Source: an uncultured Pelagibacteraceae bacterium (GTDB lineage: Bacteria > Pseudomonadota > Alphaproteobacteria > Pelagibacterales > Pelagibacteraceae). From it: a stretch of DNA of 64,000 nt. The notes below the pieces were generated by a model. It ran no database searches. It saw nothing but the letters and a program-made list of their open reading frames with translations, and was not told where the DNA came from. The stretch spans positions 1 through 64,000 of the forward strand of contig CACMND010000002.1 in assembly GCA_902614975.1 (NCBI GenBank), read 5' to 3'. This document shows positions 1-64,000 of this stretch, one piece after another (within the stretch, counting starts at the first letter, position 1; the number at the start of each line of letters is the position of its first letter). Made by a program: the position numbers and the translations under genes.

Positions 1-51
1 ATTATTTTTTTTAAAAGAATTTATAAAATAAAATTTATTTGGAATATTTTT

Positions 52-714
52 ATGCATATAACTGTTAAAAACTTACTTAATATTAGTGAAAAAGTTAAGA
101 CAAAGTTTGATACAAGTAATAAATTGGTAAAGTTACCAGAAATAATTGCTGTTTCTAAAACATTTAAAATTGAATACATATTACCGGTTTTAAATCACGG
201 ACACATCCATTTTGGAGAAAATAAAGTTCAAGAGGCTGTTGAGAAGTGGGGCCCAATAAAGGATGAAAACAAAAAAGTAAAACTACATTTAATAGGAAAA
301 CTCCAAACTAATAAAGTTAAATTAGCCTTAAATTTATTTGATTATATTCATTCATTAGATAGCGAAAAACTTGCAAATAAAATTAGCAAAGTTCAAAATG
401 AAATAAATGTAAATACTAAACTGTTTATTCAAGTAAATATTGGAAATGAAATTCAAAAATCGGGTATTTCAGAAGATGAAGTTGTAAGTTTCTATGATTA
501 TTGTAAGAGTTTAAAACTGGATGTAATTGGACTAATGTGCATTCCACCTTTAAATGAAGAAACTAGCAAATATTTTTCGAAAATGAATGAAATAAATAAA
601 AAATTAAAACTTAATGAGTTAAGTATGGGTATGTCGTCTGACTATTTAGAGGCTATAGAGAATAATGCAACTTTCATAAGAATTGGATCTAGTATATTTG
701 GTCAAAGAAGTTAA
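52..714 (+). CDS. yggS: YggS/PLPBP-family pyridoxal phosphate homeostasis protein
   Basis: A single-domain PLP-binding TIM-barrel protein of 220 residues, the usual length for the YggS/PROSC family. The PLP lysine is K36 in AVSKTF, followed by FGENKVQEAVEKW and HLIGKLQTNK, and the C-terminal SMGMSSDYLEAI and RIGSSIFG phosphate-binding motifs are intact. The family buffers free PLP and affects amino acid and keto acid balance; it has no racemase activity despite the fold. The ATG start leaves a short N-terminal extension before the core. Its stop overlaps the convergent L,D-transpeptidase-like gene by four bases. Confidence 0.93.
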   Translation: MHITVKNLLNISEKVKTKFDTSNKLVKLPEIIAVSKTFKIEYILPVLNHGHIHFGENKVQEAVEKWGPIKDENKKVKLHLIGKLQTNKVKLALNLFDYIHSLDSEKLANKISKVQNEINVNTKLFIQVNIGNEIQKSGISEDEVVSFYDYCKSLKLDVIGLMCIPPLNEETSKYFSKMNEINKKLKLNELSMGMSSDYLEAIENNATFIRIGSSIFGQRS

Positions 715-1205
715 AGAATTTGTATTTCAGTTTTCTTGCTCAACAATTTTAACATTATTAAGAAATCTTTTTCTGCAAGTCCAATACATCCTGCGGTGGG
801 TCTATAATTTTTTGTTAAGTGTATAAAAATAGCACTACCTCTCCCAATTTTTGGTTTATTCCAATTGTACTTAATTGGAATTAAAAAATTGTATTTGTAG
901 TCATGTCGGAATAATCTTTCGCATTTTAATTTAGAATTTAAATTTATTAATTTATTATATTTATTTAATGAATTAATATCATCGCACCAACCCATATGTT
1001 TTCTTATCTCGAACACTTTCAATTTTGTTTTAGGAAGTTTCTTTCTATCTTTTCTGAAATACAGTGGTCCTAGCGCATACCTTCCAGTAGGTGTTTTTTT
1101 ATCCCCTTCATATTTATTTTTTGAAAATCCATTTTTTCCAACGCAACATTTAAATTTAAAATCACCAAAAATTAGTGTATGTTTATTTTTTACAATAATT
1201 GTCAT
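711..1205 (-). CDS. L,D-transpeptidase (YkuD) family protein without signal peptide
   Basis: A small 164-residue YkuD-fold protein. The catalytic signature is H129 in IFIHL followed by TAGCIGL with the nucleophile C140, matching the family pattern H-x(n)-[ST]-x-GC. GDKKTPTGRYALG near residues 35-46 is the other typical block. Family members cross-link peptidoglycan or attach proteins to it in the periplasm. I see no hydrophobic leader at the N-terminus (MTIIVKNKHTLIFG), so export is not explained by the sequence. Only about 10 bases separate its start from the divergent winged-helix gene, so the two probably share a control region. Confidence 0.8.
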   Translation of the reverse strand: MTIIVKNKHTLIFGDFKFKCCVGKNGFSKNKYEGDKKTPTGRYALGPLYFRKDRKKLPKTKLKVFEIRKHMGWCDDINSLNKYNKLINLNSKLKCERLFRHDYKYNFLIPIKYNWNKPKIGRGSAIFIHLTKNYRPTAGCIGLAEKDFLIMLKLLSKKTEIQIL

Positions 1206-1215
1206 CTTTATATTT

Positions 1216-1779
1216 ATGAGTTTAAACCAATCTTTAATTATTTATAGGTTTCCAACATTATTCAAGATATTAAATGAAATAAAAAGTAATTTAAATTTTA
1301 ATATTGAATACTTTAATGATGACCAATTTAAAAAAAATCTGAATAATAGAAATTTCGTAGTTATTTCAGGAGATAACAAGAAAAATTTTCAAAACCAGCT
1401 TAAAATCGAGGAATTTCCATTAGATATCCAAAAATTTATTGAAATCGTTAATGTCCAATTTTTAAAAAATAAATTTAATCAGCAGAACAATGTCAAAACA
1501 GGTAGATATAGTATCAATTTAAACTCAAGGGTTATGCTATTTGATGAAAAATCACTTCAGCTAACAGAGAAAGAAATGAAAATAATAAGTTTTCTAAATA
1601 ATTCTAAGGGACCAGTAAAGATAAATAAACTGCAATCAGAAGTTTGGGGATATAAGTCAAAATTAGAAACTCATACTGTTGAAACCCATGTCTATAGACT
1701 AAGAAAAAAAGTTGAAAAAAAATTCAATGATAAATCATTTATAATCAGTTTGAAAAATGGCTATAAAATCGAAAATTAA
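1216..1779 (+). CDS. winged-helix (OmpR/PhoB-type) DNA-binding protein, orphan
   Basis: 187 residues. The last 85 or so form a Trans_reg_C winged helix: LTEKEMKIISFL, then the recognition-helix segment THTVETHVYRLRKKV and the wing FIISLKNGYKIEN. The first 80 residues resemble a receiver domain in length and strand pattern, but I cannot find the acidic pocket and phospho-acceptor aspartate of a working receiver. No histidine kinase gene is nearby. It may be a phosphorylation-independent regulator; its targets are unknown. Its last 23 bases overlap the start of the arfA-like gene in another frame, so the two are probably co-transcribed. Confidence 0.75.
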   Translation: MSLNQSLIIYRFPTLFKILNEIKSNLNFNIEYFNDDQFKKNLNNRNFVVISGDNKKNFQNQLKIEEFPLDIQKFIEIVNVQFLKNKFNQQNNVKTGRYSINLNSRVMLFDEKSLQLTEKEMKIISFLNNSKGPVKINKLQSEVWGYKSKLETHTVETHVYRLRKKVEKKFNDKSFIISLKNGYKIEN

Positions 1780-1885
1780 AAAAAACCAATTTGCAAAAGA
1801 ATTATTTACTAAGAAATATAAGCAAAGAGTTGTAAAACCAAAAAAAGGGAAAGGAAGCTTTAGTAGAAAAAATACTAAAGTCTAG
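1757..1885 (+). CDS. arfA: ArfA-like alternative ribosome-rescue factor (42 aa)
   Basis: A 42-residue basic protein. Its centre, RVVKPKKGKGSFSRK (residues 24-38), matches the conserved core of ArfA, whose E. coli counterpart reads RVEKNKKGKGSYMRK, and the upstream FAKELFTKKYKQ fits the ArfA helix that precedes it. ArfA binds ribosomes stalled on mRNAs lacking a stop codon and recruits RF2 to release the peptide, backing up tmRNA. The start lies inside the 3' end of the winged-helix gene and the 3' end overlaps the convergent adenosine kinase stop. An 8-bp hairpin sits in the last ten codons, as in the E. coli gene. ArfA is best known in beta- and gammaproteobacteria, so its presence here is notable. 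Identification is by motif only. Confidence 0.8.
   Translation: MAIKSKIKKNQFAKELFTKKYKQRVVKPKKGKGSFSRKNTKV
1858..1880 (+). promoter_or_regulatory. hairpin inside the arfA-like coding sequence
   Basis: CTTTAGTA, a 7-base GAAAAAA loop, then TACTAAAG: a perfect 8-bp stem beginning at codon 34 (Ser of KGKGS) and ending just before the stop. In E. coli a hairpin in the same relative place makes arfA mRNA end without a stop codon, by termination or RNase III cleavage, so that tmRNA keeps ArfA low. The stem could equally act as a terminator for the convergent adenosine kinase transcript, since on that strand it is followed a little later by a T run. Function is inferred. Confidence 0.6.
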
Positions 1886-2804
1886 CTCCAATCTGCTGTA
1901 TCACCTTTGAAGACATTTCTCTTCCTTTGTCCAAACACTGTTTAGTATCTAATTTATTTAAATATCCATGTAAATAACCAGCTGCAAATAAATCACCTGC
2001 ACCTGTAAGATCTTTCACTTCTAAATTTTTGAATACATCATTTTCTATTACCTCATTATCAAATATTGAAACAGCTCCTTTTTCTCCGCGAGTAATTACA
2101 AGATGTTTCTTTAAACTTTTACCAAAATCAATTACTTGATTAAAATTTTCAGCGTCAATTAATGACATCATCTCTTGTTCGTTAGCAAAGGTAATATCTA
2201 ATTTATTTTTTACTAAATCTAAAAAATTAGCTTTATGTCTATCCACACAAAATTTATCTGATAAGGACATAGCAACTTTATTTGCACTCTTAATTGCTTT
2301 TTCAAATGCATTTTTGGGTTCGCCCTCATCCCACAAATAACCTTCTAGGAAAATCATTTCAGACTGTTTTATGACGTCATTGTTTATATCATTTTCATTA
2401 ATTTTTCCTGCAATACCTAAAAATGTGCACATTGTCCTTTCTGAGTCTGGAGTTATTAAAATTAAGCATGTCCCAGTTGGTAAATCTTCTTTTTTTTTTG
2501 AGTAAAAATATTCAACTTTTTCTGATTTTAATCCATCTTCATACTTAGATCCCAGTTCATCATCGCTAACTTTCCCGATAAAACCTGCTTTATTTTTTAG
2601 TTGAGATAATCCAACAATAGAATTAGCCACTGATCCACCAGATATGGTTTTTTCGATTTTAAGACTTGATAACATTGATTGAAATTCTTGTTTATCGAAA
2701 ATCAATTTCATAGTTCCTTTTGTTAATTTATTTTGATCAATAAAATTTTCATCAACTTTACAAATTACATCAACAATTGCATTTCCGATCCCTAATATTT
2801 TCAT
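1875..2804 (-). CDS. PfkB-family adenosine kinase-like sugar/nucleoside kinase
   Basis: 309 residues from the chosen start. It has the PfkB family N-terminal block MKILGIGNAIVDV, the substrate-binding GGSVANS near residue 56, and the C-terminal signature DLTGAGDLFAAGYL with the catalytic aspartate. The protein most resembles alphaproteobacterial adenosine kinase-like enzymes, which phosphorylate adenosine or a related ribosyl compound; the exact substrate cannot be read from sequence. The open frame extends 24 codons further upstream, but that would run through the preceding gene's stop. The ATG at 2804, two bases after that stop, gives the normal family N-terminus. Confidence 0.88.
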   Translation of the reverse strand: MKILGIGNAIVDVICKVDENFIDQNKLTKGTMKLIFDKQEFQSMLSSLKIEKTISGGSVANSIVGLSQLKNKAGFIGKVSDDELGSKYEDGLKSEKVEYFYSKKKEDLPTGTCLILITPDSERTMCTFLGIAGKINENDINNDVIKQSEMIFLEGYLWDEGEPKNAFEKAIKSANKVAMSLSDKFCVDRHKANFLDLVKNKLDITFANEQEMMSLIDAENFNQVIDFGKSLKKHLVITRGEKGAVSIFDNEVIENDVFKNLEVKDLTGAGDLFAAGYLHGYLNKLDTKQCLDKGREMSSKVIQQIGARL

Positions 2805-2806
2805 AT

Positions 2807-3499
2807 TTACATTTTTGTCCATTCGTTTAGTGGAGGCATACCCATCTCCAAAAGATTTGAATCTTTTGCTATACACACAATATCTGCTGATATAGAAATT
2901 CTTTCATCATTACTTTCGGTAGGTTGTGTAGAATGAATTGTTTTTGAGGGAAAAATTATAATGTCATTTTCTTCAACATTAACAATTGCCTGAGTTACAT
3001 TAAAGGGATTCATTTTTTTAACTATACCTTTCTGTAATGCTGTATCTGATCTGAAAATACCAGGCATAATTTCATTTTTATAACTTTCATCAAACATAAC
3101 AAGATTTGAATCTTGTTTATTCTTTTTCAAATAGAATGCAAAAGAAATATGTGATTGAAAATGTCTGTGTTTTTTTATTCTTTCATTTCCTTCTGAAATA
3201 GTTGCCCAGGATCTTTGGATGTATAAATCTATTAATTTGCTATCAATTTCGACACAATTTAAATATTCCCATATTCTTTTAGTAATTTCGTTAAAAAGAT
3301 TTTGGAATTTTACGTTCTTATGTATAAACTCATAACCTTGTGTATCTCCAGTCCAAGCATTAGTTTTAGTTTGGTAATTAGTATTTTTCGAATTTTTTTT
3401 CATATCTCTTATTTCATTAATCATTAGAGCTTTTTCATCATCTGAAATATCAATTTTGTCCTTGAGTATTGTTAGTGGAAAAAGATTTATTAAATTCAT
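2807..3499 (-). CDS. putative 2OG-Fe(II) oxygenase (TIGR02466-like)
   Basis: 230 residues with the double-stranded beta-helix features of a 2-oxoglutarate/Fe(II) dioxygenase. The iron ligand region is KHRHFQSHISFAFYLK, and the distal block is IIFPSKTIHSTQPT followed by ERISISAD, giving the distal histidine and the 2OG-binding arginine. Members of this group are common in marine alphaproteobacteria and phages; the substrate is not known. It sits between nth and the adenosine kinase on the same strand with gaps of 0-2 bases, so it is almost certainly in one transcript with them. Confidence 0.75.
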   Translation of the reverse strand: MNLINLFPLTILKDKIDISDDEKALMINEIRDMKKNSKNTNYQTKTNAWTGDTQGYEFIHKNVKFQNLFNEITKRIWEYLNCVEIDSKLIDLYIQRSWATISEGNERIKKHRHFQSHISFAFYLKKNKQDSNLVMFDESYKNEIMPGIFRSDTALQKGIVKKMNPFNVTQAIVNVEENDIIIFPSKTIHSTQPTESNDERISISADIVCIAKDSNLLEMGMPPLNEWTKM

Positions 3500-4153
3500 T
3501 TATGCTTTAATTGTTCTTATTGGTTTTTTTCTATTAGGATAACAAGTAGTACAAATTTTACAAGTTATACCGTAACACTCTCTTGCTTTGCAATATTCTC
3601 TCCCATAATAAATTATTTGAAGATGTAACTTATTCCAATACTTCTTTGGAAATAATCGCTTCAAATCTTTCTCAGTTTGCACCACATTTTTTCCATTTGT
3701 TAAACCCCATCTTTGTGCAAGTCTATGTATATGTGTATCAATCGGAAATGCTGGATAGCCAAATCCTTGAGACATCACAACACTAGCTGTCTTGTGTCCA
3801 ACGCCAGGTAATTTTTCCAACTCATCAAAAGTTTTGGGAACTTTACCATCATACTTTTCAACTAAAATTTTTGATAAAAAGTAAATACTTTTTGCTTTAA
3901 CTCTAAATATTCCAATACTTCTTATTAATTTTTCAATTTTTTTTCTTCCAAGTTTAACAAAATCTTTAGGTTTATTATATTTCGGATAAATATCCTTTGT
4001 AACATTATTTACATTCACATCTGTACATTGAGCAGAAAGTAAAACGGATACTAGTAGTGTAAATTTATTTCTATGTTTTAGTGGTATGGGTGTTTTTGGA
4101 TAAATTTTATTAAGTATTTTTAAAACAATTTTAGCTCTCTGTACTTCATTCAT
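3500..4153 (-). CDS. nth: endonuclease III (DNA glycosylase/AP lyase)
   Basis: 217 residues, normal length. It has the helix-hairpin-helix LEKLPGVGHKTASVV carrying the catalytic lysine, the catalytic aspartate in FPIDTHIHR, and a C-terminal [4Fe-4S] cluster loop with cysteines in CKARECYGITCKICTTC. The enzyme removes oxidised pyrimidines and nicks the abasic site in base excision repair. It overlaps the start of dapB by one base; the dapB-nth pairing is typical of alphaproteobacteria. Confidence 0.96.
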   Translation of the reverse strand: MNEVQRAKIVLKILNKIYPKTPIPLKHRNKFTLLVSVLLSAQCTDVNVNNVTKDIYPKYNKPKDFVKLGRKKIEKLIRSIGIFRVKAKSIYFLSKILVEKYDGKVPKTFDELEKLPGVGHKTASVVMSQGFGYPAFPIDTHIHRLAQRWGLTNGKNVVQTEKDLKRLFPKKYWNKLHLQIIYYGREYCKARECYGITCKICTTCYPNRKKPIRTIKA

Positions 4154-4929
4154 TAATTAAAATTGAGAATGTCTCTCATTGAATAAAGACCTGGCTTTTT
4201 ATTAATTAGCCATTTAGCTGCAGTTATTGCACCATCTGAATACAATGTTCTATCAAAAGCTTCGTGGTTTAATGCAATTATTTCCTTTCCGCTCGAGAAA
4301 GTAACTTCATGTTCACCTATTATTTCACCTTTCCTAATAGAATTAAAATTAATTTTTTTTCCGTAAGGAAATTTTTTTTTATTTAAATATTTTTTACCTA
4401 CTAGCTTATAAAAGTTCTTTTTTTTTCCTATAGCTATACCTTTACCTAGCATGAGAGCTGTTCCAGATGGATAGTCTTTCTTATGTTTATGATGCACCTC
4501 ATAAACTTTACTTAGATAGTTATTACCCAAAGTTTTAGATGTAATTTCAGTAAGATACATAAGTAAATTTATTCCTAGGCTCATATTACCGGCTTTTAAA
4601 ATTGGAATTTTTTTTGAATAATTCTCAATTAGACTCTCTTGTTTTTTTGTGAACCCAGTTGTACCTATGACTACCTTTTTTTTTAGTTCAGTCGCAATTT
4701 TTAAGACCTCGAATGTGCAATTAGGTACAGTAAAATCTATTATAACATCTGCTTTTTTTAGTGATTTTTCAGAGTTCATCTCAAGTTTAATGCCATTAAT
4801 TTTTTTATTAATTATTCTATTTTCTGTTAGAGAGATTAATTTAGTGGACTTATCTTTTTTGGCAGATTTGATGAGCTGCTGGCCCATTCTACCCATGCAT
4901 CCAGTTATCGCTAATTTAATTATTTTCAT
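4153..4929 (-). CDS. dapB: 4-hydroxy-tetrahydrodipicolinate reductase
   Basis: 258 residues. The N-terminal Rossmann motif is AITGCMGRMGQ, the middle block IGTTGFTKKQ plus GNMSLGINLL is conserved, and the catalytic region is EVHHKHKKDYPSGTA with the paired histidines and the substrate lysine. It reduces the DapA product with NAD(P)H in the diaminopimelate branch that feeds lysine and peptidoglycan; lysA for the last lysine step lies elsewhere in this window. Its start overlaps the FkbM gene by 14 bases. Confidence 0.96.
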   Translation of the reverse strand: MKIIKLAITGCMGRMGQQLIKSAKKDKSTKLISLTENRIINKKINGIKLEMNSEKSLKKADVIIDFTVPNCTFEVLKIATELKKKVVIGTTGFTKKQESLIENYSKKIPILKAGNMSLGINLLMYLTEITSKTLGNNYLSKVYEVHHKHKKDYPSGTALMLGKGIAIGKKKNFYKLVGKKYLNKKKFPYGKKINFNSIRKGEIIGEHEVTFSSGKEIIALNHEAFDRTLYSDGAITAAKWLINKKPGLYSMRDILNFN

Positions 4930-5797
4930 TATGTTTTTTTGTTAAAATATAATCACCAATAGTTTGATATCTAGTATCAGTTTTATTTAAAATTTCAAAT
5001 AACTTTGTAGTTTGAATTTTTTTAAAATTTAAATCGAATAAATTAAGTTTATTTCTTAATAAAAATTTATCAAATTCAAATTTGAAATTTTCTTCATTGT
5101 TGATCAACATTTTTGAAAACTCAAAAAATATAAAAATATTATGATATTTTATCATTTCCTCCATTCCTTTTAATGCTTTAAATTCATATCCTTCAATATC
5201 AATTTTAACAATTAAGTTTCTGGATAAATTAATAATTTTGTTTTTAACTAGTCCATCCAAAGAATAAATTTTTAATCTTTCAGTTTCATTTTTATTATCA
5301 TTTATAAATCTGAAGGATCCAGAATTGTTATAATTATTTAAATTTTCATCAAATAATTTATATTCATTCTTATCTCCTATACCGTAATTAAATATTTTAA
5401 TATTTTTAAAACTATTTAATTTTACATTTTCTGTTAATCTATTTATGTTTTTTTTAGACGCATCGAATGCGTAGACGTTTATAGCTGGATTATGTGCTGC
5501 AATGGGTATTGAATATGCACCATAATTACACCCACAATCTATAAAAGTGAAATCATCATTTTTTATTAAATTTATTATTATATCTATGTTTTCTTTATCC
5601 CACTCTTTAAGGTTTTTTAGTATCCACCTGCTTAAATCTTTTTTACTTGGATATGAATAAAATTTGTAATTTTTAAAATCTAAGATAATTGGACCTTTAG
5701 TTAAAAACTTAAATAAAGAAAAAAAAAAATAGTATAATTTACTTTTTTCTTTATTTATATAGTAGTTTACAACTCTTTGGAAAATAAAATTAAACAT
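4916..5797 (-). CDS. FkbM family SAM-dependent methyltransferase
   Basis: 293 residues. The methyltransferase fold starts near residue 85 with the SAM loop FTFIDCGCNYGAYSIPIA, followed by the acidic strand NVYAFDASKKN. VKIDIEGYEFKALKGM is the FkbM-family signature. These enzymes O-methylate sugars or small polar groups; the acceptor here is unknown. It stands between dnaJ and dapB, genes that are usually close neighbours in this group, and is very rich in A, T, Asn and Lys, so it may be an insertion into an otherwise conserved block. Confidence 0.82.
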   Translation of the reverse strand: MFNFIFQRVVNYYINKEKSKLYYFFFSLFKFLTKGPIILDFKNYKFYSYPSKKDLSRWILKNLKEWDKENIDIIINLIKNDDFTFIDCGCNYGAYSIPIAAHNPAINVYAFDASKKNINRLTENVKLNSFKNIKIFNYGIGDKNEYKLFDENLNNYNNSGSFRFINDNKNETERLKIYSLDGLVKNKIINLSRNLIVKIDIEGYEFKALKGMEEMIKYHNIFIFFEFSKMLINNEENFKFEFDKFLLRNKLNLFDLNFKKIQTTKLFEILNKTDTRYQTIGDYILTKKHNENN

Positions 5798-5829
5798 CTA
5801 TTTAGTATAAAATAGATTAGCACCACTAA

Positions 5830-6954
5830 CTAGTTTTTCCAAAAACTTTTAGCTTTTTGAAAGAATTTTTTAATACTTGGGTTAGATTTTTCATTTTCAA
5901 TTTCTCTAAATTTTTCTAGTAATTCTTTTTGTTCTTTATTTAGTGATATTGGAACCTCAGTATTTACTTGTACGTAAAGGTCTCCAAAGTCATTCCCTCT
6001 CATATAAGGCATTCCTTTCCCCTTTAACCTGAATTGCTTACCACTTTGAGTACCTGCAGGAATTTTAATTTTAGCTTTACCGCCATCAATTGTTGGAATT
6101 TCAATTGAGGTGCCAAGAGCAGCATCTGCTATAGAAACTGGACATTCAAAAAATAAGTTTTCATCAGATCTTTTAAATAACTCATGAGAATGAACATTAA
6201 TGAATAAATATAAATCACCAGTACTACCCCCTCTTGACCCAGCTTCACCTTTTCCTGAAAGCCTTATTCTAGTTCCATCATCCACACCTTTTGGAATAGT
6301 AACCGATAATCTTTTTGAAGCTTGTTTTTTCCCTTGTCCATTGCAGTTTGTGCAAGGATGAGTAATTTCTTCACCAACACCTGCACATTGAGGGCATGTT
6401 TGCTGTACTGTGAAAAAACCTTGGCTTGATCTAACTTGACCATGACCACCACACATCGAGCATGCTCCAGCTTGATACCCAGGTTTTGAACCTGAACCAC
6501 TACAAGTGTCACATTTTTCAGATGTAGAAAATTTTATGTCTTGTTTCTTTCCAGAAAAAGCTTCTTCCAAAGATATAGATAAATCATATCTTAAATCCGA
6601 CCCTCTATTATTTGACCTTCTTGATCTACGGCCTCCACCAAAACCTTCACCAAAAAAGTCCTCAAAAATATCAGAGAAATGATTTGAAAAGTCAAAATTT
6701 CCAAATCCACCTCTTCCACCACCTCCATTTTCAAAAGCAGCATGACCAAAATTATCATAATTTTGTTTTCTCTCTGAATTAGATAGAACGTGGTAAGCTT
6801 CTGATGCTTCTTTAAACTTTTCCTCAGCTCCTTTATCACCCTTATTTTTATCAGGATGAAATTTAACTGCGAGTTTCCTGTAAGCTGATTTTATTTGGTC
6901 TGCTGAAGCACTTTTATTTACACCTAAAACTTCGTAATAATCTCTTTTTGCCAT
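5830..6954 (-). CDS. dnaJ: chaperone protein DnaJ
   Basis: 374 residues, the standard type I DnaJ layout. The J domain carries the HPD motif (KFHPDKNKG, about residue 33), followed by a Gly/Phe-rich region (residues 75-110). Four CxxCxGxG-type zinc repeats lie at about 148-205 ([32 protein letters not shown]), then the C-terminal substrate-binding domains. It delivers substrates to DnaK and stimulates its ATPase. The gene follows dnaK by 28 bases. Confidence 0.98.
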
Positions 6955-6982
6955 AACATGTTATAGACAAACAGTTGTTTTG

Positions 6983-8905
6983 TTAGGCGCTTTTTTCTTT
7001 ATTCTCGTCTTTTACTTCTTCAAAATCTGCATCAACAACGTTATCGTCTTTCGTATCTTCTTTCTTTGCGTCTTTTGGAGCATCTTCAGGTTTTGCACCT
7101 TGTTGTGATTTATAGATTGCTTCACCTAATTTCATAGATGCCTGAACTAAATCTTGTGTTTTCTTCTTAATTTCTTCAACATCAGTTCCCTTAAGTGCAT
7201 TTCTTAGGTTAGCTGATGCATCTTCAATAGCTTTCTTATCTGCGTCTGAAACTTTACTTCCGTGTTCCTTTAAATTTTTTTCAGTAGAGTGTATTAATGT
7301 ATCTGCTTGATTTCTTGCATCAACAGCTTCTCTTTTCTTTTTATCCTCTTCTTTATTCGATTCTGCATCTTTTACCATTTGACTAATTTCTTCATCACTT
7401 AATCCTCCAGATGCTTGAATTTGAATTTTTTGTTCTTTACCAGTCCCTTTGTCTTTAGCCGATACATTAACTATACCATTTGCATCAATATCAAATGTCA
7501 CTTCAATTTGTGGAACACCCCTTGGTGCTGGAGCAATACCAACTAATTCAAAATTCCCTAAAACTTTGTTATCTGATGCCATTTCTCTTTCACCCTGAAG
7601 AACTCTGATTGATACTGCGGGTTGGTTGTCCTCAGCGGTTGAAAATACTTGGCTCTTTTTAGTTGGAATTGTTGTATTCTTATCAATTAATTTTGTTGAT
7701 ACACCACCCAATGTTTCTATTCCTAAAGATAAAGGGGTTACATCTAAAAGTAACACATCTTTTACATCACCTTGTAACACACCTGCTTGAATCGCTGCAC
7801 CCATTGCAACAACTTCATCAGGATTGACTGATTTATTAGGATCTTTGCCAAAGAAATTTTTTACTTCTTCTATTACTTTAGGCATTCTAGTCATACCACC
7901 AACTAATACAATTTCATCTACCTCGCTTGCAGATAGACCTGCATCTTTTAAAGCAGTTTTGCATGGTGGTATTGTTCTTGAAATTAGATCTTCGACCAAT
8001 GCTTCTAATTTAGCTCTAGTCATTTTCAAGTTAATATGTTTCGGTCCAGTTTTGTCAGCTGTAATAAATGGTAAATTTATCTCAGTTTGTGTCGCAGATG
8101 ATAATTCAATTTTTGCTTTTTCTGCAGCTTCTTTTAATCTCTGCAAAGCTAATTTATCTGATTTTAAATCAATGCCGTTTTCTTTTTTAAATTCTGAAAG
8201 CAAATAATCTACAATAGAATTATCAAAATCCTCTCCACCTAAAAAAGTATCACCATTGGTTGATTTAACTTCAAATACTCCATCGCCTAATTCAAGAATT
8301 GAAACATCAAATGTTCCACCACCTAGATCGTAGACTGCTATTTTTTTATTAGCTTTCTTATCTAAACCATAAGCTAGAGATGCTGCTGTGGGCTCATTTA
8401 TAATTCTTAAAACTTCAAGGCCAGCTATTTTACCGGCATCCTTGGTAGCTTGTCTCTGAGCATCATTGAAGTATGCTGGAACAGTTATAACAGCTTGTTT
8501 TACTTCTGAACCTAGATATTTTTCTGCTGTCTCTTTCATTTTTTGCAGAGTGAAAGCTGAAATTTGTGATGGAGAATATTTTTGGCCCTTTGCTTCAATC
8601 CATGCGTCGCCTTTATCAGAATTAACTATTTTGAAAGGTGCAGTCTCTACATCTTTTTTAACTGTTGAATCGTCAAAATTTCTTCCAATTAATCTTTTAA
8701 CTGCAAATATTGTATTTTCAGGATTTGTAACTGCCTGTCTTTTTGCAGGTTGACCTATTAATTTTTCACCTTCATCTGTGAATGCAACAACTGATGGCGT
8801 TGTTCTTGCTCCTTCAGCATTTTCTAAAACTTTTGCTTGTGTTCCTTCCATAACGGCTACACAAGAATTTGTTGTTCCTAAATCTATTCCTATAACTTTA
8901 CTCAT
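6983..8905 (-). CDS. dnaK: chaperone protein DnaK (Hsp70)
   Basis: 640 residues, full length. Conserved blocks include [17 protein letters not shown] at the N-terminus, [18 protein letters not shown] near residue 193, [12 protein letters not shown] near 335, and the linker [13 protein letters not shown] near 387, followed by the substrate-binding domain and a lid with a charged tail ending in [12 protein letters not shown]. It is the ATP-driven folding chaperone working with DnaJ and GrpE, which flank it on the same strand. Confidence 0.99.
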
Positions 8906-8966
8906 AATTAATCCTATTTGAAGCTCATATAAGTGTTAATTTTACAACTACAACCATGATAAATAA

Positions 8967-9605
8967 TTAATTTTCTCCCTCTTTTCCCTCATTTTCTTGG
9001 TTTTTTTGGTTATTCTGTTTAACTTCGACTTTTTTTTTAGACACAGCTACTAACGAAGGTCTAAGCAACCTATCCTTCATCATAAATCCCTTTTGAATTT
9101 CTTGAACAATTGTTCCTTGATCTTTGGTATCATCTTCTATTTCCATCATTGCCTGATGTAAATTTGGATCTAATTTTTCGTTAATTGCTTTAATTGGCTC
9201 AATATTATTTTTTTTGAAAATTGAAATCATATCTTTATTAATAATATCAATGTGCTCTATTAATTTTTTTAGTGTGACTTTATCTTTTATAGTTTCGTCA
9301 CTTTCCAGCGTTTGTTTTGATCTCTCCAAATTATCTAGAAGATTAAGTGTTTCTCTTGCAAATGAAAATCCACCATATTCAAAAGCTTCATCCTTCTCTT
9401 TTTCAAATCGTCTTCTCTGATTTTCCATTTCAGCAAATGTTCTAGCAACTTTATCTTTGAGATTTGCAATTTCATCTACGGGTGAAAGTTGTTCCTCTTC
9501 TTCTTTTTTTTCGGTTTCTTCCGGGGCCTGTTTATCTGTGCTTATCTCTGAGTTTTCGTCTTTTAAATTTTGATTTTCTTTATTTTGTAATTCTTCTTTT
9601 TCCAT
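8967..9605 (-). CDS. grpE: nucleotide exchange factor GrpE
   Basis: 212 residues. A long acidic, lysine- and glutamate-rich N-terminus leads into a coiled coil (VARTFAEMENQRRRFEKEKD) and the beta-domain LDPNLHQAMMEIED...GFMMKDRLLRPSLVAVSK. It speeds ADP release from DnaK. It leads the grpE-dnaK-dnaJ group here, although 61 bases separate it from dnaK. It is divergent from rdgB with a 36-base gap; I see no convincing sigma-32 promoter or CIRCE element in it. Confidence 0.96.
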   Translation of the reverse strand: MEKEELQNKENQNLKDENSEISTDKQAPEETEKKEEEEQLSPVDEIANLKDKVARTFAEMENQRRRFEKEKDEAFEYGGFSFARETLNLLDNLERSKQTLESDETIKDKVTLKKLIEHIDIINKDMISIFKKNNIEPIKAINEKLDPNLHQAMMEIEDDTKDQGTIVQEIQKGFMMKDRLLRPSLVAVSKKKVEVKQNNQKNQENEGKEGEN

Positions 9606-9641
9606 TAGTGTCTATATGGTAAGAAATTCATGAAATTCTAG

Positions 9642-10244
9642 ATGTTAAAAAAAAAAATTAAAGAAATCGTAGTAGGGTCAAATAATGAAGGAAAAATTAA
9701 AGAAATTAAAGATTTATTGCCCAAATACTACACTATTACTTCTCCAAAAGACTATGGTCTAAAAAGCCCTAGAGAAAATGGACATACTTTTCTAAAAAAT
9801 TCTTTAATTAAAGCAAAGCATTTTTCAAAAAAAACAAAAAAAATTTGCATCGCGGATGATTCTGGGCTTGAAATTGACTTACTAAATAATCAACCAGGTA
9901 TTTTTTCAGCAAGATGGGGTGGAAAAAGGGGTGATTTTAATTTTGCAATATCGAAAGTATATCAAAAGCTATCTAAGGTAGATAAAAACTGGAAATCAAA
10001 AAAGATTAAAGCGAGATTTATTTGTGCATTAACTATTTATGGATTAAAAAAAAAACCGATCCAATCTTTAGGGATTATTAGTGGCAGAATTTCTAAAAAA
10101 AAAGTTGGTAATAAGGGTTTTGGTTATGATCCAATTTTTATTCCTGAAAATAAAAGATTAACTTTCGGTCAAATGAGTCAAAAGTTAAAATTTAAAAGTG
10201 ATCACCGAGCAAAAGCTTTTAAAAAAATTAAAAAATTTCTTTAA
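9642..10244 (+). CDS. rdgB: RdgB/HAM1 non-canonical purine NTP pyrophosphatase
   Basis: 200 residues. The family motif VGSNNEGKIKEI is at the N-terminus, DDSGLEIDLL near residue 73 contains the metal-binding aspartates, and FGYDPIFIP with the later KSDHRAKAF complete the active site. It hydrolyses ITP, dITP and XTP to keep deaminated purines out of DNA and RNA. Its 3' end overlaps the convergent LpoA-like gene by 17 bases. Confidence 0.95.
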   Translation: MLKKKIKEIVVGSNNEGKIKEIKDLLPKYYTITSPKDYGLKSPRENGHTFLKNSLIKAKHFSKKTKKICIADDSGLEIDLLNNQPGIFSARWGGKRGDFNFAISKVYQKLSKVDKNWKSKKIKARFICALTIYGLKKKPIQSLGIISGRISKKKVGNKGFGYDPIFIPENKRLTFGQMSQKLKFKSDHRAKAFKKIKKFL

Positions 10245-11385
10245 AACTTTTATCTTGTATTTCATAAAAGTTTAATTGATGCGTAATTGTTTTTTTATTA
10301 ATTTCAAAGATGCCTATTTTTCCTTTAAATTTATTTTTCTTAACAAATAAATTTTCATTTGTTTTAAAATCATTATTTATTAATAAATAATATACCAACC
10401 CTATTAGATCATAACTTAAAAAAGAAATTTGATTTGGAGTATTTTTGAAGTTTCGAATGTATTCTTTTCGAAATATTTCAAAATTATCTTTATTTATTGA
10501 TGGAAAATATATTGGATGCAATGAAGTTTCCTTTAAAAGGCTTTCATCAAACCATTGATTTAATGTGATGTATTTAATTCTTTTTGAAGAGACATCTGTA
10601 TATAATAATGATGTAGTAACACTTTTTAGACTTTCACTAAAATCAGCAATTATTACTGAGTCAAAGTTTATGAAACCTAAAGTATCTTTTTTTTTCAATT
10701 CATCTATTTTTTTCTTTTTATTTAATGTATTTGAATTTTCTATTCTTTTAATTTCATTTTCTAAATTTTTTTTTCTTTGTTGATATCTTGTTAAATCTTC
10801 TATTTGCTTTGTTAGCAATGTTGGATCTTTGCTATATATAAATTTTTCTTTTAATATTAAATTAGATTTCTCTATAGCTTCTTCAATTTCTCTTTTATAT
10901 TCTGTTTCTGGGATTAAAAAAATTGTGTTATTTAAATTATTTTCACTTAAATATTTTTTAATTGTATTTATTTGTGATATTGCATTTACCCCTGCAGAAA
11001 TTACATTTTTTGGATTATTTCTTATTTTGTTTGTAAAAGATATGAATGTTACTTCATTTAATTCATCTAAATACTTAATACTCTCATTGAATACCGGTCC
11101 AATAATTGTTTTTACACCATTATTGTAAAGTTCATTTGATACTTTCAGTGCATCTATCGGGTTTGCTTTGGTATCTTTAGGTATTACTGTTATTCTGTCA
11201 TCATTAATTTTATTTAACGCCATTCTTGTAGATTTAAGAATTGATTTACCAATATATGAATATTCACCTGATAGAGGTATTATTAAACCTATCTTAATTT
11301 TCTCTTTCGATACCGCTTTAAGTTGAGATAAAACGATTATGAGAAAAACTTTTAAAATTATGATATATAATCTTCTCATCATCAT
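10228..11385 (-). CDS. penicillin-binding protein activator (LppC/LpoA-like), periplasmic-binding fold
   Basis: 385 residues. A hydrophobic N-terminus (LYIIILKVFLIIVLSQLKAV) serves as a signal peptide. It is followed by KIKIGLIIPLSGEYSYIGKS, the opening of a type 1 periplasmic-binding fold as in LppC/LpoA and amino acid binding proteins. Position next to rsmI is the usual place for the LppC-type penicillin-binding protein activator in proteobacteria. No lipobox cysteine is visible in the leader, unlike true LpoA. Three ATG codons in a row (11385, 11382, 11379) could start it, and the divergent rsmI ATG lies only three bases from the first. Confidence 0.7.
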   Translation of the reverse strand: MMMRRLYIIILKVFLIIVLSQLKAVSKEKIKIGLIIPLSGEYSYIGKSILKSTRMALNKINDDRITVIPKDTKANPIDALKVSNELYNNGVKTIIGPVFNESIKYLDELNEVTFISFTNKIRNNPKNVISAGVNAISQINTIKKYLSENNLNNTIFLIPETEYKREIEEAIEKSNLILKEKFIYSKDPTLLTKQIEDLTRYQQRKKNLENEIKRIENSNTLNKKKKIDELKKKDTLGFINFDSVIIADFSESLKSVTTSLLYTDVSSKRIKYITLNQWFDESLLKETSLHPIYFPSINKDNFEIFRKEYIRNFKNTPNQISFLSYDLIGLVYYLLINNDFKTNENLFVKKNKFKGKIGIFEINKKTITHQLNFYEIQDKSFKEIF

Positions 11386-11388
11386 TAA

Positions 11389-12246
11389 ATGTACAATTTT
11401 GAATTAAATGATAATTTAAAACCTGGGCTATATTGTGTTTCAACACCAATAGGAAACCTGGGGGATATTACTTTAAGAGCTATATACATACTTAATAAAT
11501 CAGATGTGATTTTGTCAGAAGACACAAGAGTTTCAAGTAAACTATTATCTAGGTTCAATATAAGTACAAAATTATTGTCTAATCACAAATTTAATGAAAA
11601 AAAAAACATTAAAAATGTTTTAAATTTATTAAAAGAAAACAAAATAATTTCTCTAATCTCAGATGCAGGTACCCCAACAATTTCAGATCCAGGAGGAATT
11701 TTGATAAATGAATGCATCAAGAATAAAATTAATATATTTCCAGTTCCAGGATCCTCCGCTGCTACAGCAGCTGTTTCTGTAAGTGGCTTTTCAAACAATT
11801 TCTTTTTTTGTGGTTTTTTGCCTGATAAAAAGTTGCAAATTGATCAACTTTTTAAAAAAATTTCTAATTTAAATTATTCAATTGTTTTTTTTATTTCACC
11901 TAAAAAAATAAAAAAAATAAGAACTCAAATCCAAAAATATTTTAATGATAGAGATATTTTAATTACTAGAGAAATGACTAAATTGCATGAAGAATATATT
12001 AGAGACAAGGTTAAAAACCTCAATAATATTAACATATCTGAAAAAGGTGAGATGACTGTAGTAATATCAGAAAATTTAAATTTACAAAACAGGTTACAAG
12101 TAATTGAAGAATCTGTTAAAAAAAAAATCATCAAACTTTTAAAAAAAATGTCAATTAAAGATGTAACCTCAATAATTAGTAACGAAAATAATATATCAAA
12201 AAAAATTGTTTATAACTTTTGTTTGAAGAAAAAAAATGAAATTTAG
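11389..12246 (+). CDS. rsmI: 16S rRNA (cytidine1402-2'-O)-methyltransferase
   Basis: 285 residues. It has the tetrapyrrole-methylase-type fold with CVSTPIGNLGDITLRAI at the N-terminus, ILSEDTRVSSKLL, ISDAGTPTISDPGG near residue 92 and VPGSSAATAAVSVSG near residue 122. It 2'-O-methylates C1402 in the ribosomal decoding centre. The C-terminus, rich in lysine, has the helical tail typical of RsmI. Its last bases overlap the BON lipoprotein start. Confidence 0.95.
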   Translation: MYNFELNDNLKPGLYCVSTPIGNLGDITLRAIYILNKSDVILSEDTRVSSKLLSRFNISTKLLSNHKFNEKKNIKNVLNLLKENKIISLISDAGTPTISDPGGILINECIKNKINIFPVPGSSAATAAVSVSGFSNNFFFCGFLPDKKLQIDQLFKKISNLNYSIVFFISPKKIKKIRTQIQKYFNDRDILITREMTKLHEEYIRDKVKNLNNINISEKGEMTVVISENLNLQNRLQVIEESVKKKIIKLLKKMSIKDVTSIISNENNISKKIVYNFCLKKKNEI

Positions 12247-12829
12247 AAATTTAATATTAATTATAATTATTATATTAGTATCAGGATGTGTTGGATACTC
12301 GTCAACTGGAGTTTTAGGCACTGGAGTTTCAGTAGCAATGGATCCAAGAACTATTGGAACACAAATAGATGACTCATTAATGCAAAAAAATTTAAGAGCA
12401 AAATTGATATTAATGGATAAAGGTTATTTACTAAATGTGAAAACCAAAGTTTTAGATGGAAGAATTTTTATAACAGGTAAAGTAAATACAGTGGAAGAAA
12501 AATTAAAAATTACAAAACTAGGTTGGGAAATAAAAGGGGCAAGGTCAGTTAAAAATGATTTAAAAATTAAAGAAAAATTTAATTTTAAACAAACAGCTAA
12601 AGATGTACTTATAACTTCCCAATTAAGAACAGCAATGATTGCTAATAAAAAAATAAGGTCTGCAAATTATGATATCGATACATATAAAAAAATTATTTAT
12701 ATTTATGGTATTTCGCAGAATGAAGAAGAAAGAGTTGAAGTTATAAACGAAGCTAAAAAAGTTCTTGATGTAGAAGATGTAGTTACAAGTATTTTTTTAG
12801 TTGAGGACTTGAGAGTAATAAAAAACTAA
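12236..12829 (+). CDS. BON-domain lipoprotein
   Basis: 197 residues. The leader MKFRNLILIIIIILVSGC ends in a lipobox (LVSGC, Cys18), so the protein should be lipid-anchored. Two BON domains follow (about residues 45-110 and 118-190), each with the central glycine-containing turn (DGRIFITGKVN and KKIIYIYGISQ). BON proteins such as OsmY and DolP sit in the periplasm and help outer-membrane or lipid homeostasis. It starts 11 bases before the rsmI stop, so translation is probably coupled. It converges on malic enzyme with a four-base overlap. Confidence 0.85.
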   Translation: MKFRNLILIIIIILVSGCVGYSSTGVLGTGVSVAMDPRTIGTQIDDSLMQKNLRAKLILMDKGYLLNVKTKVLDGRIFITGKVNTVEEKLKITKLGWEIKGARSVKNDLKIKEKFNFKQTAKDVLITSQLRTAMIANKKIRSANYDIDTYKKIIYIYGISQNEEERVEVINEAKKVLDVEDVVTSIFLVEDLRVIKN

Positions 12830-15114
12830 TTTAGCTTTTTGTAATTAATTACTCCTGCCGAATATGCTGCAACAGATGCTAAATTTAATATGTCAGATGT
12901 CGATGATCTTAACGGGGCAATTTCAATTGCTTGACCTAAACCGATTAATAGTGGCCCAATAACTTTTGCGCCACCTAAAGTTTTCATTATTTTATAAGTT
13001 ATAGCAGCACTGTGCTGTCCAGGCATAATCAATATATTTGCATTACCAACAATCTCTGAGAACGGATAAAGGTCTTTATATTCATCACTTAAGGCAACAT
13101 CAGGCTGCATATCTCCGTCAAACTTAAAGTTAACCTTTTTATTTTTTAAAATTTCTACTGCATCTCTTATATGTTTGGTTCTAGCTGTAATTGGTTGGCC
13201 GAATGTTGAGTGTGAAAGAAAAGCAACTTTTGGTTCAAATCCAAATAATTTTGCTACTCTAGATGCAGAAATAGCTATTTCAGAAAGTTGTTCAGATGTT
13301 GGATATTCGTGAACACTTGTATCTGCAATAAATACAGTTTTTCCTTTATTTACAATCATGTTCAACCCAAACATAATCTCTCCTGGTCTAGCATCTATGA
13401 CTTTTTTTACTTTATCAAGAGATTGTCCATACCTTCTCGAATTTCCAGTAACCATTGCATCTGCATCACCACATGCAACCATGCAAGAACCCCATATGAC
13501 TCTGTCATTTCTAACCATTTTATCACAATCTCTTTCAAGCAACCCCTCTTTTCTTTGCAGTTTTTTAAATAAATAATTCACATATTTTTTTCTTTTGTCA
13601 CTTAAAGTAGAGTTTACTATTTCAATATCAAAGTTTTCTCCATAACCAATTTCTTTAAGTTTTTCTTTAACCACTTTTTCTTTAGCAACTAATATAGGTG
13701 TACCTAATCCACTATTTTTAAAAGCTATTGCAGCCTTTAAAGTATTTTCATCTTCACCATCTGCAAAGACAACTTTTTTATTTGTTTTTTTAATTTGGTT
13801 ATTAATTCCTTGCATAATCGTAACTGATGGATCTAATCTTTGTTTTAATTGTTCAGAATATTGATCAAAATTTTCAATTTTTTTTCTAGCTACTCCAGAT
13901 TTCATAGCAGCTTTTGCCACTGCTACTGGTATTACGCTTATTAACCTTGGATCAAAAGTAGATGGAATAATATACTCTTTTCCATAATTAGGTCTCTCAC
14001 CACCCATTGCAGCTGCAACTTCGTCAGGCACAAATTCCCTTGCAAGTGAGGCTATAGCATTAGCTGCCGCAACTTTCATTTCTTCATTAATAGTTTTTGC
14101 TCTCACATCTAATGCTCCCCTAAATATGTAAGGAAACCCAATTAAATTATTTACTTGATTTGGATAATCAGATCTACCCGTTGCTATAATTGCATCATCT
14201 CTTACTTCCTCTATATCTTCCGGTCTTATTTCTGGATCTGGATTTGCACAGGCAAATATAATTGGATTTTTTGCCATCTTTTTAACCATACTTTTTTTTA
14301 CAACACCAGCGGCGGATAAGCCCAAAAATACATCTGCATTTTTCATCGCATCATCTAAATTTTTATCATTTGTTTCTACTGCAAATTCTTTCTTCCAAGT
14401 GTTAATGTCTTTTCTCTTTTTATTTATTACGCCTTTTGTATCCAACATTTTGATATTATTTTTTGGAATACCTGTGCTTCTGAACAACTTTGCACATGCC
14501 ATAGCTGCAGCGCCTGCACCGTTAATTACTATTTTAATTTTTTTTAAGTTCTTTTTTGCAATATCTACAGCGTTAATCAAAGCAGCTGTTGTTATGATTG
14601 CCGTCCCATGTTGATCATCATGAAATACAGGAATATCTAGAATTTTTTTTAATTCTTCTTCGATTATAAAGCAGTTTGGAGCCGCAATGTCTTCGAGATT
14701 TATACCACCAAAACTTTTTGCTATATTTTTTATTGAATTAATTATTTCTTTTGTATCTTCTGTGTCTATTTCTAAATCTATCGAATCAATATCTGCAAAT
14801 CTTTTAAATAGTACAGCTTTACCCTCCATCACTGGTTTTGATGCTATCGCACCCAAATTTCCTAGCCCTAATATTGCTGATCCGTTACTAATTACTGCAA
14901 CTAGATTTCCTTTTGTGGTGTATTCATATGCTAACTCAGGATTGTCAGCTATTGCTTTTACAGGAGCAGCTACACCTGGAGAATAAGCTAGGGCCAAGTC
15001 TCTTTTTGTAGTAACTGGCTTGGATGAAACAATCTCTATTTTGCCAGATTTATCATTAGTATGAAAATCCAAAGCTTCTTTATCAGAATAATGTTCAATT
15101 TTGTTTTTTTTCAT
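12826..15114 (-). CDS. maeB: NADP-dependent malic enzyme (malic domain plus phosphotransacetylase-like domain)
   Basis: 762 residues, the long MaeB form. The malic enzyme part (about 1-430) includes LALAYSPGVAAPV, the metal-binding FHDDQHGTAI and the Rossmann segment VINGAGAAAMAC. The C-terminal third (about 440-762) is a phosphotransacetylase-like domain (GLNMIVNKGKTVFIADTSV, PGQHSAAITYKIMKTLGG) that in MaeB proteins regulates activity rather than making acetyl phosphate. It decarboxylates malate to pyruvate, linking the TCA cycle to pyruvate and NADPH. Confidence 0.95.
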   Translation of the reverse strand: MKKNKIEHYSDKEALDFHTNDKSGKIEIVSSKPVTTKRDLALAYSPGVAAPVKAIADNPELAYEYTTKGNLVAVISNGSAILGLGNLGAIASKPVMEGKAVLFKRFADIDSIDLEIDTEDTKEIINSIKNIAKSFGGINLEDIAAPNCFIIEEELKKILDIPVFHDDQHGTAIITTAALINAVDIAKKNLKKIKIVINGAGAAAMACAKLFRSTGIPKNNIKMLDTKGVINKKRKDINTWKKEFAVETNDKNLDDAMKNADVFLGLSAAGVVKKSMVKKMAKNPIIFACANPDPEIRPEDIEEVRDDAIIATGRSDYPNQVNNLIGFPYIFRGALDVRAKTINEEMKVAAANAIASLAREFVPDEVAAAMGGERPNYGKEYIIPSTFDPRLISVIPVAVAKAAMKSGVARKKIENFDQYSEQLKQRLDPSVTIMQGINNQIKKTNKKVVFADGEDENTLKAAIAFKNSGLGTPILVAKEKVVKEKLKEIGYGENFDIEIVNSTLSDKRKKYVNYLFKKLQRKEGLLERDCDKMVRNDRVIWGSCMVACGDADAMVTGNSRRYGQSLDKVKKVIDARPGEIMFGLNMIVNKGKTVFIADTSVHEYPTSEQLSEIAISASRVAKLFGFEPKVAFLSHSTFGQPITARTKHIRDAVEILKNKKVNFKFDGDMQPDVALSDEYKDLYPFSEIVGNANILIMPGQHSAAITYKIMKTLGGAKVIGPLLIGLGQAIEIAPLRSSTSDILNLASVAAYSAGVINYKKLN

Positions 15115-15157
15115 TATTTGTTAGATATACAAAAGGATTAAGTTACTAATATGATTT

Positions 15158-16684
15158 ATGAATTTAATTAAGTCAACAGGCACATTTAGTCTGTTTGTTA
15201 TTATTAGCAGAATCTTAGGATACATAAGAGACTTTTTTATAGCTATTTATCTTGGTTCGGGACCAATTGCTGATGCATTCTTCGTAGCATTTAGAATACC
15301 AAATACCTTTAGAAGATTATTTGCAGAAGGTACTTTTAATGCAGCATTTGTTCCATCTTACACATCAGAACTTTTGTCTAGTAAAAAAAAAGCTCAGAAA
15401 TTTGCAAACTCAGTATTTAATTTATTGGTCTTAGCTCTTTTAAGTCTAACAATACTTGTCGAGATTTTTATGCCAAGCTTTATAAAATTGATCGCTCCAG
15501 GCTTCTCAGATTTAGATGAAAAGTTTAAATTAGCTGTTGATTTAACTAGAATTACTTTTCCATTTTTATTTTTTATAAGTATAGCGTCTTTTTTTTCAGC
15601 AATTTTAAATTCTCATAACAAATTTGCAGCCGCTGCTGCTGCTCCTCTTTTTTTAAATGTAATATTAATAATTTGTTTTCTTATTATAAAAAATGATACA
15701 GATTTAGTTTACTATCTAAGTTATGCTGTAACTTTTGCAGGAATTATACAGTTTATATTTTTAATTATTTTTACTAGAAAATACTTTTATCCCAATTTTA
15801 ATTTTAATTTCCAAATAGATAAAAAAATAAAATTTTTTTTTAGTAAACTTTTACCAAGTATATTTTCATCTGGGGTTACCCAAATAAATATATTAGTTGG
15901 AACTATAATTGCATCTTTCCAAGCAAGTGCAGTCTCATATTTATATTATGCAGACAGAATATATCAGATAAACTTAGCGATAGCAGGTATTGTGATTGGA
16001 ATAATTATTCTACCCAACTTAAGTAGATATGTTAAGAGTAAAAACAAAATAAAATTGGAAATTTTACAAAATAAGTCTTTGGAATTGAGTTTATTTTTAA
16101 GTCTTCCTGCTACATTTGCATTAATTTTTGCCTCTGAAGAAATTGTTTCTGCGCTTTTTGGATATGGATCTTTTAACGAAGAAAGTGTTAAAAATTCTGC
16201 ACATGCATTATTTTATTTTGCATTAGGACTACCTGCATTCTCGATGATAAAAATATTTTCAAGTTTTATATTTGCAAGAAACGATACTAAAACACCTTTT
16301 TACTTTTCATTGATTTCTGTAATATTAAATATTGTTATTAGTGTATCTTTATTCAGTAAACTAGGTTTTATTATAATTCCTATAGCAACAAGTATTTCAT
16401 CTTGGTTGAATGGATTCTTACTGATGGTATTTGTCCTAAATAGAAATTACTTTAATTTCAACGATTCGTTTTTTATACAGCTATTTAAAATATTTATTGT
16501 AAATTTAATTTGTTTGGGATTATTTAAAATATTAATTAATTATTTTAGTAATTATTTTATATTTACAAATACTTATAAATTTTTAGCAATTATATTATTA
16601 GTTATTTTAACTTTTGCTTTTTATTTGTTAATTTCAATACTCATTAAGGCCTTTAAAATATCTGATATTAAATTAAACTATTAA
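15158..16684 (+). CDS. murJ: lipid II flippase MurJ (MviN)
   Basis: 508 residues, a polytopic membrane protein with about 13-14 hydrophobic helices. The start KSTGTFSLFVIISRILGYIRD and the block FRIPNTFRRLFAEGTFNAAFVP are signatures of MurJ; arginines in these blocks line the lipid II cavity. It flips undecaprenyl-linked wall precursors across the inner membrane. The upstream ATG at 15151 is in a frame that closes after six codons, so 15158 is the start. It abuts trpS by three bases. Confidence 0.95.
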   Translation: MNLIKSTGTFSLFVIISRILGYIRDFFIAIYLGSGPIADAFFVAFRIPNTFRRLFAEGTFNAAFVPSYTSELLSSKKKAQKFANSVFNLLVLALLSLTILVEIFMPSFIKLIAPGFSDLDEKFKLAVDLTRITFPFLFFISIASFFSAILNSHNKFAAAAAAPLFLNVILIICFLIIKNDTDLVYYLSYAVTFAGIIQFIFLIIFTRKYFYPNFNFNFQIDKKIKFFFSKLLPSIFSSGVTQINILVGTIIASFQASAVSYLYYADRIYQINLAIAGIVIGIIILPNLSRYVKSKNKIKLEILQNKSLELSLFLSLPATFALIFASEEIVSALFGYGSFNEESVKNSAHALFYFALGLPAFSMIKIFSSFIFARNDTKTPFYFSLISVILNIVISVSLFSKLGFIIIPIATSISSWLNGFLLMVFVLNRNYFNFNDSFFIQLFKIFIVNLICLGLFKILINYFSNYFIFTNTYKFLAIILLVILTFAFYLLISILIKAFKISDIKLNY

Positions 16685-16687
16685 ATT

Positions 16688-17689
16688 ATGTCCAAAAAAA
16701 TTTTTTCAGGAGTTCAACCAACGGGAAATTTACATCTTGGTAATTATATAGGTGCAATAAAGAATTTTGTAGATTTACAAAATAATAAAGATAATAGCTG
16801 CATTTTTTGTGTTGTTGATCTTCATGCGATTACAGTAATGCAAGATCCGACCAAGTTAAAAAATAATATTAGAGAGACAGCAGCAGCATTTATTGCAAGC
16901 GGTATTGATCCAAAAAATAGTATAATATTTAATCAATCTTTAGTTCCTGCACATTCTGAGGGTTCTTGGATTTTAGGATGTATTGCTAGAATGGGTTGGC
17001 TAAATAGAATGACACAATTCAAAGAGAAAGCTGGAAAAGATAAGGAAAAAGCAAGTGTTGGTTTGTATATTTATCCAATTCTAATGGCCTCTGATATTCT
17101 TTTATATGACGCTACTCATGTACCAGTTGGAGATGATCAAAAACAGCATCTAGAACTCTGTAGAGATATAGCTCAAAAATTTAATAATGAATATAAATGT
17201 CCAAATCTCTTAAGGCCTCCTGAGCCTCTCATACAAAAAAATTTTTCAAGAATAATGAGTTTGAAAGACGGCACAAAAAAAATGAGTAAGTCAGATATTT
17301 CTGAAGGAAGTAGAATCAATTTAACAGATACTGAGGATCAAATTATCAACAAAATAAAAAAAGCAAAAACAGATAATGATACTTTGCCCGGAAATGAAGA
17401 AGGACTTAAGGACAGACCTGAAGCAGAAAATTTGATGGGTATTTATTCTAGCTTAAGTAATCAAAATATTACTAATACATTAAACGAATTTGAGGGAAAA
17501 AATTTTTCTGATCTAAAAAATAAACTTTCTGAAATAATTTTGACTAAACTGTCACCTATATCAAAAGAAATACAAAAATTGTTGTCAGATAAAAATTATA
17601 TAGATCAAATTTTAAAGGATGGTGCAGCAAAAGCACATGATATTTCATCTAAAAAAGTAAAAAAGATAAAAGAAATAGTTGGTTTTTAA
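16688..17689 (+). CDS. trpS: tryptophanyl-tRNA synthetase
   Basis: 333 residues, a compact class I synthetase. [18 protein letters not shown] contains the HIGH-type motif (HLGN) and TKKMSKSD the KMSKS motif near residue 200; [15 protein letters not shown] is the conserved Trp-site helix. It charges tRNA-Trp. Its length and motif spacing are normal for bacterial TrpRS. Confidence 0.97.
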
Positions 17690-17726
17690 CCATTTAATAT
17701 TTTGAAATAAACATTATATAAAACCT

Positions 17727-18269
17727 ATGTTTATACAAACTGAAAATACACCAAATCCAAATTCGTTAAAGTTTCTACCTGGCAGAAAAGTATCTAATAA
17801 TGGTCCTTTGGAAGTTTTAAATCAAGAAGATACAAATAATTTATTGATAAAGAACTTATTACAGATAAATGGAGTAACTGGAGTATTTTTAGGGGAAGAT
17901 TTCTTTTCTATAAATAAAGATGAGAATAAAAAATGGGAGGATATTCAGCATATTGTTATATCTTATGTCAATGAACATTATGCAAATGGAAACACTTGTA
18001 TTATAGATAAAACAAATGAAGAAGAGCAAAACAAAAATTACTCAGATATTGAAAAGAAAATAATAAGTATTCTAGATACTAAAATTAGACCTGCTGTAGC
18101 AAGAGATGGAGGAGATATAAAGTTCCAAGAATTCAAGGATGGAAAAGTTAAAGTTTTGTTAAAAGGCAGTTGTTCAGGCTGTCCATCTTCAACTCTCACT
18201 TTAAAAAAAGGTGTAGAAAACTTGCTTTGTCATTATATTCCTGAAGTTAAAGAAGTTTTAGCTGTATAA
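17727..18269 (+). CDS. nfu: NifU-like Fe-S cluster carrier (Nfu)
   Basis: 180 residues in two domains. An N-terminal Nfu_N domain starts with TENTPNPNSLKFLPG. A C-terminal NifU-type domain (about 105-180) carries RPAVARDGGDIKF and the cluster-binding GSCSGCPSSTLTLKKGV with a CxxC pair. Proteins of this build carry assembled Fe-S clusters to apo-targets; in alphaproteobacteria and mitochondria they act late in the Isc/Suf route. Probable clients in this window include MiaB and Nth. Confidence 0.93.
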   Translation: MFIQTENTPNPNSLKFLPGRKVSNNGPLEVLNQEDTNNLLIKNLLQINGVTGVFLGEDFFSINKDENKKWEDIQHIVISYVNEHYANGNTCIIDKTNEEEQNKNYSDIEKKIISILDTKIRPAVARDGGDIKFQEFKDGKVKVLLKGSCSGCPSSTLTLKKGVENLLCHYIPEVKEVLAV

Positions 18270-18297
18270 TTAAATAATAATAATTATATTGAAATTA

Positions 18298-19389
18298 ATG
18301 GTTAGAAGGGCAAAAAATAAAAGTTTTAAACTAAAGCAAAAGAAAAACAATGTATTTAAATTTTCTGCGATTAGCATTTTTGTAATATTTTCATTCTTTT
18401 CTTTGCCAACAGTAAACAATTTTTTTGATAAAAATTTAAATTTCAAAAAATCTATAATCTCAAATGCTGGTGTAAATTTTGACCAAGAACTAAATAAAAG
18501 AAAAAAAATTCTTGATGGAGAGAGTGAAACTAAATCAAATAATCTGAGTCTAAAAAATATTTTTGCTGATATTGATTTTTTTAGTACAGATGACGAGGGA
18601 CAGAACTCAATTAGATTTGATGCAAGAACAATTGAGCAATTGTTTAAAGATACAAATTATAATCTTGAAAGAGTTAGAGAGACTAAGTTGGTAAATATAG
18701 GTAATAAAATTGATCATCTTCCAAAAGAGATTAAAAGTATTGAGAGTTCAAAAAAGAGAAAAAGACTATTTATTCAAATAGTTTTACCATTAATTGTAGA
18801 AGAGAACGCTAAAATTCGACTTGATAGAAAAGAATTATTTAGAATATTGGCTAAGAATATCAATACGCAAAAAGAAAAGAATTGGTTAAAAGAAAAATTT
18901 AAACAATATGGTTTAAAAGATGGAGATTTTTATTCTCTGAAAGTTAGAATGGATGAAATACCTGTCTCTTTAGCACTTGCTCAAGCTGCTAAAGAAACTG
19001 GATGGGGGACATCTAGATTTGCGCAAGAGGGTAATGCATTATTTGGACAATGGACTTGGAATGGTGATGGAATTAGACCAGCGGGTGTAGATAAAGATGC
19101 AAAACACAAAGTTGCAAAGTTTGCAGTTCTCAAAGCATCAGTAAGAGCATATCAACGAAATTTAAATACTCATAGCAGTTACATCGAATTTAGAAAAGAA
19201 AGAGCAATTCAAAGAGATAATGATGAAAAATTAGACAGTCTAAAGCTAGTAAATTATTTAGATAAATACGCGGAGACAGGACAACAATACATCGATGTGT
19301 TAAAACAGATTATAAAGCAAAATTCTCTTACAGATTTTGATGATGTAAATGTAATGCCTACAAGCAATAAGACAAAAAAATTAATTTAA
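18298..19389 (+). CDS. Bax-like glucosaminidase-domain protein
   Basis: About 363 residues. After a basic N-terminus comes one hydrophobic segment (FSAISIFVIFSFFSLPTV), acting as membrane anchor or signal. A long linker leads to a glucosaminidase (GH73-type) domain near residues 215-340: SLALAQAAKETGWGTSRFA contains the catalytic glutamate and GNALFGQWTW is the conserved follow-on. Such proteins cleave peptidoglycan glycan strands. I chose the ATG at 18298; a TTG nine bases upstream (18289) is in frame and possible. Its end overlaps the convergent deacetylase by four bases. Confidence 0.82.
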   Translation: MVRRAKNKSFKLKQKKNNVFKFSAISIFVIFSFFSLPTVNNFFDKNLNFKKSIISNAGVNFDQELNKRKKILDGESETKSNNLSLKNIFADIDFFSTDDEGQNSIRFDARTIEQLFKDTNYNLERVRETKLVNIGNKIDHLPKEIKSIESSKKRKRLFIQIVLPLIVEENAKIRLDRKELFRILAKNINTQKEKNWLKEKFKQYGLKDGDFYSLKVRMDEIPVSLALAQAAKETGWGTSRFAQEGNALFGQWTWNGDGIRPAGVDKDAKHKVAKFAVLKASVRAYQRNLNTHSSYIEFRKERAIQRDNDEKLDSLKLVNYLDKYAETGQQYIDVLKQIIKQNSLTDFDDVNVMPTSNKTKKLI

Positions 19390-20438
19390 TTTTGAACAAA
19401 CTGGAAACCTGAAAATCTCCACCCACTTTCATCTTTTAAAGAACAGTTAATTCTTCCTCTTCTTTCAATAAATTTTTCTGCAAAATTAATATTTAGTATA
19501 TTTTCGATTAAGACAATTTTTGTTTTTCTCCATTTAGAACCTTCATTTGAAAAGCAATTAATATTATCCAAATTTTTTTGATCTTTAAAAAATTCTATCG
19601 TCATTTTGGGGGGATTTTCTCCATCATTCATAAATTTGTTTTCCGGTTTAATAATTCTATACTGAAGAGGCAAATAAGATATTACCTCTTTAAATCTTTT
19701 AATTTCTCCATATTTTTCGTTTATGGGGAATCTTGGTAGTTCATATCTATCTTTGTTTAAATCAATAACACCTGAATGTTGGCCAAATGCAAATTCAAAA
19801 TTTCTTGAAATATAATTTTTCTGCTCCAAATTATACTCCCCAAAGGGATATGAAAAAAAACTTGGATTATAACCTAATTTATCATTAAAAATTTTAATTG
19901 ATTTTTCAATATCTTCTACAAAATTTTGAAAAGTAAATTTAGTTAAATAATCGTGTGAATGTGAGTGATTACCAATGTAAGCAAAATCCTCTTTTTCCAC
20001 TTCTTTTATTTGGTTCCAACTCATATATCCTTTATTTCCAACAGCCTCAGTAGAGACAAATAAAATAAAAGGAATTTTTTCTTCTTTTAAAATTGGCCAA
20101 GCATTTTCATAAAACGACATAAATGCATCATCAATAGTTAATAAAATTTTTTTTTGTTTCTTAACCTGTTTAAAATTTTTTGAAAATTTGCCAGGATTAT
20201 AAAAATTTAGATTACTTTCTTCTATTAAATTAATATGTTCTTTAAATATATCTAATTTTATATTTGTAGATGGATAGTTGTTTTCTTCAAATCTATGATA
20301 CATAATGGCTAAAACTCCCTTTTCATCTTTAAAATATTTTTTATTTACTACTTCAGCTTTAACGTTTAAAAAAATAATAAAAAAAATGAATACTTTAGTT
20401 ATAAACGCTGCAGATGATAAAATTTTATTTTCTCTCAT
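19386..20438 (-). CDS. polysaccharide deacetylase family protein (NodB fold), exported
   Basis: 350 residues. An N-terminal signal segment (FITKVFIFFIIFLNVKA) precedes a NodB-homology domain. Metal and catalytic motifs are complete: LLTIDDAF (Asp pair), GNHSHSHDYL (His metal ligands) and SYPFGEYN. The C-terminal 100 residues form an extra region I do not recognise. Members deacetylate N-acetyl sugars in glycans. The start codon lies inside the opposite-strand tsaB-like gene: the first 53 bases of both coding sequences overlap head to head. No other ATG would keep the signal peptide. Confidence 0.85.
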   Translation of the reverse strand: MRENKILSSAAFITKVFIFFIIFLNVKAEVVNKKYFKDEKGVLAIMYHRFEENNYPSTNIKLDIFKEHINLIEESNLNFYNPGKFSKNFKQVKKQKKILLTIDDAFMSFYENAWPILKEEKIPFILFVSTEAVGNKGYMSWNQIKEVEKEDFAYIGNHSHSHDYLTKFTFQNFVEDIEKSIKIFNDKLGYNPSFFSYPFGEYNLEQKNYISRNFEFAFGQHSGVIDLNKDRYELPRFPINEKYGEIKRFKEVISYLPLQYRIIKPENKFMNDGENPPKMTIEFFKDQKNLDNINCFSNEGSKWRKTKIVLIENILNINFAEKFIERRGRINCSLKDESGWRFSGFQFVQN

Positions 20439-20763
20439 AACTAATATAGAATCTTATACTACCGCTCATATAAACAGTAGGGAAAATTTTGACAAAATAA
20501 TGATATTAATTTTCAATTTCCTTAAAGAACATAATTCAAATTTAGATAAAATTAGTGAAATATTTGTCAATCAAGGTCCTGGTAAAATCTCAAGTATTAG
20601 AAATTCAATAGCAATCGCTAAGGGTATTGCTTTTGCAAAAAATATTGATTTATATGGATTTTTGAGTGAACATTTAACTGATAAAAGCTTAGATCAATTA
20701 GTAAAACTTGATAAGAAAAATTTTACAAATATTAATTTGATTAAACCCCTTTACTCGAGTTAA
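20386..20763 (+). CDS. tsaB: short TsaB-like tRNA threonylcarbamoyladenosine biosynthesis protein
   Basis: 125 residues, about half the usual TsaB length of 210-230. The N-terminal ASKHA subdomain is recognisable: MNTLVINAADDKILFSL as first beta hairpin and VNQGPGKISSIRNSIAIAKG matching the family GPGSFTGLR...AKG block. The second half is missing, and the protein ends with IKPLYSS, resembling the PLYLR found near the end of full-length TsaB, which suggests an internal deletion. TsaB partners TsaD in the t6A modification of tRNA. The frame stays open 27 codons upstream, but this ATG gives the family N-terminus. It precedes the fur-like gene by eight bases. Confidence 0.7.
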   Translation: MNTLVINAADDKILFSLITNIESYTTAHINSRENFDKIMILIFNFLKEHNSNLDKISEIFVNQGPGKISSIRNSIAIAKGIAFAKNIDLYGFLSEHLTDKSLDQLVKLDKKNFTNINLIKPLYSS

Positions 20764-20771
20764 AATATAAT

Positions 20772-21191
20772 ATGTTAGAAACTATTGAAGAAAAATGCCA
20801 AAAAAATGGAGTTAAGCTTACCGATCAAAGAAGGATAATAGCAAGAGTTATCTCTGAATCGAAAAAAACATATGGAGAATCTGACCATCCAGACGTTGAT
20901 GAGTTATATAACAGAGTTTCTCAAATAGATTCTAAAATTAGTATTGCTACAGTTTATAGAACAGTTAAACTTTTTGAAGAAGCGGGTATTTTAACAAAAC
21001 ATGACTTTAAGTCAGGTAAAGCTAGATATGAATTAAATGATGATCACAACCACTTAATTGATATTAAAACAGGAGAAATTATTGAATTTGTTGATCAGGA
21101 AATTGAAGAACTACAGAAAAAAATTGCTGATAAATATGGTTATAAACTGGTTGATCATAAATTAGAATTGTACGGAATCAAAAAAAAATAA
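20772..21191 (+). CDS. fur: Fur-family metal regulator (Fur/Mur-like)
   Basis: 139 residues. The N-terminal winged helix includes LTDQRRIIARVI and the recognition region ISIATVYRTVKLFEEAGIL. The dimerisation domain has the ligand block LNDDHNHLIDIKTGEIIEF. It lacks the CxxC zinc pairs of E. coli Fur, as do the alphaproteobacterial Mur/Fur proteins, many of which sense manganese rather than iron. In several alphaproteobacteria this gene stands next to tsaB and miaB, as here. Metal specificity cannot be decided from sequence. Confidence 0.92.
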   Translation: MLETIEEKCQKNGVKLTDQRRIIARVISESKKTYGESDHPDVDELYNRVSQIDSKISIATVYRTVKLFEEAGILTKHDFKSGKARYELNDDHNHLIDIKTGEIIEFVDQEIEELQKKIADKYGYKLVDHKLELYGIKKK

Positions 21192-21194
21192 ATC

Positions 21195-22526
21195 ATGAAT
21201 AAGAAGGTTTTTATTAAGACATTTGGATGTCAAATGAATGAATACGATTCTAATAGAATATACGATGCTGTTAAATCAATAGGATATAATAAAACAGAAA
21301 ATCAAAACGAAGCTGACTGTTATATATTAAATACTTGTCATATCAGAGATAAAGCCAAAGATAAAGTTTACCATGAAATTGGAAGAGTTAAAAAGTTATA
21401 TAAAGATAAAAAAAAACCAATAATGGTAGTTGCAGGATGTGTTGCACAAGCTGAAAATACAGAAATGCTTAAAAGAGAAAAATACATTGACTTAGTCATA
21501 GGTCCACAATCATATCAAAAAATAAACAATATATTGAGAAATTTTGAGAAGGAAAACAAAGTTGAAGAAACTGAATTTGACTCAGTTTCTAAGTTTAGGT
21601 ACTTCGATAATATTAAAAATAATAATACCAACGTTTCATCTTTCTTAACGATTCAAGAGGGTTGTGATAAGTTCTGTCACTTTTGTGTTGTTCCTTATAC
21701 TAGAGGACCAGAATACTCTCGACCATTTAAAAGCATTATTGATGAAGCTGAGAGATTGATAAAGAACGGATCTAGAGAAATCACTTTTCTCGGCCAAAAT
21801 GTAAACGCATATTCTTATATAGATGGATCCAGAGAGTACCGACTGTCAGATCTTATCAATACACTAAGTAAATACAACGAAATAAGTAGAATTAGATATA
21901 CCACTTCTCATCCAAGAGATATGACAGATGATCTTATTGAATGTTACAAAAATTCGAAAAAATTAATGCCATTTGTTCATTTACCAATTCAAAGCGGTTC
22001 TGATAGAATATTAAAAATGATGAACAGAAAGCATACTGTAAATTATTATTTAGATATTTATGAAAAATTAATCAAAATTAATCCTGATATAAAATTTTCT
22101 AGTGACTTTATTATTGGATATCCTGGAGAAACAGATAATGATTTTAAAGAAACCATAAATTTAGTTAACAAAATTAAATTTATAAATTCATTTTCTTTTA
22201 TTTTTAGTCCTAGACCAGGAACAAAGGCTGCCGAATTAGAGATTACTGATAAAGACAAACTTAAAAATAGGCTAATAACTATTCAAGAAAAATTATTTAG
22301 TAATCAAATAGAATTGAATAAATCTTTAGAAGGCAAAACCTTAGAGGTACTTGTGGAAAATAAACTTAAAAACCAAAACAAATATTTCGGACGAAATAAA
22401 TTTTTAAATTCAGTTATTTTTGATGGTAATGAAAGTTATATTGGCAAACTAATTAAAGTTAATATCGAAAAAAGTAATCAAAATTCGTTATTTGGTAAAG
22501 TAATAGATGAAATGAAAGCAGCATAA
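21195..22526 (+). CDS. miaB: tRNA-2-methylthio-N6-dimethylallyladenosine synthase MiaB
   Basis: 443 residues with three domains. The N-terminal UPF0004 domain has cluster cysteines (FGCQMNEYDS, LNTCHIRDKA, VVAGCVAQAE). The radical SAM core has EGCDKFCHFCVVP (CxxxCxxC) and RYTTSHPRDM. A C-terminal TRAM domain covers about residues 375-440. It adds the methylthio group to i6A37 of tRNAs. It sits four bases after the fur-like gene and two bases before phoH. Confidence 0.97.
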   Translation: MNKKVFIKTFGCQMNEYDSNRIYDAVKSIGYNKTENQNEADCYILNTCHIRDKAKDKVYHEIGRVKKLYKDKKKPIMVVAGCVAQAENTEMLKREKYIDLVIGPQSYQKINNILRNFEKENKVEETEFDSVSKFRYFDNIKNNNTNVSSFLTIQEGCDKFCHFCVVPYTRGPEYSRPFKSIIDEAERLIKNGSREITFLGQNVNAYSYIDGSREYRLSDLINTLSKYNEISRIRYTTSHPRDMTDDLIECYKNSKKLMPFVHLPIQSGSDRILKMMNRKHTVNYYLDIYEKLIKINPDIKFSSDFIIGYPGETDNDFKETINLVNKIKFINSFSFIFSPRPGTKAAELEITDKDKLKNRLITIQEKLFSNQIELNKSLEGKTLEVLVENKLKNQNKYFGRNKFLNSVIFDGNESYIGKLIKVNIEKSNQNSLFGKVIDEMKAA

Positions 22527-22527
22527 T

Positions 22528-23535
22528 TTGAAAAATTTTGCAAAATCAAAAATTAATCCCGATTTAAAATATGTGTATTCCGAAAACAACGCCTTAAGTA
22601 TTGTATTCCAAAGTAATGAATTACTTTTAGGTGTTTTAGGAGAATTTAATAATAACTTAAAAGAATTAGAAAAAATTACAAATACTAGCATTTACTCTAG
22701 AGGAAATTCAATTTTATTAAAAAATACTCCTGAAAAAAATGAATTGATAAAGAATGCAATTCAATTTCTTGTAGATCAATTTTTAAATAATGGAACATTA
22801 GAAAAAAAGGATATAGAGTCATCTGTAAACAAATTTATGATTGATGAGAAAGTTACAAATAAAAGTGGAAATGTAGAATACATAATAAAAACTCCAAAAA
22901 AATCTGTAATACCAAGATCAGAGAAGCAAAAAAATTATATAAGAGCTTTAAAAGAATCAGATATCGTCATTTCTGCAGGACCAGCTGGAACTGGTAAAAC
23001 CTTTTTAGCTGTTGCAGTTGCTTTAACAATGCTACTTGAAAAAAAAATAGAGCGTATCATTTTATCTAGACCAGCAGTAGAAGCAGGAGAGAGATTAGGT
23101 TTCTTACCAGGAGATATGAGAGAAAAAGTTGATCCTTACTTAAGACCTCTTTACGACTCATTATATGATTTGTTAGATTTTGAAAAAATACAAAAAAAGA
23201 TTGAAGTTGGAGATATTGAAATTGCACCACTCGCTTTTATGAGGGGTAGAACTTTAAAAAATTCTTTTGCAATTCTTGATGAAGCACAAAATGCAACTGA
23301 TACACAAATAAAAATGTTCTTAACAAGAATTGGCGAAAATTCTAAAATAGTTATTAACGGTGATCCTTCTCAAATAGATTTACCTAATAAAACAATGTCA
23401 GGTTTAAATAGATCAAAAAAATTACTTGGTCATTTAAAGGAGATATCTGTAATAGATTTCAATCATACTGATGTTGTTAGACACCCACTAGTTTCCAAGA
23501 TAGTTAAGGCTTATTCTGAAAAAAATTCAGATTAA
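22528..23535 (+). CDS. ybeZ: PhoH-like ATPase (YbeZ)
   Basis: 335 residues, starting with TTG directly after the miaB stop. The ATPase core has Walker A SAGPAGTGKTFLAVA near residue 155, RPAVEAGERLGFLPGD, and Walker B FAILDEAQNAT. The PhoH/YbeZ family is linked to ribosome and RNA quality control and nearly always precedes ybeY, as here. The N-terminal 100 residues form the extra KH-like region of this family. Confidence 0.95.
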   Translation: MKNFAKSKINPDLKYVYSENNALSIVFQSNELLLGVLGEFNNNLKELEKITNTSIYSRGNSILLKNTPEKNELIKNAIQFLVDQFLNNGTLEKKDIESSVNKFMIDEKVTNKSGNVEYIIKTPKKSVIPRSEKQKNYIRALKESDIVISAGPAGTGKTFLAVAVALTMLLEKKIERIILSRPAVEAGERLGFLPGDMREKVDPYLRPLYDSLYDLLDFEKIQKKIEVGDIEIAPLAFMRGRTLKNSFAILDEAQNATDTQIKMFLTRIGENSKIVINGDPSQIDLPNKTMSGLNRSKKLLGHLKEISVIDFNHTDVVRHPLVSKIVKAYSEKNSD

Positions 23536-23981
23536 TGATTAAAGCCAATATAGTTATAGATAAAAAAATTTGGGAAAAAAAATTAAAAAAACCAAAAATT
23601 TACTTCAAAAAGAAATTAAATAAATTATCTAAAATAAGCTCTTTTAAAAATAAAAACCAAGAATTTACTGTGATGCTTACTAATAATAAAATAATGAAAG
23701 ATTTAAATTCGAAGTTTAGAAATAAAAATGTTTCAACAGATGTGCTTTCTTTTCCTTTAAAAGTTAAATTAAAAAATAAATTATATTTAGGAGATATAGC
23801 TATTTCTTTTGAAATAATTAATAGAAGAGCAAAATCATCTAGCTTTGATCATGAATTAGATAAAATGTGGATACACGGTTATTTACATCTCTTAGGACAT
23901 GATCATAAAAAAAATAAAGATTATTATTTAATGAAGAGAAAAGAAAATTTAATATTTAAGAAATTGAATAAAATAAATTGA
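23535..23981 (+). CDS. ybeY: endoribonuclease YbeY (rRNA maturation)
   Basis: 148 residues. The zinc site HGYLHLLGHDH (HxxxHxxxxxH) near residues 115-125 and the block VSTDVLSFPL identify it. YbeY is needed for 16S rRNA 3' end maturation and ribosome quality control. Its start shares a base with the ybeZ stop and its end overlaps lnt, so the three are translated from one message. The gene corC/ybeX, often next in the cluster, is absent here. Confidence 0.95.
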   Translation: MIKANIVIDKKIWEKKLKKPKIYFKKKLNKLSKISSFKNKNQEFTVMLTNNKIMKDLNSKFRNKNVSTDVLSFPLKVKLKNKLYLGDIAISFEIINRRAKSSSFDHELDKMWIHGYLHLLGHDHKKNKDYYLMKRKENLIFKKLNKIN

Positions 23982-25498
23982 AATCTATTTTAGAAAATAA
24001 AACGTTCCTATTTTTAATATGTTTACTTTTAGGTATACTAACGTCATTTAGTTTACCCCCATTCAATTTATTTTTTATTAATTTTTTAACACTTCCAGTT
24101 TTACTTTACATATTAGTAAATTATGTAGATAAAAAAACTATTTCATTTTTTGTTGGTTGGATCTTTGGATTTGGTTATTTTATTTCAAATATTTATTGGA
24201 TTACAAATTCTTTGACATTTGATGTAAAATTTAAATTTATTATTCCATTCGCATTAATATTAATACCTCTATTTTTGGGAATATTTTATGGTTTAGTTAC
24301 TTTCTTATGCAATTTTTTTAATTTAAAAAATAAAATCTCATCAATTTTAATCTTTTCAATTTTTTTTGGTGGAATTGAGTTTATAAGAAGTTTTATTTTC
24401 GGTGGTTTCCCTTGGAATTTAGTAGTTTTTAGTCTTTCAAATAATTTGCATTATTTACAAATTTTATCTTATGTAGGCACTTATTCATTAAATTTATTAT
24501 CAATAACCATATTTTTGTTACCAGTAATAATTTTTTTTAAACATAAAATCTTAACTAAGTTTTTAATTTTTAGTCTTAGTTTAATTTTATTAGTAATCAA
24601 TATTTTATATGGAAATTTGATTATTAAAAATTTTGAAAAAAAAAATTATGATAATTTAAGTTCCATTATTCGAGTTATCTCTCCAAATATACCCATTGAA
24701 AGATTTTTATCAAACCAAGATGCTGAAAAAAGTATTAATGAATTGATTAGTTTAAGTAATCCACATAACCTAAAAAAAACAATATTTGTTTACCCAGAGG
24801 GAATTATTACAAGCATATATTTAAAAGATCTCAAACTTTTCAAAAATAACTTCAAAGAAAATTACAATAATAACCATAAGGTTATATTAGGTATTAATAG
24901 TATTAACCAAAATAAAATTTATAACTCTCTAATAGTATTAAATAACGAATCAGAAGTATTATATAAATACAATAAGAATAAACTTGTTCCATTTGGAGAA
25001 TTTTTACCTTTTGAAGATTTCCTTAAAATATTAGGTTTAAAAAAAATAACTCAAGGATATCAATCATTTTCAGCTGGTGTTAAAAGAGAAATTTTGGAGA
25101 TCAATAAATTAAAATTTATTCCACTTATTTGTTATGAAATTATCTACTCAGGAAAAATCAATCCAAATAAAAAATATTATGATTTTATATTAAACATTTC
25201 CGAGGATGGTTGGTTTGGAAAAACCATTGGACCTCAACAACATTTGACTCACTCAATATTTAGATCAATTGAGGAAGGTAAAAATGTAATAAGATCAACA
25301 AACAATGGAATATCTGCTTTTGTTAATCCTAAAGGTCAAATTATTAAACAAATTAAAGAAAAAGGATATTTTGATGTTATAAAAATTAAACGTGTTAATA
25401 AAACTTATTTTGCTAAACACGGTAATAAGATCTTCTTTTATTTTGTTCTAATTTATACTACTTTCATTGTTATTTTAAAAATTAGGGAGAATAAATGA
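23978..25498 (+). CDS. lnt: apolipoprotein N-acyltransferase
   Basis: 506 residues, starting with TTG inside the ybeY stop region. About six hydrophobic helices fill the first 210 residues, followed by a nitrilase-like periplasmic domain. Its catalytic triad is visible as E in VYPEGII, K in [12 protein letters not shown] and C in [21 protein letters not shown] is the family follow-on. A last hydrophobic helix lies near the C-terminus. It adds the third acyl chain to lipoproteins, of which this window encodes at least two (the BON protein and LptM). Confidence 0.95.
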
Positions 25499-26658
25499 AA
25501 AAAGATTACTTATTTACTAGCGAGTCAGTATCCGAAGGTCATCCAGACAAAGTTTGCGATAGAATTTCAGATATGGTTGTAGATACATATTTAGCAGCCG
25601 AACCTCAATCAAGAGTTGCCTGTGAAACTTTAACAACAACAAACAAAGTTGTATTAGCTGGTGAAGTAAGAGGTCCAGAAATTAAAAAAGAGGATTTAAT
25701 AGAAAAAGTAAGACATTGCATTAAAGATATAGGTTATGATCAAAAGGGATTTACTTGGAAAGAAGCTACTTCAGTTGAAAGTCATTTACATGCCCAATCC
25801 GCTGATATTGCTATGGGTGTAGACTCTGCTGGAAATAAAGATGAAGGTGCGGGTGACCAAGGAATTATGTTTGGTTATGCTTGTAATGAAACCGATGTCC
25901 TTATGCCAGCTCCAATACATTATTCTCATAAAATATTAAGACTTATGGCAGAGGATAGAAAATCGGGAAAATTAAAAAGTATTGAACCAGATTCAAAAAG
26001 CCAAATAACAATTGAATATAAAGATGGAAAACCATCGTCGGTGAAATCAGTGGTAATATCAACTCAACACTCTTCTGATGTAAATCAAGCTCAAGTAAGA
26101 GATCTGGTTAAACCTTATATTGAAAAATCAATACCAAAAGAACTGTTAAGTTCTTTAGATGAAAAGGAAATTTATGTTAATCCAACTGGAAATTTTGTTA
26201 TTGGAGGCCCTGATGGTGACAGTGGTTTAACAGGTAGAAAAATTATAGTTGATACTTATGGTGGAGCTGCTCCACATGGAGGAGGAGCATTTTCAGGTAA
26301 AGATCCAACCAAAGTTGATAGATCTGCTGCTTATGCATCTAGATATTTAGCAAAAAATGTTGTTGCATCTGAAATAGCTGATAAATGTTTGATACAACTT
26401 GCATATGCAATTGGAGTATCAAAACCTCTATCTATTTATGTTGATTTGTTTGATAATGATGATGAAAAAAACAAGCATGTAGAAAAGCTTATTCAAGAAA
26501 ACTTTGATTTAAGTCCTAGAGGAATAAGAGAAATGCTTGGTCTAAATAAACCTATATACGAAAAAACAGCTGCTTATGGACATTTTGGAAGAATCCCAGA
26601 TGGTAAAGGTTCGTTTTCATGGGAAAAAACCGATAAATCAGATATATTTAGCAAGTAA
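25495..26658 (+). CDS. metK: S-adenosylmethionine synthetase
   Basis: 387 residues, full length. Signatures: [16 protein letters not shown] at the N-terminus, [14 protein letters not shown] near residue 120, and the phosphate loop [19 protein letters not shown] near residue 262. It makes SAM from methionine and ATP, supplying the several methyltransferases in this window. It overlaps lnt by four bases and is followed by a strong intrinsic terminator, so it is the last gene of its run. I see no SAM riboswitch before it, since the upstream sequence is lnt coding. Confidence 0.98.
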
Positions 26659-26714
26659 ATAAAGTTGAATATTAAAAAAAAATAAATATATTTCATTCAC
26701 ATTATTGAAATTTC

Positions 26715-26741
26715 AAAATGGGCCTCGGCCCATTTTTTTTT
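26715..26741 (+). terminator. intrinsic terminator after metK
   Basis: AAAATGGGC, a CTCG loop and GCCCATTTT form a perfect 9-bp stem followed at once by five more T residues. It is the only GC-rich hairpin with a T tract that I found in the window. It separates the tsaB-to-metK run from nusA, whose ATG is 12 bases further on. Confidence 0.9.
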
Positions 26742-26753
26742 AGGTAGATTAAA

Positions 26754-28307
26754 ATGTTAAATAGAAGAGCAGATAAACTAGAACTGATTAGAATAGCAGA
26801 AGCAGTAGCCTTAGAAAAATCTATTGATAAAGAACTAATTATTGGATCAATGGAAAATGGTATTGCAAAAGCAGCTAAATCTAAGTTTGGATCTGAAAAC
26901 GAAATTAAAGTCGAAATTGATAGAGAAAGTGGAGATATTGGAATATTTAGAAGATTAGAAATAGTAGAAAATCCAGAAAATTCGAATTTAGAAATAACTC
27001 TTGATGATGCAATAAAACTTAACGAAAATAATAAAGGAAAACAAATAGGCGATGAAGTCCTTCAACCATTACCATCTTTTGATTTTGGAAGAATTGCAGC
27101 TCAAACAGCTAAACAAGTAATCAGCTTTAATGTGAGAGAGGCAGAAAGAGAAAGGCAGTACAATGATTTTAAAGATAAAATTGATACTATCTTAAGTGGT
27201 ATAGTTAAAAGACTAGAATTTGGTAATGTAATTGTAGATTTAGGCAGGACCGAATCAATAATACAAAAAAATGAAATGATTCCAAGAGAGAATATTAAAG
27301 CTGGAGATAGAGTAAAAGCATATTGTTTAGACGTCAGAAGAGAGCCAAGGGGCCAACAAATATTTCTTTCAAGAGCACACCCTAAATTTATGGAAAAATT
27401 ATTTATCCAGGAGGTGCCAGAAATTTATGATGGGCTTATCGAGATTAAATCATCCTCAAGAGATCCAGGTAGCAGAGCTAAAATTTGTGTTAAAGCAATT
27501 GATACTTCTTTAGATCCTGTTGGAGCATGTGTTGGAATGAGAGGAAGTAGAGTTCAGGCAGTTGTAAATGAGCTTCAAGGTGAAAAAATTGATATAGTAA
27601 ATTGGTCAGAAGATCCTGCGGTTGTTGTTGCAAATGCACTATCACCTGCAGAAGTACAAAGAGTAAATGTAGATGAAGAAGGAAGAAAATTAGATGTTAT
27701 TTTAACCGAGGAAAATCTTAGTAAAGCGATTGGTAGAAGAGGTCAAAATGTAAGGTTAGCAACAAAATTAATGAATTATGAAATTAACATTATGACTGAC
27801 CAAGAAGATTCAGAAAGAAGGCAAATAGAATTTAAAGAAAAAACAGATAATTTTGTAAAAAATTTAGAGTTGGATGAGACATTGGGTCAGTTACTTGTTG
27901 CTGAAGGATTTTCATCTATTGATGATATTAAAGATAGTGATCCTGAAGCTTTAATGAAAATCGAAGGTATTGAAGAAGAAACAGCAAAAGAATTAATTGA
28001 AAGAGCTAAGGAATTTTATCAAAAAGACCAAGAAGAAATAGCTGATAGAATTAAAGATTTAGGATTAGAAAATGACTTAATTAATCATAAAGGCCTAACA
28101 CCAGGAATGTTAGTAACACTTGGTGAACAGAAAATACTAACACTAAACGATTTCGCAGATTTAGCGTCAGATGAATTGACAGGTGGTTATGATGTTGTCA
28201 AAGGTGAAAGAGTAAGAATTAAAGGTTATTTAGAAGACTTTGCCCTTTCAAAACAAGAGGCTGACGATCTAATTATGTCTGCAAGAAATATTGTGTATCA
28301 AGATTGA
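26754..28307 (+). CDS. nusA: transcription termination/antitermination protein NusA
   Basis: 517 residues. Order: N-terminal RNA polymerase-binding domain (1-130), S1 domain (about 135-200), two KH domains (VGACVGMRGSRVQAVVNELQ and LSKAIGRRGQNVRLAT), then two C-terminal helix-hairpin-helix repeats as in alpha- and gammaproteobacterial NusA (LLVAEGFSSIDDI, LGEQKILTLNDFADL). It modulates pausing, termination and rRNA antitermination. The start follows the metK terminator closely, so its promoter must overlap or precede the hairpin, or depend on readthrough. rimP, normally directly upstream, is absent. Confidence 0.97.
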   Translation: MLNRRADKLELIRIAEAVALEKSIDKELIIGSMENGIAKAAKSKFGSENEIKVEIDRESGDIGIFRRLEIVENPENSNLEITLDDAIKLNENNKGKQIGDEVLQPLPSFDFGRIAAQTAKQVISFNVREAERERQYNDFKDKIDTILSGIVKRLEFGNVIVDLGRTESIIQKNEMIPRENIKAGDRVKAYCLDVRREPRGQQIFLSRAHPKFMEKLFIQEVPEIYDGLIEIKSSSRDPGSRAKICVKAIDTSLDPVGACVGMRGSRVQAVVNELQGEKIDIVNWSEDPAVVVANALSPAEVQRVNVDEEGRKLDVILTEENLSKAIGRRGQNVRLATKLMNYEINIMTDQEDSERRQIEFKEKTDNFVKNLELDETLGQLLVAEGFSSIDDIKDSDPEALMKIEGIEEETAKELIERAKEFYQKDQEEIADRIKDLGLENDLINHKGLTPGMLVTLGEQKILTLNDFADLASDELTGGYDVVKGERVRIKGYLEDFALSKQEADDLIMSARNIVYQD

Positions 28308-28317
28308 GAGATGAAAA

Positions 28318-30537
28318 ATGGAAAAGAAAAAGTTAAAGTTATCAATTTCTGGAGCATCCAAAAAGACTATAAATAGTATTGAACAAGCTAAGTCACAATC
28401 AAAGAACACAGTAGTAATAGAAAAAAGATCACCAAGATTTGGTGGTAAATCAAGTTTTTCTAGGGGGGCAAAATTAACAGATAATAAACCTCAAAATACT
28501 TTTATACCAAAAAAAACAAATTTTTCTAAACATCCGTCTCCAATTACATCTGATTTTGAAAAAAGAAAACTAGCTGAACAAAGAGCAACGAGGAGATTAA
28601 AAGGTGATAATTCGCAAAAAGAAAATAAACTCACTAAATTAGGTGGCAAAAAAAGAGAATTAAAACTTACAGTCTCAAGAGCCTTAAGTGGAGATGACAT
28701 TGGCATGAGATCTAGAAGTTTGGCTTCCCTCAAAAGAGCAAAGCAAAAAGAAAATAGATTATTAAACAAAGAGGAGTCTAAGGAAAATTTTAAGCCAATT
28801 AAAAGAGATATTAATATACCCGAAATTATAACTATTAGAGAATTAGCAAATAGAATGGCTGAACAATCTAGCAGTATAATAAAGCATCTAATGGGTATGG
28901 GTGTAACAGTCACAATAAACCATACAATTGATGCAGATACAGCAGAATATTTAGTTAAAGAATTTGGACATAACCCCGTTAAAGAGGAGAAAGCAGAAGA
29001 AATTTTAGAAAAAATTAAAGAGATAAAAACCCAAAATTTAAAAACTAGAGCCCCTATAGTAACAGTTATGGGTCACGTTGATCATGGTAAAACATCTGTT
29101 TTAGATGTATTAAGAAAAGCCAATGTTGTCTCTGGTGAATTTGGAGGTATTACCCAACATATTGGTGCATATCAGATTACACATAATAAAAATAAAATAA
29201 CTTTTATTGATACCCCGGGACACGCTGCATTTACTGAAATGAGAGCAAGAGGGTCAAAGTTGACTGATATAGTAATTCTTGTTGTAGCAGCCGATGATGG
29301 CGTAAAACCACAAACTGTAGAGTCAATCAAACATGCAAAAGCTGCCAAAGTACCAATTGTTGTTGCAATAAATAAGTGTGATTTGCCAGAGGCTGACCCT
29401 CAAAAAATTAAAAATCAACTTCTAGAATACGAACTAATAGCTGAAGATTTGTCAGGAGATACTTTAATGGTAGAGATTTCTACGAAAACAAATCAAAATT
29501 TAGACAAATTAGTCGAGAGTATTATCTTACAAGCAGAAATTTTAGACTTAAAAACTGATTTTGAGACTGATGCGAAAGGAGTAGTTCTAGAGTCAAAAAT
29601 TGATATAGGCAGAGGACCTATTGCGAATGTAATTGTTACTGCGGGAACTTTAAAAAAGGGTGATTACTTTGTTAGTGGATTAAAATGGGGGAAAGTTAGA
29701 GCCATAATAAATGATCAAGGAAAACAAATCGAAAATGCTGAACCTGCTACACCGATTGAAATATTAGGTATTAATGGTGCAGCAAAATCGGGTGATGATT
29801 TTATTGTATTAAAGAGTGAAAAAGAGGCTAAATCTCTTAGTGATGGAAGAATACAAGAAGCAAAAGATAGTGAAAATCCACTCTCTTTTGTGACCCAAGA
29901 CTCTGCATTCAAAGATACAATTTCTCAAGAGTTAAATATTATAATAAAATCAGATGTTCATGGTTCATCTGAAGCTATAAAAAATGCAATAAATCAAATC
30001 AAAAGTGATGAGGTAAAGCCAAAAATACTTTTATCAGATATAGGCATGGTAACAGAAACTGATGTTACTTTAGCAAAGGCATCTAGTGCTGTAATTATTG
30101 CTTTCAATGTAAAACCTAGCAAAGAAGCTAAAAAAAGAGCTGAACAAGAAAAAATTTCTATATCTAATTTTAATATTATTTATGAAGTTTTGGATTTTAT
30201 TAAAAGTAAAATGTCAGGTTTATTAACACCAGAAGTTGATGAAAAAATTATTGGAACAGCAGAGATATTAGAAATATTTAAGGTATCAAAAGTGGGTAAA
30301 GTTGCAGGTTCAAAGGTAACTGATGGAGAAATCACTCAAGATTCTAATGCAAGAGTTATCAGAGATGGAGCTATAATTTTCAACGGAAAAATTGGCTCAA
30401 TTTTTAGAGAGAAAAATCAGACAAAGCAGGTGTCTGCTGGATTAGAATGCGGAATAACTCTTAAGGATTTTGTCGATTTCCAGAAAAATGACGTAATTGA
30501 AGTATATAATTCTATAATAACAGAGAGAACAATATAA
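28318..30537 (+). CDS. infB: translation initiation factor IF-2
   Basis: 739 residues. A lysine-rich N-terminal region of about 240 residues, shorter than in E. coli, precedes the G domain: [16 protein letters not shown] (G1), [12 protein letters not shown] (G2), [15 protein letters not shown] (G3), [10 protein letters not shown] (G4). The IF2 domains II-IV follow, the last carrying the fMet-tRNA-binding beta barrel. It positions initiator tRNA on the ribosome. It follows nusA by ten bases with no ylxR between, and its stop overlaps the rbfA start. Confidence 0.97.
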
Positions 30538-30902
30538 TGAATAGCTTAGGAAAACCAGTTACCCAAAGGCAGTTAAGAGTTGGTGAAATGATTAAGCAAG
30601 CTTTAGGGATGTTATTTATTAGAGATGAAGCAAAACTACCAAATTTGTCTACAAAAGAAATAACTGTGACTGAAGTTAGAATGTCTCCAGATTTAAAGAC
30701 AGCAAAAATTTTTGTAATGCCTTTAGGCGGAAAAAACGCTGAAGAAGTCGTTGCTAAATTAAAGGAATTTTCATTTGTAATAAGAAAAGTCTTATCAAAA
30801 AAAATAGTAATGAAATTTTTACCAAAACTATTTTTTGTAAAAGATGATTCATTCGATTACGCAGAAAAAATTGAAAATTTAATAAAACAAACAAATAAAT
30901 AA
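30537..30902 (+). CDS. rbfA: ribosome-binding factor A
   Basis: 121 residues of the RbfA KH-like fold: RQLRVGEMIKQALGMLF at the N-terminus, ITVTEVRMSPDLKTAKIFVMPLG in the middle and LPKLFFVKDDSFDYAEKIENL at the end. It assists late 30S maturation around the 16S 5' helix. It overlaps infB by one base; truB, usual between rbfA and rpsO, is not present, and rpsO begins ten bases later. Confidence 0.93.
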   Translation: MNSLGKPVTQRQLRVGEMIKQALGMLFIRDEAKLPNLSTKEITVTEVRMSPDLKTAKIFVMPLGGKNAEEVVAKLKEFSFVIRKVLSKKIVMKFLPKLFFVKDDSFDYAEKIENLIKQTNK

Positions 30903-30911
30903 GGAAAAAAA

Positions 30912-31160
30912 ATGACAAATAAAGCAAAAGAGCTGGCAATCCATGACAAGGATACAGGTTCTTCAGAAGTTCAAGTTGCTCAATTAACTGATAAAATTGA
31001 GAACTTATCTAAACATATTAAACAGTTCAAAAAAGACAAACATTCATCTGTTGGACTTTTAAGAGCAGTAAATAAGAGAAAAAAATTGTTAGACTATTTA
31101 AAGAAAAATAAAATAGACTCTTACAAAGAAGTAATATCAAAATTAAATTTAAGGAAATAA
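30912..31160 (+). CDS. rpsO: 30S ribosomal protein S15
   Basis: 82 residues, slightly shorter than the usual 89 because the first N-terminal turn is trimmed. KDTGSSEVQVAQLTDKI and HSSVGLLRAVNKRKKLLDYL are the family hallmarks. It binds the central domain of 16S rRNA early in 30S assembly. The gene has a GGAAAAAA leader and stops directly before the pnp ATG. S15 commonly represses its own translation; no clear operator fold is visible in the ten-base leader. Confidence 0.97.
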   Translation: MTNKAKELAIHDKDTGSSEVQVAQLTDKIENLSKHIKQFKKDKHSSVGLLRAVNKRKKLLDYLKKNKIDSYKEVISKLNLRK

Positions 31161-33233
31161 ATGTTTAAAGTTGTAAAGAAAGAAATAGAAATAGCAGGAA
31201 AAAAAATTAGTTTAGAAACGGGAAAAATAGCAAGGCAAGCAGATGGAGCAATTATAGCTCAGTGCGGTGAAACTGTAGTTTTAGCAACTGCAGTTGGAGC
31301 TAAAAAAGTTAATCCAGATATGGATTACTTTCCATTGTCAGTAAATTATCAAGAAAAATATTATGCAGCGGGTAAAATCCCAGGCGGGTATTTTAAAAGA
31401 GAAGCAAGACCAACAGATAGTGAGACATTAATTTCAAGATTAATTGATAGACCTATCAGACCACTTTTCCCAGATGAATTTAAAAACGAAGTTCAGGTAC
31501 TACCAACAGTGATATCTTATGATAAAGAAAATGAAGCAGATATTTTATCGATAATTGCTTCATCAGCAGCTTTGGCAATTTCAGGAATGCCATTTTTGGG
31601 TCCTGTCGGAGCTTCTAGAGTTGGCTTTATTAAAGGAAAATATGTACTTAATCCAACTAAAGCAGAACTCAAAGATTCAAAACTTGATCTTGTAGTAGCT
31701 GGAACAAAAGATGCTGTTTTAATGGTTGAGTCCGAGGCGAGTGGTTTAACGGAAGAGGAAATGTTAAATGCTGTTAAGTTTGGCCATGAAGGATTTGTTC
31801 CAATTATTGAGATGATAGAGGAACTAGCTAAAGAATGCAAAAAACCTGATTGGGAAGTTGAGAAAAAAGATCTTTCAGAAGTAAAAAATAAATTGGAAAG
31901 CGAATTTACAGAAGAGCTTAAAAAAGCATTTTCAATAAAAGATAAACAGGAGAGATCAAATTTAATTTCAGAGATAACTGATAAAGCAAAGAAGTTATAT
32001 GAAGAAGACGAAAATTATACAGATCTTGATGTAAATTCTGAACTTAAAAATTTAGAAAAAAGAATCGTAAGAACAGATATTCTTAAAAATAAAAATAGAA
32101 TTGATGGTAGAGGTCTTGCAGATGTTAGGCCAATTATGTGTGAAGTTGGAATTCTTCCAAGAGTCCATGGTTCTGCTTTGTTCACAAGGGGAGAAACACA
32201 GGCAATAGTTACAACTACACTTGGTACATCTGATGATGAGCAAAAAATAGAGAGTCTTGAAGGATTACAAAAAGAAAGATTTATGCTTCATTATAATTTT
32301 CCGCCTTTCTCTGTTGGAGAAACTGGTAGAATAGGTACAGGTAGAAGAGAAATAGGTCATGGAAAATTAGCTTGGAGAGCAATAAATTCTTCTTTACCTT
32401 CTAAGGAGAGCTTTCCCTACACATTTAGGATCGTATCAGAGATAACTGAGTCAAATGGTTCATCATCAATGGCAACTGTTTGTGGTTCATCTTTAGCTTT
32501 AATGGATGCAGGTGTTCCAATTAAAGAACCAGTTGCTGGTATTGCAATGGGATTAATTAAAGAAGGAGATGAATTTAGCGTTCTTTCAGATATTCTTGGA
32601 GATGAAGATCACCTAGGTGATATGGACTTTAAAGTCGCTGGAACTAAAGACGGAATAACATCTCTCCAAATGGATATTAAAATCACAGGAATAACATTTG
32701 AAATTATGGAGCAGGCTTTAAAACAGGCAAAAGATGGAAGAATTCACATATTAGGTGAAATGAACAAAGCTTTATCCAAATCAAGAGAAGATGTAGGAAA
32801 ACATACACCTAAAATGGAAAAAATAACTGTAGATAAGAAGGATATTGCTACAGTCATTGGAAAAGGTGGAGCAACTATAAGAGAAATAGTAGAGGTATCC
32901 GGTGCAAAAGTTGACATCAATGACGAAGGTGAAGTTACAGTAGCTGCTCCAGACGAGGAATCTAGAAATAAAGCTATGCAGATGATAAAAGATTTAACTG
33001 CTAAAGCTGAACTCAATAAAATTTATAACGGTAAAGTAATGAAAATTATGGAGTTTGGTGCATTTGTTAATTTCCTAGGAAAACAAGATGGCCTTGTTCA
33101 CATATCAGAGCTTGCTGATAAGAGAGTCGGTAAGGTAACTGATGTAGTAAAAGAAGGTGATGAAGTTAAAGTTAAGGTAATCGGCTTTGATAGAGGAAAA
33201 GTTAAGTTATCAATTAAACAAGCTGCAATATAA
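31161..33233 (+). CDS. pnp: polyribonucleotide nucleotidyltransferase (PNPase)
   Basis: 690 residues. Two RNase PH domains flank an all-alpha linker; [22 protein letters not shown] and [21 protein letters not shown] mark the active second domain, and [15 protein letters not shown] holds the metal-binding acidic residues. A KH domain ([15 protein letters not shown]) and an S1 domain ([15 protein letters not shown]) finish the protein. It degrades RNA 3' to 5' using phosphate. It is immediately downstream of rpsO, as in most proteobacteria. Confidence 0.98.
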
Positions 33234-33248
33234 ATTTATAGGAGAACT

Positions 33249-33611
33249 ATGAGGAAATTTGATGATTTGATGAGTGTGAGTAATGAGATAGAAAATATCA
33301 GTGCTAGTGATGCAAAAGAAAAACTAAATGACCCAAATGTTCAATTTATTGATGTTAGAGACAAAGAAAGCTTTTCAAAAGGAACAATTGGTAATGCAAT
33401 TCACTTGGATAGAGGCTTATTAGAATTTTATTTAGCAGAAGGCAGTCCTTTAGAAAATGATATGTTCAAAAATAATCCTGATAAAGAATATGTCGTTTTT
33501 TGTGGTGTTGGTGGACAAGGAACATTAGCAACCAAAACCATGCAAGACATGGGGGTTAAAAATGTTAAAAATATCACTGGTGGAATGAAAGAGTGGGAAA
33601 AAATCAAATAG
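33249..33611 (+). CDS. rhodanese-domain protein
   Basis: 120 residues, one rhodanese domain. VQFIDVRDKESFSKGTIGNAI is the CH2A block and YVVFCGVGGQG holds the active-site C85 with a six-residue loop (CGVGGQ), the size seen in sulphur-transfer rhodaneses. There is no signal peptide, so it is cytoplasmic. A GGAG Shine-Dalgarno lies seven bases upstream. It follows pnp by 15 bases and may share its message. Confidence 0.85.
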   Translation: MRKFDDLMSVSNEIENISASDAKEKLNDPNVQFIDVRDKESFSKGTIGNAIHLDRGLLEFYLAEGSPLENDMFKNNPDKEYVVFCGVGGQGTLATKTMQDMGVKNVKNITGGMKEWEKIK

Positions 33612-33639
33612 AAAATAATTCTAATAAATTTTAATAAAA

Positions 33640-33791
33640 TGAAGCTTTTAAAGAACTTTAAGATAGAACGACAGAAAAATAAATTTGGAAGGTATTTATT
33701 ACTTGGTAGTTTTGCATTTTTTTTTATTAAAGGTTTAATTTGGTTAAGTATTTTTATAGCTGTTGGTTTAGGTATAACTAATATTTTTTAA
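33640..33791 (+). other. possible small membrane protein with a broken reading frame
   Basis: An ATG at 33640 reads MKLLKNFR then stops. The next frame, 33663-33791, reads IERQKNKFGRYLLLGSF and continues as one strongly hydrophobic helix ending GLGITNIF before a stop. Inserting one base near 33660 would join them into a 50-residue single-span membrane protein. The second part has no ATG, GTG or TTG start of its own and begins directly after an in-frame stop. It could be a decayed small gene, a sequencing or assembly error in an A/T run, or chance. Confidence 0.3.
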
Positions 33792-34177
33792 ATTAAGATA
33801 ATTACTAACAAAATCATTTGCACAAAATTTATCACTACAGAAATAAAGTGTGACTGTTTAAATCTTTTATCCTGCTTTTCATCTCTGAACTTATTAATCA
33901 GTGGCATTAGTACAAAATTTGATACAGCAAATAATATCGCAACACTTAAAATTAAATAAAAATCTAAGGAAAAAATTTTTAGAATTATAAATAAAATTAA
34001 AACTAAAGCACTAATAGCTAAATTAACAGTATAGTAATAAGGAAATATTTTTCTTATAAATTTCCTAGCATTTTCTTCATTTAATGCAGTGAAAGTAACA
34101 GGCGCTACGACAAAAGAAAAGAAGAGCATAATTCCCAATATAATACTTGTTAGATAAATACTAATTTGTTGCATCAT
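33788..34177 (-). CDS. DUF4149-like integral membrane protein
   Basis: 129 residues with four hydrophobic segments. The first contains the polar block FSFVVAPVTFTAL, and the region ENARKFIRKIFPYYYTVNLA resembles DUF4149/TMEM205-type proteins. Function is unknown; relatives are small inner-membrane proteins. It follows fabI on the same strand with a 24-base gap containing a short repeated ATTTAACTAA. Its end overlaps the broken small-protein frame on the other strand. Confidence 0.7.
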   Translation of the reverse strand: MMQQISIYLTSIILGIMLFFSFVVAPVTFTALNEENARKFIRKIFPYYYTVNLAISALVLILFIILKIFSLDFYLILSVAILFAVSNFVLMPLINKFRDEKQDKRFKQSHFISVVINFVQMILLVIILI

Positions 34178-34201
34178 AATTTAACTAAATTTAACTAAAT
34201 C

Positions 34202-34987
34202 TCAGTTGATGTTCTTAGGATCTGGCATTCCAACTTTATTGTAACCAGCATCTACATAGTGAATTTCGCCAGTAACACCACCAGCCATATCACTTAAAAG
34301 ATATAATGCTGAATTTCCGACATCAAGATTATCTACATTTCTTTTCAAAAATGAATGATCGGCATTCCACTTGTAAAGAAATTTAGCATCCCCAATAGCA
34401 GAAGCAGCTAGAGTTTTAATTGGTCCCGCACTTATTGCATTAACTCTAATATTCTTTACTCCTAGATCCCTTGCAAGATATTTAACACTAGATTCTAGTG
34501 CAGCTTTACATACTCCCATTACATTATAATTAGGTATGGCTTTATTTGCCTCATAACTCAAAGTAATCATACTACCACCTGGTTTCATTATTTTAGATGC
34601 TTCTCTAGCAACTTCAGTAAATGAAAAACAAGATATTAACATACTTCTTAAAAAATTTTCTCTAGTTGTATTTAAATATTCTCCTGATAACTCAGACTTA
34701 TCTGAAAATGCAATTGCATGCACAACAAAATCAATTTCTCCCCATTGACTTTTTACATCTTCAAAAAGTTTTACAACTTCTTCTTTTTTTTCTACATCAC
34801 AGCTAAATGTTACATTTGAATTAAGTTTTCCCGCAAGTGGAACAACTCTTTTTTTTAAAGCATCACCTAAATATGTAAAAGCTAACTCTGCCCCAGCCTC
34901 TGCTAGTTTTTGAGATATACCCCATGCAATTGATCTCTCATTGGCAACGCCCATGATAAGACCTTTTTTTCCCTTCATTAAACTCAT
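34202..34987 (-). CDS. fabI: enoyl-[acyl-carrier-protein] reductase (NADH)
   Basis: 261 residues from the chosen ATG, which gives MSLMKGKKGLIMGVANERS, the usual alphaproteobacterial FabI beginning. An ATG six codons earlier would overlap fabB. The SDR active site is present: YEANKAIPNYNVMGVCKAALE contains the Tyr and Lys of the Y-x6-K FabI pattern, and VNAISAGPIKTLAASAI follows. It catalyses the last reduction of each fatty acid elongation round. The order fabA-fabB-fabI next to irr is conserved in alphaproteobacteria. Confidence 0.96.
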   Translation of the reverse strand: MSLMKGKKGLIMGVANERSIAWGISQKLAEAGAELAFTYLGDALKKRVVPLAGKLNSNVTFSCDVEKKEEVVKLFEDVKSQWGEIDFVVHAIAFSDKSELSGEYLNTTRENFLRSMLISCFSFTEVAREASKIMKPGGSMITLSYEANKAIPNYNVMGVCKAALESSVKYLARDLGVKNIRVNAISAGPIKTLAASAIGDAKFLYKWNADHSFLKRNVDNLDVGNSALYLLSDMAGGVTGEIHYVDAGYNKVGMPDPKNIN

Positions 34988-34991
34988 AGAT

Positions 34992-36203
34992 TTAAACTTT
35001 CTCAAAAACTAATGTTGCATTAGTTCCACCAAAACCAAAGCTGTTAGACATAATTGCACTTAAATTTACGTCTTTTTCAACTTGTGTAACAATCGGATAG
35101 TTTTTTGCTTCGTCATCCATTTCTGAAATATTTGCTGAAGCAGAAATAAAATTGTTTTTCATCATTATCAAACTATAAATTGCTTCGTGAACTGAAGTTG
35201 CACCTAATGAATGACCTGACAAAGATTTTGTAGAACTTATCTTAGGTTTATAGTCTGGGAAAGCCTCTCCAACTGCTTTTAATTCTGTAATATCTCCTAC
35301 AGGTGTTGATGTCCCGTGGGTATTAATATAGTCAATTTTATTTTTTGAAGTTGCTAGAGCCATTTTCATACATCTCACCGCTCCCTCACCAGATGGTGCA
35401 ACCATATCATAGCCATCAGATGTTGCTCCGTATCCGGTTAATTCTGCGTATATTTTAGCACCTCTTGCTTTTGCATGTTCGTATTCTTCTAAAACAAGAA
35501 CTCCACCTCCACCAGCAATCACAAAACCATCTCTTGTTTTATCATATGGTCTTGAAGCTTTTTCAGGGGTATCGTTATATTTTGATGATAGTGCAGTCAT
35601 TGCATCAAACATTGCAGTCATAGCAAAGTGAACCTCATCACTACCACCAGCAAAAATAATATTTTGTTTTCCTAATTGAATAAGTTCCATTGCATTACCA
35701 ATACAATGACCACTCGTTGCACAAGCAGAACTTATTGTATAATTAGTGCCTTTTATTTTAAATGGAACTGCTAAAGTGGCAGAAGCAGTACTTGCCATTG
35801 TTCTTGGAACTATAAATGGACCCATCTTTTTTGGATTTTTTTCTCTAGTCTTATCTGATGCTAATATTACATTTTCAATTGATGGTCCTCCTGATCCCAT
35901 TACCATCCCAGTTGAAATATTACTAACTTCATTTTCCTCTAATCCAGAGTCTTTAACTGCCTCACTCATAGCAACATAATTATATGCTGATCCAGCACCC
36001 ATAAATCGAATAACTTTTCTATCAATGTAATCCTCTAACTTGATATTAGGTTTACCATGAACATGACTCTTTAAATTATGTTCTTTGTATTCCTCAGAAA
36101 ATGTTATTCCTGATTTTGTATTAACTAACGATTGATAAACTTCATCTTGATTATTTCCTAAACATGAAACCACACCAAGTCCTGTTACAACTACTCTTTT
36201 CAT
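34992..36203 (-). CDS. fabB: beta-ketoacyl-ACP synthase I
   Basis: 403 residues. The condensing-enzyme triad is visible: nucleophile Cys in [16 protein letters not shown], and the two histidines in [11 protein letters not shown] and [30 protein letters not shown] opens the protein and [15 protein letters not shown] closes it. Pairing with fabA indicates a FabB-type role in elongating the cis-3-decenoyl chain towards unsaturated fatty acids. It overlaps the fabA stop by one base. Confidence 0.96.
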
Positions 36204-36703
36204 TATTTAAATAATCCTACCTTAAGATTTTCTGCACTATAAATCTTTTTTCCATCAGCAAGCAATATTCCATTTGCAAGACCTACAGTTGTTTCTCCTT
36301 TAATAAGAATTCTTTTCATATCTATTTCATATGTTGCCATTTTGACATTTTTAAGAACTTCCCCAGTGAATTTTACAGTGCTTACACCTAATGCTCTACC
36401 TCTTCCTGGATTTCCCAACCAACCAAGAAAAAAGCCAACTAGCTGCCACATAGCATCTAAACCAAGACAACCAGGCATAACTGGATCCTCTCTAAAATGA
36501 CAATCAAAGAACCATAAATTATCTTTAATATCAAGTTCGGCTTTCATGGAGCCTTTTTTATAAAAACCTTGATTCTCAGTAATTTCTGTAATTCTATCAA
36601 ACATTAACATGGGTGGAGATGGCAATTTTGCATTCCCTGGACCAAATAATTTGCCGTTAGCACAATCGATAAGTTCGTCGTAATTAAAGGAACTTTTTTT
36701 CAT
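36203..36703 (-). CDS. fabA: 3-hydroxydecanoyl-ACP dehydratase/isomerase
   Basis: 166 residues. The active-site histidine is in [22 protein letters not shown], with the catalytic aspartate in [22 protein letters not shown] and [17 protein letters not shown] are also conserved. FabA dehydrates and isomerises the C10 intermediate, the anaerobic entry into unsaturated fatty acids. It leads the fabA-fabB-fabI set and is divergent from irr with a 74-base gap. Confidence 0.96.
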
Positions 36704-36755
36704 AATTTTTGTAATCTTATTACTTGATTTAGGTACATTATAATATAGAAATAGT

Positions 36756-36770
36756 TTAGAATAGTTTTAA
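36756..36770. promoter_or_regulatory. Irr-box-like palindrome before irr
   Basis: TTAGAATAGTTTTAA is a 15-base imperfect palindrome that matches the alphaproteobacterial Irr (ICE) element pattern and the two boxes at katG in 12 or 13 of 15 positions. It lies eight bases before the irr ATG and just downstream of a TATAAT (36739-36744), a position suited to autorepression and possibly to control of fabA on the other strand. Confidence 0.5.
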
Positions 36771-36777
36771 ATTGCTT

Positions 36778-37188
36778 ATGACTAGTAAACAAGAATTTAT
36801 CGAAAAACTAAGAAACTCTAGCTTAAGACCAACTAAACAAAGAATAAATATATGTGAGGTTTTATTCAATAGAGACAAAACTTTCCATTTCACAATAAAC
36901 GACTTGTTCAATCTAATTAAAGATAAAACGGGTGAAAAAGTTTCTTTAGCAACTGTTTACAATACAGTCGATGCATTTCTTAAAAAAGGATATCTAAAAG
37001 AGATACCAATTAATTCTAATCAAACTTACTTTGATACAAATGTCACAGATCATCACCATTTCTTCGATGTTAAAGAAGAAAAGCTTATTGACATTAAAAA
37101 TGAGGATGTGGGACCGATAGAGATTCAAAAATCTATACCTGGAAAAAAAATTAAATCAGTAGAAGTTTTAGTAAAATTAGAAGACTAG
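36778..37188 (+). CDS. irr: Fur-family transcriptional regulator, Irr type
   Basis: 136 residues from the ATG; a TTG two codons upstream is also open. The winged helix runs through LRPTKQRINICEVLF and VSLATVYNTVDAFLKKGYL. The regulatory domain has VTDHHHFFDVKEEKLIDI with three consecutive histidines (92-94), the hallmark of Irr, where they bind haem. There are no CxxC zinc pairs. Irr controls haem and iron genes and is removed when haem is plentiful or peroxide is present. Its place divergent from fabA-fabB-fabI is the conserved alphaproteobacterial location. Its probable local target is the katG gene that follows. Confidence 0.88.
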   Translation: MTSKQEFIEKLRNSSLRPTKQRINICEVLFNRDKTFHFTINDLFNLIKDKTGEKVSLATVYNTVDAFLKKGYLKEIPINSNQTYFDTNVTDHHHFFDVKEEKLIDIKNEDVGPIEIQKSIPGKKIKSVEVLVKLED

Positions 37189-37222
37189 GTTTCCGAAATT
37201 ACATCATAAATATTCTGACTTA

Positions 37223-37250
37223 TTGACAATCTTCTTTAGAATAATTATAA
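37223..37250 (+). promoter_or_regulatory. katG promoter (-35 TTGACA, -10 TTATAA)
   Basis: TTGACA at 37223-37228 and TTATAA at 37245-37250 are separated by 16 bases, a near-consensus sigma-70 promoter in a gap of about 100 bases. The -10 hexamer lies within the first Irr-type palindrome and the second palindrome covers the probable transcription start. Confidence 0.6.
37236..37250. promoter_or_regulatory. Irr-box-like operator 1 of katG
   Basis: TTAGAATAATTATAA: a palindrome with a single mismatched pair, similar to the Irr element (TTTAGAA-n3-TTCTAAA). It overlaps the -10 region, the classic position for repression. Confidence 0.6.
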
Positions 37251-37258
37251 ACAACGAA

Positions 37259-37273
37259 TTAGAATAATTATAA
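37259..37273. promoter_or_regulatory. Irr-box-like operator 2 of katG
   Basis: An exact second copy of TTAGAATAATTATAA, starting 23 bases after the first, about two turns of the helix, so both would face the same side of the DNA. It lies between the -10 and the GGAG Shine-Dalgarno at 37281. Confidence 0.6.
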
Positions 37274-37294
37274 TATTAAAGGAGATATATAATA

Positions 37295-39532
37295 ATGAGT
37301 GCGGAATTTCATAAAAGCAAAACATTTAAATCAGCAGAATTAAGTAAGTGCCCTTTTACGGGCGCAGGTACACCAGCAAAATTTAGCGCTGGTAGAGGAC
37401 AAACAAATAGAGATTTTTGGCCAAATAGTTTGAATTTGAAAATTTTAAGTCAGCACTCGAATTTATCAAATCCAATGGAGAAAAAATTTAATTATTCTAA
37501 AGAATTTAAAAAACTGAATTACAAAGCACTCAAAAAAGATTTAAACAAATTAATGACTGATTCACAAGATTGGTGGCCAGCAGATTACGGTCATTATGGT
37601 CCTTTATTTATTAGATTAGCATGGCACGCAGCAGGTACATACAGAACAGGTGATGGTAGAGGGGGAGCTGGAACAGGTAATCAAAGGTTTGCACCGTTAA
37701 ATGCTTGGCCTGATAATGTAAATCTAGATAAAGCTAGATTACTTTTGTGGCCAATAAAACAAAAATATGGAAAAAGAATTTCTTGGGCAGATTTATTTAT
37801 ACTAGTTGGAAATGTAGCATTAGAATCTATGGGCTTTAAAACGTTCGGTTTTGGAGCCGGAAGAACTGATATCTGGGAACCAGAAGATGATATTTACTGG
37901 GGTTCAGAAAAAGAAATGTTAGGTGTTAAGAGATACAGCGGAAAAAGAGATCTTGAACAACCTTTGGGGGCTTCTCATATGGGATTAATTTATGTAAATC
38001 CACAAGGTCCAGATTTTAATCCAGACCCATTGAAAGCAGCTCATGATATTAGAGAAACATTTGGACGAATGGCAATGAATGATTATGAAACAGTTGCACT
38101 TGTTGCTGGTGGTCATACTTTTGGAAAATCTCATGGTGCTGCACCTGAATCGCACAAAGGACCTGATCCAGAAGCATCAAGAATTCAAGATCAAGCAACT
38201 GGTTGGAATAGTAATTACAAATCAGGAAAAGGTGTACACGCAATAAGTAGTGGTATTGAAGGGGCATGGACACAAACACCAACACAATGGGATATGGGTT
38301 ACTTTGATTGTTTATTTAACCATGAATGGGAATTGACAAAAGGACCTGCTGGAGCATTTCAATGGACTCCAAAAAAGAATGGCCAGAGAATTAAAATGGT
38401 TCCAGATGCTCATGATAAAAGTAAAATGCATCCTCCAATGATGCAAACAACTGATTTATCTTTAAGAATGGATAAAAGTTATGGACCAATTTCAAAACAT
38501 TTTTATCAAAATCCAGATGAATTTGCTGATGCATTTGCAAGAGCTTGGTTTAAGCTTACTCATAGAGACATGGGACCAAGAGCATGTTATTTGGGTAGCG
38601 AAGTACCAAAAGAACAATTAATTTGGCAAGATCCTATAGATAAACCAAAATATAAACTTAAAGCAAAAGATATAAGAGATTTAAAATCAAAGCTTTCAAA
38701 ATCAAAAATCTCTGTTTCTGATTTAGTTTCTACGGCTTGGGCTTCTGCTTCTACATACAGAGGTTCTGACAAAAGAGGTGGAGCAAACGGAGCAAGAATT
38801 ATGCTTGAACCTCAAAGAAGTTGGAAAGTCAATAACCCTAAAAAACTTTCAAAGGTTATTAAAGCTTTACAAAAAATTAAGAAAAAATTTGATAAAAATA
38901 AAAAATCAGTCTCAATGGCGGATCTTATAGTATTAGGTGGAAATGTAGGAATAGAGATGGCAGCAAAAAAAGCTGGTCACAAAATTCAAGTTCCATTTAA
39001 CCCAGGAAGAGGAGATGCTAGACAAGATCAGACAGACATAAATTCATTTGGATTACTTGAGCCGCAAGCGGATGGTTTTAGAAACTACATGAAAAAGGGT
39101 AAATCCAATGTTTCAGCTGAGGAAAAATTAATTGATAAGGCACAATTAATGGGATTAACGGCACCTGAGATGACAGTTCTTGTAGGAGGAATGAGAGTTT
39201 TAGATACAAACTATGATAGTTCTAAAAATGGAGTTTTTACAAAAAAACCTGGAACTCTATCAACAGATTATTTTGTAAATCTTCTTGATATGAGTACCAC
39301 TTGGAAAGAAACTGACAAATCTGAACAATATTTTGTTGGTAAAGATAGAAAGTCTAAAAAAACTAAGTGGAAAGGTTCAAGAGTTGACCTTATTTTTGGT
39401 TCAAATTCTCAATTAAGAGCATTAGCTGAAGTCTATGCCTGCAAAGACTCATCTGACAAATTTGTTAAAGACTTTGTATCTGCATGGGTCAAAGTGATGA
39501 ATGCAGATAGATTTGATTTAAGATTAAACTAG
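37295..39532 (+). CDS. katG: catalase-peroxidase KatG
   Basis: 745 residues, the normal two-domain KatG. The distal haem pocket is [18 protein letters not shown] with R107, W110 and H111. The tyrosine of the Met-Tyr-Trp cross-link is in [11 protein letters not shown] and the proximal histidine in [12 protein letters not shown]. The second, haem-free copy starts near residue 450. It destroys hydrogen peroxide and has peroxidase activity. KatG is patchy among streamlined marine bacteria, many of which depend on neighbours for peroxide removal. Two Irr-type operators overlap its promoter. It probably leads an operon with the hydroxylase and DUF2061 genes. Confidence 0.98.
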
Positions 39533-39551
39533 TATTAAGGAAAGCGGAAAA

Positions 39552-40148
39552 ATGACATCACTATCGTTCGAAGACTTTTATAAAGTTCCTGAAATTAAGT
39601 TTGATATAAATAGATTGCGAAATGACCTAAATTTAATTTTAGAGAAAAAGAAATTTAATTCGCCAGGTGTTACTCACTTTGGTGCAATTCCTCTAAATCA
39701 AATTCCAAATAACAAAGACTCTATAGAAGGGAACAATATCAGAGGTAGATATTGGACTATTGCAGATGAGACAGGCAAAGAAGTTTCAAGAGATATTGAT
39801 ATTGATGAATCGAAATATACTCAGTTGATACCGGAGTTCGAGAAAACTTATTTTAAAGAGGTTTATGAAATTCTTAGTAAAAAATTTAAACTAGGAAGAG
39901 TAAGGCTTTTATTAAAAGAGCCAAGATCAACGCTAAGCTGGCACAAAGATCCAGAGTGTAGATTGCATATTCCGATAGTAACTAATGCAGGTTGTTCAAT
40001 GGTCATTGAAAATGTTGCAAAACATTTGCCTGCAGATGGACATGTATGGATTACTAACAATACAAAGTATCATAACTTTTTTAATGGAGGAGAACAGGCT
40101 AGAGTTCACTTAGTTGCTTGTGTTCTTGAAAGCCCGTTTAAAGAATAA
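39552..40148 (+). CDS. aspartyl/asparaginyl beta-hydroxylase-like 2OG oxygenase
   Basis: 198 residues. The C-terminal half has the AspH-type pattern: STLSWHKDPECRLHIPIVT with the first iron histidine, followed by WITNNTKYHNFFNGGEQARVHLV with the second histidine and the 2OG-binding arginine. The first 80 residues are an extra domain I do not recognise. No signal peptide is seen, so it is cytoplasmic; its substrate, a protein side chain or small molecule, is unknown. It follows katG by 19 bases with an AAGGAAAG ribosome site and shares a TAATG junction with the next gene. Confidence 0.78.
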   Translation: MTSLSFEDFYKVPEIKFDINRLRNDLNLILEKKKFNSPGVTHFGAIPLNQIPNNKDSIEGNNIRGRYWTIADETGKEVSRDIDIDESKYTQLIPEFEKTYFKEVYEILSKKFKLGRVRLLLKEPRSTLSWHKDPECRLHIPIVTNAGCSMVIENVAKHLPADGHVWITNNTKYHNFFNGGEQARVHLVACVLESPFKE

Positions 40149-40390
40149 TGGAAGTTACCAACGGTATTTTTAAAGCTGCCGGTCAGATTTATTCCAATAA
40201 CAGAGGCTCTATTTTAAGAACAATTGTTTATACAGTTGGTCATTTTGCAATTGCTATAACTGTTTTGATGTTAGTAGCTGATGTATCTTTTATGATAGCT
40301 TTGACCGATGCAATTGTAGAACCAATTGCCAATTCTATTTGGTATTTCATTTTAGATAAGTGGTGGGCAAGTAGATCAAAAAGTAAATAA
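40148..40390 (+). CDS. DUF2061 small membrane protein
   Basis: 80 residues. SILRTIVYTVGHFAIAITVLM and the second hydrophobic stretch ALTDAIVEPIANSIWYFILDKWW match the DUF2061 family of small two-span membrane proteins. Family function is unknown. Its start overlaps the hydroxylase stop by one base (TAATG), which favours translational coupling and places it in the katG transcript. Confidence 0.8.
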   Translation: MEVTNGIFKAAGQIYSNNRGSILRTIVYTVGHFAIAITVLMLVADVSFMIALTDAIVEPIANSIWYFILDKWWASRSKSK

Positions 40391-40401
40391 TAATCATTAT
40401 C
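40389..40401. promoter_or_regulatory. Fur-box-like palindrome AATAATCATTATC
   Basis: This 13-mer matches 12 of 13 positions of the core GATAATnATTATC of the E. coli Fur box. It overlaps the stop of the DUF2061 gene and is the first of three related palindromes before the cysteine-rich gene. In AT-rich DNA such a match can arise by chance. Confidence 0.35.
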
Positions 40402-40442
40402 AATAAGTATTTAAGAAAAATTTAATAAGGATAATTAGTAGT

Positions 40443-40490
40443 AATAATAATTATTCGCAAAAAAAATGCGTAAATAATAATTATTCGCAA
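40443..40490. repeat. two 18-bp direct repeats with Fur-type palindromes
   Basis: AATAATAATTATTCGCAA occurs at 40443-40460 and 40473-40490, exactly 30 bases apart. Each copy contains the perfect 6-1-6 palindrome AATAAT-A-ATTATT. Between them, TTCGCA and TGCGTA could also form a short hairpin. The spacing and placement before the cysteine-rich gene suggest binding sites for a Fur-family protein. Confidence 0.55.
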
Positions 40491-40534
40491 GGATATTTGT
40501 TGAAAATAATTTTTTCATATTTAATTTTTAATAT

Positions 40535-40714
40535 ATGCAAATAGAAAATTATAATTGTAAAAAATGTGGATTAACAATTTCCTCAACTTGTTCCAAGTGT
40601 GATAAAATAGTTGATGTTGAAGTCCTTGATGATGGTTGCATAGTTCAAAAGACTAAATGTGTTGATTGTGCAAATGCTCCAGTGATCAAAGACGTATGTG
40701 TCCAACAAAAATAA
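40535..40714 (+). CDS. small cysteine-rich protein (zinc-ribbon-like)
   Basis: 59 residues with eight cysteines: CKKC at 8-11, CSKC at 19-22, C35, CVDC at 42-45 and C55. Three CxxC pairs are typical of zinc-ribbon or other metal-binding modules. There is no signal peptide or membrane segment, so it is cytoplasmic. The ATG has no obvious Shine-Dalgarno. It lies behind the array of Fur-type palindromes and after the katG group, so a role in metal storage, sensing or as a small adaptor is plausible but unproven. I do not recognise a named family. Confidence 0.65.
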   Translation: MQIENYNCKKCGLTISSTCSKCDKIVDVEVLDDGCIVQKTKCVDCANAPVIKDVCVQQK

Positions 40715-40740
40715 TTAGTAAATACATATAATTCAAAAGG

Positions 40741-41193
40741 TTAGTTGATTTTTCCCCAGAGATTTTCTTCATCAACCCACCCTTTAAAACTTTTTGTTTC
40801 TACTAAACACCAATTTCTCTCACATTTTTTTACTAACAGTAATCTTCCAGCCTCTATTTTAGCCAAGGGTTTAGAAAATTTAGTTGGTTTTTTGAAAAGA
40901 ATTTTATTTGATACAGTTATAAATGATTTTGATTGCTTCAATTGAGAAATATGTATCCACCCACCATTCTTTTTATTGTCAATTATTCTTCTAAAATTTT
41001 CTTTTTTATCAATCACTTTTACCGGCAAGTTTATTTTCTTGTAAATATACTTTATTGGATAATCAAAACTTGGGCCATATCTTACGTTTACCTTATCATT
41101 TTTAAGCATTAAAAATTTTTCATTATTTTCAGAAATGGCGTTAGAGGTAAAAAATATAATGATTAAAATCTTGAAGATTAATTGCACAAACAA
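40741..41193 (-). CDS. SH3-domain protein, exported
   Basis: 150 residues. An N-terminal signal segment (LIFKILIIIFFTSNAIS) precedes two bacterial SH3-like repeats: VNVRYGPSFDYPIKYIY...GGWIHISQLK and ILFKKPTKFSKPLAKI...CLVETKSFKGWVDEENLWG. Such periplasmic SH3 proteins often bind peptidoglycan or assist its turnover. Its start overlaps the MoeB/ThiF-type gene by 16 bases. Confidence 0.8.
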   Translation of the reverse strand: MFVQLIFKILIIIFFTSNAISENNEKFLMLKNDKVNVRYGPSFDYPIKYIYKKINLPVKVIDKKENFRRIIDNKKNGGWIHISQLKQSKSFITVSNKILFKKPTKFSKPLAKIEAGRLLLVKKCERNWCLVETKSFKGWVDEENLWGKIN

Positions 41194-41930
41194 CCTTTTT
41201 TTTTAGTAAATTTTATTTTTCTAAATTCAAGTTTTTTCAGATTAACAATCAGAATTGATGAGTGAAGACTTTTATCTGACGAAATTATGTTTTTTAAAAC
41301 TTCATTTGCTTGCATACTCCCAATTATATTTGATGTAGTTCCTAATATTCCTTCACTTTCACAATTTAAAACTTCATCAGTTGGTTCTGATTGATAAAAG
41401 CACTTTAAACATGGACTTGATTTATTGTTAAAATCAAATGAAAAAAGGTGTCCATCAAATTTGTTAATAGCACCAACTATTAATTTTCTTTTATATTTTA
41501 ATGAAAATTTATTTAGTAAAAATTTAGTTTTAAAATTATCTGTTCCATCTACAATTATATCGAAATCTTTTACAATTTTATTTAAATTTTTTTCTGATGC
41601 TTTTTCTTTTAAAATTTTGACTTTTACATCTCTGTTAATTAATTTTATTCTTCTTTTAAAGATATCAACCTTAAATTTTCCAACATCTTTTGAAGTATAC
41701 AAAATTTGTCTTTGAAGATTTGAAATATCTACTTTATCGTGATCAATAGCACCTATATACCCTACACCGCATCTAGCCAACAAATCTGCAACTGGACTAC
41801 CTAATCCACCAATTCCTACAATTAAAACTTTTGAATTAATTATTTTCTTTTGTCCTAATATACCAATATCCTTAAGTATTATTTGTCTAGAGTATCTCTC
41901 AAGCTTTCGTTTAGATAATGAATTTTTCAC
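41178..41930 (-). CDS. moeB: ThiF/MoeB/HesA-family adenylyltransferase (E1-like)
   Basis: 250 residues. The nucleotide-binding loop is VGIGGLGSPVADLLARCGVG, followed by DHDKVDISNLQRQILY and VDGTDNFKTKFLLN. Zinc cysteines appear as CLKC near residue 177 and GCLC at the C-terminus. It adenylates the C-terminal glycine of a ubiquitin-like sulphur carrier, MoaD or ThiS; neither partner is in the window, so MoeB and ThiF roles cannot be separated. It overlaps dut by four bases. Confidence 0.85.
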   Translation of the reverse strand: MKNSLSKRKLERYSRQIILKDIGILGQKKIINSKVLIVGIGGLGSPVADLLARCGVGYIGAIDHDKVDISNLQRQILYTSKDVGKFKVDIFKRRIKLINRDVKVKILKEKASEKNLNKIVKDFDIIVDGTDNFKTKFLLNKFSLKYKRKLIVGAINKFDGHLFSFDFNNKSSPCLKCFYQSEPTDEVLNCESEGILGTTSNIIGSMQANEVLKNIISSDKSLHSSILIVNLKKLEFRKIKFTKKKGCLCN

Positions 41931-42364
41931 TTACCTGTTGATCCAAATCCACCTGAACCTCTAATTGTCTCAGGCAAAGTTTCTACAGTTTCAAAATCTA
42001 CTTTTAGAATTGGCATTAATATCATTTGCGCAATCCTATCATCGTTATTTACTGTAAAGTCTTTATCTCCATGATTAAATAAAATTACTTTTATTTCTCC
42101 TCTATAGTCACTATCAATTGTTCCAGGAGTATTTAATACACTTATATTATTTTTAGCTGCCAAACCCGATCGCGGCCTGATCTGAACTTCGGTATCCTCA
42201 GGTATTGCAATGGATATACCTGTTGGCACTAAAGCATTTTCGCCTGGTTTAATTACTATTTTCTTTTCAATGAATGCAGTCAAATCTAGTCCAGATGATC
42301 CTGTTGTTTTATATTCTGGCAGTTTAACTTTCTTGTCTAATTTTTTAATTAAGACTTTCACCAT
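41927..42364 (-). CDS. dut: deoxyuridine triphosphatase
   Basis: 145 residues, trimeric dUTPase with all five motifs. SGLDLTAF is motif 1, IRPRSGLAAKN motif 2, NTPGTIDSDYRGEIKV motif 3 and RIAQMILMP motif 4. The P-loop-like tail RGSGGFGST is motif 5. It removes dUTP and supplies dUMP. It follows coaBC by four bases, a pairing conserved widely in bacteria. Confidence 0.97.
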   Translation of the reverse strand: MVKVLIKKLDKKVKLPEYKTTGSSGLDLTAFIEKKIVIKPGENALVPTGISIAIPEDTEVQIRPRSGLAAKNNISVLNTPGTIDSDYRGEIKVILFNHGDKDFTVNNDDRIAQMILMPILKVDFETVETLPETIRGSGGFGSTGK

Positions 42365-42368
42365 TAAG

Positions 42369-43568
42369 TTAATTAATCTGTTGAATTACTCTTTTGACTA
42401 TCTCTTCAGCGACCAATGATTTACTCATCTTTTCAAAATTTTCTTCAGGTTTATCTTTGTAAAATATAGAAATTTTATTAAAATCTGATCCAAATCCTAT
42501 AGTTTGATCTGAGACATCATTTGCAATTATCCAGTCACAATTTTTTTCATTCAACTTCTCCTTTGCATTTGTGGAGAGATTGTTTGTTTCTGCCGCAAAA
42601 CCAATTGTTATTTTTGGTCTTAATGAATTATGATTAGATATATGATTTAAAATATCTATATTTTTTTCTAGCTCTAAGTTAAATTCTTCATTCTTTTTAA
42701 TCTTTGTACTTTTATAATTTTTCACTTTAAAATCAGAAACAGCTGCAGAAAAAATAGCTACATCTGTTGGAAGATTATTTAAACTTTCTTTGAACATCTC
42801 TTCAGCCGTTTCAACACTTACAAAATTAACACCCTCCAAAGGTTTAATGCTTGTCTTTCCAGAAATAAGTGTCGTATCAAATCCATTATCTCTAAGACAT
42901 TTGGCTATTTCATATCCTTGTTTGCCACTGGATTTATTTGTAATAAATCTTACAGGATCAATATATTCATTAGTTGGTCCAGCAGTAACTAAAGCTTTTA
43001 ATTTTTTATTTTTGTCTAAATTAGAAAAATAATTTTTAAGCGTATTGACTATTTCATTTGGTTCTGTCATTTTTCCTTCACCATATTCACCACATGCCAT
43101 ATCTCCTATCTCTGGCCCAATAATCTTGTATCCAAAATTTTTTAATTTTAATATGTTTTCTTTAGTAGAAGGATGCTCCCACATTCTTACATTCATTGCT
43201 GGTGCTATAAATATTTGTTTGTTAGAGGCTAATAAAACAGTAGACGCCAAATTTTCTGCATTTCCTGAGGCTACTTTAGATATGGTATTAGCTGTAATTG
43301 GTGCAACTAATACTGCATCAGCCCATCTTGATAAAGATATATGGTCCATCTCAGCTTCGTTTTCTGCACTAAATATATCGTCATAAACTTTTTCTTGGGA
43401 AAGAGACGAAACAGATAATGGAGTTACAAATTCTTTTGCATTTTTTGTTAATATAGTTTTTACATGAGCACCATTTTTCTTAAATAATCTTATTAACTCA
43501 AGGCTTTTATAAGCAGAAATTCCACCACATATAATTAACAGTATTTTTTTATTCTCAAAATAATTCAT
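42369..43568 (-). CDS. coaBC: bifunctional phosphopantothenoylcysteine decarboxylase/synthetase
   Basis: 399 residues. The CoaC flavoprotein half (1-190) has ILLIICGGISAYKSLELIR, PAMNVRMWEHPST and the substrate-clamp ACGEYGEGKM. The CoaB half has TAGPTNEYIDPVRFITNKSSG and IFSAAVSDFKVKNY. It makes 4'-phosphopantetheine from phosphopantothenate and cysteine for coenzyme A. Confidence 0.97.
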   Translation of the reverse strand: MNYFENKKILLIICGGISAYKSLELIRLFKKNGAHVKTILTKNAKEFVTPLSVSSLSQEKVYDDIFSAENEAEMDHISLSRWADAVLVAPITANTISKVASGNAENLASTVLLASNKQIFIAPAMNVRMWEHPSTKENILKLKNFGYKIIGPEIGDMACGEYGEGKMTEPNEIVNTLKNYFSNLDKNKKLKALVTAGPTNEYIDPVRFITNKSSGKQGYEIAKCLRDNGFDTTLISGKTSIKPLEGVNFVSVETAEEMFKESLNNLPTDVAIFSAAVSDFKVKNYKSTKIKKNEEFNLELEKNIDILNHISNHNSLRPKITIGFAAETNNLSTNAKEKLNEKNCDWIIANDVSDQTIGFGSDFNKISIFYKDKPEENFEKMSKSLVAEEIVKRVIQQIN

Positions 43569-43576
43569 CGTCGAGA

Positions 43577-45154
43577 TTAAAATACTACTAATCCTAAAAT
43601 TACAAGTAATAATAAACCAATGATTGATTGATTTCTGAAAGCTACCATTTCATTTTTTTTTGTATTTAGATCATTATACGTATTAGTATTTTGTGGAATT
43701 TGTCCACTTGCAAGAAATGTTAATGCTTGGTTTGCTTTATCCATTATTTGCGGCATTTCTGGTAATCTTTTTATAACTTCTGCAGAATTTTTTAGAGTTT
43801 CATTTAATGTTGTTATAGGATCTTTTGTTTCTTTAAGCCATTTTTCAAGAACAGGTCTTGACGTTTCCCAAATGTTTGTTTCTGGATTTAATCTTCTTGC
43901 AACACCTTCAACTACTACCATGGTTTTCTGTAGCATGAGCAATTGTGGTTGAGTTTGCATATTAAATTTTTCTGTCACATCAAAAAGCTGTTTGAGTAGT
44001 TTACCGCCAGATATATCTTTAATTGACTGACCAAATATTGGCTCTCCTATTGATCTTAGTGCTTGGGCGAGATCATCAACAGGCACTTCTTTTGGAACTA
44101 AACCTGCAGCCAAATGAACTTCAGCCACTTTTTTATAATCTCGTTTAATAAATCCATATAAAATCTCAGCAAGAAATTTTTTACTCAAATCATCGAGCCT
44201 TCCCATTATACCAAAATCGATAGGAACTATTTGACCAGTATTATTTATAAAAATGTTACCCTGATGCATATCTGCATGAAAAAAACCATCTCTAACAGCA
44301 TGTCTTAGAAAATGTTGAATAATATCTGATGCAATTTTTTTGGTATCTATATTTCTTTTTTCTAACTCTTCTGTTTCTCTTATAGAGACACCTTCAATCC
44401 AGTCTAAAGTCATTACATTTTCACTTGTAAAATTCCAATAAATTCTAGGAACTTGAAATCCACTGTCATTCTTAGTGTTTTCAGAATACTCATTAGCTGC
44501 AGCGGCTTCAAATCTTAAATCCATTTCTAAATTGGTTATTTCTTTTAGCAAATAAACAACCTCAACTAATTTAAGTCTTTTTGTCTTTTTGATAATTGAC
44601 TCAGTTAAAAAAGCAAAAAGCATCAAAGCATCAATTTCTTCGTTAAATATTTTTTTTATATTTGGTCGTAAAACTTTTATAGCCACATCTTTAATTGTGC
44701 CATTATCATTTATTTGCGCTTTATGAACTTGAGCAATAGATGCTGCCGCAACTGGTTCTGATAGATTTATAATTGAATTAAAATTATCTTCCCCTAGATC
44801 TTTTTTGATTATTTCTTTAGTTATAGATAATTCAAAGGGAGGCAAACGATCTTGTAAACTTTCAAGTTGCTTTGATAACTTTTCTCCAATTATATCTGGT
44901 CTAGTTGCTAGAAATTGACCTAATTTAATGAATGTTGTACCCATAGATTGCAAGGAGTTTGATAATCTTTCACCTTCGGTTTCATTTACAAAAGAATTAT
45001 CTTTTTTTGAAAATGATAAAGACAACAAATAGAATAAAATTTTTATTCCAATCGGTGGATTATGAAACTTTGTGAATATACTTAAAGCGTCAGATTTTGC
45101 TAATTTCCTTCCAAGCTTAAAAAGTATGTATAATTTTTTAATCATATTTTCCAA
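43577..45154 (-). CDS. ubiB: UbiB-family atypical kinase, ubiquinone biosynthesis
   Basis: 525 residues. TFIKLGQFLATRPD carries the KxGQ motif, PVAAASIAQVHKAQ the alanine-rich loop that replaces the usual P-loop, and HADMHQGNIFI plus VPIDFGIMGRL the catalytic and metal residues. Two hydrophobic helices at the C-terminus anchor it. UbiB supports ubiquinone synthesis, probably by handling lipid intermediates. It overlaps ubiE by 13 bases. Confidence 0.96.
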   Translation of the reverse strand: MENMIKKLYILFKLGRKLAKSDALSIFTKFHNPPIGIKILFYLLSLSFSKKDNSFVNETEGERLSNSLQSMGTTFIKLGQFLATRPDIIGEKLSKQLESLQDRLPPFELSITKEIIKKDLGEDNFNSIINLSEPVAAASIAQVHKAQINDNGTIKDVAIKVLRPNIKKIFNEEIDALMLFAFLTESIIKKTKRLKLVEVVYLLKEITNLEMDLRFEAAAANEYSENTKNDSGFQVPRIYWNFTSENVMTLDWIEGVSIRETEELEKRNIDTKKIASDIIQHFLRHAVRDGFFHADMHQGNIFINNTGQIVPIDFGIMGRLDDLSKKFLAEILYGFIKRDYKKVAEVHLAAGLVPKEVPVDDLAQALRSIGEPIFGQSIKDISGGKLLKQLFDVTEKFNMQTQPQLLMLQKTMVVVEGVARRLNPETNIWETSRPVLEKWLKETKDPITTLNETLKNSAEVIKRLPEMPQIMDKANQALTFLASGQIPQNTNTYNDLNTKKNEMVAFRNQSIIGLLLLVILGLVVF

Positions 45155-45849
45155 CCTGAATGAATAGCGACTACTCCACCAGAAAAGTTTCTATATTCAC
45201 ATTTAATAAAATTATTTTTCTCCATTAAACCCTTTAATTCCTCTTGATTAACAAATTCTTGGATACTTTTTATTAGATATTCATAAGGCTCTTTTTCACC
45301 AACCACAAATTTTCCTATTTCTGGAATTAATTTAGAGTATCTTTTATAGATTAAATCTAAGTTTAAATTTTGAATTTTTGAAAATTCTAAACAAAAAAAT
45401 CTACCTCCTGACTTTAAAACTCTGTACGCTTCACTTAAGGATTTATTAATATTTTTTGTATTTCTTAAACCAAAACTGATTGTGTAATAATCACATGAAT
45501 TAGACTTTAAAGGTAATTTCTCTGCCGATCCCTTAATCCACTTAATATTTTTGTAATTTGATAGTCTATTTTTTCCCTTTTTCATCATTCCTTCATTGGG
45601 ATCAATACAAAATAATTCTATATTTTTATTTGAACTATTATCGATAAAAAGTTTTGCTATATCACCTGTGCCACATGCAACATCCGCTAGAATTTTATTT
45701 TTACCTGGGTTCATCCAATTTATTAAATTTCTTTTCCATATTCTATGAACTCCAAGTGACATCAAATCATTCATGATGTCGTATTTATCATAAACTTTAT
45801 CAAACACACCTTGGACTAGACCTTTTTTATTTTGAAGATATTGTTGCAT
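45142..45849 (-). CDS. ubiE: ubiquinone/menaquinone C-methyltransferase UbiE
   Basis: 235 residues. VFDKVYDKYDIMNDLMSLGVHRIWK at the N-terminus, the SAM loop ADVACGTGDIAKLF, and YYTISFGLRNTKNINKSL identify UbiE/COQ5. It C-methylates the ring of the quinone precursor. With ubiB here and coq7 further right, the window holds three ubiquinone genes. Its start is 32 bases from the divergent mutM, in a gap holding a 14-base AT palindrome. Confidence 0.95.
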   Translation of the reverse strand: MQQYLQNKKGLVQGVFDKVYDKYDIMNDLMSLGVHRIWKRNLINWMNPGKNKILADVACGTGDIAKLFIDNSSNKNIELFCIDPNEGMMKKGKNRLSNYKNIKWIKGSAEKLPLKSNSCDYYTISFGLRNTKNINKSLSEAYRVLKSGGRFFCLEFSKIQNLNLDLIYKRYSKLIPEIGKFVVGEKEPYEYLIKSIQEFVNQEELKGLMEKNNFIKCEYRNFSGGVVAIHSGWKI

Positions 45850-45881
45850 AAAATAAATAATATTAATTAATATAATAATAA

Positions 45882-46745
45882 ATGCCAGAATTGCCAGAAG
45901 TAGAAGTTGTTAAAGAGTCACTAAGTAGAACAATAACAGGAAAAAAAATAAAAAAAGTAAGTATAAAGAATAGGAATTTAAGGTACAAAATAAAAAAAGG
46001 TTTTGAAACAAGACTTCAATCAAAATCAATAAAAAAAGTTAGGAGGTTTTCAAAATATATCATACTAGTTTTAAATGATGAAAAATTTTGCTTAATTCAT
46101 CTTGGAATGTCTGGCACTATACATCTCTTAAGAAAAAATATTTTAAATCAAAAAACAAATGCAAGTTTTTATCATAGTCCTTATTTGCCAAAAAAACATA
46201 ACCATGTATTTTTGGAATTTGATAACATAAAAATTATATATAATGATCCCAGAAGATTTGGTTATTTCAAATTATTTGAAAATAAGAATAATTTAGAAAA
46301 TTTTATAAATAACTATGGTCCTGAGCCTTTTTCTTCAAAATTTAATCTCAACTACTTAAAAAAATATTTTTATAAAAAGAAAAAGAATATAAAAAATTTT
46401 CTCTTAGATCAAAAGTTTGTTTCAGGTTTGGGGAATATTTATGCAAGTGAAATTTTATTCAGCTCTAAAATAAATCCAAAAAAAAAAGCAAAATCTTTAA
46501 GTGAAAACGATTGTATTAATATTATTAAATATTCAAGAAAAATTTTAAATTTAGCGATAAAAAAAGGAGGGTCTAGTATTAGAGATTTCAAAAATATAGT
46601 TGGTAAAAATGGATCTTTTCAAGATAACTTTAAAGTATACAATAGAGAAAATAAGAGTTGTCTTTCACCAGGATGCAAAGGGACAATAAAAAAAAAATTT
46701 ATCACTAATAGATCAACATTTTTTTGTAATATTTGTCAAAAATAA
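45882..46745 (+). CDS. mutM: formamidopyrimidine-DNA glycosylase
   Basis: 287 residues. It begins MPELPEVEVV with the catalytic Pro and Glu, contains HLGMSGTIHLL, NDPRRFGYF and QKFVSGLGNIYASEILF, and ends with a zinc finger whose cysteines are in SCLSPGCKGTI and FFCNICQK. It excises 8-oxoguanine and FaPy lesions. With nth it forms the oxidative base repair capacity of this window. Its stop lies about 50 bases before rpsT. Confidence 0.97.
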   Translation: MPELPEVEVVKESLSRTITGKKIKKVSIKNRNLRYKIKKGFETRLQSKSIKKVRRFSKYIILVLNDEKFCLIHLGMSGTIHLLRKNILNQKTNASFYHSPYLPKKHNHVFLEFDNIKIIYNDPRRFGYFKLFENKNNLENFINNYGPEPFSSKFNLNYLKKYFYKKKKNIKNFLLDQKFVSGLGNIYASEILFSSKINPKKKAKSLSENDCINIIKYSRKILNLAIKKGGSSIRDFKNIVGKNGSFQDNFKVYNRENKSCLSPGCKGTIKKKFITNRSTFFCNICQK

Positions 46746-46795
46746 AAAATTATTATATTGACCGTATAAATTTCTCGTTATATACAATCGCGCTT

Positions 46796-47056
46796 ATGGC
46801 AAACACTAAATCAGCTATTAAACGAATAAGACGTATATCACGTCAAACAACGGTAAATAAGTCTAGAAAAAGCAGGTTTAGATCTGCAATAAAAAAAATG
46901 AATTTAATTCTTGATAAAAAGGACAAAAAAGAAGCTTTAGCTTTCTTGCCAAAATTAAACTCTGAATTGATGAAAATAGCAAAGACAGGGGTGATAAAAA
47001 AGCAAAACGCGTCAAGAAATATTTCTAGAATAACAAAAAAAATAAATTCCTTATAA
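46796..47056 (+). CDS. rpsT: 30S ribosomal protein S20
   Basis: 86 residues starting MANTKSAIKRIRRISRQ, the usual S20 N-terminus. An in-frame ATG 21 codons upstream lies within the mutM stop region and gives no family similarity. The protein is lysine-rich and helical, ending NASRNISRITKKINSL. It binds 16S rRNA at the base of the body of the 30S subunit. The rpsT-dnaA neighbourhood is common in alphaproteobacteria. Confidence 0.96.
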   Translation: MANTKSAIKRIRRISRQTTVNKSRKSRFRSAIKKMNLILDKKDKKEALAFLPKLNSELMKIAKTGVIKKQNASRNISRITKKINSL

Positions 47057-47300
47057 CAACTTTTAGTTTACTTAAAGAAATTACAACCCTAGAGATTATT
47101 TTTTCAATTAAAAAAAGAATCTTTTAATCTTTTAGTCCTAAGATAAAAAAAAAATAAAAAAAGTAAATTTAAGATTACTAATTTTAAGTCCTTAAAAAGA
47201 GATTCAATTATTAATTTATACAATTGTAAATTTTATTTTTTTTTGAGAATAAAAATAAATTTATTGCATTGAATTATGAATAGGAGTTTAACAGACTCTC
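47057..47300. other. dnaA upstream gap, 244 bases, no clear origin
   Basis: The largest non-coding gap in the window. It is almost entirely A and T. I find no TTATNCACA DnaA box; the nearest is TTATACAAT in the run before 47230, which is weak. A soft hairpin ATTAAAA/TTTTAAT near 47107-47127 followed by CTTTT could terminate rpsT. Just before dnaA, AGGAG at 47282 sits 14 bases from the ATG, and a short frame from 47276 (MNRSLTDSHEK) runs across the dnaA start. Confidence 0.5.
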
Positions 47301-48710
47301 ATGAAAAATAATCTCACTAACATTAAATCAGACAATATTAATAAGATTGATTGGAAATTATTACAAAATGAAATGAAAAATAAGTTTGGTTCTGAGATTT
47401 ATGATAGTTGGTTAAAAAAAATTGATTTAGTTGATGAGTTTAAAAATTATGTTTTGTTATCCGTTTCGACAAGATTTATTAGAGACTGGATAACCTCAAG
47501 ATATTTAGATCAAATATTACAAATAGTTAAATTATATAAAAAAGATATTTCCAGAATAGAATTTGTGATTAACGAGGATATAAAGAACAAAAATAGTGAT
47601 GATATAAAACAAGACAATTCATCTGCTAATGAAAAGGTTTCATTTATTAAAGATTCATATCTTCAATATAATCGAATTGATCCAAATAAAAACTTTGAGA
47701 ATTTCTTGCTAGGGAAAAGTAATAAACTAGCTTTTGAGGCTGCAAAAAAAGTCTCAGAGCAAATAGCTCACTATAATCCCCTATATATTTATGGAGGAGT
47801 TGGAATGGGTAAGACACATTTATTGAATGCAATTGGTTTAAGTTTGAAAGAAAAAAATAAAGTAATGTTTATCTCAGCTGAAAGGTTTATGTATCAATTT
47901 GTAAAATCGATAAAATCCAATGAAATGGTAAAGTTTAAAGAGTATTTTAGAAATACTGACATATTTTTGATTGATGATATTCAATTTATGAATGGAAAAG
48001 AAGCTATGCAAGAAGAGTTTTTTCACACATTTAATGTTTTGCTAGAGAAAGGATCTCAAATTATTGTATCAGCAGATAGACCACCAAACAAATTAACTAG
48101 AATACAAGAAAGAATTAAATCTAGATTTTCAGGAGGTCTAGTAGTTGATATCCAAAATGCTGATTTTGAATTAAGATACAATATAATAAAATCTAAAAAT
48201 GAAAATCTTGCAATTCATGATCCAAATAATATTAAGATCAGTGACGAGATCATAAAATTTATTAGTACTGAAGTTAATACTAGCATCAGGGAGCTTGTGG
48301 GTGCATTTAATAGAGTTGTGTCATTCTCAAGAATTTATGGAAAAACACCTTCAATGTCAGAGGTAAAAGTAATATTAAAAGATCTATTAAATTTAACCGA
48401 AAATAAAGTTGATATAGACAATATTCAAACAATAGTATGTAAATATTTTAAAATAAGTAAAAACGAAATGTTGTCACCAAGAAGGTCAAGATATCTTGTA
48501 AGACCTAGACAAACTGCTATTTATTTAGCAAAAATGCTAACATCTAAATCTTTACCAGAGATAGGTCGATCATTCGCTAATAGAGATCACACAACAGTTA
48601 TTCATTCAGTTAAAACAATAGAAAAATTAAGAAAAGAAGATAATGAATTAAATTTAAGCATTGATAGCCTAAAGAACAAAATATTATTCAAACAAGAAAA
48701 TGAAATTTAG
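47301..48710 (+). CDS. dnaA: chromosomal replication initiator DnaA
   Basis: 469 residues. Domain I occupies the first 90 residues. The AAA+ core has Walker A YGGVGMGKTHLLNAIG, Walker B IFLIDDIQFMNGKE and the arginine finger segment RIQERIKSRFSGG. Domain IV carries the DNA-binding signature FANRDHTTVIHSVKTIEKL. It opens the origin and loads the helicase. The stop overlaps the dnaN start by 11 bases, so the two are co-translated. Confidence 0.98.
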   Translation: MKNNLTNIKSDNINKIDWKLLQNEMKNKFGSEIYDSWLKKIDLVDEFKNYVLLSVSTRFIRDWITSRYLDQILQIVKLYKKDISRIEFVINEDIKNKNSDDIKQDNSSANEKVSFIKDSYLQYNRIDPNKNFENFLLGKSNKLAFEAAKKVSEQIAHYNPLYIYGGVGMGKTHLLNAIGLSLKEKNKVMFISAERFMYQFVKSIKSNEMVKFKEYFRNTDIFLIDDIQFMNGKEAMQEEFFHTFNVLLEKGSQIIVSADRPPNKLTRIQERIKSRFSGGLVVDIQNADFELRYNIIKSKNENLAIHDPNNIKISDEIIKFISTEVNTSIRELVGAFNRVVSFSRIYGKTPSMSEVKVILKDLLNLTENKVDIDNIQTIVCKYFKISKNEMLSPRRSRYLVRPRQTAIYLAKMLTSKSLPEIGRSFANRDHTTVIHSVKTIEKLRKEDNELNLSIDSLKNKILFKQENEI

Positions 48711-49812
48711 TGTTAATCAACAGGATTTGCAAAAATCTTTAGGTTACTGTCAGGGTGTAATAGAAAAAAGAAGCACTTTACCTATTCTTTCAAATATTTT
48801 GATAGAGGCAGCAAATTCAAAGTTAAAAATTACAGCAACAGATTTAGATTTAATATTTGTAAATGAAATTTCAAATATTAAAATTTTTGATGAAGGCAAA
48901 ACAACTACGTCTTCATCAATTATGTTTGATATTGTGAGAAAAATACCCTCTGGTAGTCAGATAAATTTTGAAAACACTGGAGAAAGTAAATTACAATTAG
49001 AATCAAACAAATCTCTATTCAATTTAAATTCAATTAATGCTTCTGAATTTCCAATCACAGATGAAAATTTCAATGAAAATGAATTTACTATAAATTCAAA
49101 AGATTTATTAAAACTTTTAAACAAATGTAAATTTTCAATTTCAAATGATGAAACAAGGCATTATCTCAGTGGTATTTTTTTCCATCAGACCCAAACAGAT
49201 GATAAGAATTTTTTAACTGCAGCCGCAACAGATAGCCATAGAATGTCTATCTCAAAAATAAGATTAAAAAACAAAATTGAATTTGAACCAATAATACTTC
49301 CAAAAAAAACTATATTTCAATTATGTTCTCTTTTAGAAGATTATGATGGCGAGGTTAAAGTCTCAAATATTAAATCTAAAATTAAATTTGAACTTAATAA
49401 TAGTATTTTGATATCAAAATTAATCGATGGAAAATTCCCTAATTATATTCAAGTTATCCCTAGAGAGAATCAAAAAAAACTTGAAATAGATCTAAAATCT
49501 TTCTTAAACTCTGTTGATAGGGTAGCATCAGTTTCTCTAGATAAAAAAGATGGAGTAAAATTTAATTTGACTAAAGATAATTTAGATTTATCTGTCAATA
49601 ACACTAATAGTGGTGATGGTAAAGAAAGCCTATCTGTAAAATTTGAGTCAGATTTAGATATAAGTTTTAATTCTAGATATTTGCTAGATATAGCATCCCA
49701 ACTAAATGGTGATAACATTGAAATATATTTGAAAGATACTGGATCTCCAGCTTTAATAAAAGATCCTGCAGATTTTGACAGTATTTATGTTGTAATGCCT
49801 ATGAAAGGTTAG
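48700..49812 (+). CDS. dnaN: DNA polymerase III beta sliding clamp
   Basis: 370 residues in three equivalent clamp domains. The start MKFSVNQQDLQKSLGYCQGVIEK, the block ATDSHRMSISKI, and the C-terminal ending ADFDSIYVVMPMKG with the hydrophobic protein-binding pocket are typical. It holds polymerase III and repair enzymes on DNA. It overlaps the convergent plsC by four bases; recF does not follow. Confidence 0.97.
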   Translation: MKFSVNQQDLQKSLGYCQGVIEKRSTLPILSNILIEAANSKLKITATDLDLIFVNEISNIKIFDEGKTTTSSSIMFDIVRKIPSGSQINFENTGESKLQLESNKSLFNLNSINASEFPITDENFNENEFTINSKDLLKLLNKCKFSISNDETRHYLSGIFFHQTQTDDKNFLTAAATDSHRMSISKIRLKNKIEFEPIILPKKTIFQLCSLLEDYDGEVKVSNIKSKIKFELNNSILISKLIDGKFPNYIQVIPRENQKKLEIDLKSFLNSVDRVASVSLDKKDGVKFNLTKDNLDLSVNNTNSGDGKESLSVKFESDLDISFNSRYLLDIASQLNGDNIEIYLKDTGSPALIKDPADFDSIYVVMPMKG

Positions 49813-50507
49813 TTAGCAATACCAAGCTCGGAATAAATTTCTTTTTGTAATAATTTTACAAATTCTGCTTCTTCGATACCTGTATTAATTGGTTTTAAAA
49901 TAGAAATTGTAATCGTTTTATTGGGAATCATCTTTCCGGTTTTTGGCCATACTCTTCCAGAGTCAATAGCTACGGGTTGACATTTTACATTTAATTCTTT
50001 GTAAATTCTTCCAACTCCTTTTTTAAAGGGAACAATTTCGCCTGGTAGAACTCGAGTAGCTTGTGGAAAAATTATTACAGGTCTTTTTGTTTTCTCAATA
50101 GCTCTTTTAATTTTTTCAGTAAAATTAAGGTTTTCTTTAGAAACTTTATTTCTATTCACAGAAATAGAATCTATCTTTCTTAAATACCAACCAAATATCG
50201 GTATATTTAATAGTTCTTTTTTAAGAATAAAAATTGGTGAATTAAATATTGTTTGCAAAAAAAAAGTTTCAAACATCGATTGATGAGAGCATGCAATAAA
50301 GTAATTCTCGTTATTAATTATGTTTTCTTGACCTTTAATTACTATGCTGGTTGAGTAAAAAATTTTTAAGCAGAATGAGGACCAGTATCCAAAAAGTTTA
50401 CCTCCAAAAAGAGTGATTTTCTTTGGTAGTATTAATGATGGAAGAAAAATAATACATATTAAAATTAATCCAGAAAAAAATATACTTTTAAAGAGGATAT
50501 TTCTCAT
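49809..50507 (-). CDS. plsC: 1-acyl-sn-glycerol-3-phosphate acyltransferase (PlsC family)
   Basis: 232 residues. An N-terminal hydrophobic helix anchors it to the inner membrane. The acyltransferase motif I reads ACSHQSMFET, the HQSxxET form common in alphaproteobacteria in place of HX4D, and motif III is IIFPQATRVLPGE. It acylates lysophosphatidic acid to phosphatidic acid in phospholipid synthesis, using the acyl chains made by the fab genes elsewhere in the window. It sits 13 bases downstream of lysA on the same strand. Confidence 0.88.
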   Translation of the reverse strand: MRNILFKSIFFSGLILICIIFLPSLILPKKITLFGGKLFGYWSSFCLKIFYSTSIVIKGQENIINNENYFIACSHQSMFETFFLQTIFNSPIFILKKELLNIPIFGWYLRKIDSISVNRNKVSKENLNFTEKIKRAIEKTKRPVIIFPQATRVLPGEIVPFKKGVGRIYKELNVKCQPVAIDSGRVWPKTGKMIPNKTITISILKPINTGIEEAEFVKLLQKEIYSELGIAN

Positions 50508-50520
50508 TATAAGTTTTAAG

Positions 50521-51735
50521 TTAGATTATATCTGTTATTTTTTGTCTTTTTCTAATAATCTTTACTTTATTTCCTTTAATCAAAATTTCAGCAGGCCTTA
50601 ATCTAAGATTATAATTAGATGATAATGAATAACCATATGCGCCTGTATCGCAAATTACCATTATTTCATTTTCTTTTATATTTTGAAATTTTCTTTCTGT
50701 TAAAAATTTATCAGTTGTTTCGCATACTGGGCCAACAAATTCTAATATTTTCTTCGATTGTGACTTATTTCTTAGGGACGGAATTATTCTATGTTTTGCG
50801 TTGTACAAGGCAGGTCTTATTAAATCATTCATTGCTGCATCCAATATCACAAATGTTTTTGTTTTATTGTGTTTTAAATAAATTACTTTAGTTGCGAGTA
50901 TACCCACATTTCCAATTATAGATCTTCCAGGTTCAAAAATTATTTTACAATTATATTTATTTTTAAATTTAATTATTGATTTTTTATATTTTGTATAATT
51001 AAGTTTTTTTGTTTTATTGTCGTAATTAATCCCCATCCCACCACCTAAATCAATAAACTCAAATTTATAATCTAAACTTCTTAAAAGTTTATCAAGAACA
51101 TTTAGCATTTTTTCGTAGGGTTTGTGGTTTAAGATTTGACTACCAATATGAACACTTAAGCATTTAATATTTATAAATTTTGATTGTTTCATCAAATTAA
51201 TAATTTTTACAAAAGTCTTTTTATCTACACCAAATTTATTTTCACTTTTACCAGTTGAAATTTGTTTCAATGTTTCAGCATCAGTATCTGGATTTAATCT
51301 CAGTCCTATATTAACGACTTTATTAAATTTTTTTGCAACCTTTTCAATTTCTAAAACTTCACTTAAAGATTCAGAATTTATTAATAATATTTTTTGCTTT
51401 ATTGCATACTCAATTTCATCTTTTGTTTTACCAACACCAGAGAAAACTATTTTGTTTTTGTTAATGCCAGCCTTAAGTGATGCATATAATTCACCTTTTG
51501 AAACCACATCTGCTCCAAGGCCAAGTTTTTTTATTTCTTTTAATAATGAAATATTTGAATTAGATTTTACAGAAAAACAAATTAAAGGTCTTATTTCCTT
51601 AAAAGATTTTTTAAAATTCTCTACATTTTCTCTTAAACTTTTATATGAGTAGCAATATAGAGGTGTATTAAATTTTTTTGTTAGACTCTCAATGTTTTTT
51701 CCTTCAATAAAAAATTTATTGTCTATATATCTCAT
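50521..51735 (-). CDS. lysA: diaminopimelate decarboxylase
   Basis: 404 residues, fold type III PLP enzyme. The PLP lysine is in CFSVKSNSN near residue 57, the phosphate loop is IDLGGGMGINYD, and the substrate-binding GPVCETTDKF and DTGAYGYSLSSNYN complete the site. It converts meso-diaminopimelate to lysine, the last step of the pathway containing dapB. It is preceded by the lptM lipoprotein gene with a four-base overlap, a conserved arrangement. Confidence 0.96.
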   Translation of the reverse strand: MRYIDNKFFIEGKNIESLTKKFNTPLYCYSYKSLRENVENFKKSFKEIRPLICFSVKSNSNISLLKEIKKLGLGADVVSKGELYASLKAGINKNKIVFSGVGKTKDEIEYAIKQKILLINSESLSEVLEIEKVAKKFNKVVNIGLRLNPDTDAETLKQISTGKSENKFGVDKKTFVKIINLMKQSKFINIKCLSVHIGSQILNHKPYEKMLNVLDKLLRSLDYKFEFIDLGGGMGINYDNKTKKLNYTKYKKSIIKFKNKYNCKIIFEPGRSIIGNVGILATKVIYLKHNKTKTFVILDAAMNDLIRPALYNAKHRIIPSLRNKSQSKKILEFVGPVCETTDKFLTERKFQNIKENEIMVICDTGAYGYSLSSNYNLRLRPAEILIKGNKVKIIRKRQKITDII

Positions 51736-51848
51736 AATACTTTTTGAATATTCTTACTTAATTCAGATTTATATTCTGGATCACCTTTACGTCCACAAGC
51801 AACTACAAAATATAAACAAAGTATAATTATTAAAATTTTTTTACTCAT
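51732..51848 (-). CDS. lptM: small LptM/YifL-type lipoprotein
   Basis: 38 residues. A short leader (KKILIIILCLYFVVAC) ends in a lipobox with Cys18, immediately followed by GRKGDP, the CGxKGxx motif of the YifL/LptM family. In E. coli LptM helps the LptD/E translocon assemble. The gene lies between argH and lysA, its conserved position, overlapping both by a few bases. It is the shorter alphaproteobacterial form. Assignment rests on motif plus position. Confidence 0.85.
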   Translation of the reverse strand: MSKKILIIILCLYFVVACGRKGDPEYKSELSKNIQKVL

Positions 51849-53229
51849 TTCTTGCTTTTTTTATCATTTTCTTAACGTTCTCAAAAGAAGTTCCGCCATA
51901 TGATTTTTTTGAATTAATCGAATTTTCTAGATTTAGTATTTTATAAACATTTAATGTTAGCTTTGGCTCAATTTGATTTATTTCTTTTAATTCTAGTTCG
52001 TGAAGTTTTTTGTTTTTTTTTTCAGCCAGATTAATTATTTTTGCTGTTTGTATGTATGCCTTTCTAAATGGATATCCAAGCTCTCTTACAATATAATCAG
52101 ATAAATCTGTAGCTGTAGTAAATCCTTTTCCTGCAAGGGATAGCATACTTTTTTTATTTATTATCAAATTTTTTATTACATCATTCAATAATGATAGTGA
52201 TATTTTTAATTGATCATTTGTTTTAAAAACAATTTCTTTGTCATCCTGTAAATCTTTAAAATATGATAAAGGCAAACCTTTTAATATTGAAATCATAGAA
52301 TTGATATTTCCAATAAATATTCCAGTTTTACCTCTCAAATATTCCAATGGGTCAGGATTCTTTTTTTGTGGCATTATAGAAGAACCGGTTACTAATTTAT
52401 CATTTAAAGTTATCATATTGAATGCATCAGAATTCCAAATTATGAGTTCTTCAGCAATTCTAGAAATATGTAAAGAGCAAGCTAGAGAAGAATACAAAAA
52501 GTCTAATACAAAATCTCTATCAGATATAGTATCAACAGAATTGTTTGTTGGTTTTTTAAATTTAAGTTTTTTTGTGGTGTAATTTCTGTCAATTTTAAAA
52601 GAAGTGCCAGATAAAGCTCCTACACCTAAAGGATTTTCATCTAAAAACTCTAAATTATTCTTAAATTTTTTTTTATCTCTATTAAACATTTCAACATATG
52701 CTAGTAGATAATGTGCTAAAGATAATGGTTGTGCATTTTTTAAATGTGTAAATCCTGGCATAATTGTTCTAATATTTTTTTGCGCAAGATTAAGAATATT
52801 TGAATTTGTATTATCTAATAAAATTATAATTTTTTTTGTTGCCTCTTTTAACCATAATTTAAGATCGGTAATTACCTGATCATTTCTAGATCTAGCAGTA
52901 TGGACGTATCCAGCATCATCACCAATAAGTTCAAATAATCTGTTTTCTATATTCATATGAATATCCTCTAAATCATAATTAAAATTGAATTTCTTTTTTA
53001 CAATTTCATTTTTAATCCTTTTCAATCCCCAAATTATTTTATTTTTTATCCTGAAATTTATAATTTTCTGTTTGTGAAGCATTTCGACGTGAGCAACTGA
53101 TCCTTCGATATCTTCTTTAAATAGTCTTTTATCTACTGGTAATGAACCACCAACTTTTTTAAATAAAGTTGACGCATTCTTCTTAATTCTTGTACCCCAA
53201 ATTGGTTTATTGTTTTTATTTTTACTCAT
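51841..53229 (-). CDS. argH: argininosuccinate lyase
   Basis: 462 residues from the ATG; a TTG three codons earlier is less likely. The fumarase/ASL superfamily signature TGSSIMPQKKNPDPLEYLRG with the catalytic serine loop is intact, as are TARSRNDQV near residue 113 and PGFTHLKNAQPLSLAH. It splits argininosuccinate to arginine and fumarate. It is divergent from the TlpA-like gene with a 19-base gap. Confidence 0.97.
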   Translation of the reverse strand: MSKNKNNKPIWGTRIKKNASTLFKKVGGSLPVDKRLFKEDIEGSVAHVEMLHKQKIINFRIKNKIIWGLKRIKNEIVKKKFNFNYDLEDIHMNIENRLFELIGDDAGYVHTARSRNDQVITDLKLWLKEATKKIIILLDNTNSNILNLAQKNIRTIMPGFTHLKNAQPLSLAHYLLAYVEMFNRDKKKFKNNLEFLDENPLGVGALSGTSFKIDRNYTTKKLKFKKPTNNSVDTISDRDFVLDFLYSSLACSLHISRIAEELIIWNSDAFNMITLNDKLVTGSSIMPQKKNPDPLEYLRGKTGIFIGNINSMISILKGLPLSYFKDLQDDKEIVFKTNDQLKISLSLLNDVIKNLIINKKSMLSLAGKGFTTATDLSDYIVRELGYPFRKAYIQTAKIINLAEKKNKKLHELELKEINQIEPKLTLNVYKILNLENSINSKKSYGGTSFENVKKMIKKARNE

Positions 53230-53248
53230 GTTATTCAATTATAAATTT

Positions 53249-53779
53249 ATGAAATTTATATTTATATCCATTAAAATAATATTACTTTACTTCATATCAT
53301 TTAGTTATTCATATTCAATAGAAGCGCCTAATATAAAAAATCTAATAATTTATGAGAAAAAACAAAAAATTAAGTTTTTTGATTTTTTAAATGAGGCTGG
53401 AAATAAAGTTAATTTGAAAGATTTTAAATCAGAATTAATTATTTTGAATTTTTGGGCAACATGGTGTGCACCTTGTAGAGAGGAAATGCCATCATTAAAT
53501 AACCTTCAAAAACTTAAGAGTGAAAAAAAAATAATGGTTATCCCAATAAATATAGGTGGAGAAAATATTAGTACATCTAAGAGGTTTTTTCATGAACTGC
53601 TAATAGACGAATTACAAGTTTTTGTTGGTGATGGTGCTGAAATTGCAAAAAATTTAAAATTAAGAGGACTACCCACAACACTATTCATTGATAAAAATGG
53701 TTATGAGTTTGCAAGAATTGTGGGCTCGGTAGATTTTAACAGTGATGAACTTTTAAATTGGTTAAATGAATTAAATTAA
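53249..53779 (+). CDS. TlpA-like thiol:disulfide interchange protein
   Basis: 176 residues from the ATG that places a signal or anchor segment (FIFISIKIILLYFISFSY) at the very N-terminus; the open frame extends 13 codons upstream into argH territory. The thioredoxin fold has LNFWATWCAPCREEMPSL with the redox CAPC pair and the cis-proline in RGLPTTLFI. TlpA proteins reduce periplasmic thiols, often for cytochrome c or oxidase assembly. Placement divergent from argH is conserved in alphaproteobacteria. Confidence 0.9.
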   Translation: MKFIFISIKIILLYFISFSYSYSIEAPNIKNLIIYEKKQKIKFFDFLNEAGNKVNLKDFKSELIILNFWATWCAPCREEMPSLNNLQKLKSEKKIMVIPINIGGENISTSKRFFHELLIDELQVFVGDGAEIAKNLKLRGLPTTLFIDKNGYEFARIVGSVDFNSDELLNWLNELN

Positions 53780-53976
53780 TTCTTATAAAAGTAAGCTAAC
53801 GCCACAAGCACAATTATAGCAACAAATTGTAGTAAAACTCTAAGCTGCATTAATTTGTTAGATGTTTTTTTATCTCCATCTCCTTTAAAAAGAGTTCTAA
53901 TTCCAAGAATTAAGACTACAGCTACGGCTGCAAGCAAAACAATCGCTGCAATTTTAACAAATATTTCAGAAATCAT
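53776..53976 (-). CDS. twin-transmembrane HIG1-domain protein
   Basis: 66 residues with two hydrophobic helices separated by a polar loop (RTLFKGDGDKKTSNKLMQLRVLLQ). The loop plus second helix match the HIG_1_N domain: NKLMQLRVLLQFVAI. In mitochondria HIG1 proteins associate with respiratory supercomplexes; bacterial roles are less clear. It overlaps the TlpA-like stop by four bases on the opposite strand. Confidence 0.85.
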   Translation of the reverse strand: MISEIFVKIAAIVLLAAVAVVLILGIRTLFKGDGDKKTSNKLMQLRVLLQFVAIIVLVALAYFYKN

Positions 53977-54025
53977 ACTTTGATTTTAGTTTCTTTTTAA
54001 AATAAAAAAACATAATTACTTATCT

Positions 54026-54682
54026 ATGACATTTTGCCTTGAATCAACAATTATAAAACCTGAAAATCGGTCTGATATTAAAAATGCAGTAATTTTACTT
54101 CATGGATATGGTGGAGATGGAAAAGATATAAGCATGTTAACTCTGAATTGGAAAAGATTTTTAACTAATACAGTATTCTTATGTCCGAATGGACATGAAC
54201 CATGTAAAATTAATCCAATTGGTTATCAATGGTTTGATTTAGAAACAAATGATAAAAATTATATTTTAAATGAAGTAAAAAAAGCTGAAGATAAATTAAG
54301 AAAATACATTGAAGAAGTTAAAGCAGAATATAATTTAGAAAATTCAAAGATATGTTTATCTGGATTTAGCCAGGGTTGCATGATGTCAATAAACTTGGGC
54401 TTAACTTCTAAAGATCCCTTTAATTGTATAGTTGGATTTTCTGGAAAGATTATTGATAAAGAGGATCTTATTTTAAGATTAAATTCTAAAACAAAAACTT
54501 TATTAATTCATGGTGAAAAAGATGAAATAGTTCCACCCCACAATTTATTGGAAGCAAAAGATTTTTTTACACGTAATAATATTAGTATAGAAACTTTAAT
54601 GATCAAAGACTGCGACCATCATATACCAGTTGAAGCTTCAAGTAATGCATTAAAATTTATCAAAGATAATTTTGATATTTAA
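54026..54682 (+). CDS. phospholipase/carboxylesterase family alpha/beta hydrolase
   Basis: 218 residues. An alpha/beta hydrolase with oxyanion strand AVILLHGYGGDGKD, nucleophile elbow LSGFSQGCMM, aspartate in LIHGEKDEIVPP and histidine in KDCDHHIP. This is the small carboxylesterase/acyl-protein thioesterase-like family, normally cytoplasmic. The natural ester is unknown. Confidence 0.88.
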   Translation: MTFCLESTIIKPENRSDIKNAVILLHGYGGDGKDISMLTLNWKRFLTNTVFLCPNGHEPCKINPIGYQWFDLETNDKNYILNEVKKAEDKLRKYIEEVKAEYNLENSKICLSGFSQGCMMSINLGLTSKDPFNCIVGFSGKIIDKEDLILRLNSKTKTLLIHGEKDEIVPPHNLLEAKDFFTRNNISIETLMIKDCDHHIPVEASSNALKFIKDNFDI

Positions 54683-54697
54683 AGAGAATTAACTTTT

Positions 54698-54727
54698 TTG
54701 TTACATTGATTAATAACAATATATAAT
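54698..54727 (+). promoter_or_regulatory. probable promoter of the HNH gene
   Basis: TTGTTA (54698-54703) and a consensus TATAAT (54722-54727) with an 18-base spacer. Transcription would start about seven bases before the ATG at 54741, giving a nearly leaderless mRNA. Confidence 0.4.
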
Positions 54728-54740
54728 ATAATAAATAATT

Positions 54741-55313
54741 ATGACTTTGATGATCAATGAAAACCTTTCACTTGAAAAATGTCCAGCTCTAGTTCTTAAT
54801 GCAGATTATAGACCACTAAGTTATTATCCTTTATCATTATGGTCATGGCAAGACGCTATTAAATCTGTATTTTTAGATAGAGTCTCAATTGTAAGTCATT
54901 ATGATAGAATGATAAGAAGCCCATCATTCTCTATGCAGTTACCGAGTGTTATTGCATTAAAATCTTTTATAAAGCCTCGTTCAAATCCAAATTTCACAAG
55001 ATTTAATGTTTTCTTAAGGGATAAGTTTAGTTGTCAATATTGTGGAAGTAATGATGAACTAACTTTTGACCATCTTCTTCCAAGATCAAAAGGTGGGAAA
55101 ACTGATTGGGAAAATGTTGTTACTGCTTGCTCAGCATGTAATGTAAAAAAAGGTGGAAGATTGCTAAAAAATTCTGGAATGAGGTTAAATCAATGGCCTT
55201 TTCAACCAACAACAGAAGATCTTCATAGAAATGGGAAGAATTTTCCTCCTAATTTTCTACACAGCAGTTGGATGGATTATTTATATTGGGATGTGGAACT
55301 AGATCCTAGTTAA
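54741..55313 (+). CDS. HNH endonuclease family protein
   Basis: 190 residues. After an N-terminal region of about 85 residues (VLNADYRPLSYYPLSLWSWQDAIK is typical of the group) comes an HNH module: CQYCGS, TFDHLLPRSKGGKTDWEN and ACSACNVKKGGR, with two zinc CxxC pairs and the catalytic histidine. This family is a conserved chromosomal gene of alphaproteobacteria and cyanobacteria, not a homing enzyme; a repair or RNA role has been suspected. It converges on coq7 with a four-base overlap. Confidence 0.88.
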   Translation: MTLMINENLSLEKCPALVLNADYRPLSYYPLSLWSWQDAIKSVFLDRVSIVSHYDRMIRSPSFSMQLPSVIALKSFIKPRSNPNFTRFNVFLRDKFSCQYCGSNDELTFDHLLPRSKGGKTDWENVVTACSACNVKKGGRLLKNSGMRLNQWPFQPTTEDLHRNGKNFPPNFLHSSWMDYLYWDVELDPS

Positions 55314-55849
55314 ATTTTTTCAGAGATATTTATAGCAATTTTCGAGCCAGTTTTGATAATTTTATCCATTACTGAATATAATCCTTTTTTTGTTGCGCCG
55401 TGTTCATATGCAATATCTTTATGTTCTAATTCATCAGCTCTAAATTTTTTAATTTTTTCTCTCAGTTTTTTCTCATCATCTTGTAATTGATCTATCTGAC
55501 TTTGGTAATGTTTATCAATTACCTCCTCAACCGAGGCTGTGCAAAGCATTGCTGCTTTTTTTCCTAATATTGTTGAGCCAAAACCTAAACCTACTCCTAA
55601 TAAATCCCATAGTGGTAAAAATTTAGTTGGTTTTATTTTTCTTTCTCTAATTTCATTTTCAAAAAAATCGCTATGTTCCTGTTCATGCTCTCTCATTTCC
55701 TCTACTAATTTTAATAGTTCAGGATCTTTTTTGAACGTTTTAAGAGCCAAAAGTTGACCTTCATAAATTTTAATTGCACCTCTTTCTCCAGCGTGATCAA
55801 CTCTAATAAATTCTTCCAATTTTCTTTTGTTAGTTTTTTTCATAAACAA
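55310..55849 (-). CDS. coq7: demethoxyubiquinone hydroxylase (COQ7)
   Basis: 179 residues, a di-iron ferritin-like protein. The iron ligands appear as VDHAGERGAIKIYEGQ, MREHEQEHSDFF, SVEEVIDKHY and DELEHKDIAYEHGA. It hydroxylates demethoxyubiquinone using oxygen, next to the last methylation of ubiquinone. It works with ubiE and ubiB at 43-46 kb. It overlaps dsbB by 20 bases on the same strand. Confidence 0.95.
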   Translation of the reverse strand: MFMKKTNKRKLEEFIRVDHAGERGAIKIYEGQLLALKTFKKDPELLKLVEEMREHEQEHSDFFENEIRERKIKPTKFLPLWDLLGVGLGFGSTILGKKAAMLCTASVEEVIDKHYQSQIDQLQDDEKKLREKIKKFRADELEHKDIAYEHGATKKGLYSVMDKIIKTGSKIAINISEKI

Positions 55850-56303
55850 GAGCTCTTAACGAAAATAACACAATTAGTAAAGATGTTAAAAAATTCAATC
55901 CAGATAAAGAGATGCCTAAAATAGTGAACTCTACATCTTTACAATTTTTAACCATTCTTAGACTTTCGATTATTTTTTCTTTATTTGTGATATCTATATT
56001 TGTGTTCGTACAACCAGCATATTCATCAAAAATTCCATTTTCTATACCAAAATGATATCCTGCAAGTGTAGTGCTTAGTGTGAATGTAATTATTAAAGCA
56101 ATTAATATTCTATCAGACTTAGAATAGTTATATCCTAAAAAACAAATGAAGATCGCTACTAAAAAAGGAATTCTTTGATAAATACATAATTTACATGGCA
56201 AATATCCTAAAACTTTTTCAATATAGATCGCAGATAATAAGGCAATAATTGAGTATATAAAGATTAACGAATAAATATTTTTTCTTTTTAAAATAAAATT
56301 CAT
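55830..56303 (-). CDS. dsbB: DsbB-family disulfide bond formation protein
   Basis: 157 residues with four membrane helices. The first periplasmic loop has LPCKLCIYQRIPF with the redox CxxC; the second has cysteines in EYAGCTNTN and MVKNCKDVEF. DsbB-type proteins reoxidise the DsbA-type oxidase and hand electrons to ubiquinone. No dsbA is in the window. Its neighbours are coq7 and the YqaA/DedA-type gene. Confidence 0.88.
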   Translation of the reverse strand: MNFILKRKNIYSLIFIYSIIALLSAIYIEKVLGYLPCKLCIYQRIPFLVAIFICFLGYNYSKSDRILIALIITFTLSTTLAGYHFGIENGIFDEYAGCTNTNIDITNKEKIIESLRMVKNCKDVEFTILGISLSGLNFLTSLLIVLFSLRALVYEKN

Positions 56304-56304
56304 T

Positions 56305-56913
56305 TTAGTTCATAAAGTGTTGTAAAAATTTATAAATTAAAAAAACAAAAACTATTAATACAACTGAGATTATAATTGAAACTTTAAGCAGTTTTTTTTC
56401 AATTATTGTTTTCATAGCTGGACCAAAATTTCCAACCAAAAAAGCTATAATAAAAAATCTAGATCCTCTTGTTAGTAAGGAGACGATTATAAAATAAACA
56501 ATATTAAATTGAACAAACCCACTAGTTATTGTGAGTAATTTAAATGGGATGGGTGTAAAACCTGCTATAGCCAGTAACGTTGCCCATGCAAAAATCCCTC
56601 CATCTGATGAAATTTTATCTTTTAAAAATGAAGTATTATCTACACCGTAAAGCTCAAAAATCTTAACTCCTATTTCATTGAAAAAAACATATCCTATGAA
56701 ATATCCCAAACATGCACCTAAGACAGATCCTGTCGTAGCAATAATTGCTATCTTCATCCATCTTTGTCTATCGGCAATAGACATTGGAATAATAAGAACA
56801 TCTGGTGGAATAGGAAATATGAAACTTTCAATAAAAGATATAAACCCTAAAATTTTTTTTGAATTTTTATGTCCTGCAAGTTTAATTGTTTTATTAAATA
56901 GTTCCTTAAACAT
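56305..56913 (-). CDS. YqaA/DedA-type (VTT domain) membrane protein
   Basis: 202 residues with about five hydrophobic segments. FIESFIFPIPPDVLIIPM and ATTGSVLGACLGYFIGY followed by AGFTPIPFKLLTITSGFVQF are the VTT-domain features of the YqaA branch of the DedA superfamily. Related proteins move lipids such as undecaprenyl phosphate across the membrane; the substrate here is unknown. It is one base from dsbB. Confidence 0.87.
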   Translation of the reverse strand: MFKELFNKTIKLAGHKNSKKILGFISFIESFIFPIPPDVLIIPMSIADRQRWMKIAIIATTGSVLGACLGYFIGYVFFNEIGVKIFELYGVDNTSFLKDKISSDGGIFAWATLLAIAGFTPIPFKLLTITSGFVQFNIVYFIIVSLLTRGSRFFIIAFLVGNFGPAMKTIIEKKLLKVSIIISVVLIVFVFLIYKFLQHFMN

Positions 56914-56978
56914 ATTTTCTTTTAATATATATAGTGTTTTAATACTATTATTTATATTTTATGAAACTAAAAATATAT

Positions 56979-57065
56979 GGGCGAATGGCGGAACTGGTAG
57001 ACGCGTTGGACTCAAAATCCAATAGTAGCAATACTGTGAGAGTTCGATTCTCTCTTTGCCCACCA
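56979..57065 (+). tRNA. tRNA-Leu (anticodon CAA)
   Basis: The acceptor stem GGGCGAA pairs with TTTGCCC, the D arm, a CAA anticodon (57013-57015) in the stem TTGGA/TCCAA, a long class II variable arm (TAGTAGCAATACTGT) and the T arm GAGAGTTCGATTCTCT are all present, with CCA encoded in the gene. It reads UUG leucine codons. It is followed by the acyl-CoA synthetase gene after eight bases. Confidence 0.97.
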
Positions 57066-57073
57066 AAAAATAT

Positions 57074-58726
57074 ATGAACTTAAAGCAAATTAATAATTTA
57101 ACTGAATTATTTTTTGATCAATTTAATAAACAAATTGATAAAAATAAAATTTTATTATCAACTTTAGGTGATAAAAGAAAAAATTATTCTTGGCAAGAAA
57201 CCTATGATTTTATTAATTTAGTTTCCAATGAATTAAGAAAAGTAATATCAAAAGGTGATAGATGTTTATTAATTTCTGAAAATAGACCAGAATGGTTTAT
57301 TGCAGACTTGTCTATTATGTTATCAGATGGGATTACTGTTCCAGCTTACACAACTTATGCAGAAAATGACTATAATTATATTATCAATGATTGTACTCCC
57401 AGTATAATTTTTGTTTCAAACATTGCACAATTCAACAAATTAAAAAATATTATTAAGGACAAAAAATTTATAAAAAAAATATTTTCCTTTGAAAAATTAC
57501 CAAATATTGAATTTGAATATTTTAATTTAGAAGACTTAATAAAAAAAAATAATAAAAAAAATTTACAAATTCACAAATCTTTAGCCTTAAGAAAAGATCC
57601 ATCTTGCATAATTTATACCTCAGGTACGCAAGGAAATCCTAAGGGAGTGATTTTAAGTCATGGAGGCATCTTAAATAATTGCGAGGGCGCAATAGATATT
57701 CTAAAGCCATTATTAACTAAACAACAACCCAGGTTTCTTACTTGGCTTCCACTTTCACATTCTTATGAGCATACTGTTCAATTTGTACAAATTACTGTAG
57801 CTGCTAGAATTTTTTATGCAGAGAGCATCGATAAATTAGTAAAAAATATGGGTGATTGTTCGCCAGAGATTATGACAGCTGTTCCAAGATTCTATCAAAA
57901 TCTTTATCAAAAAATTAATGCAAGTTTTAAAAAAGCTAAAGGATTGAAAAAAAAATTAATATTTAAAATGTTAGAATTAGGTCTAAAAAAAATAAAAAAA
58001 GAAGAATTAAATTTATTTGAAAAAATACAGGATAATATTTTAGAGAAATTAGTTAGAAAAAAAATAAAATCACAATTTGGTGGATCTCTTAAAACATTTG
58101 TTTCTGGTGGAGGTGCATTAGATAAAGAAGTTGGATATTTTCTTAATGCTATTGGATTACCAACTCTACAAGGATATGGCTTAACAGAAACTTCTCCAGT
58201 TGTAAGCTGTAATCCAATAGATGATATAAGAATAGATACGGTCGGTCCACCATTTAAGGGAAATGAAGTAAAAATTGCCACAGATGGTGAAATTTTGGTA
58301 AAAGGTGAAAATGTAATGTTGGGTTATTGGAATAATCAAAAAGAAACCGAAAAAGTTTTAATAGATGGCTGGCTTCATACAGGAGATATTGGAGTATTTG
58401 AAAATAAATTTTTAAAAATTACAGACAGAAAAAAAGATATTCTCATTACTCCTGGTGGAGATAATATTTCTCCATTAAAAATTGAAAATGAATTAGTAAA
58501 TCTAGAATTTATTGAGCAATCGATAGTTTATGGAGATAATAAACCATATTTAGTAGCATTATTAGTTTTAAACGATGAATTTATCAATATTACAAATGAA
58601 GAAATTCAAAATGCAATAAATAATTTGAATAATAATCTTTCAAAAATAGAAAATATTAAAAAATTTTTTGTTATCAAAGAAAAAAAACTTATCTCAGTTA
58701 AGCTTTTATTTATAACAGATAAATAA
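57074..58726 (+). CDS. fadD: AMP-dependent acyl-CoA synthetase, C-terminally truncated
   Basis: 550 residues from an ATG just after tRNA-Leu; an earlier in-frame ATG lies inside the tRNA. The adenylation signature is IIYTSGTQGNPKGVILSHGG, followed by GYGLTETSPVVSCN and GWLHTGDIG with DRKKDILIT. This is a long-chain acyl-CoA synthetase-type enzyme. The last conserved segment of the family, around the TPTLK catalytic lysine region, is missing: similarity fades near ENIKKFFVI and the tail KLISVKLLFITDK is antisense trkH sequence. It may be non-functional or have reduced activity. Confidence 0.8.
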   Translation: MNLKQINNLTELFFDQFNKQIDKNKILLSTLGDKRKNYSWQETYDFINLVSNELRKVISKGDRCLLISENRPEWFIADLSIMLSDGITVPAYTTYAENDYNYIINDCTPSIIFVSNIAQFNKLKNIIKDKKFIKKIFSFEKLPNIEFEYFNLEDLIKKNNKKNLQIHKSLALRKDPSCIIYTSGTQGNPKGVILSHGGILNNCEGAIDILKPLLTKQQPRFLTWLPLSHSYEHTVQFVQITVAARIFYAESIDKLVKNMGDCSPEIMTAVPRFYQNLYQKINASFKKAKGLKKKLIFKMLELGLKKIKKEELNLFEKIQDNILEKLVRKKIKSQFGGSLKTFVSGGGALDKEVGYFLNAIGLPTLQGYGLTETSPVVSCNPIDDIRIDTVGPPFKGNEVKIATDGEILVKGENVMLGYWNNQKETEKVLIDGWLHTGDIGVFENKFLKITDRKKDILITPGGDNISPLKIENELVNLEFIEQSIVYGDNKPYLVALLVLNDEFINITNEEIQNAINNLNNNLSKIENIKKFFVIKEKKLISVKLLFITDK

Positions 58727-59583
58727 AAAAACATTAAAAGAATTGAAATAATAACCAAAATTATAAAAGTTTTTATTTGTGTGTCTTTGAAAAATATTTT
58801 CTTATCTCCAGCCAAGTATTTGATGTAACTAATAAAAGGTATACTTCCAAGAATAATAAATATTATTGCATTAATTTCTATTAACGAGCTGTTAAAATAA
58901 CCTATAGATTCATTATAATTTGCAAAACCTCCAGTCGCTATTGTTGTCATAGCATGCACGATGCTATCAAAAAAACTCATCCCAAATATAAAATAAAAAA
59001 AAGCACAAGTTAAAGTTAATAAGGAATATATAGACAATAATCTCAAAGAAACTTCTTTAGTTTTAGGAAAAATTTTTTCAGAAGTATCATTAGATGAAAT
59101 ATTGAAAAGTTGCATACCCCCTATATTCATTAAAGGCATTAAAGTGATTGCCATTACGATAATTCCAATACCACCAAACCACTGTAACATTCCTCTCCAA
59201 AGTAATATCGCTTTAGAAGTTTCATTTAGATTCGTGATAATTGTAGATCCTGTTGTTGTAATACCAGACATGCTCTCAAAAAATGCATCTGTAAAACTCA
59301 AATCCGTACTAGAAAAAATTAAAGGTAAAGAACCAAATATAGCAATACTTAACCACGAAAGTGCTGTGAGCAAAAAAGCTTGAGGTAAACTTATCTTTTT
59401 ATCGTGATCATAATTAGAAATGAAAAATAAAAATCCAAAAACAATAGTAACAATCATTGATCCGATAAATCCTGCATCAATTTGATCAAATATTAATTGA
59501 ACCAAAATAGGTACAATCATTGAAAGACCTAAAATAATTTGCAAAACCCCTAATGTAAAAAAGACAGTTTTATAATTGGACAT
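58606..59583 (-). CDS. trkH: TrkH-family potassium uptake protein, C-terminally truncated
   Basis: 325 residues against about 480 for TrkH. The N-terminal half is intact, with pore loop 1 SGITTTGSTIIT and pore loop 2 TTIATGGFANYN. The family has four such loops; loops 3 and 4 are absent. After about INKSLTEI the frame runs antisense through the end of the fadD-like gene for 121 bases and gives a meaningless tail. No trkA is nearby. As it stands the protein cannot form a complete pore, so this is probably a pseudogene or an assembly join. Confidence 0.75.
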   Translation of the reverse strand: MSNYKTVFFTLGVLQIILGLSMIVPILVQLIFDQIDAGFIGSMIVTIVFGFLFFISNYDHDKKISLPQAFLLTALSWLSIAIFGSLPLIFSSTDLSFTDAFFESMSGITTTGSTIITNLNETSKAILLWRGMLQWFGGIGIIVMAITLMPLMNIGGMQLFNISSNDTSEKIFPKTKEVSLRLLSIYSLLTLTCAFFYFIFGMSFFDSIVHAMTTIATGGFANYNESIGYFNSSLIEINAIIFIILGSIPFISYIKYLAGDKKIFFKDTQIKTFIILVIISILLMFFYLSVINKSLTEISFFSLITKNFLIFSIFERLLFKLFIAF

Positions 59584-59669
59584 TTTGAATGGACATTATT
59601 TTATGGTAAATAAATTTCAACTCTATATGAATTATTAAAAAGGCTGATATTAAGGATATTTAATTAGTT

Positions 59670-61238
59670 GTGATAGACAAAACAAATTTTGACAAAACAA
59701 ACGCCTGGCCATTTGTTGAGGCTAAAAAGCTATTAAGAGAGAGAAAATCGAACATAGAGAAAAAAAATAAAATAGTTTTACAAACTGGTTATGGTCCTAG
59801 TGGTCTACCACATATAGGTACATTTGGAGAAGTTGCAAGGACGACAATGATTGTCAACGCTCTTGATCATTTAACAGATATTCCAAAGGAAATTATTACA
59901 TTTTCTGATGATATGGATGGTCTTAGAAAAGTACCTGAAAATGTTCCAAATCAAGAAAAACTCAAAAATAATCTTCACAAACCTTTAACGGATGTCCCTG
60001 ATCCATTTGAAAAGTTTAGTAGTTTTGGAGAACATAATAATAATATGTTGAAACAATTTCTGGATAATTTTAAATTTAAATATTCATTTAAAAGTTCTAC
60101 AGAACTCTACAAGTCTGGTTATTTTAATGACACCCTAAAATTAGTTCTAGAAAATTATGAAAAAATTATGGAAATAATTCTTCCAACTTTAGGCAAAGAA
60201 AGACAGAAAACCTATTCCCCCTTTTTACCAATATGCCCAGAAACTGGAAAAGTTCTTGAAATACCTGTTTTAGAAATTGATTCTAAATCTTCTAAAATCA
60301 TATTTGATAATAATGGATCAAAATTGGAAAAAAGTATTTTAGACGGGAACTGCAAATTGCAATGGAAAGTTGATTGGGCAATGAGATGGTACGCTTTAGA
60401 TGTTGATTTTGAAATGTATGGAAAGGATTTAATTGAGAGTGCAATTCTTTCAACTAAGATTATTAAAACATTAGGTAAATCTAACCCATCTGGTTTTGCG
60501 TATGAACTTTTTTTGGACGAAAAAGGTGAAAAAATATCTAAATCAAAAGGTAATGGAGTAACTATAGATGAATGGCTGAATTATGCATCTCCTCAAAGCC
60601 TATCTCTTTACATGTATCAAAATCCAAAAAGAGCAAAAAAATTGTACAGAGAAGTTGTTCCAAAAGCTGTTGATGAATATCTAGATTTTATAGAAAAAGG
60701 AAAAACTCAAAATGATTTACAGAAGTTAATGAATCCAGTTTGGCATGTACATAATGGATCAATGCCAGAGGAAAATACAATTATGACTTTTTCAATGCTT
60801 TTAAATTTAGTTGAAACAAGTAACGCCGACAGCAAACAATTACTTTGGAAATTTGTAAAAAAATACAAGTCAGAAATTAATGAAAATGATCATCCAATTT
60901 TTGATAATTTAATTGAATATGCAATAAAATATTTCAATGATGTTATAAAAACAAAAAAAATTTACAAAACTCCAAATGAAAAAGAGAAAGTTGCACTGAA
61001 AGCATTAATTACGTCTTTAGATAATTGTAATGATAAAATGGCTCCTGAAGATATTCAGACAAATATTTTTACCGTAGGAAAAGAAAATGGTTATAAAGAA
61101 AATTTAAGAGAATGGTTTAAGCTTATCTATGAGGTTGTATTTGGTGACGAAAATGGACCCAGAATGGGCTTCTTCATTAGTTTTTTTGGAGTAAATGAAA
61201 CCAAAGAATTGATAAGAAAAAAGGTCGAAAATGTTTAA
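59670..61238 (+). CDS. lysK: lysyl-tRNA synthetase, class I
   Basis: 522 residues, starting with GTG. The HIGH motif is in GYGPSGLPHIGTFGEVAR and the KMSKS motif in GEKISKSKGNG near residue 290. Class I LysRS is the archaeal-type enzyme that replaces the usual class II LysS in many alphaproteobacteria. It charges tRNA-Lys. Its stop overlaps pyrD by eight bases. Confidence 0.96.
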   Translation: MIDKTNFDKTNAWPFVEAKKLLRERKSNIEKKNKIVLQTGYGPSGLPHIGTFGEVARTTMIVNALDHLTDIPKEIITFSDDMDGLRKVPENVPNQEKLKNNLHKPLTDVPDPFEKFSSFGEHNNNMLKQFLDNFKFKYSFKSSTELYKSGYFNDTLKLVLENYEKIMEIILPTLGKERQKTYSPFLPICPETGKVLEIPVLEIDSKSSKIIFDNNGSKLEKSILDGNCKLQWKVDWAMRWYALDVDFEMYGKDLIESAILSTKIIKTLGKSNPSGFAYELFLDEKGEKISKSKGNGVTIDEWLNYASPQSLSLYMYQNPKRAKKLYREVVPKAVDEYLDFIEKGKTQNDLQKLMNPVWHVHNGSMPEENTIMTFSMLLNLVETSNADSKQLLWKFVKKYKSEINENDHPIFDNLIEYAIKYFNDVIKTKKIYKTPNEKEKVALKALITSLDNCNDKMAPEDIQTNIFTVGKENGYKENLREWFKLIYEVVFGDENGPRMGFFISFFGVNETKELIRKKVENV

Positions 61239-62271
61239 TCTTATAAGACCTTTTATATTTAAATTTAGCCCTGAAGTTGCACACTCGCTAGCAATAAAGG
61301 CTTTAAAGTTGAATCAGATACCAGCTATAGATAAAACAACCAGAGTTACTATCCAAACTAAATTTTTAAACAAAACCTTAAATTCTCCTCTAGGTGTTGC
61401 TGCTGGATTTGATAAAAATGCAGAAGTTTACAATCCTCTATACAAACTAGGATTTGGTTTTGTTGAGGTAGGTACAATTACACCTAAACCACAAATAGGA
61501 AATCCGAAGCCAAGAGTGTTCAGATTGGAGGAAGATGAGGCTTTAATTAATAGACTTGGATTTAACAATATTGGATCAGAAGAAAGTAAAAAAAATATTG
61601 AAAATAATTCACCTAATGGATTACTTGGTATTAATATAGGACCTAATAAAGATACTGAAAACAGAGTTGAAGATTATTTAATTTGTTTCAGAAAATTTCA
61701 TAATTTAGCAGACTATATTACAATTAATATCTCTTCTCCTAACACAGAAAATTTAAGAAACTTTCACAAAAATGAAGAGTTAGATAATCTTTTAAAATGC
61801 ATAAATGAAGAAAAGAAAAATTTAAATTCAAATGTACCAATAGCAGTCAAAGTATCTCCTGATATTGATGAAAAAAGTATTGATGAAATCTCAGAACTTT
61901 TTTTAAAATATAATGTTAAAATAGTTATAGTTTCAAATACGACAGATAGAAATAGAGAAAATATATCTAATATAAATAAATTAGAGAAAGGTGGTTTGTC
62001 TGGAAAACCACTTGAAAATATCTCTAATGAATTGATTAATAAATTTTTTAAATTAGTTGGAAAAAAAATCTTAATAATTGGAGTTGGAGGCGTTGACTCT
62101 GCCGATGGCGTTTTTAATAAAATTGTAAGCGGTGCAACTCTTGTGCAATTGTATACAGGTATGGTTTATAAAGGACCAACTATTGCTTCAAAGATTAATA
62201 AAGATCTCGACGAAATTGTAAAAAGAGAAGGTTTTAAAAATATTTCTGAAGCTATTGGAACAAAAAATTAA
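61231..62271 (+). CDS. pyrD: dihydroorotate dehydrogenase (quinone), class 2
   Basis: 346 residues. The N-terminal helical extension (LIRPFIFKFSPEVAHSLAIKAL) marks the membrane-linked class 2 enzyme. PLGVAAGFDKNAEVYNPL, NRLGFNNIGS, TINISSPNTENLR with the catalytic serine, and IIGVGGVDSADG follow. It oxidises dihydroorotate in pyrimidine synthesis and passes electrons to ubiquinone. Confidence 0.97.
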   Translation: MFNLIRPFIFKFSPEVAHSLAIKALKLNQIPAIDKTTRVTIQTKFLNKTLNSPLGVAAGFDKNAEVYNPLYKLGFGFVEVGTITPKPQIGNPKPRVFRLEEDEALINRLGFNNIGSEESKKNIENNSPNGLLGINIGPNKDTENRVEDYLICFRKFHNLADYITINISSPNTENLRNFHKNEELDNLLKCINEEKKNLNSNVPIAVKVSPDIDEKSIDEISELFLKYNVKIVIVSNTTDRNRENISNINKLEKGGLSGKPLENISNELINKFFKLVGKKILIIGVGGVDSADGVFNKIVSGATLVQLYTGMVYKGPTIASKINKDLDEIVKREGFKNISEAIGTKN

Positions 62272-62314
62272 TCTTGACTGGTATTCTTTAAGACCATATA
62301 CATCTTGAAAATTT

Positions 62315-62596
62315 ATGTCTAAAAAATGCGAACTTACTGGTAAAATCCCTCTAAAAGGCCATAATGTTAGTCACGCTAACAATAAAACTAAGAGAAGATT
62401 TCTTCCAAATTTAAAGAAAGTAAAATTTAAAAGTGAACTTTTAAAAAAATCGATGAGATTAACAGTTTCAAATGCAGGTGTTAGATCTGTAGATAAAAAA
62501 GGTAGCTTTGATAATTTCTTAAAATCTGCAAAATCAAGAGATTTATCGTTAAGATTAAAAAAGCTTAAAAAATCAATAATCGCAAAAACAGCATAA
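62315..62596 (+). CDS. rpmB: 50S ribosomal protein L28
   Basis: 93 residues. [33 protein letters not shown] is the typical opening in alphaproteobacteria (shown here in parts: [16 protein letters not shown] and [13 protein letters not shown]). It belongs to the large subunit. Its stop shares a base with the ATG of the next gene. Confidence 0.96.
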
Positions 62597-63144
62597 TGAA
62601 TAAAGTTTTCCTTACTCTCTCATTTTTAATGGGATTGGTTGTGCTAGCATCTAATTATTTAGTTCAATTTCCTATAAAATATTACGGTTTAGAGGAGATT
62701 TTAACTTACGGTGCTTTTAGTTATCCAATTGCATTTTTAATTACAGATTTAGCCAACAGATCCTTTGGAAAATTAGTAGCTAGAAAAATTGTCTATATAG
62801 GCTTCACAATTGGAATTTTGTTTACTTTAATATTTTCAACTAATTTTACTGATCTTATTTCCATAAGAATAGCAATTGGTTCAGGAACAGCTTTTATAAT
62901 TGCTCAACTTTTAGATGTTCAGATATTTGATCAATTAAGACAAAAAAAGTGGTTTATAGCACCTTTAACATCTTCTTTGATAGGTTCGACTGTTGATACT
63001 TTTTTATTTTTCTCAATTTCATTCTATGGAACGGGAATTCCTTGGGTAACTTTATCGTTAGGAGATCTTGCGGTAAAAATATTTGTAGCTCTTGTAATGT
63101 TGATACCTTTTAGATTATTACTCGGCACACTAAAAGCAGCATAA
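62596..63144 (+). CDS. yhhQ: VUT/YhhQ-family queuosine precursor transporter
   Basis: 182 residues with five or six hydrophobic helices. GAFSYPIAFLITDLANRSFG and DVQIFDQLRQKKWFIAPL are the family blocks containing conserved polar residues in the membrane. YhhQ imports queuosine precursors (preQ0/preQ1) for tRNA modification; vitamin-uptake-type roles have also been proposed for the family. It follows rpmB directly. Confidence 0.88.
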   Translation: MNKVFLTLSFLMGLVVLASNYLVQFPIKYYGLEEILTYGAFSYPIAFLITDLANRSFGKLVARKIVYIGFTIGILFTLIFSTNFTDLISIRIAIGSGTAFIIAQLLDVQIFDQLRQKKWFIAPLTSSLIGSTVDTFLFFSISFYGTGIPWVTLSLGDLAVKIFVALVMLIPFRLLLGTLKAA

Positions 63145-64000
63145 CTAAATTTTAGGTTCTTGTTGGGTCATGCAATGTATTGCACCAAATCCCCATATCA
63201 ATTTGCTACAGTCAACCGTTTCGATTTTTCTATTTCTAAAGTAATTTTTGAAAATTTTAATTGCAATATTGTCTTCTTTTACTTTGAATATTGGAAGAAT
63301 TATTTTTTTATTACAAATATAAAAATTCATATAACTTGCAGGAACTCTTGTATTCTCAATATAAATTGGTGAAGGCATAGGAACTTTTATAATTTTGAAT
63401 TTCTTTCCTTTCTCACATTTACTTTCTTTCAATATATTTAAATTCTTATTTAAGTTTTTGTAATTTATATCTTTTTTATTATTTTCAACCGCGGTCATAA
63501 TCGTATTTCTTGAAACAAATCTTGATATGTCATCAACATGTCCATGCGTGTCATCGCCAGTAATTCCTTTTTTAAGCCATATAAAGTTTTTTATATTTAA
63601 GTATTTATTAAACATTTTTTCGTAGTCTTTTTTTTTAAAATTTTTATTTCTTTCTTGAATTTTGCTTAACAAACATTCTTCAGTTAATAAAATTGTACCT
63701 GAGCCATTTACATCAAATGCCCCTCCTTCCATGATTATTTTTCTAATTCTGCCTTTTTTTTTGATTATTGGATCAATCTTTTTAAAATTAGCAATTTTAC
63801 TAATACTATTATTGATTTTATTGTCATTTTTATAATTTTTATACTTTGACCATCCGTTAAAACCAAAATTTAGTATTACTTTTTTCTTTTCGACCTTGTT
63901 TGTTATAAATATGGGTCCAGAATCTCTTAACCATATTCTATCAGTTTTAATATAATGGAAGTTGATATTTTTAATTTTATTAAGTTTTATTAATTTTTTT
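63145..64000 (-). CDS. aguA: agmatine deiminase, partial (runs off right edge)
   Basis: Only the C-terminal 285 or so residues are in the window. The frame is open from the stop at 63145 through to 64000; the ATG at 63732 (start of MEGGAFDVNGSG) is internal, because upstream in-frame sequence reads TDRIWLRDSGPIFI and NFGFNGWSKY, both conserved in the family. The catalytic site follows: DDTHGHVDDISRFV and FGAIHCMTQQEP with the nucleophilic cysteine near the C-terminus. It converts agmatine to N-carbamoylputrescine on the way to putrescine. Confidence 0.93.
   Translation of the reverse strand, partial: KKLIKLNKIKNINFHYIKTDRIWLRDSGPIFITNKVEKKKVILNFGFNGWSKYKNYKNDNKINNSISKIANFKKIDPIIKKKGRIRKIIMEGGAFDVNGSGTILLTEECLLSKIQERNKNFKKKDYEKMFNKYLNIKNFIWLKKGITGDDTHGHVDDISRFVSRNTIMTAVENNKKDINYKNLNKNLNILKESKCEKGKKFKIIKVPMPSPIYIENTRVPASYMNFYICNKKIILPIFKVKEDNIAIKIFKNYFRNRKIETVDCSKLIWGFGAIHCMTQQEPKI

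Follow-up and report, generated by a model that had tools for sequence, protein, structure and literature searches.

A short-form ArfA-family gene in SAR11 bacteria, beyond the published range of ArfA

Small ribosome-rescue factors and the SAR11 locus

The ribosome-rescue factor ArfA (YhdL) of E. coli carries 34 residues after its KKGKGS motif, which is the mRNA-channel-binding motif of ArfA according to the available parts of PMC6299226 and PMC5378476. As described in excerpts of PMC3989581, a hairpin in its message leads, via RNase III or early termination, to a stop-less message, tmRNA keeps ArfA low, and the full-length protein is unstable through its hydrophobic tail. The accessible text of PMC5378476 reports that the protein is active when cut at Asn47, that shortening beyond Asn47 inactivates it, and that truncations after Met40 abolish release activity. 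The Francisella factor ArfT has 40 amino acids and a basic, KGKGS-like end, and according to passages of PMC6299226 neither a terminator nor an RNase III site precedes its stop codon, which makes it a precedent for an unregulated short factor. Bacillus BrfA is likewise a small factor that recruits RF2 (excerpts of PMC8012679 and PMC11633108), and its origin is disputed, being an ArfA homologue in the available part of PMC11633108 and a product of unrelated evolution as suggested in that of PMC8012679. As to the taxonomic range, the review PMC8012679, in the portion available, restricts ArfA to the beta- and gamma-proteobacteria, and Table 1 of the survey PMC11633108 gives ArfA in 0 of 2,376 Alphaproteobacteria. 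No report of a chromosomal ArfA in SAR11 was present among the literature matches listed, and some SAR11 proteins may carry an automatic Pfam annotation.

The stretch of DNA analysed here (the window; 64,000 nucleotides from an uncultured Pelagibacteraceae bacterium) contains on its plus strand, at positions 1757..1885, a frame of 42 codons with an ATG start and a TAG stop, which translates to MAIKSKIKKNQFAKELFTKKYKQRVVKPKKGKGSFSRKNTKV followed by TAG. A reading made from the sequence alone, called here the sequence-only reading, had taken this frame for ArfA, and the family search bears it out: the Pfam ArfA model PF03889 matches the protein with 31.2 bits (E 1.4e-7) above a curated cut-off of 25.5, and with 29 bits in the search of the whole genome. 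PF03889 is the sole Pfam match of the 42-residue protein, which lacks the RF-1 domain PF00472 of ArfB and is matched by no NCBIfam model. In a phmmer search of PDB sequences, E. coli ArfA was the match, covering residues 4 to 39 (E 4.7e-4), where the N-terminal half and the KKGKGS[YF]xRK core align. The KGKGS motif with its flanking basic residues is present as KPKKGKGSFSRK, and the KKGKGS codons lie at 1841..1858 on the plus strand, as given by the SAR11 alignment and the PDB match to E. coli ArfA. The frame is a real gene, arfA, for a SAR11 member of the ArfA family and a predicted ribosome-rescue factor of short form. Compared with this protein, Francisella ArfT has KKGGSTNKK and can use RF1 or RF2, whereas the SAR11 protein matches PF03889.

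Upstream of arfA, on the same strand, lies a winged-helix gene (1216..1779), the 3' end of which runs 23 nt into the start of arfA; apart from a C-terminal Trans_reg_C domain, its product has no Pfam match at E 0.001. Downstream, on the minus strand, a gene for a PfkB-family kinase (1875..2876, the true start of which may be internal) converges with arfA and overlaps its frame by 11 nt. This neighbour, called adenosine kinase from the sequence alone, matches PfkB in Pfam but reaches no NCBIfam cut-off. The same arrangement was followed through 133 distinct SAR11 loci (153 listed minus 20 repeats), and the frame is kept between the winged-helix gene and the kinase in the SAR11 relatives. The position of the chosen arfA start was scorable in 76 loci, and in 74 of these it overlaps the upstream winged-helix frame; the other 57 have no recognisable upstream frame or start under the criteria used. 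The convergent kinase was recognised in 114 of the 133 loci, and the two frames overlap in 71 of these, by 4 to 14 nt in 69. In E. coli, arfA is likewise convergent with the next gene and overlaps its end, but the neighbours there are zntR and mscL instead of the winged-helix gene and the PfkB kinase. In addition, five genomes without arfA (99% complete, 1 to 3 contigs; L246, L249, L250, L252 and L253) have both neighbours intact and in unchanged order, with a spacing between kinase and winged-helix gene that ranges from a 4 nt overlap to 35 nt, and no frame with the ArfA core motif was found. Thus arfA behaves as a discrete unit, which can be absent while its neighbours stay whole and no more than 35 nt from each other.

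Distribution of arfA and of other rescue factors

Among 297 sampled genomes of the family, PF03889 matches 237, of which 159 are above the cut-off, and a SAR11 ArfA profile built from 18 SAR11 members matches 248, including 10 weak matches in genus g5. When only good genomes are counted (completeness of 90% or more, contamination of 5% or less), the SAR11 profile is matched in 106 of 128, three of them weak matches in g5, and 22 are without a match. Within the genus to which the window belongs, a search with its single protein gave matches in 267 of 399 genomes and in 45 of the 57 good ones. Over the 133 loci, the mean entropy at codon positions 1, 2 and 3 is 0.49, 0.41 and 1.15 bits, respectively, the third position being the most variable, and the invariant residues are KKGKGS, the Arg three residues further on and one Leu in the N-terminal half. 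The 133 loci were chosen by the KKGKGS motif and 80 loci were fetched by a KKGKGS pattern, so that the invariance of the motif is by construction, and the profile searches are unaffected by this. The arfA frame is under protein-level constraint across the 133 loci.

Across the class, PF03889 matches 10 of 385 alphaproteobacterial genomes, three of which are SAR11. Three of the seven other matches (L226, L227 and L228, in families f123 and f68) have ArfA-like frames with KGKGS or KGRGS, and for another three (L222, L223 and L225) a search for KGKGS-type motifs resolved no frame. The last one (L224) was set aside, as it looks spurious, being a long arginine-rich frame. Small proteins with the N-terminal half of ArfA, NP[IV]A..LRT.KF, and without GKGS (L254-L260) occur in genus g5, where two were read, and in the sister family f174, where five were. 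Alignment of these homologues with SAR11 ArfA gives an hhalign probability of 96.7 (E 3.9e-10), and the SAR11 profile reaches E 0.001 in just 6 of 49 genomes of f174. The ArfA-like ORFs of f174 follow an SDR-like gene and stand beside MFS-like or nitroreductase-like frames, all named by eye.

The genome of the window encodes a permuted tmRNA (RF01849, 228 bits) with the tag ANESYALAA as read by ARAGORN, as well as RF1 (490 bits, above the cut-off) and RF2 (prfB, 475.4 bits with a cut-off of 370). Of 41 relatives, 35 gave a tmRNA match, as did all 17 of the good ones. At one locus (L265, 388..764) ARAGORN places the tmRNA gene in a 20-base overlap with an opposite-strand tRNA-Leu (gag), which may be a boundary effect, because the Rfam tmRNA match ends earlier. 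No PF00472 match of the size of ArfB was found in the genome of the window. The number of PF00472 matches is at most two in 40 of the 41 relatives, the remaining one (G302) having three, two of them in shortened frames, and also at most two, all of release-factor size, in each of 27 chosen SAR11 genomes, 20 of which are without an ArfA match. The five near-complete genomes without arfA have no ArfB by PF00472 either. ArfB instead of, or beside, ArfA in SAR11 was thus considered and discarded, none being found with PF00472 in the 41 relatives and the 27 chosen genomes. Among 58 genomes of the class, the same search gave at least three matches in 19, some of them in frames of ArfB size; it can therefore pick up ArfB where there is one, and a very divergent one could escape PF00472. 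All of these 19 genomes are of 3.0 Mb or more, and the absence of ArfB looks common in members of the class with small genomes and not special to SAR11.

Relatives of the protein also occur in phages. Gp30 of phage HTVC027P, which infects HTCC1062 (phage report in PMC12753301, available in part), reads NPVAKEVRTPKY...KPKKGRGSFKR and is close in form to SAR11 ArfA, but it sits among phage genes; it is annotated just as hypothetical in GenBank. Another product, g10 of Citromicrobium phage RXM, is called ArfA in the available part of PMC8953757. A pattern scan found at least 211 IMG/VR stretches encoding an ArfA relative, and the record MN698241 also shows a phage copy. The viral loci kept comprise 80 from IMG/VR (L032-L111), all with a KKGKGS frame, and L261 (15768..15944, minus strand). 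The kinase context of the host was seen by the criterion used in 0 of the 80, of which 76 extend 600 nt or more past the frame. In a PHROGs scan of 10 neighbour proteins from six of the 80 loci, clamp loaders (L035, L036), a DNA-binding protein (L092), DNA methyltransferases (L072) and a terminase (L053) were recognised, L057 gave a weak hit only, and three proteins gave none. A tblastn search of named phages with a 35-residue ArfA peptide returned no match, perhaps because of the low-complexity filter.

The hairpin and the length of the protein

The sequence-only reading also described an exact 8-bp hairpin within arfA, running from the serine of KGKGS to before the stop, and this proved right. 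Frame and exact stem are both present: positions 1858..1865 (CTTTAGTA) pair with 1873..1880 (TACTAAAG), and a ninth pair, G-U, joins 1857 and 1881, which gives a plus-strand hairpin at 1857..1881 of nine pairs (eight Watson-Crick and one G-U) around a loop at 1866..1872. The stem begins in the Ser34 codon (1856..1858) and ends ahead of the stop codon at 1883..1885. For each locus, random synonymous recodings of the peptide that it encodes from KKGKGS to the stop served as the comparison. For the window, 2,000 recodings gave P 0.0075 for the stem and 0.0035 for the MFE, and dinucleotide shuffles of 46 nt gave z -2.5 on the plus strand and -1.3 on the minus strand; part of this significance comes from selection, as the window ranks first among the 133 loci tested. 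As a group, the 133 loci show no excess of structure, with a mean z of +0.2 and P<0.05 in five, about seven being expected. P<0.01 is reached in three (the window, L113 and L114), with about 1.3 expected, and these three are also the ones in which all nine pairs form, among the 31 loci of the same tail length. L113 has one double change, from T-A to C-G, that retains the pair, and no other such change was noticed. In L112, L117, L119, L169 and L201 a synonymous TTC codon breaks one pair and amino-acid changes break others, and the remaining loci of this tail length lose pairs via Phe to Tyr and other amino-acid changes. The stem is not conserved, and synonymous changes that destroy it, named beforehand in the sequence-only reading as grounds for refutation, are among those observed, which refutes the hairpin half of that reading on its own terms. 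Moreover, the right arm has a reason of its own for constancy, because the last codon and the stop of the kinase sit in it.

It had also been said that E. coli arfA has a hairpin in the same place, which is not so. The core stem of the E. coli control, which has about 22 pairs and belongs to a fold of -38 kcal/mol, starts at about codon 51, some 13 residues past the Ser of KGKGS, whereas the SAR11 stem starts at that Ser and has nine pairs with -8.7 kcal/mol. In the recoding test the E. coli control gave P 0.04 for the MFE and P 0.36 for the longest stem, which is interrupted; the test on single sequences is thus only moderately sensitive, and the argument about the hairpin rests mainly on non-conservation and position, not on P values. 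A conserved RNA element was rejected on the synonymous nulls (111 and then 133 loci), the non-conservation and the position, and most probably the hairpin of the window arose by local coincidence and is no E. coli-type control switch.

The length of the protein bears on the same question. The protein of the window has eight residues after KKGKGS; 100 of the 133 loci have 5 to 8, and none has more than 17, compared with the 34 of E. coli. The ends 5 to 8 residues past the motif correspond to positions 43 to 46 of E. coli ArfA, the protein of the window reaching 46, so that, by this comparison, SAR11 arfA would directly encode roughly the active length, close to the shortest active E. coli form and slightly short of it, which calls for caution against assuming full activity. 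With frames that stop so soon after KKGKGS, no long regulatory tail exists that would have to be removed. Cleavage within the left arm of the stem would leave ends equivalent to E. coli residues 38 to 41 and would be expected to inactivate the protein, because the truncations after Met40 are inactive, but a message ending just past the stem would lose the last residue or two only. For this reason the argument from truncation speaks to cleavage alone, and it is the lack of a terminator-like site that speaks to termination. Of the features of E. coli-type non-stop regulation, a tail beyond the active length and a strong hairpin after the core are both absent from arfA.

Interpretation of the locus

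In the reading proposed from the sequence alone, the hairpin would be cut by RNase III or would end transcription, and the resulting stop-less message would let tmRNA repress ArfA as in E. coli. The exact in-frame stem, improbable under synonymous recoding for the window, the retention of all nine pairs in L113 and L114 (in the former with the compensatory change), which with the window are the only loci below P 0.01, and the tmRNA in the genome are in its favour, as is the point that, with a 3' end just past the stem, almost all of the protein would still be encoded but no stop codon. However, just 3 of the 31 loci of equal tail length have the whole stem, the synonymous TTC being among the changes that break it elsewhere, the 133 loci show no excess of structure, nine pairs compare poorly with the E. 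coli fold, no terminator-like site is present at the locus, and the constancy of the right arm has another cause. RNase III was not found with the one model used (PF14622) in this 91%-complete genome, that model matching 8 of 14 control genomes, and a cut in the left arm falls where E. coli truncations inactivate. With the stem not conserved, no long tail and no terminator-like site, we regard such a circuit as quite unlikely. The other suggestion made with it, namely that the hairpin terminates the message of the convergent kinase, or those of both genes, draws on the convergence of the genes, on the kinase stop codon in the right arm and on an irregular T-rich stretch downstream of the stem on the minus strand. 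It is very unlikely too and was rejected as an explanation, because no terminator-like site occurs on either strand within 1100..2400 and the minus-strand folds are near those of shuffles (z -1.3 for 46 nt and 0.04 for 90 nt); furthermore, the convergent arrangement is conserved but the stem is not.

Control without a hairpin could be imagined if the convergent transcripts of arfA and the kinase formed double-stranded RNA, the processing of which would trim arfA messages to stop-less ones. The overlaps of 4 to 14 nt in most loci where the frames overlap, and the similar overlap of E. coli arfA with the end of mscL, are consistent with it, but RNase III was not detected in the genome and gene overlaps are routine in compact genomes, so we consider it extremely unlikely. 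A protein of ArfA descent with another small ribosome- or RNA-binding role, or one in decay, is hinted at by the divergent homologues without GKGS in g5 and f174, by the 22 of 128 good genomes without a match and by ends slightly shorter than the shortest active E. coli form. The invariance of the Arg and Leu and, by selection of the loci, of KKGKGS, together with the protein-level constraint, speaks against this, and we hold it to be unlikely.

We consider it probable that the gene encodes a pre-truncated ArfA, made from an ordinary message with a stop codon, that would work together with RF2, backing up tmRNA as the only Arf-type factor recognised. Homology, conservation, synteny, the co-occurrence of tmRNA, RF1 and RF2, the lack of an ArfB match and the lack of a conserved hairpin point to this reading. 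The protein ends eight residues past KKGKGS and lacks the long C-terminal tail of E. coli ArfA; as the coding sequence covers roughly the active length and closes with a normal stop codon, arfA is presumably outside the non-stop/tmRNA control of E. coli, which also sets it apart from Bacillus BrfA, made from a stop-less message according to the available excerpts. Its expression would probably follow that of the overlapping winged-helix gene by transcriptional or translational coupling, or could be constitutive. The product would recruit RF2, as BrfA does, and rescue non-stop ribosomes. Because tmRNA is present and ArfB is not detected, arfA is the only Arf-type back-up recognised. The SAR11 form shares with E. 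coli ArfA the PF03889 match above cut-off, the company of tmRNA and RF2 and the convergent 3' overlap, and differs from it in being alphaproteobacterial, with no ArfB found alongside, in its short end and in having no conserved strong hairpin. What stands of the earlier interpretation is an ArfA-family gene in a streamlined alphaproteobacterium, with its frame kept between the same neighbours; the autoregulated hairpin circuit does not.

More tentatively, and as a possibility that we consider rather less than even, the short ArfA could be ancestral to the Pelagibacterales and their only Arf-type back-up, uncoupled from tmRNA control and shared with phages that supply ArfA during infection, as HTVC027P may do. 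It might then have been reworked in the sister family f174 and in genus g5 into a version without the KGKGS channel-binding core, which would have to recognise ribosomes differently.

A real and widely conserved short-form ArfA is present in SAR11, beyond the published range of ArfA. That most genomes sampled from an abundant ocean lineage have it, with no ArfB beside it, redraws the map of ribosome rescue. Judging by how many viral copies there are, phages seem to bring rescue capacity with them into infection. A short form that stops near the E. coli cut site offers a natural test of whether the control of ArfA by tmRNA is essential or a later addition.
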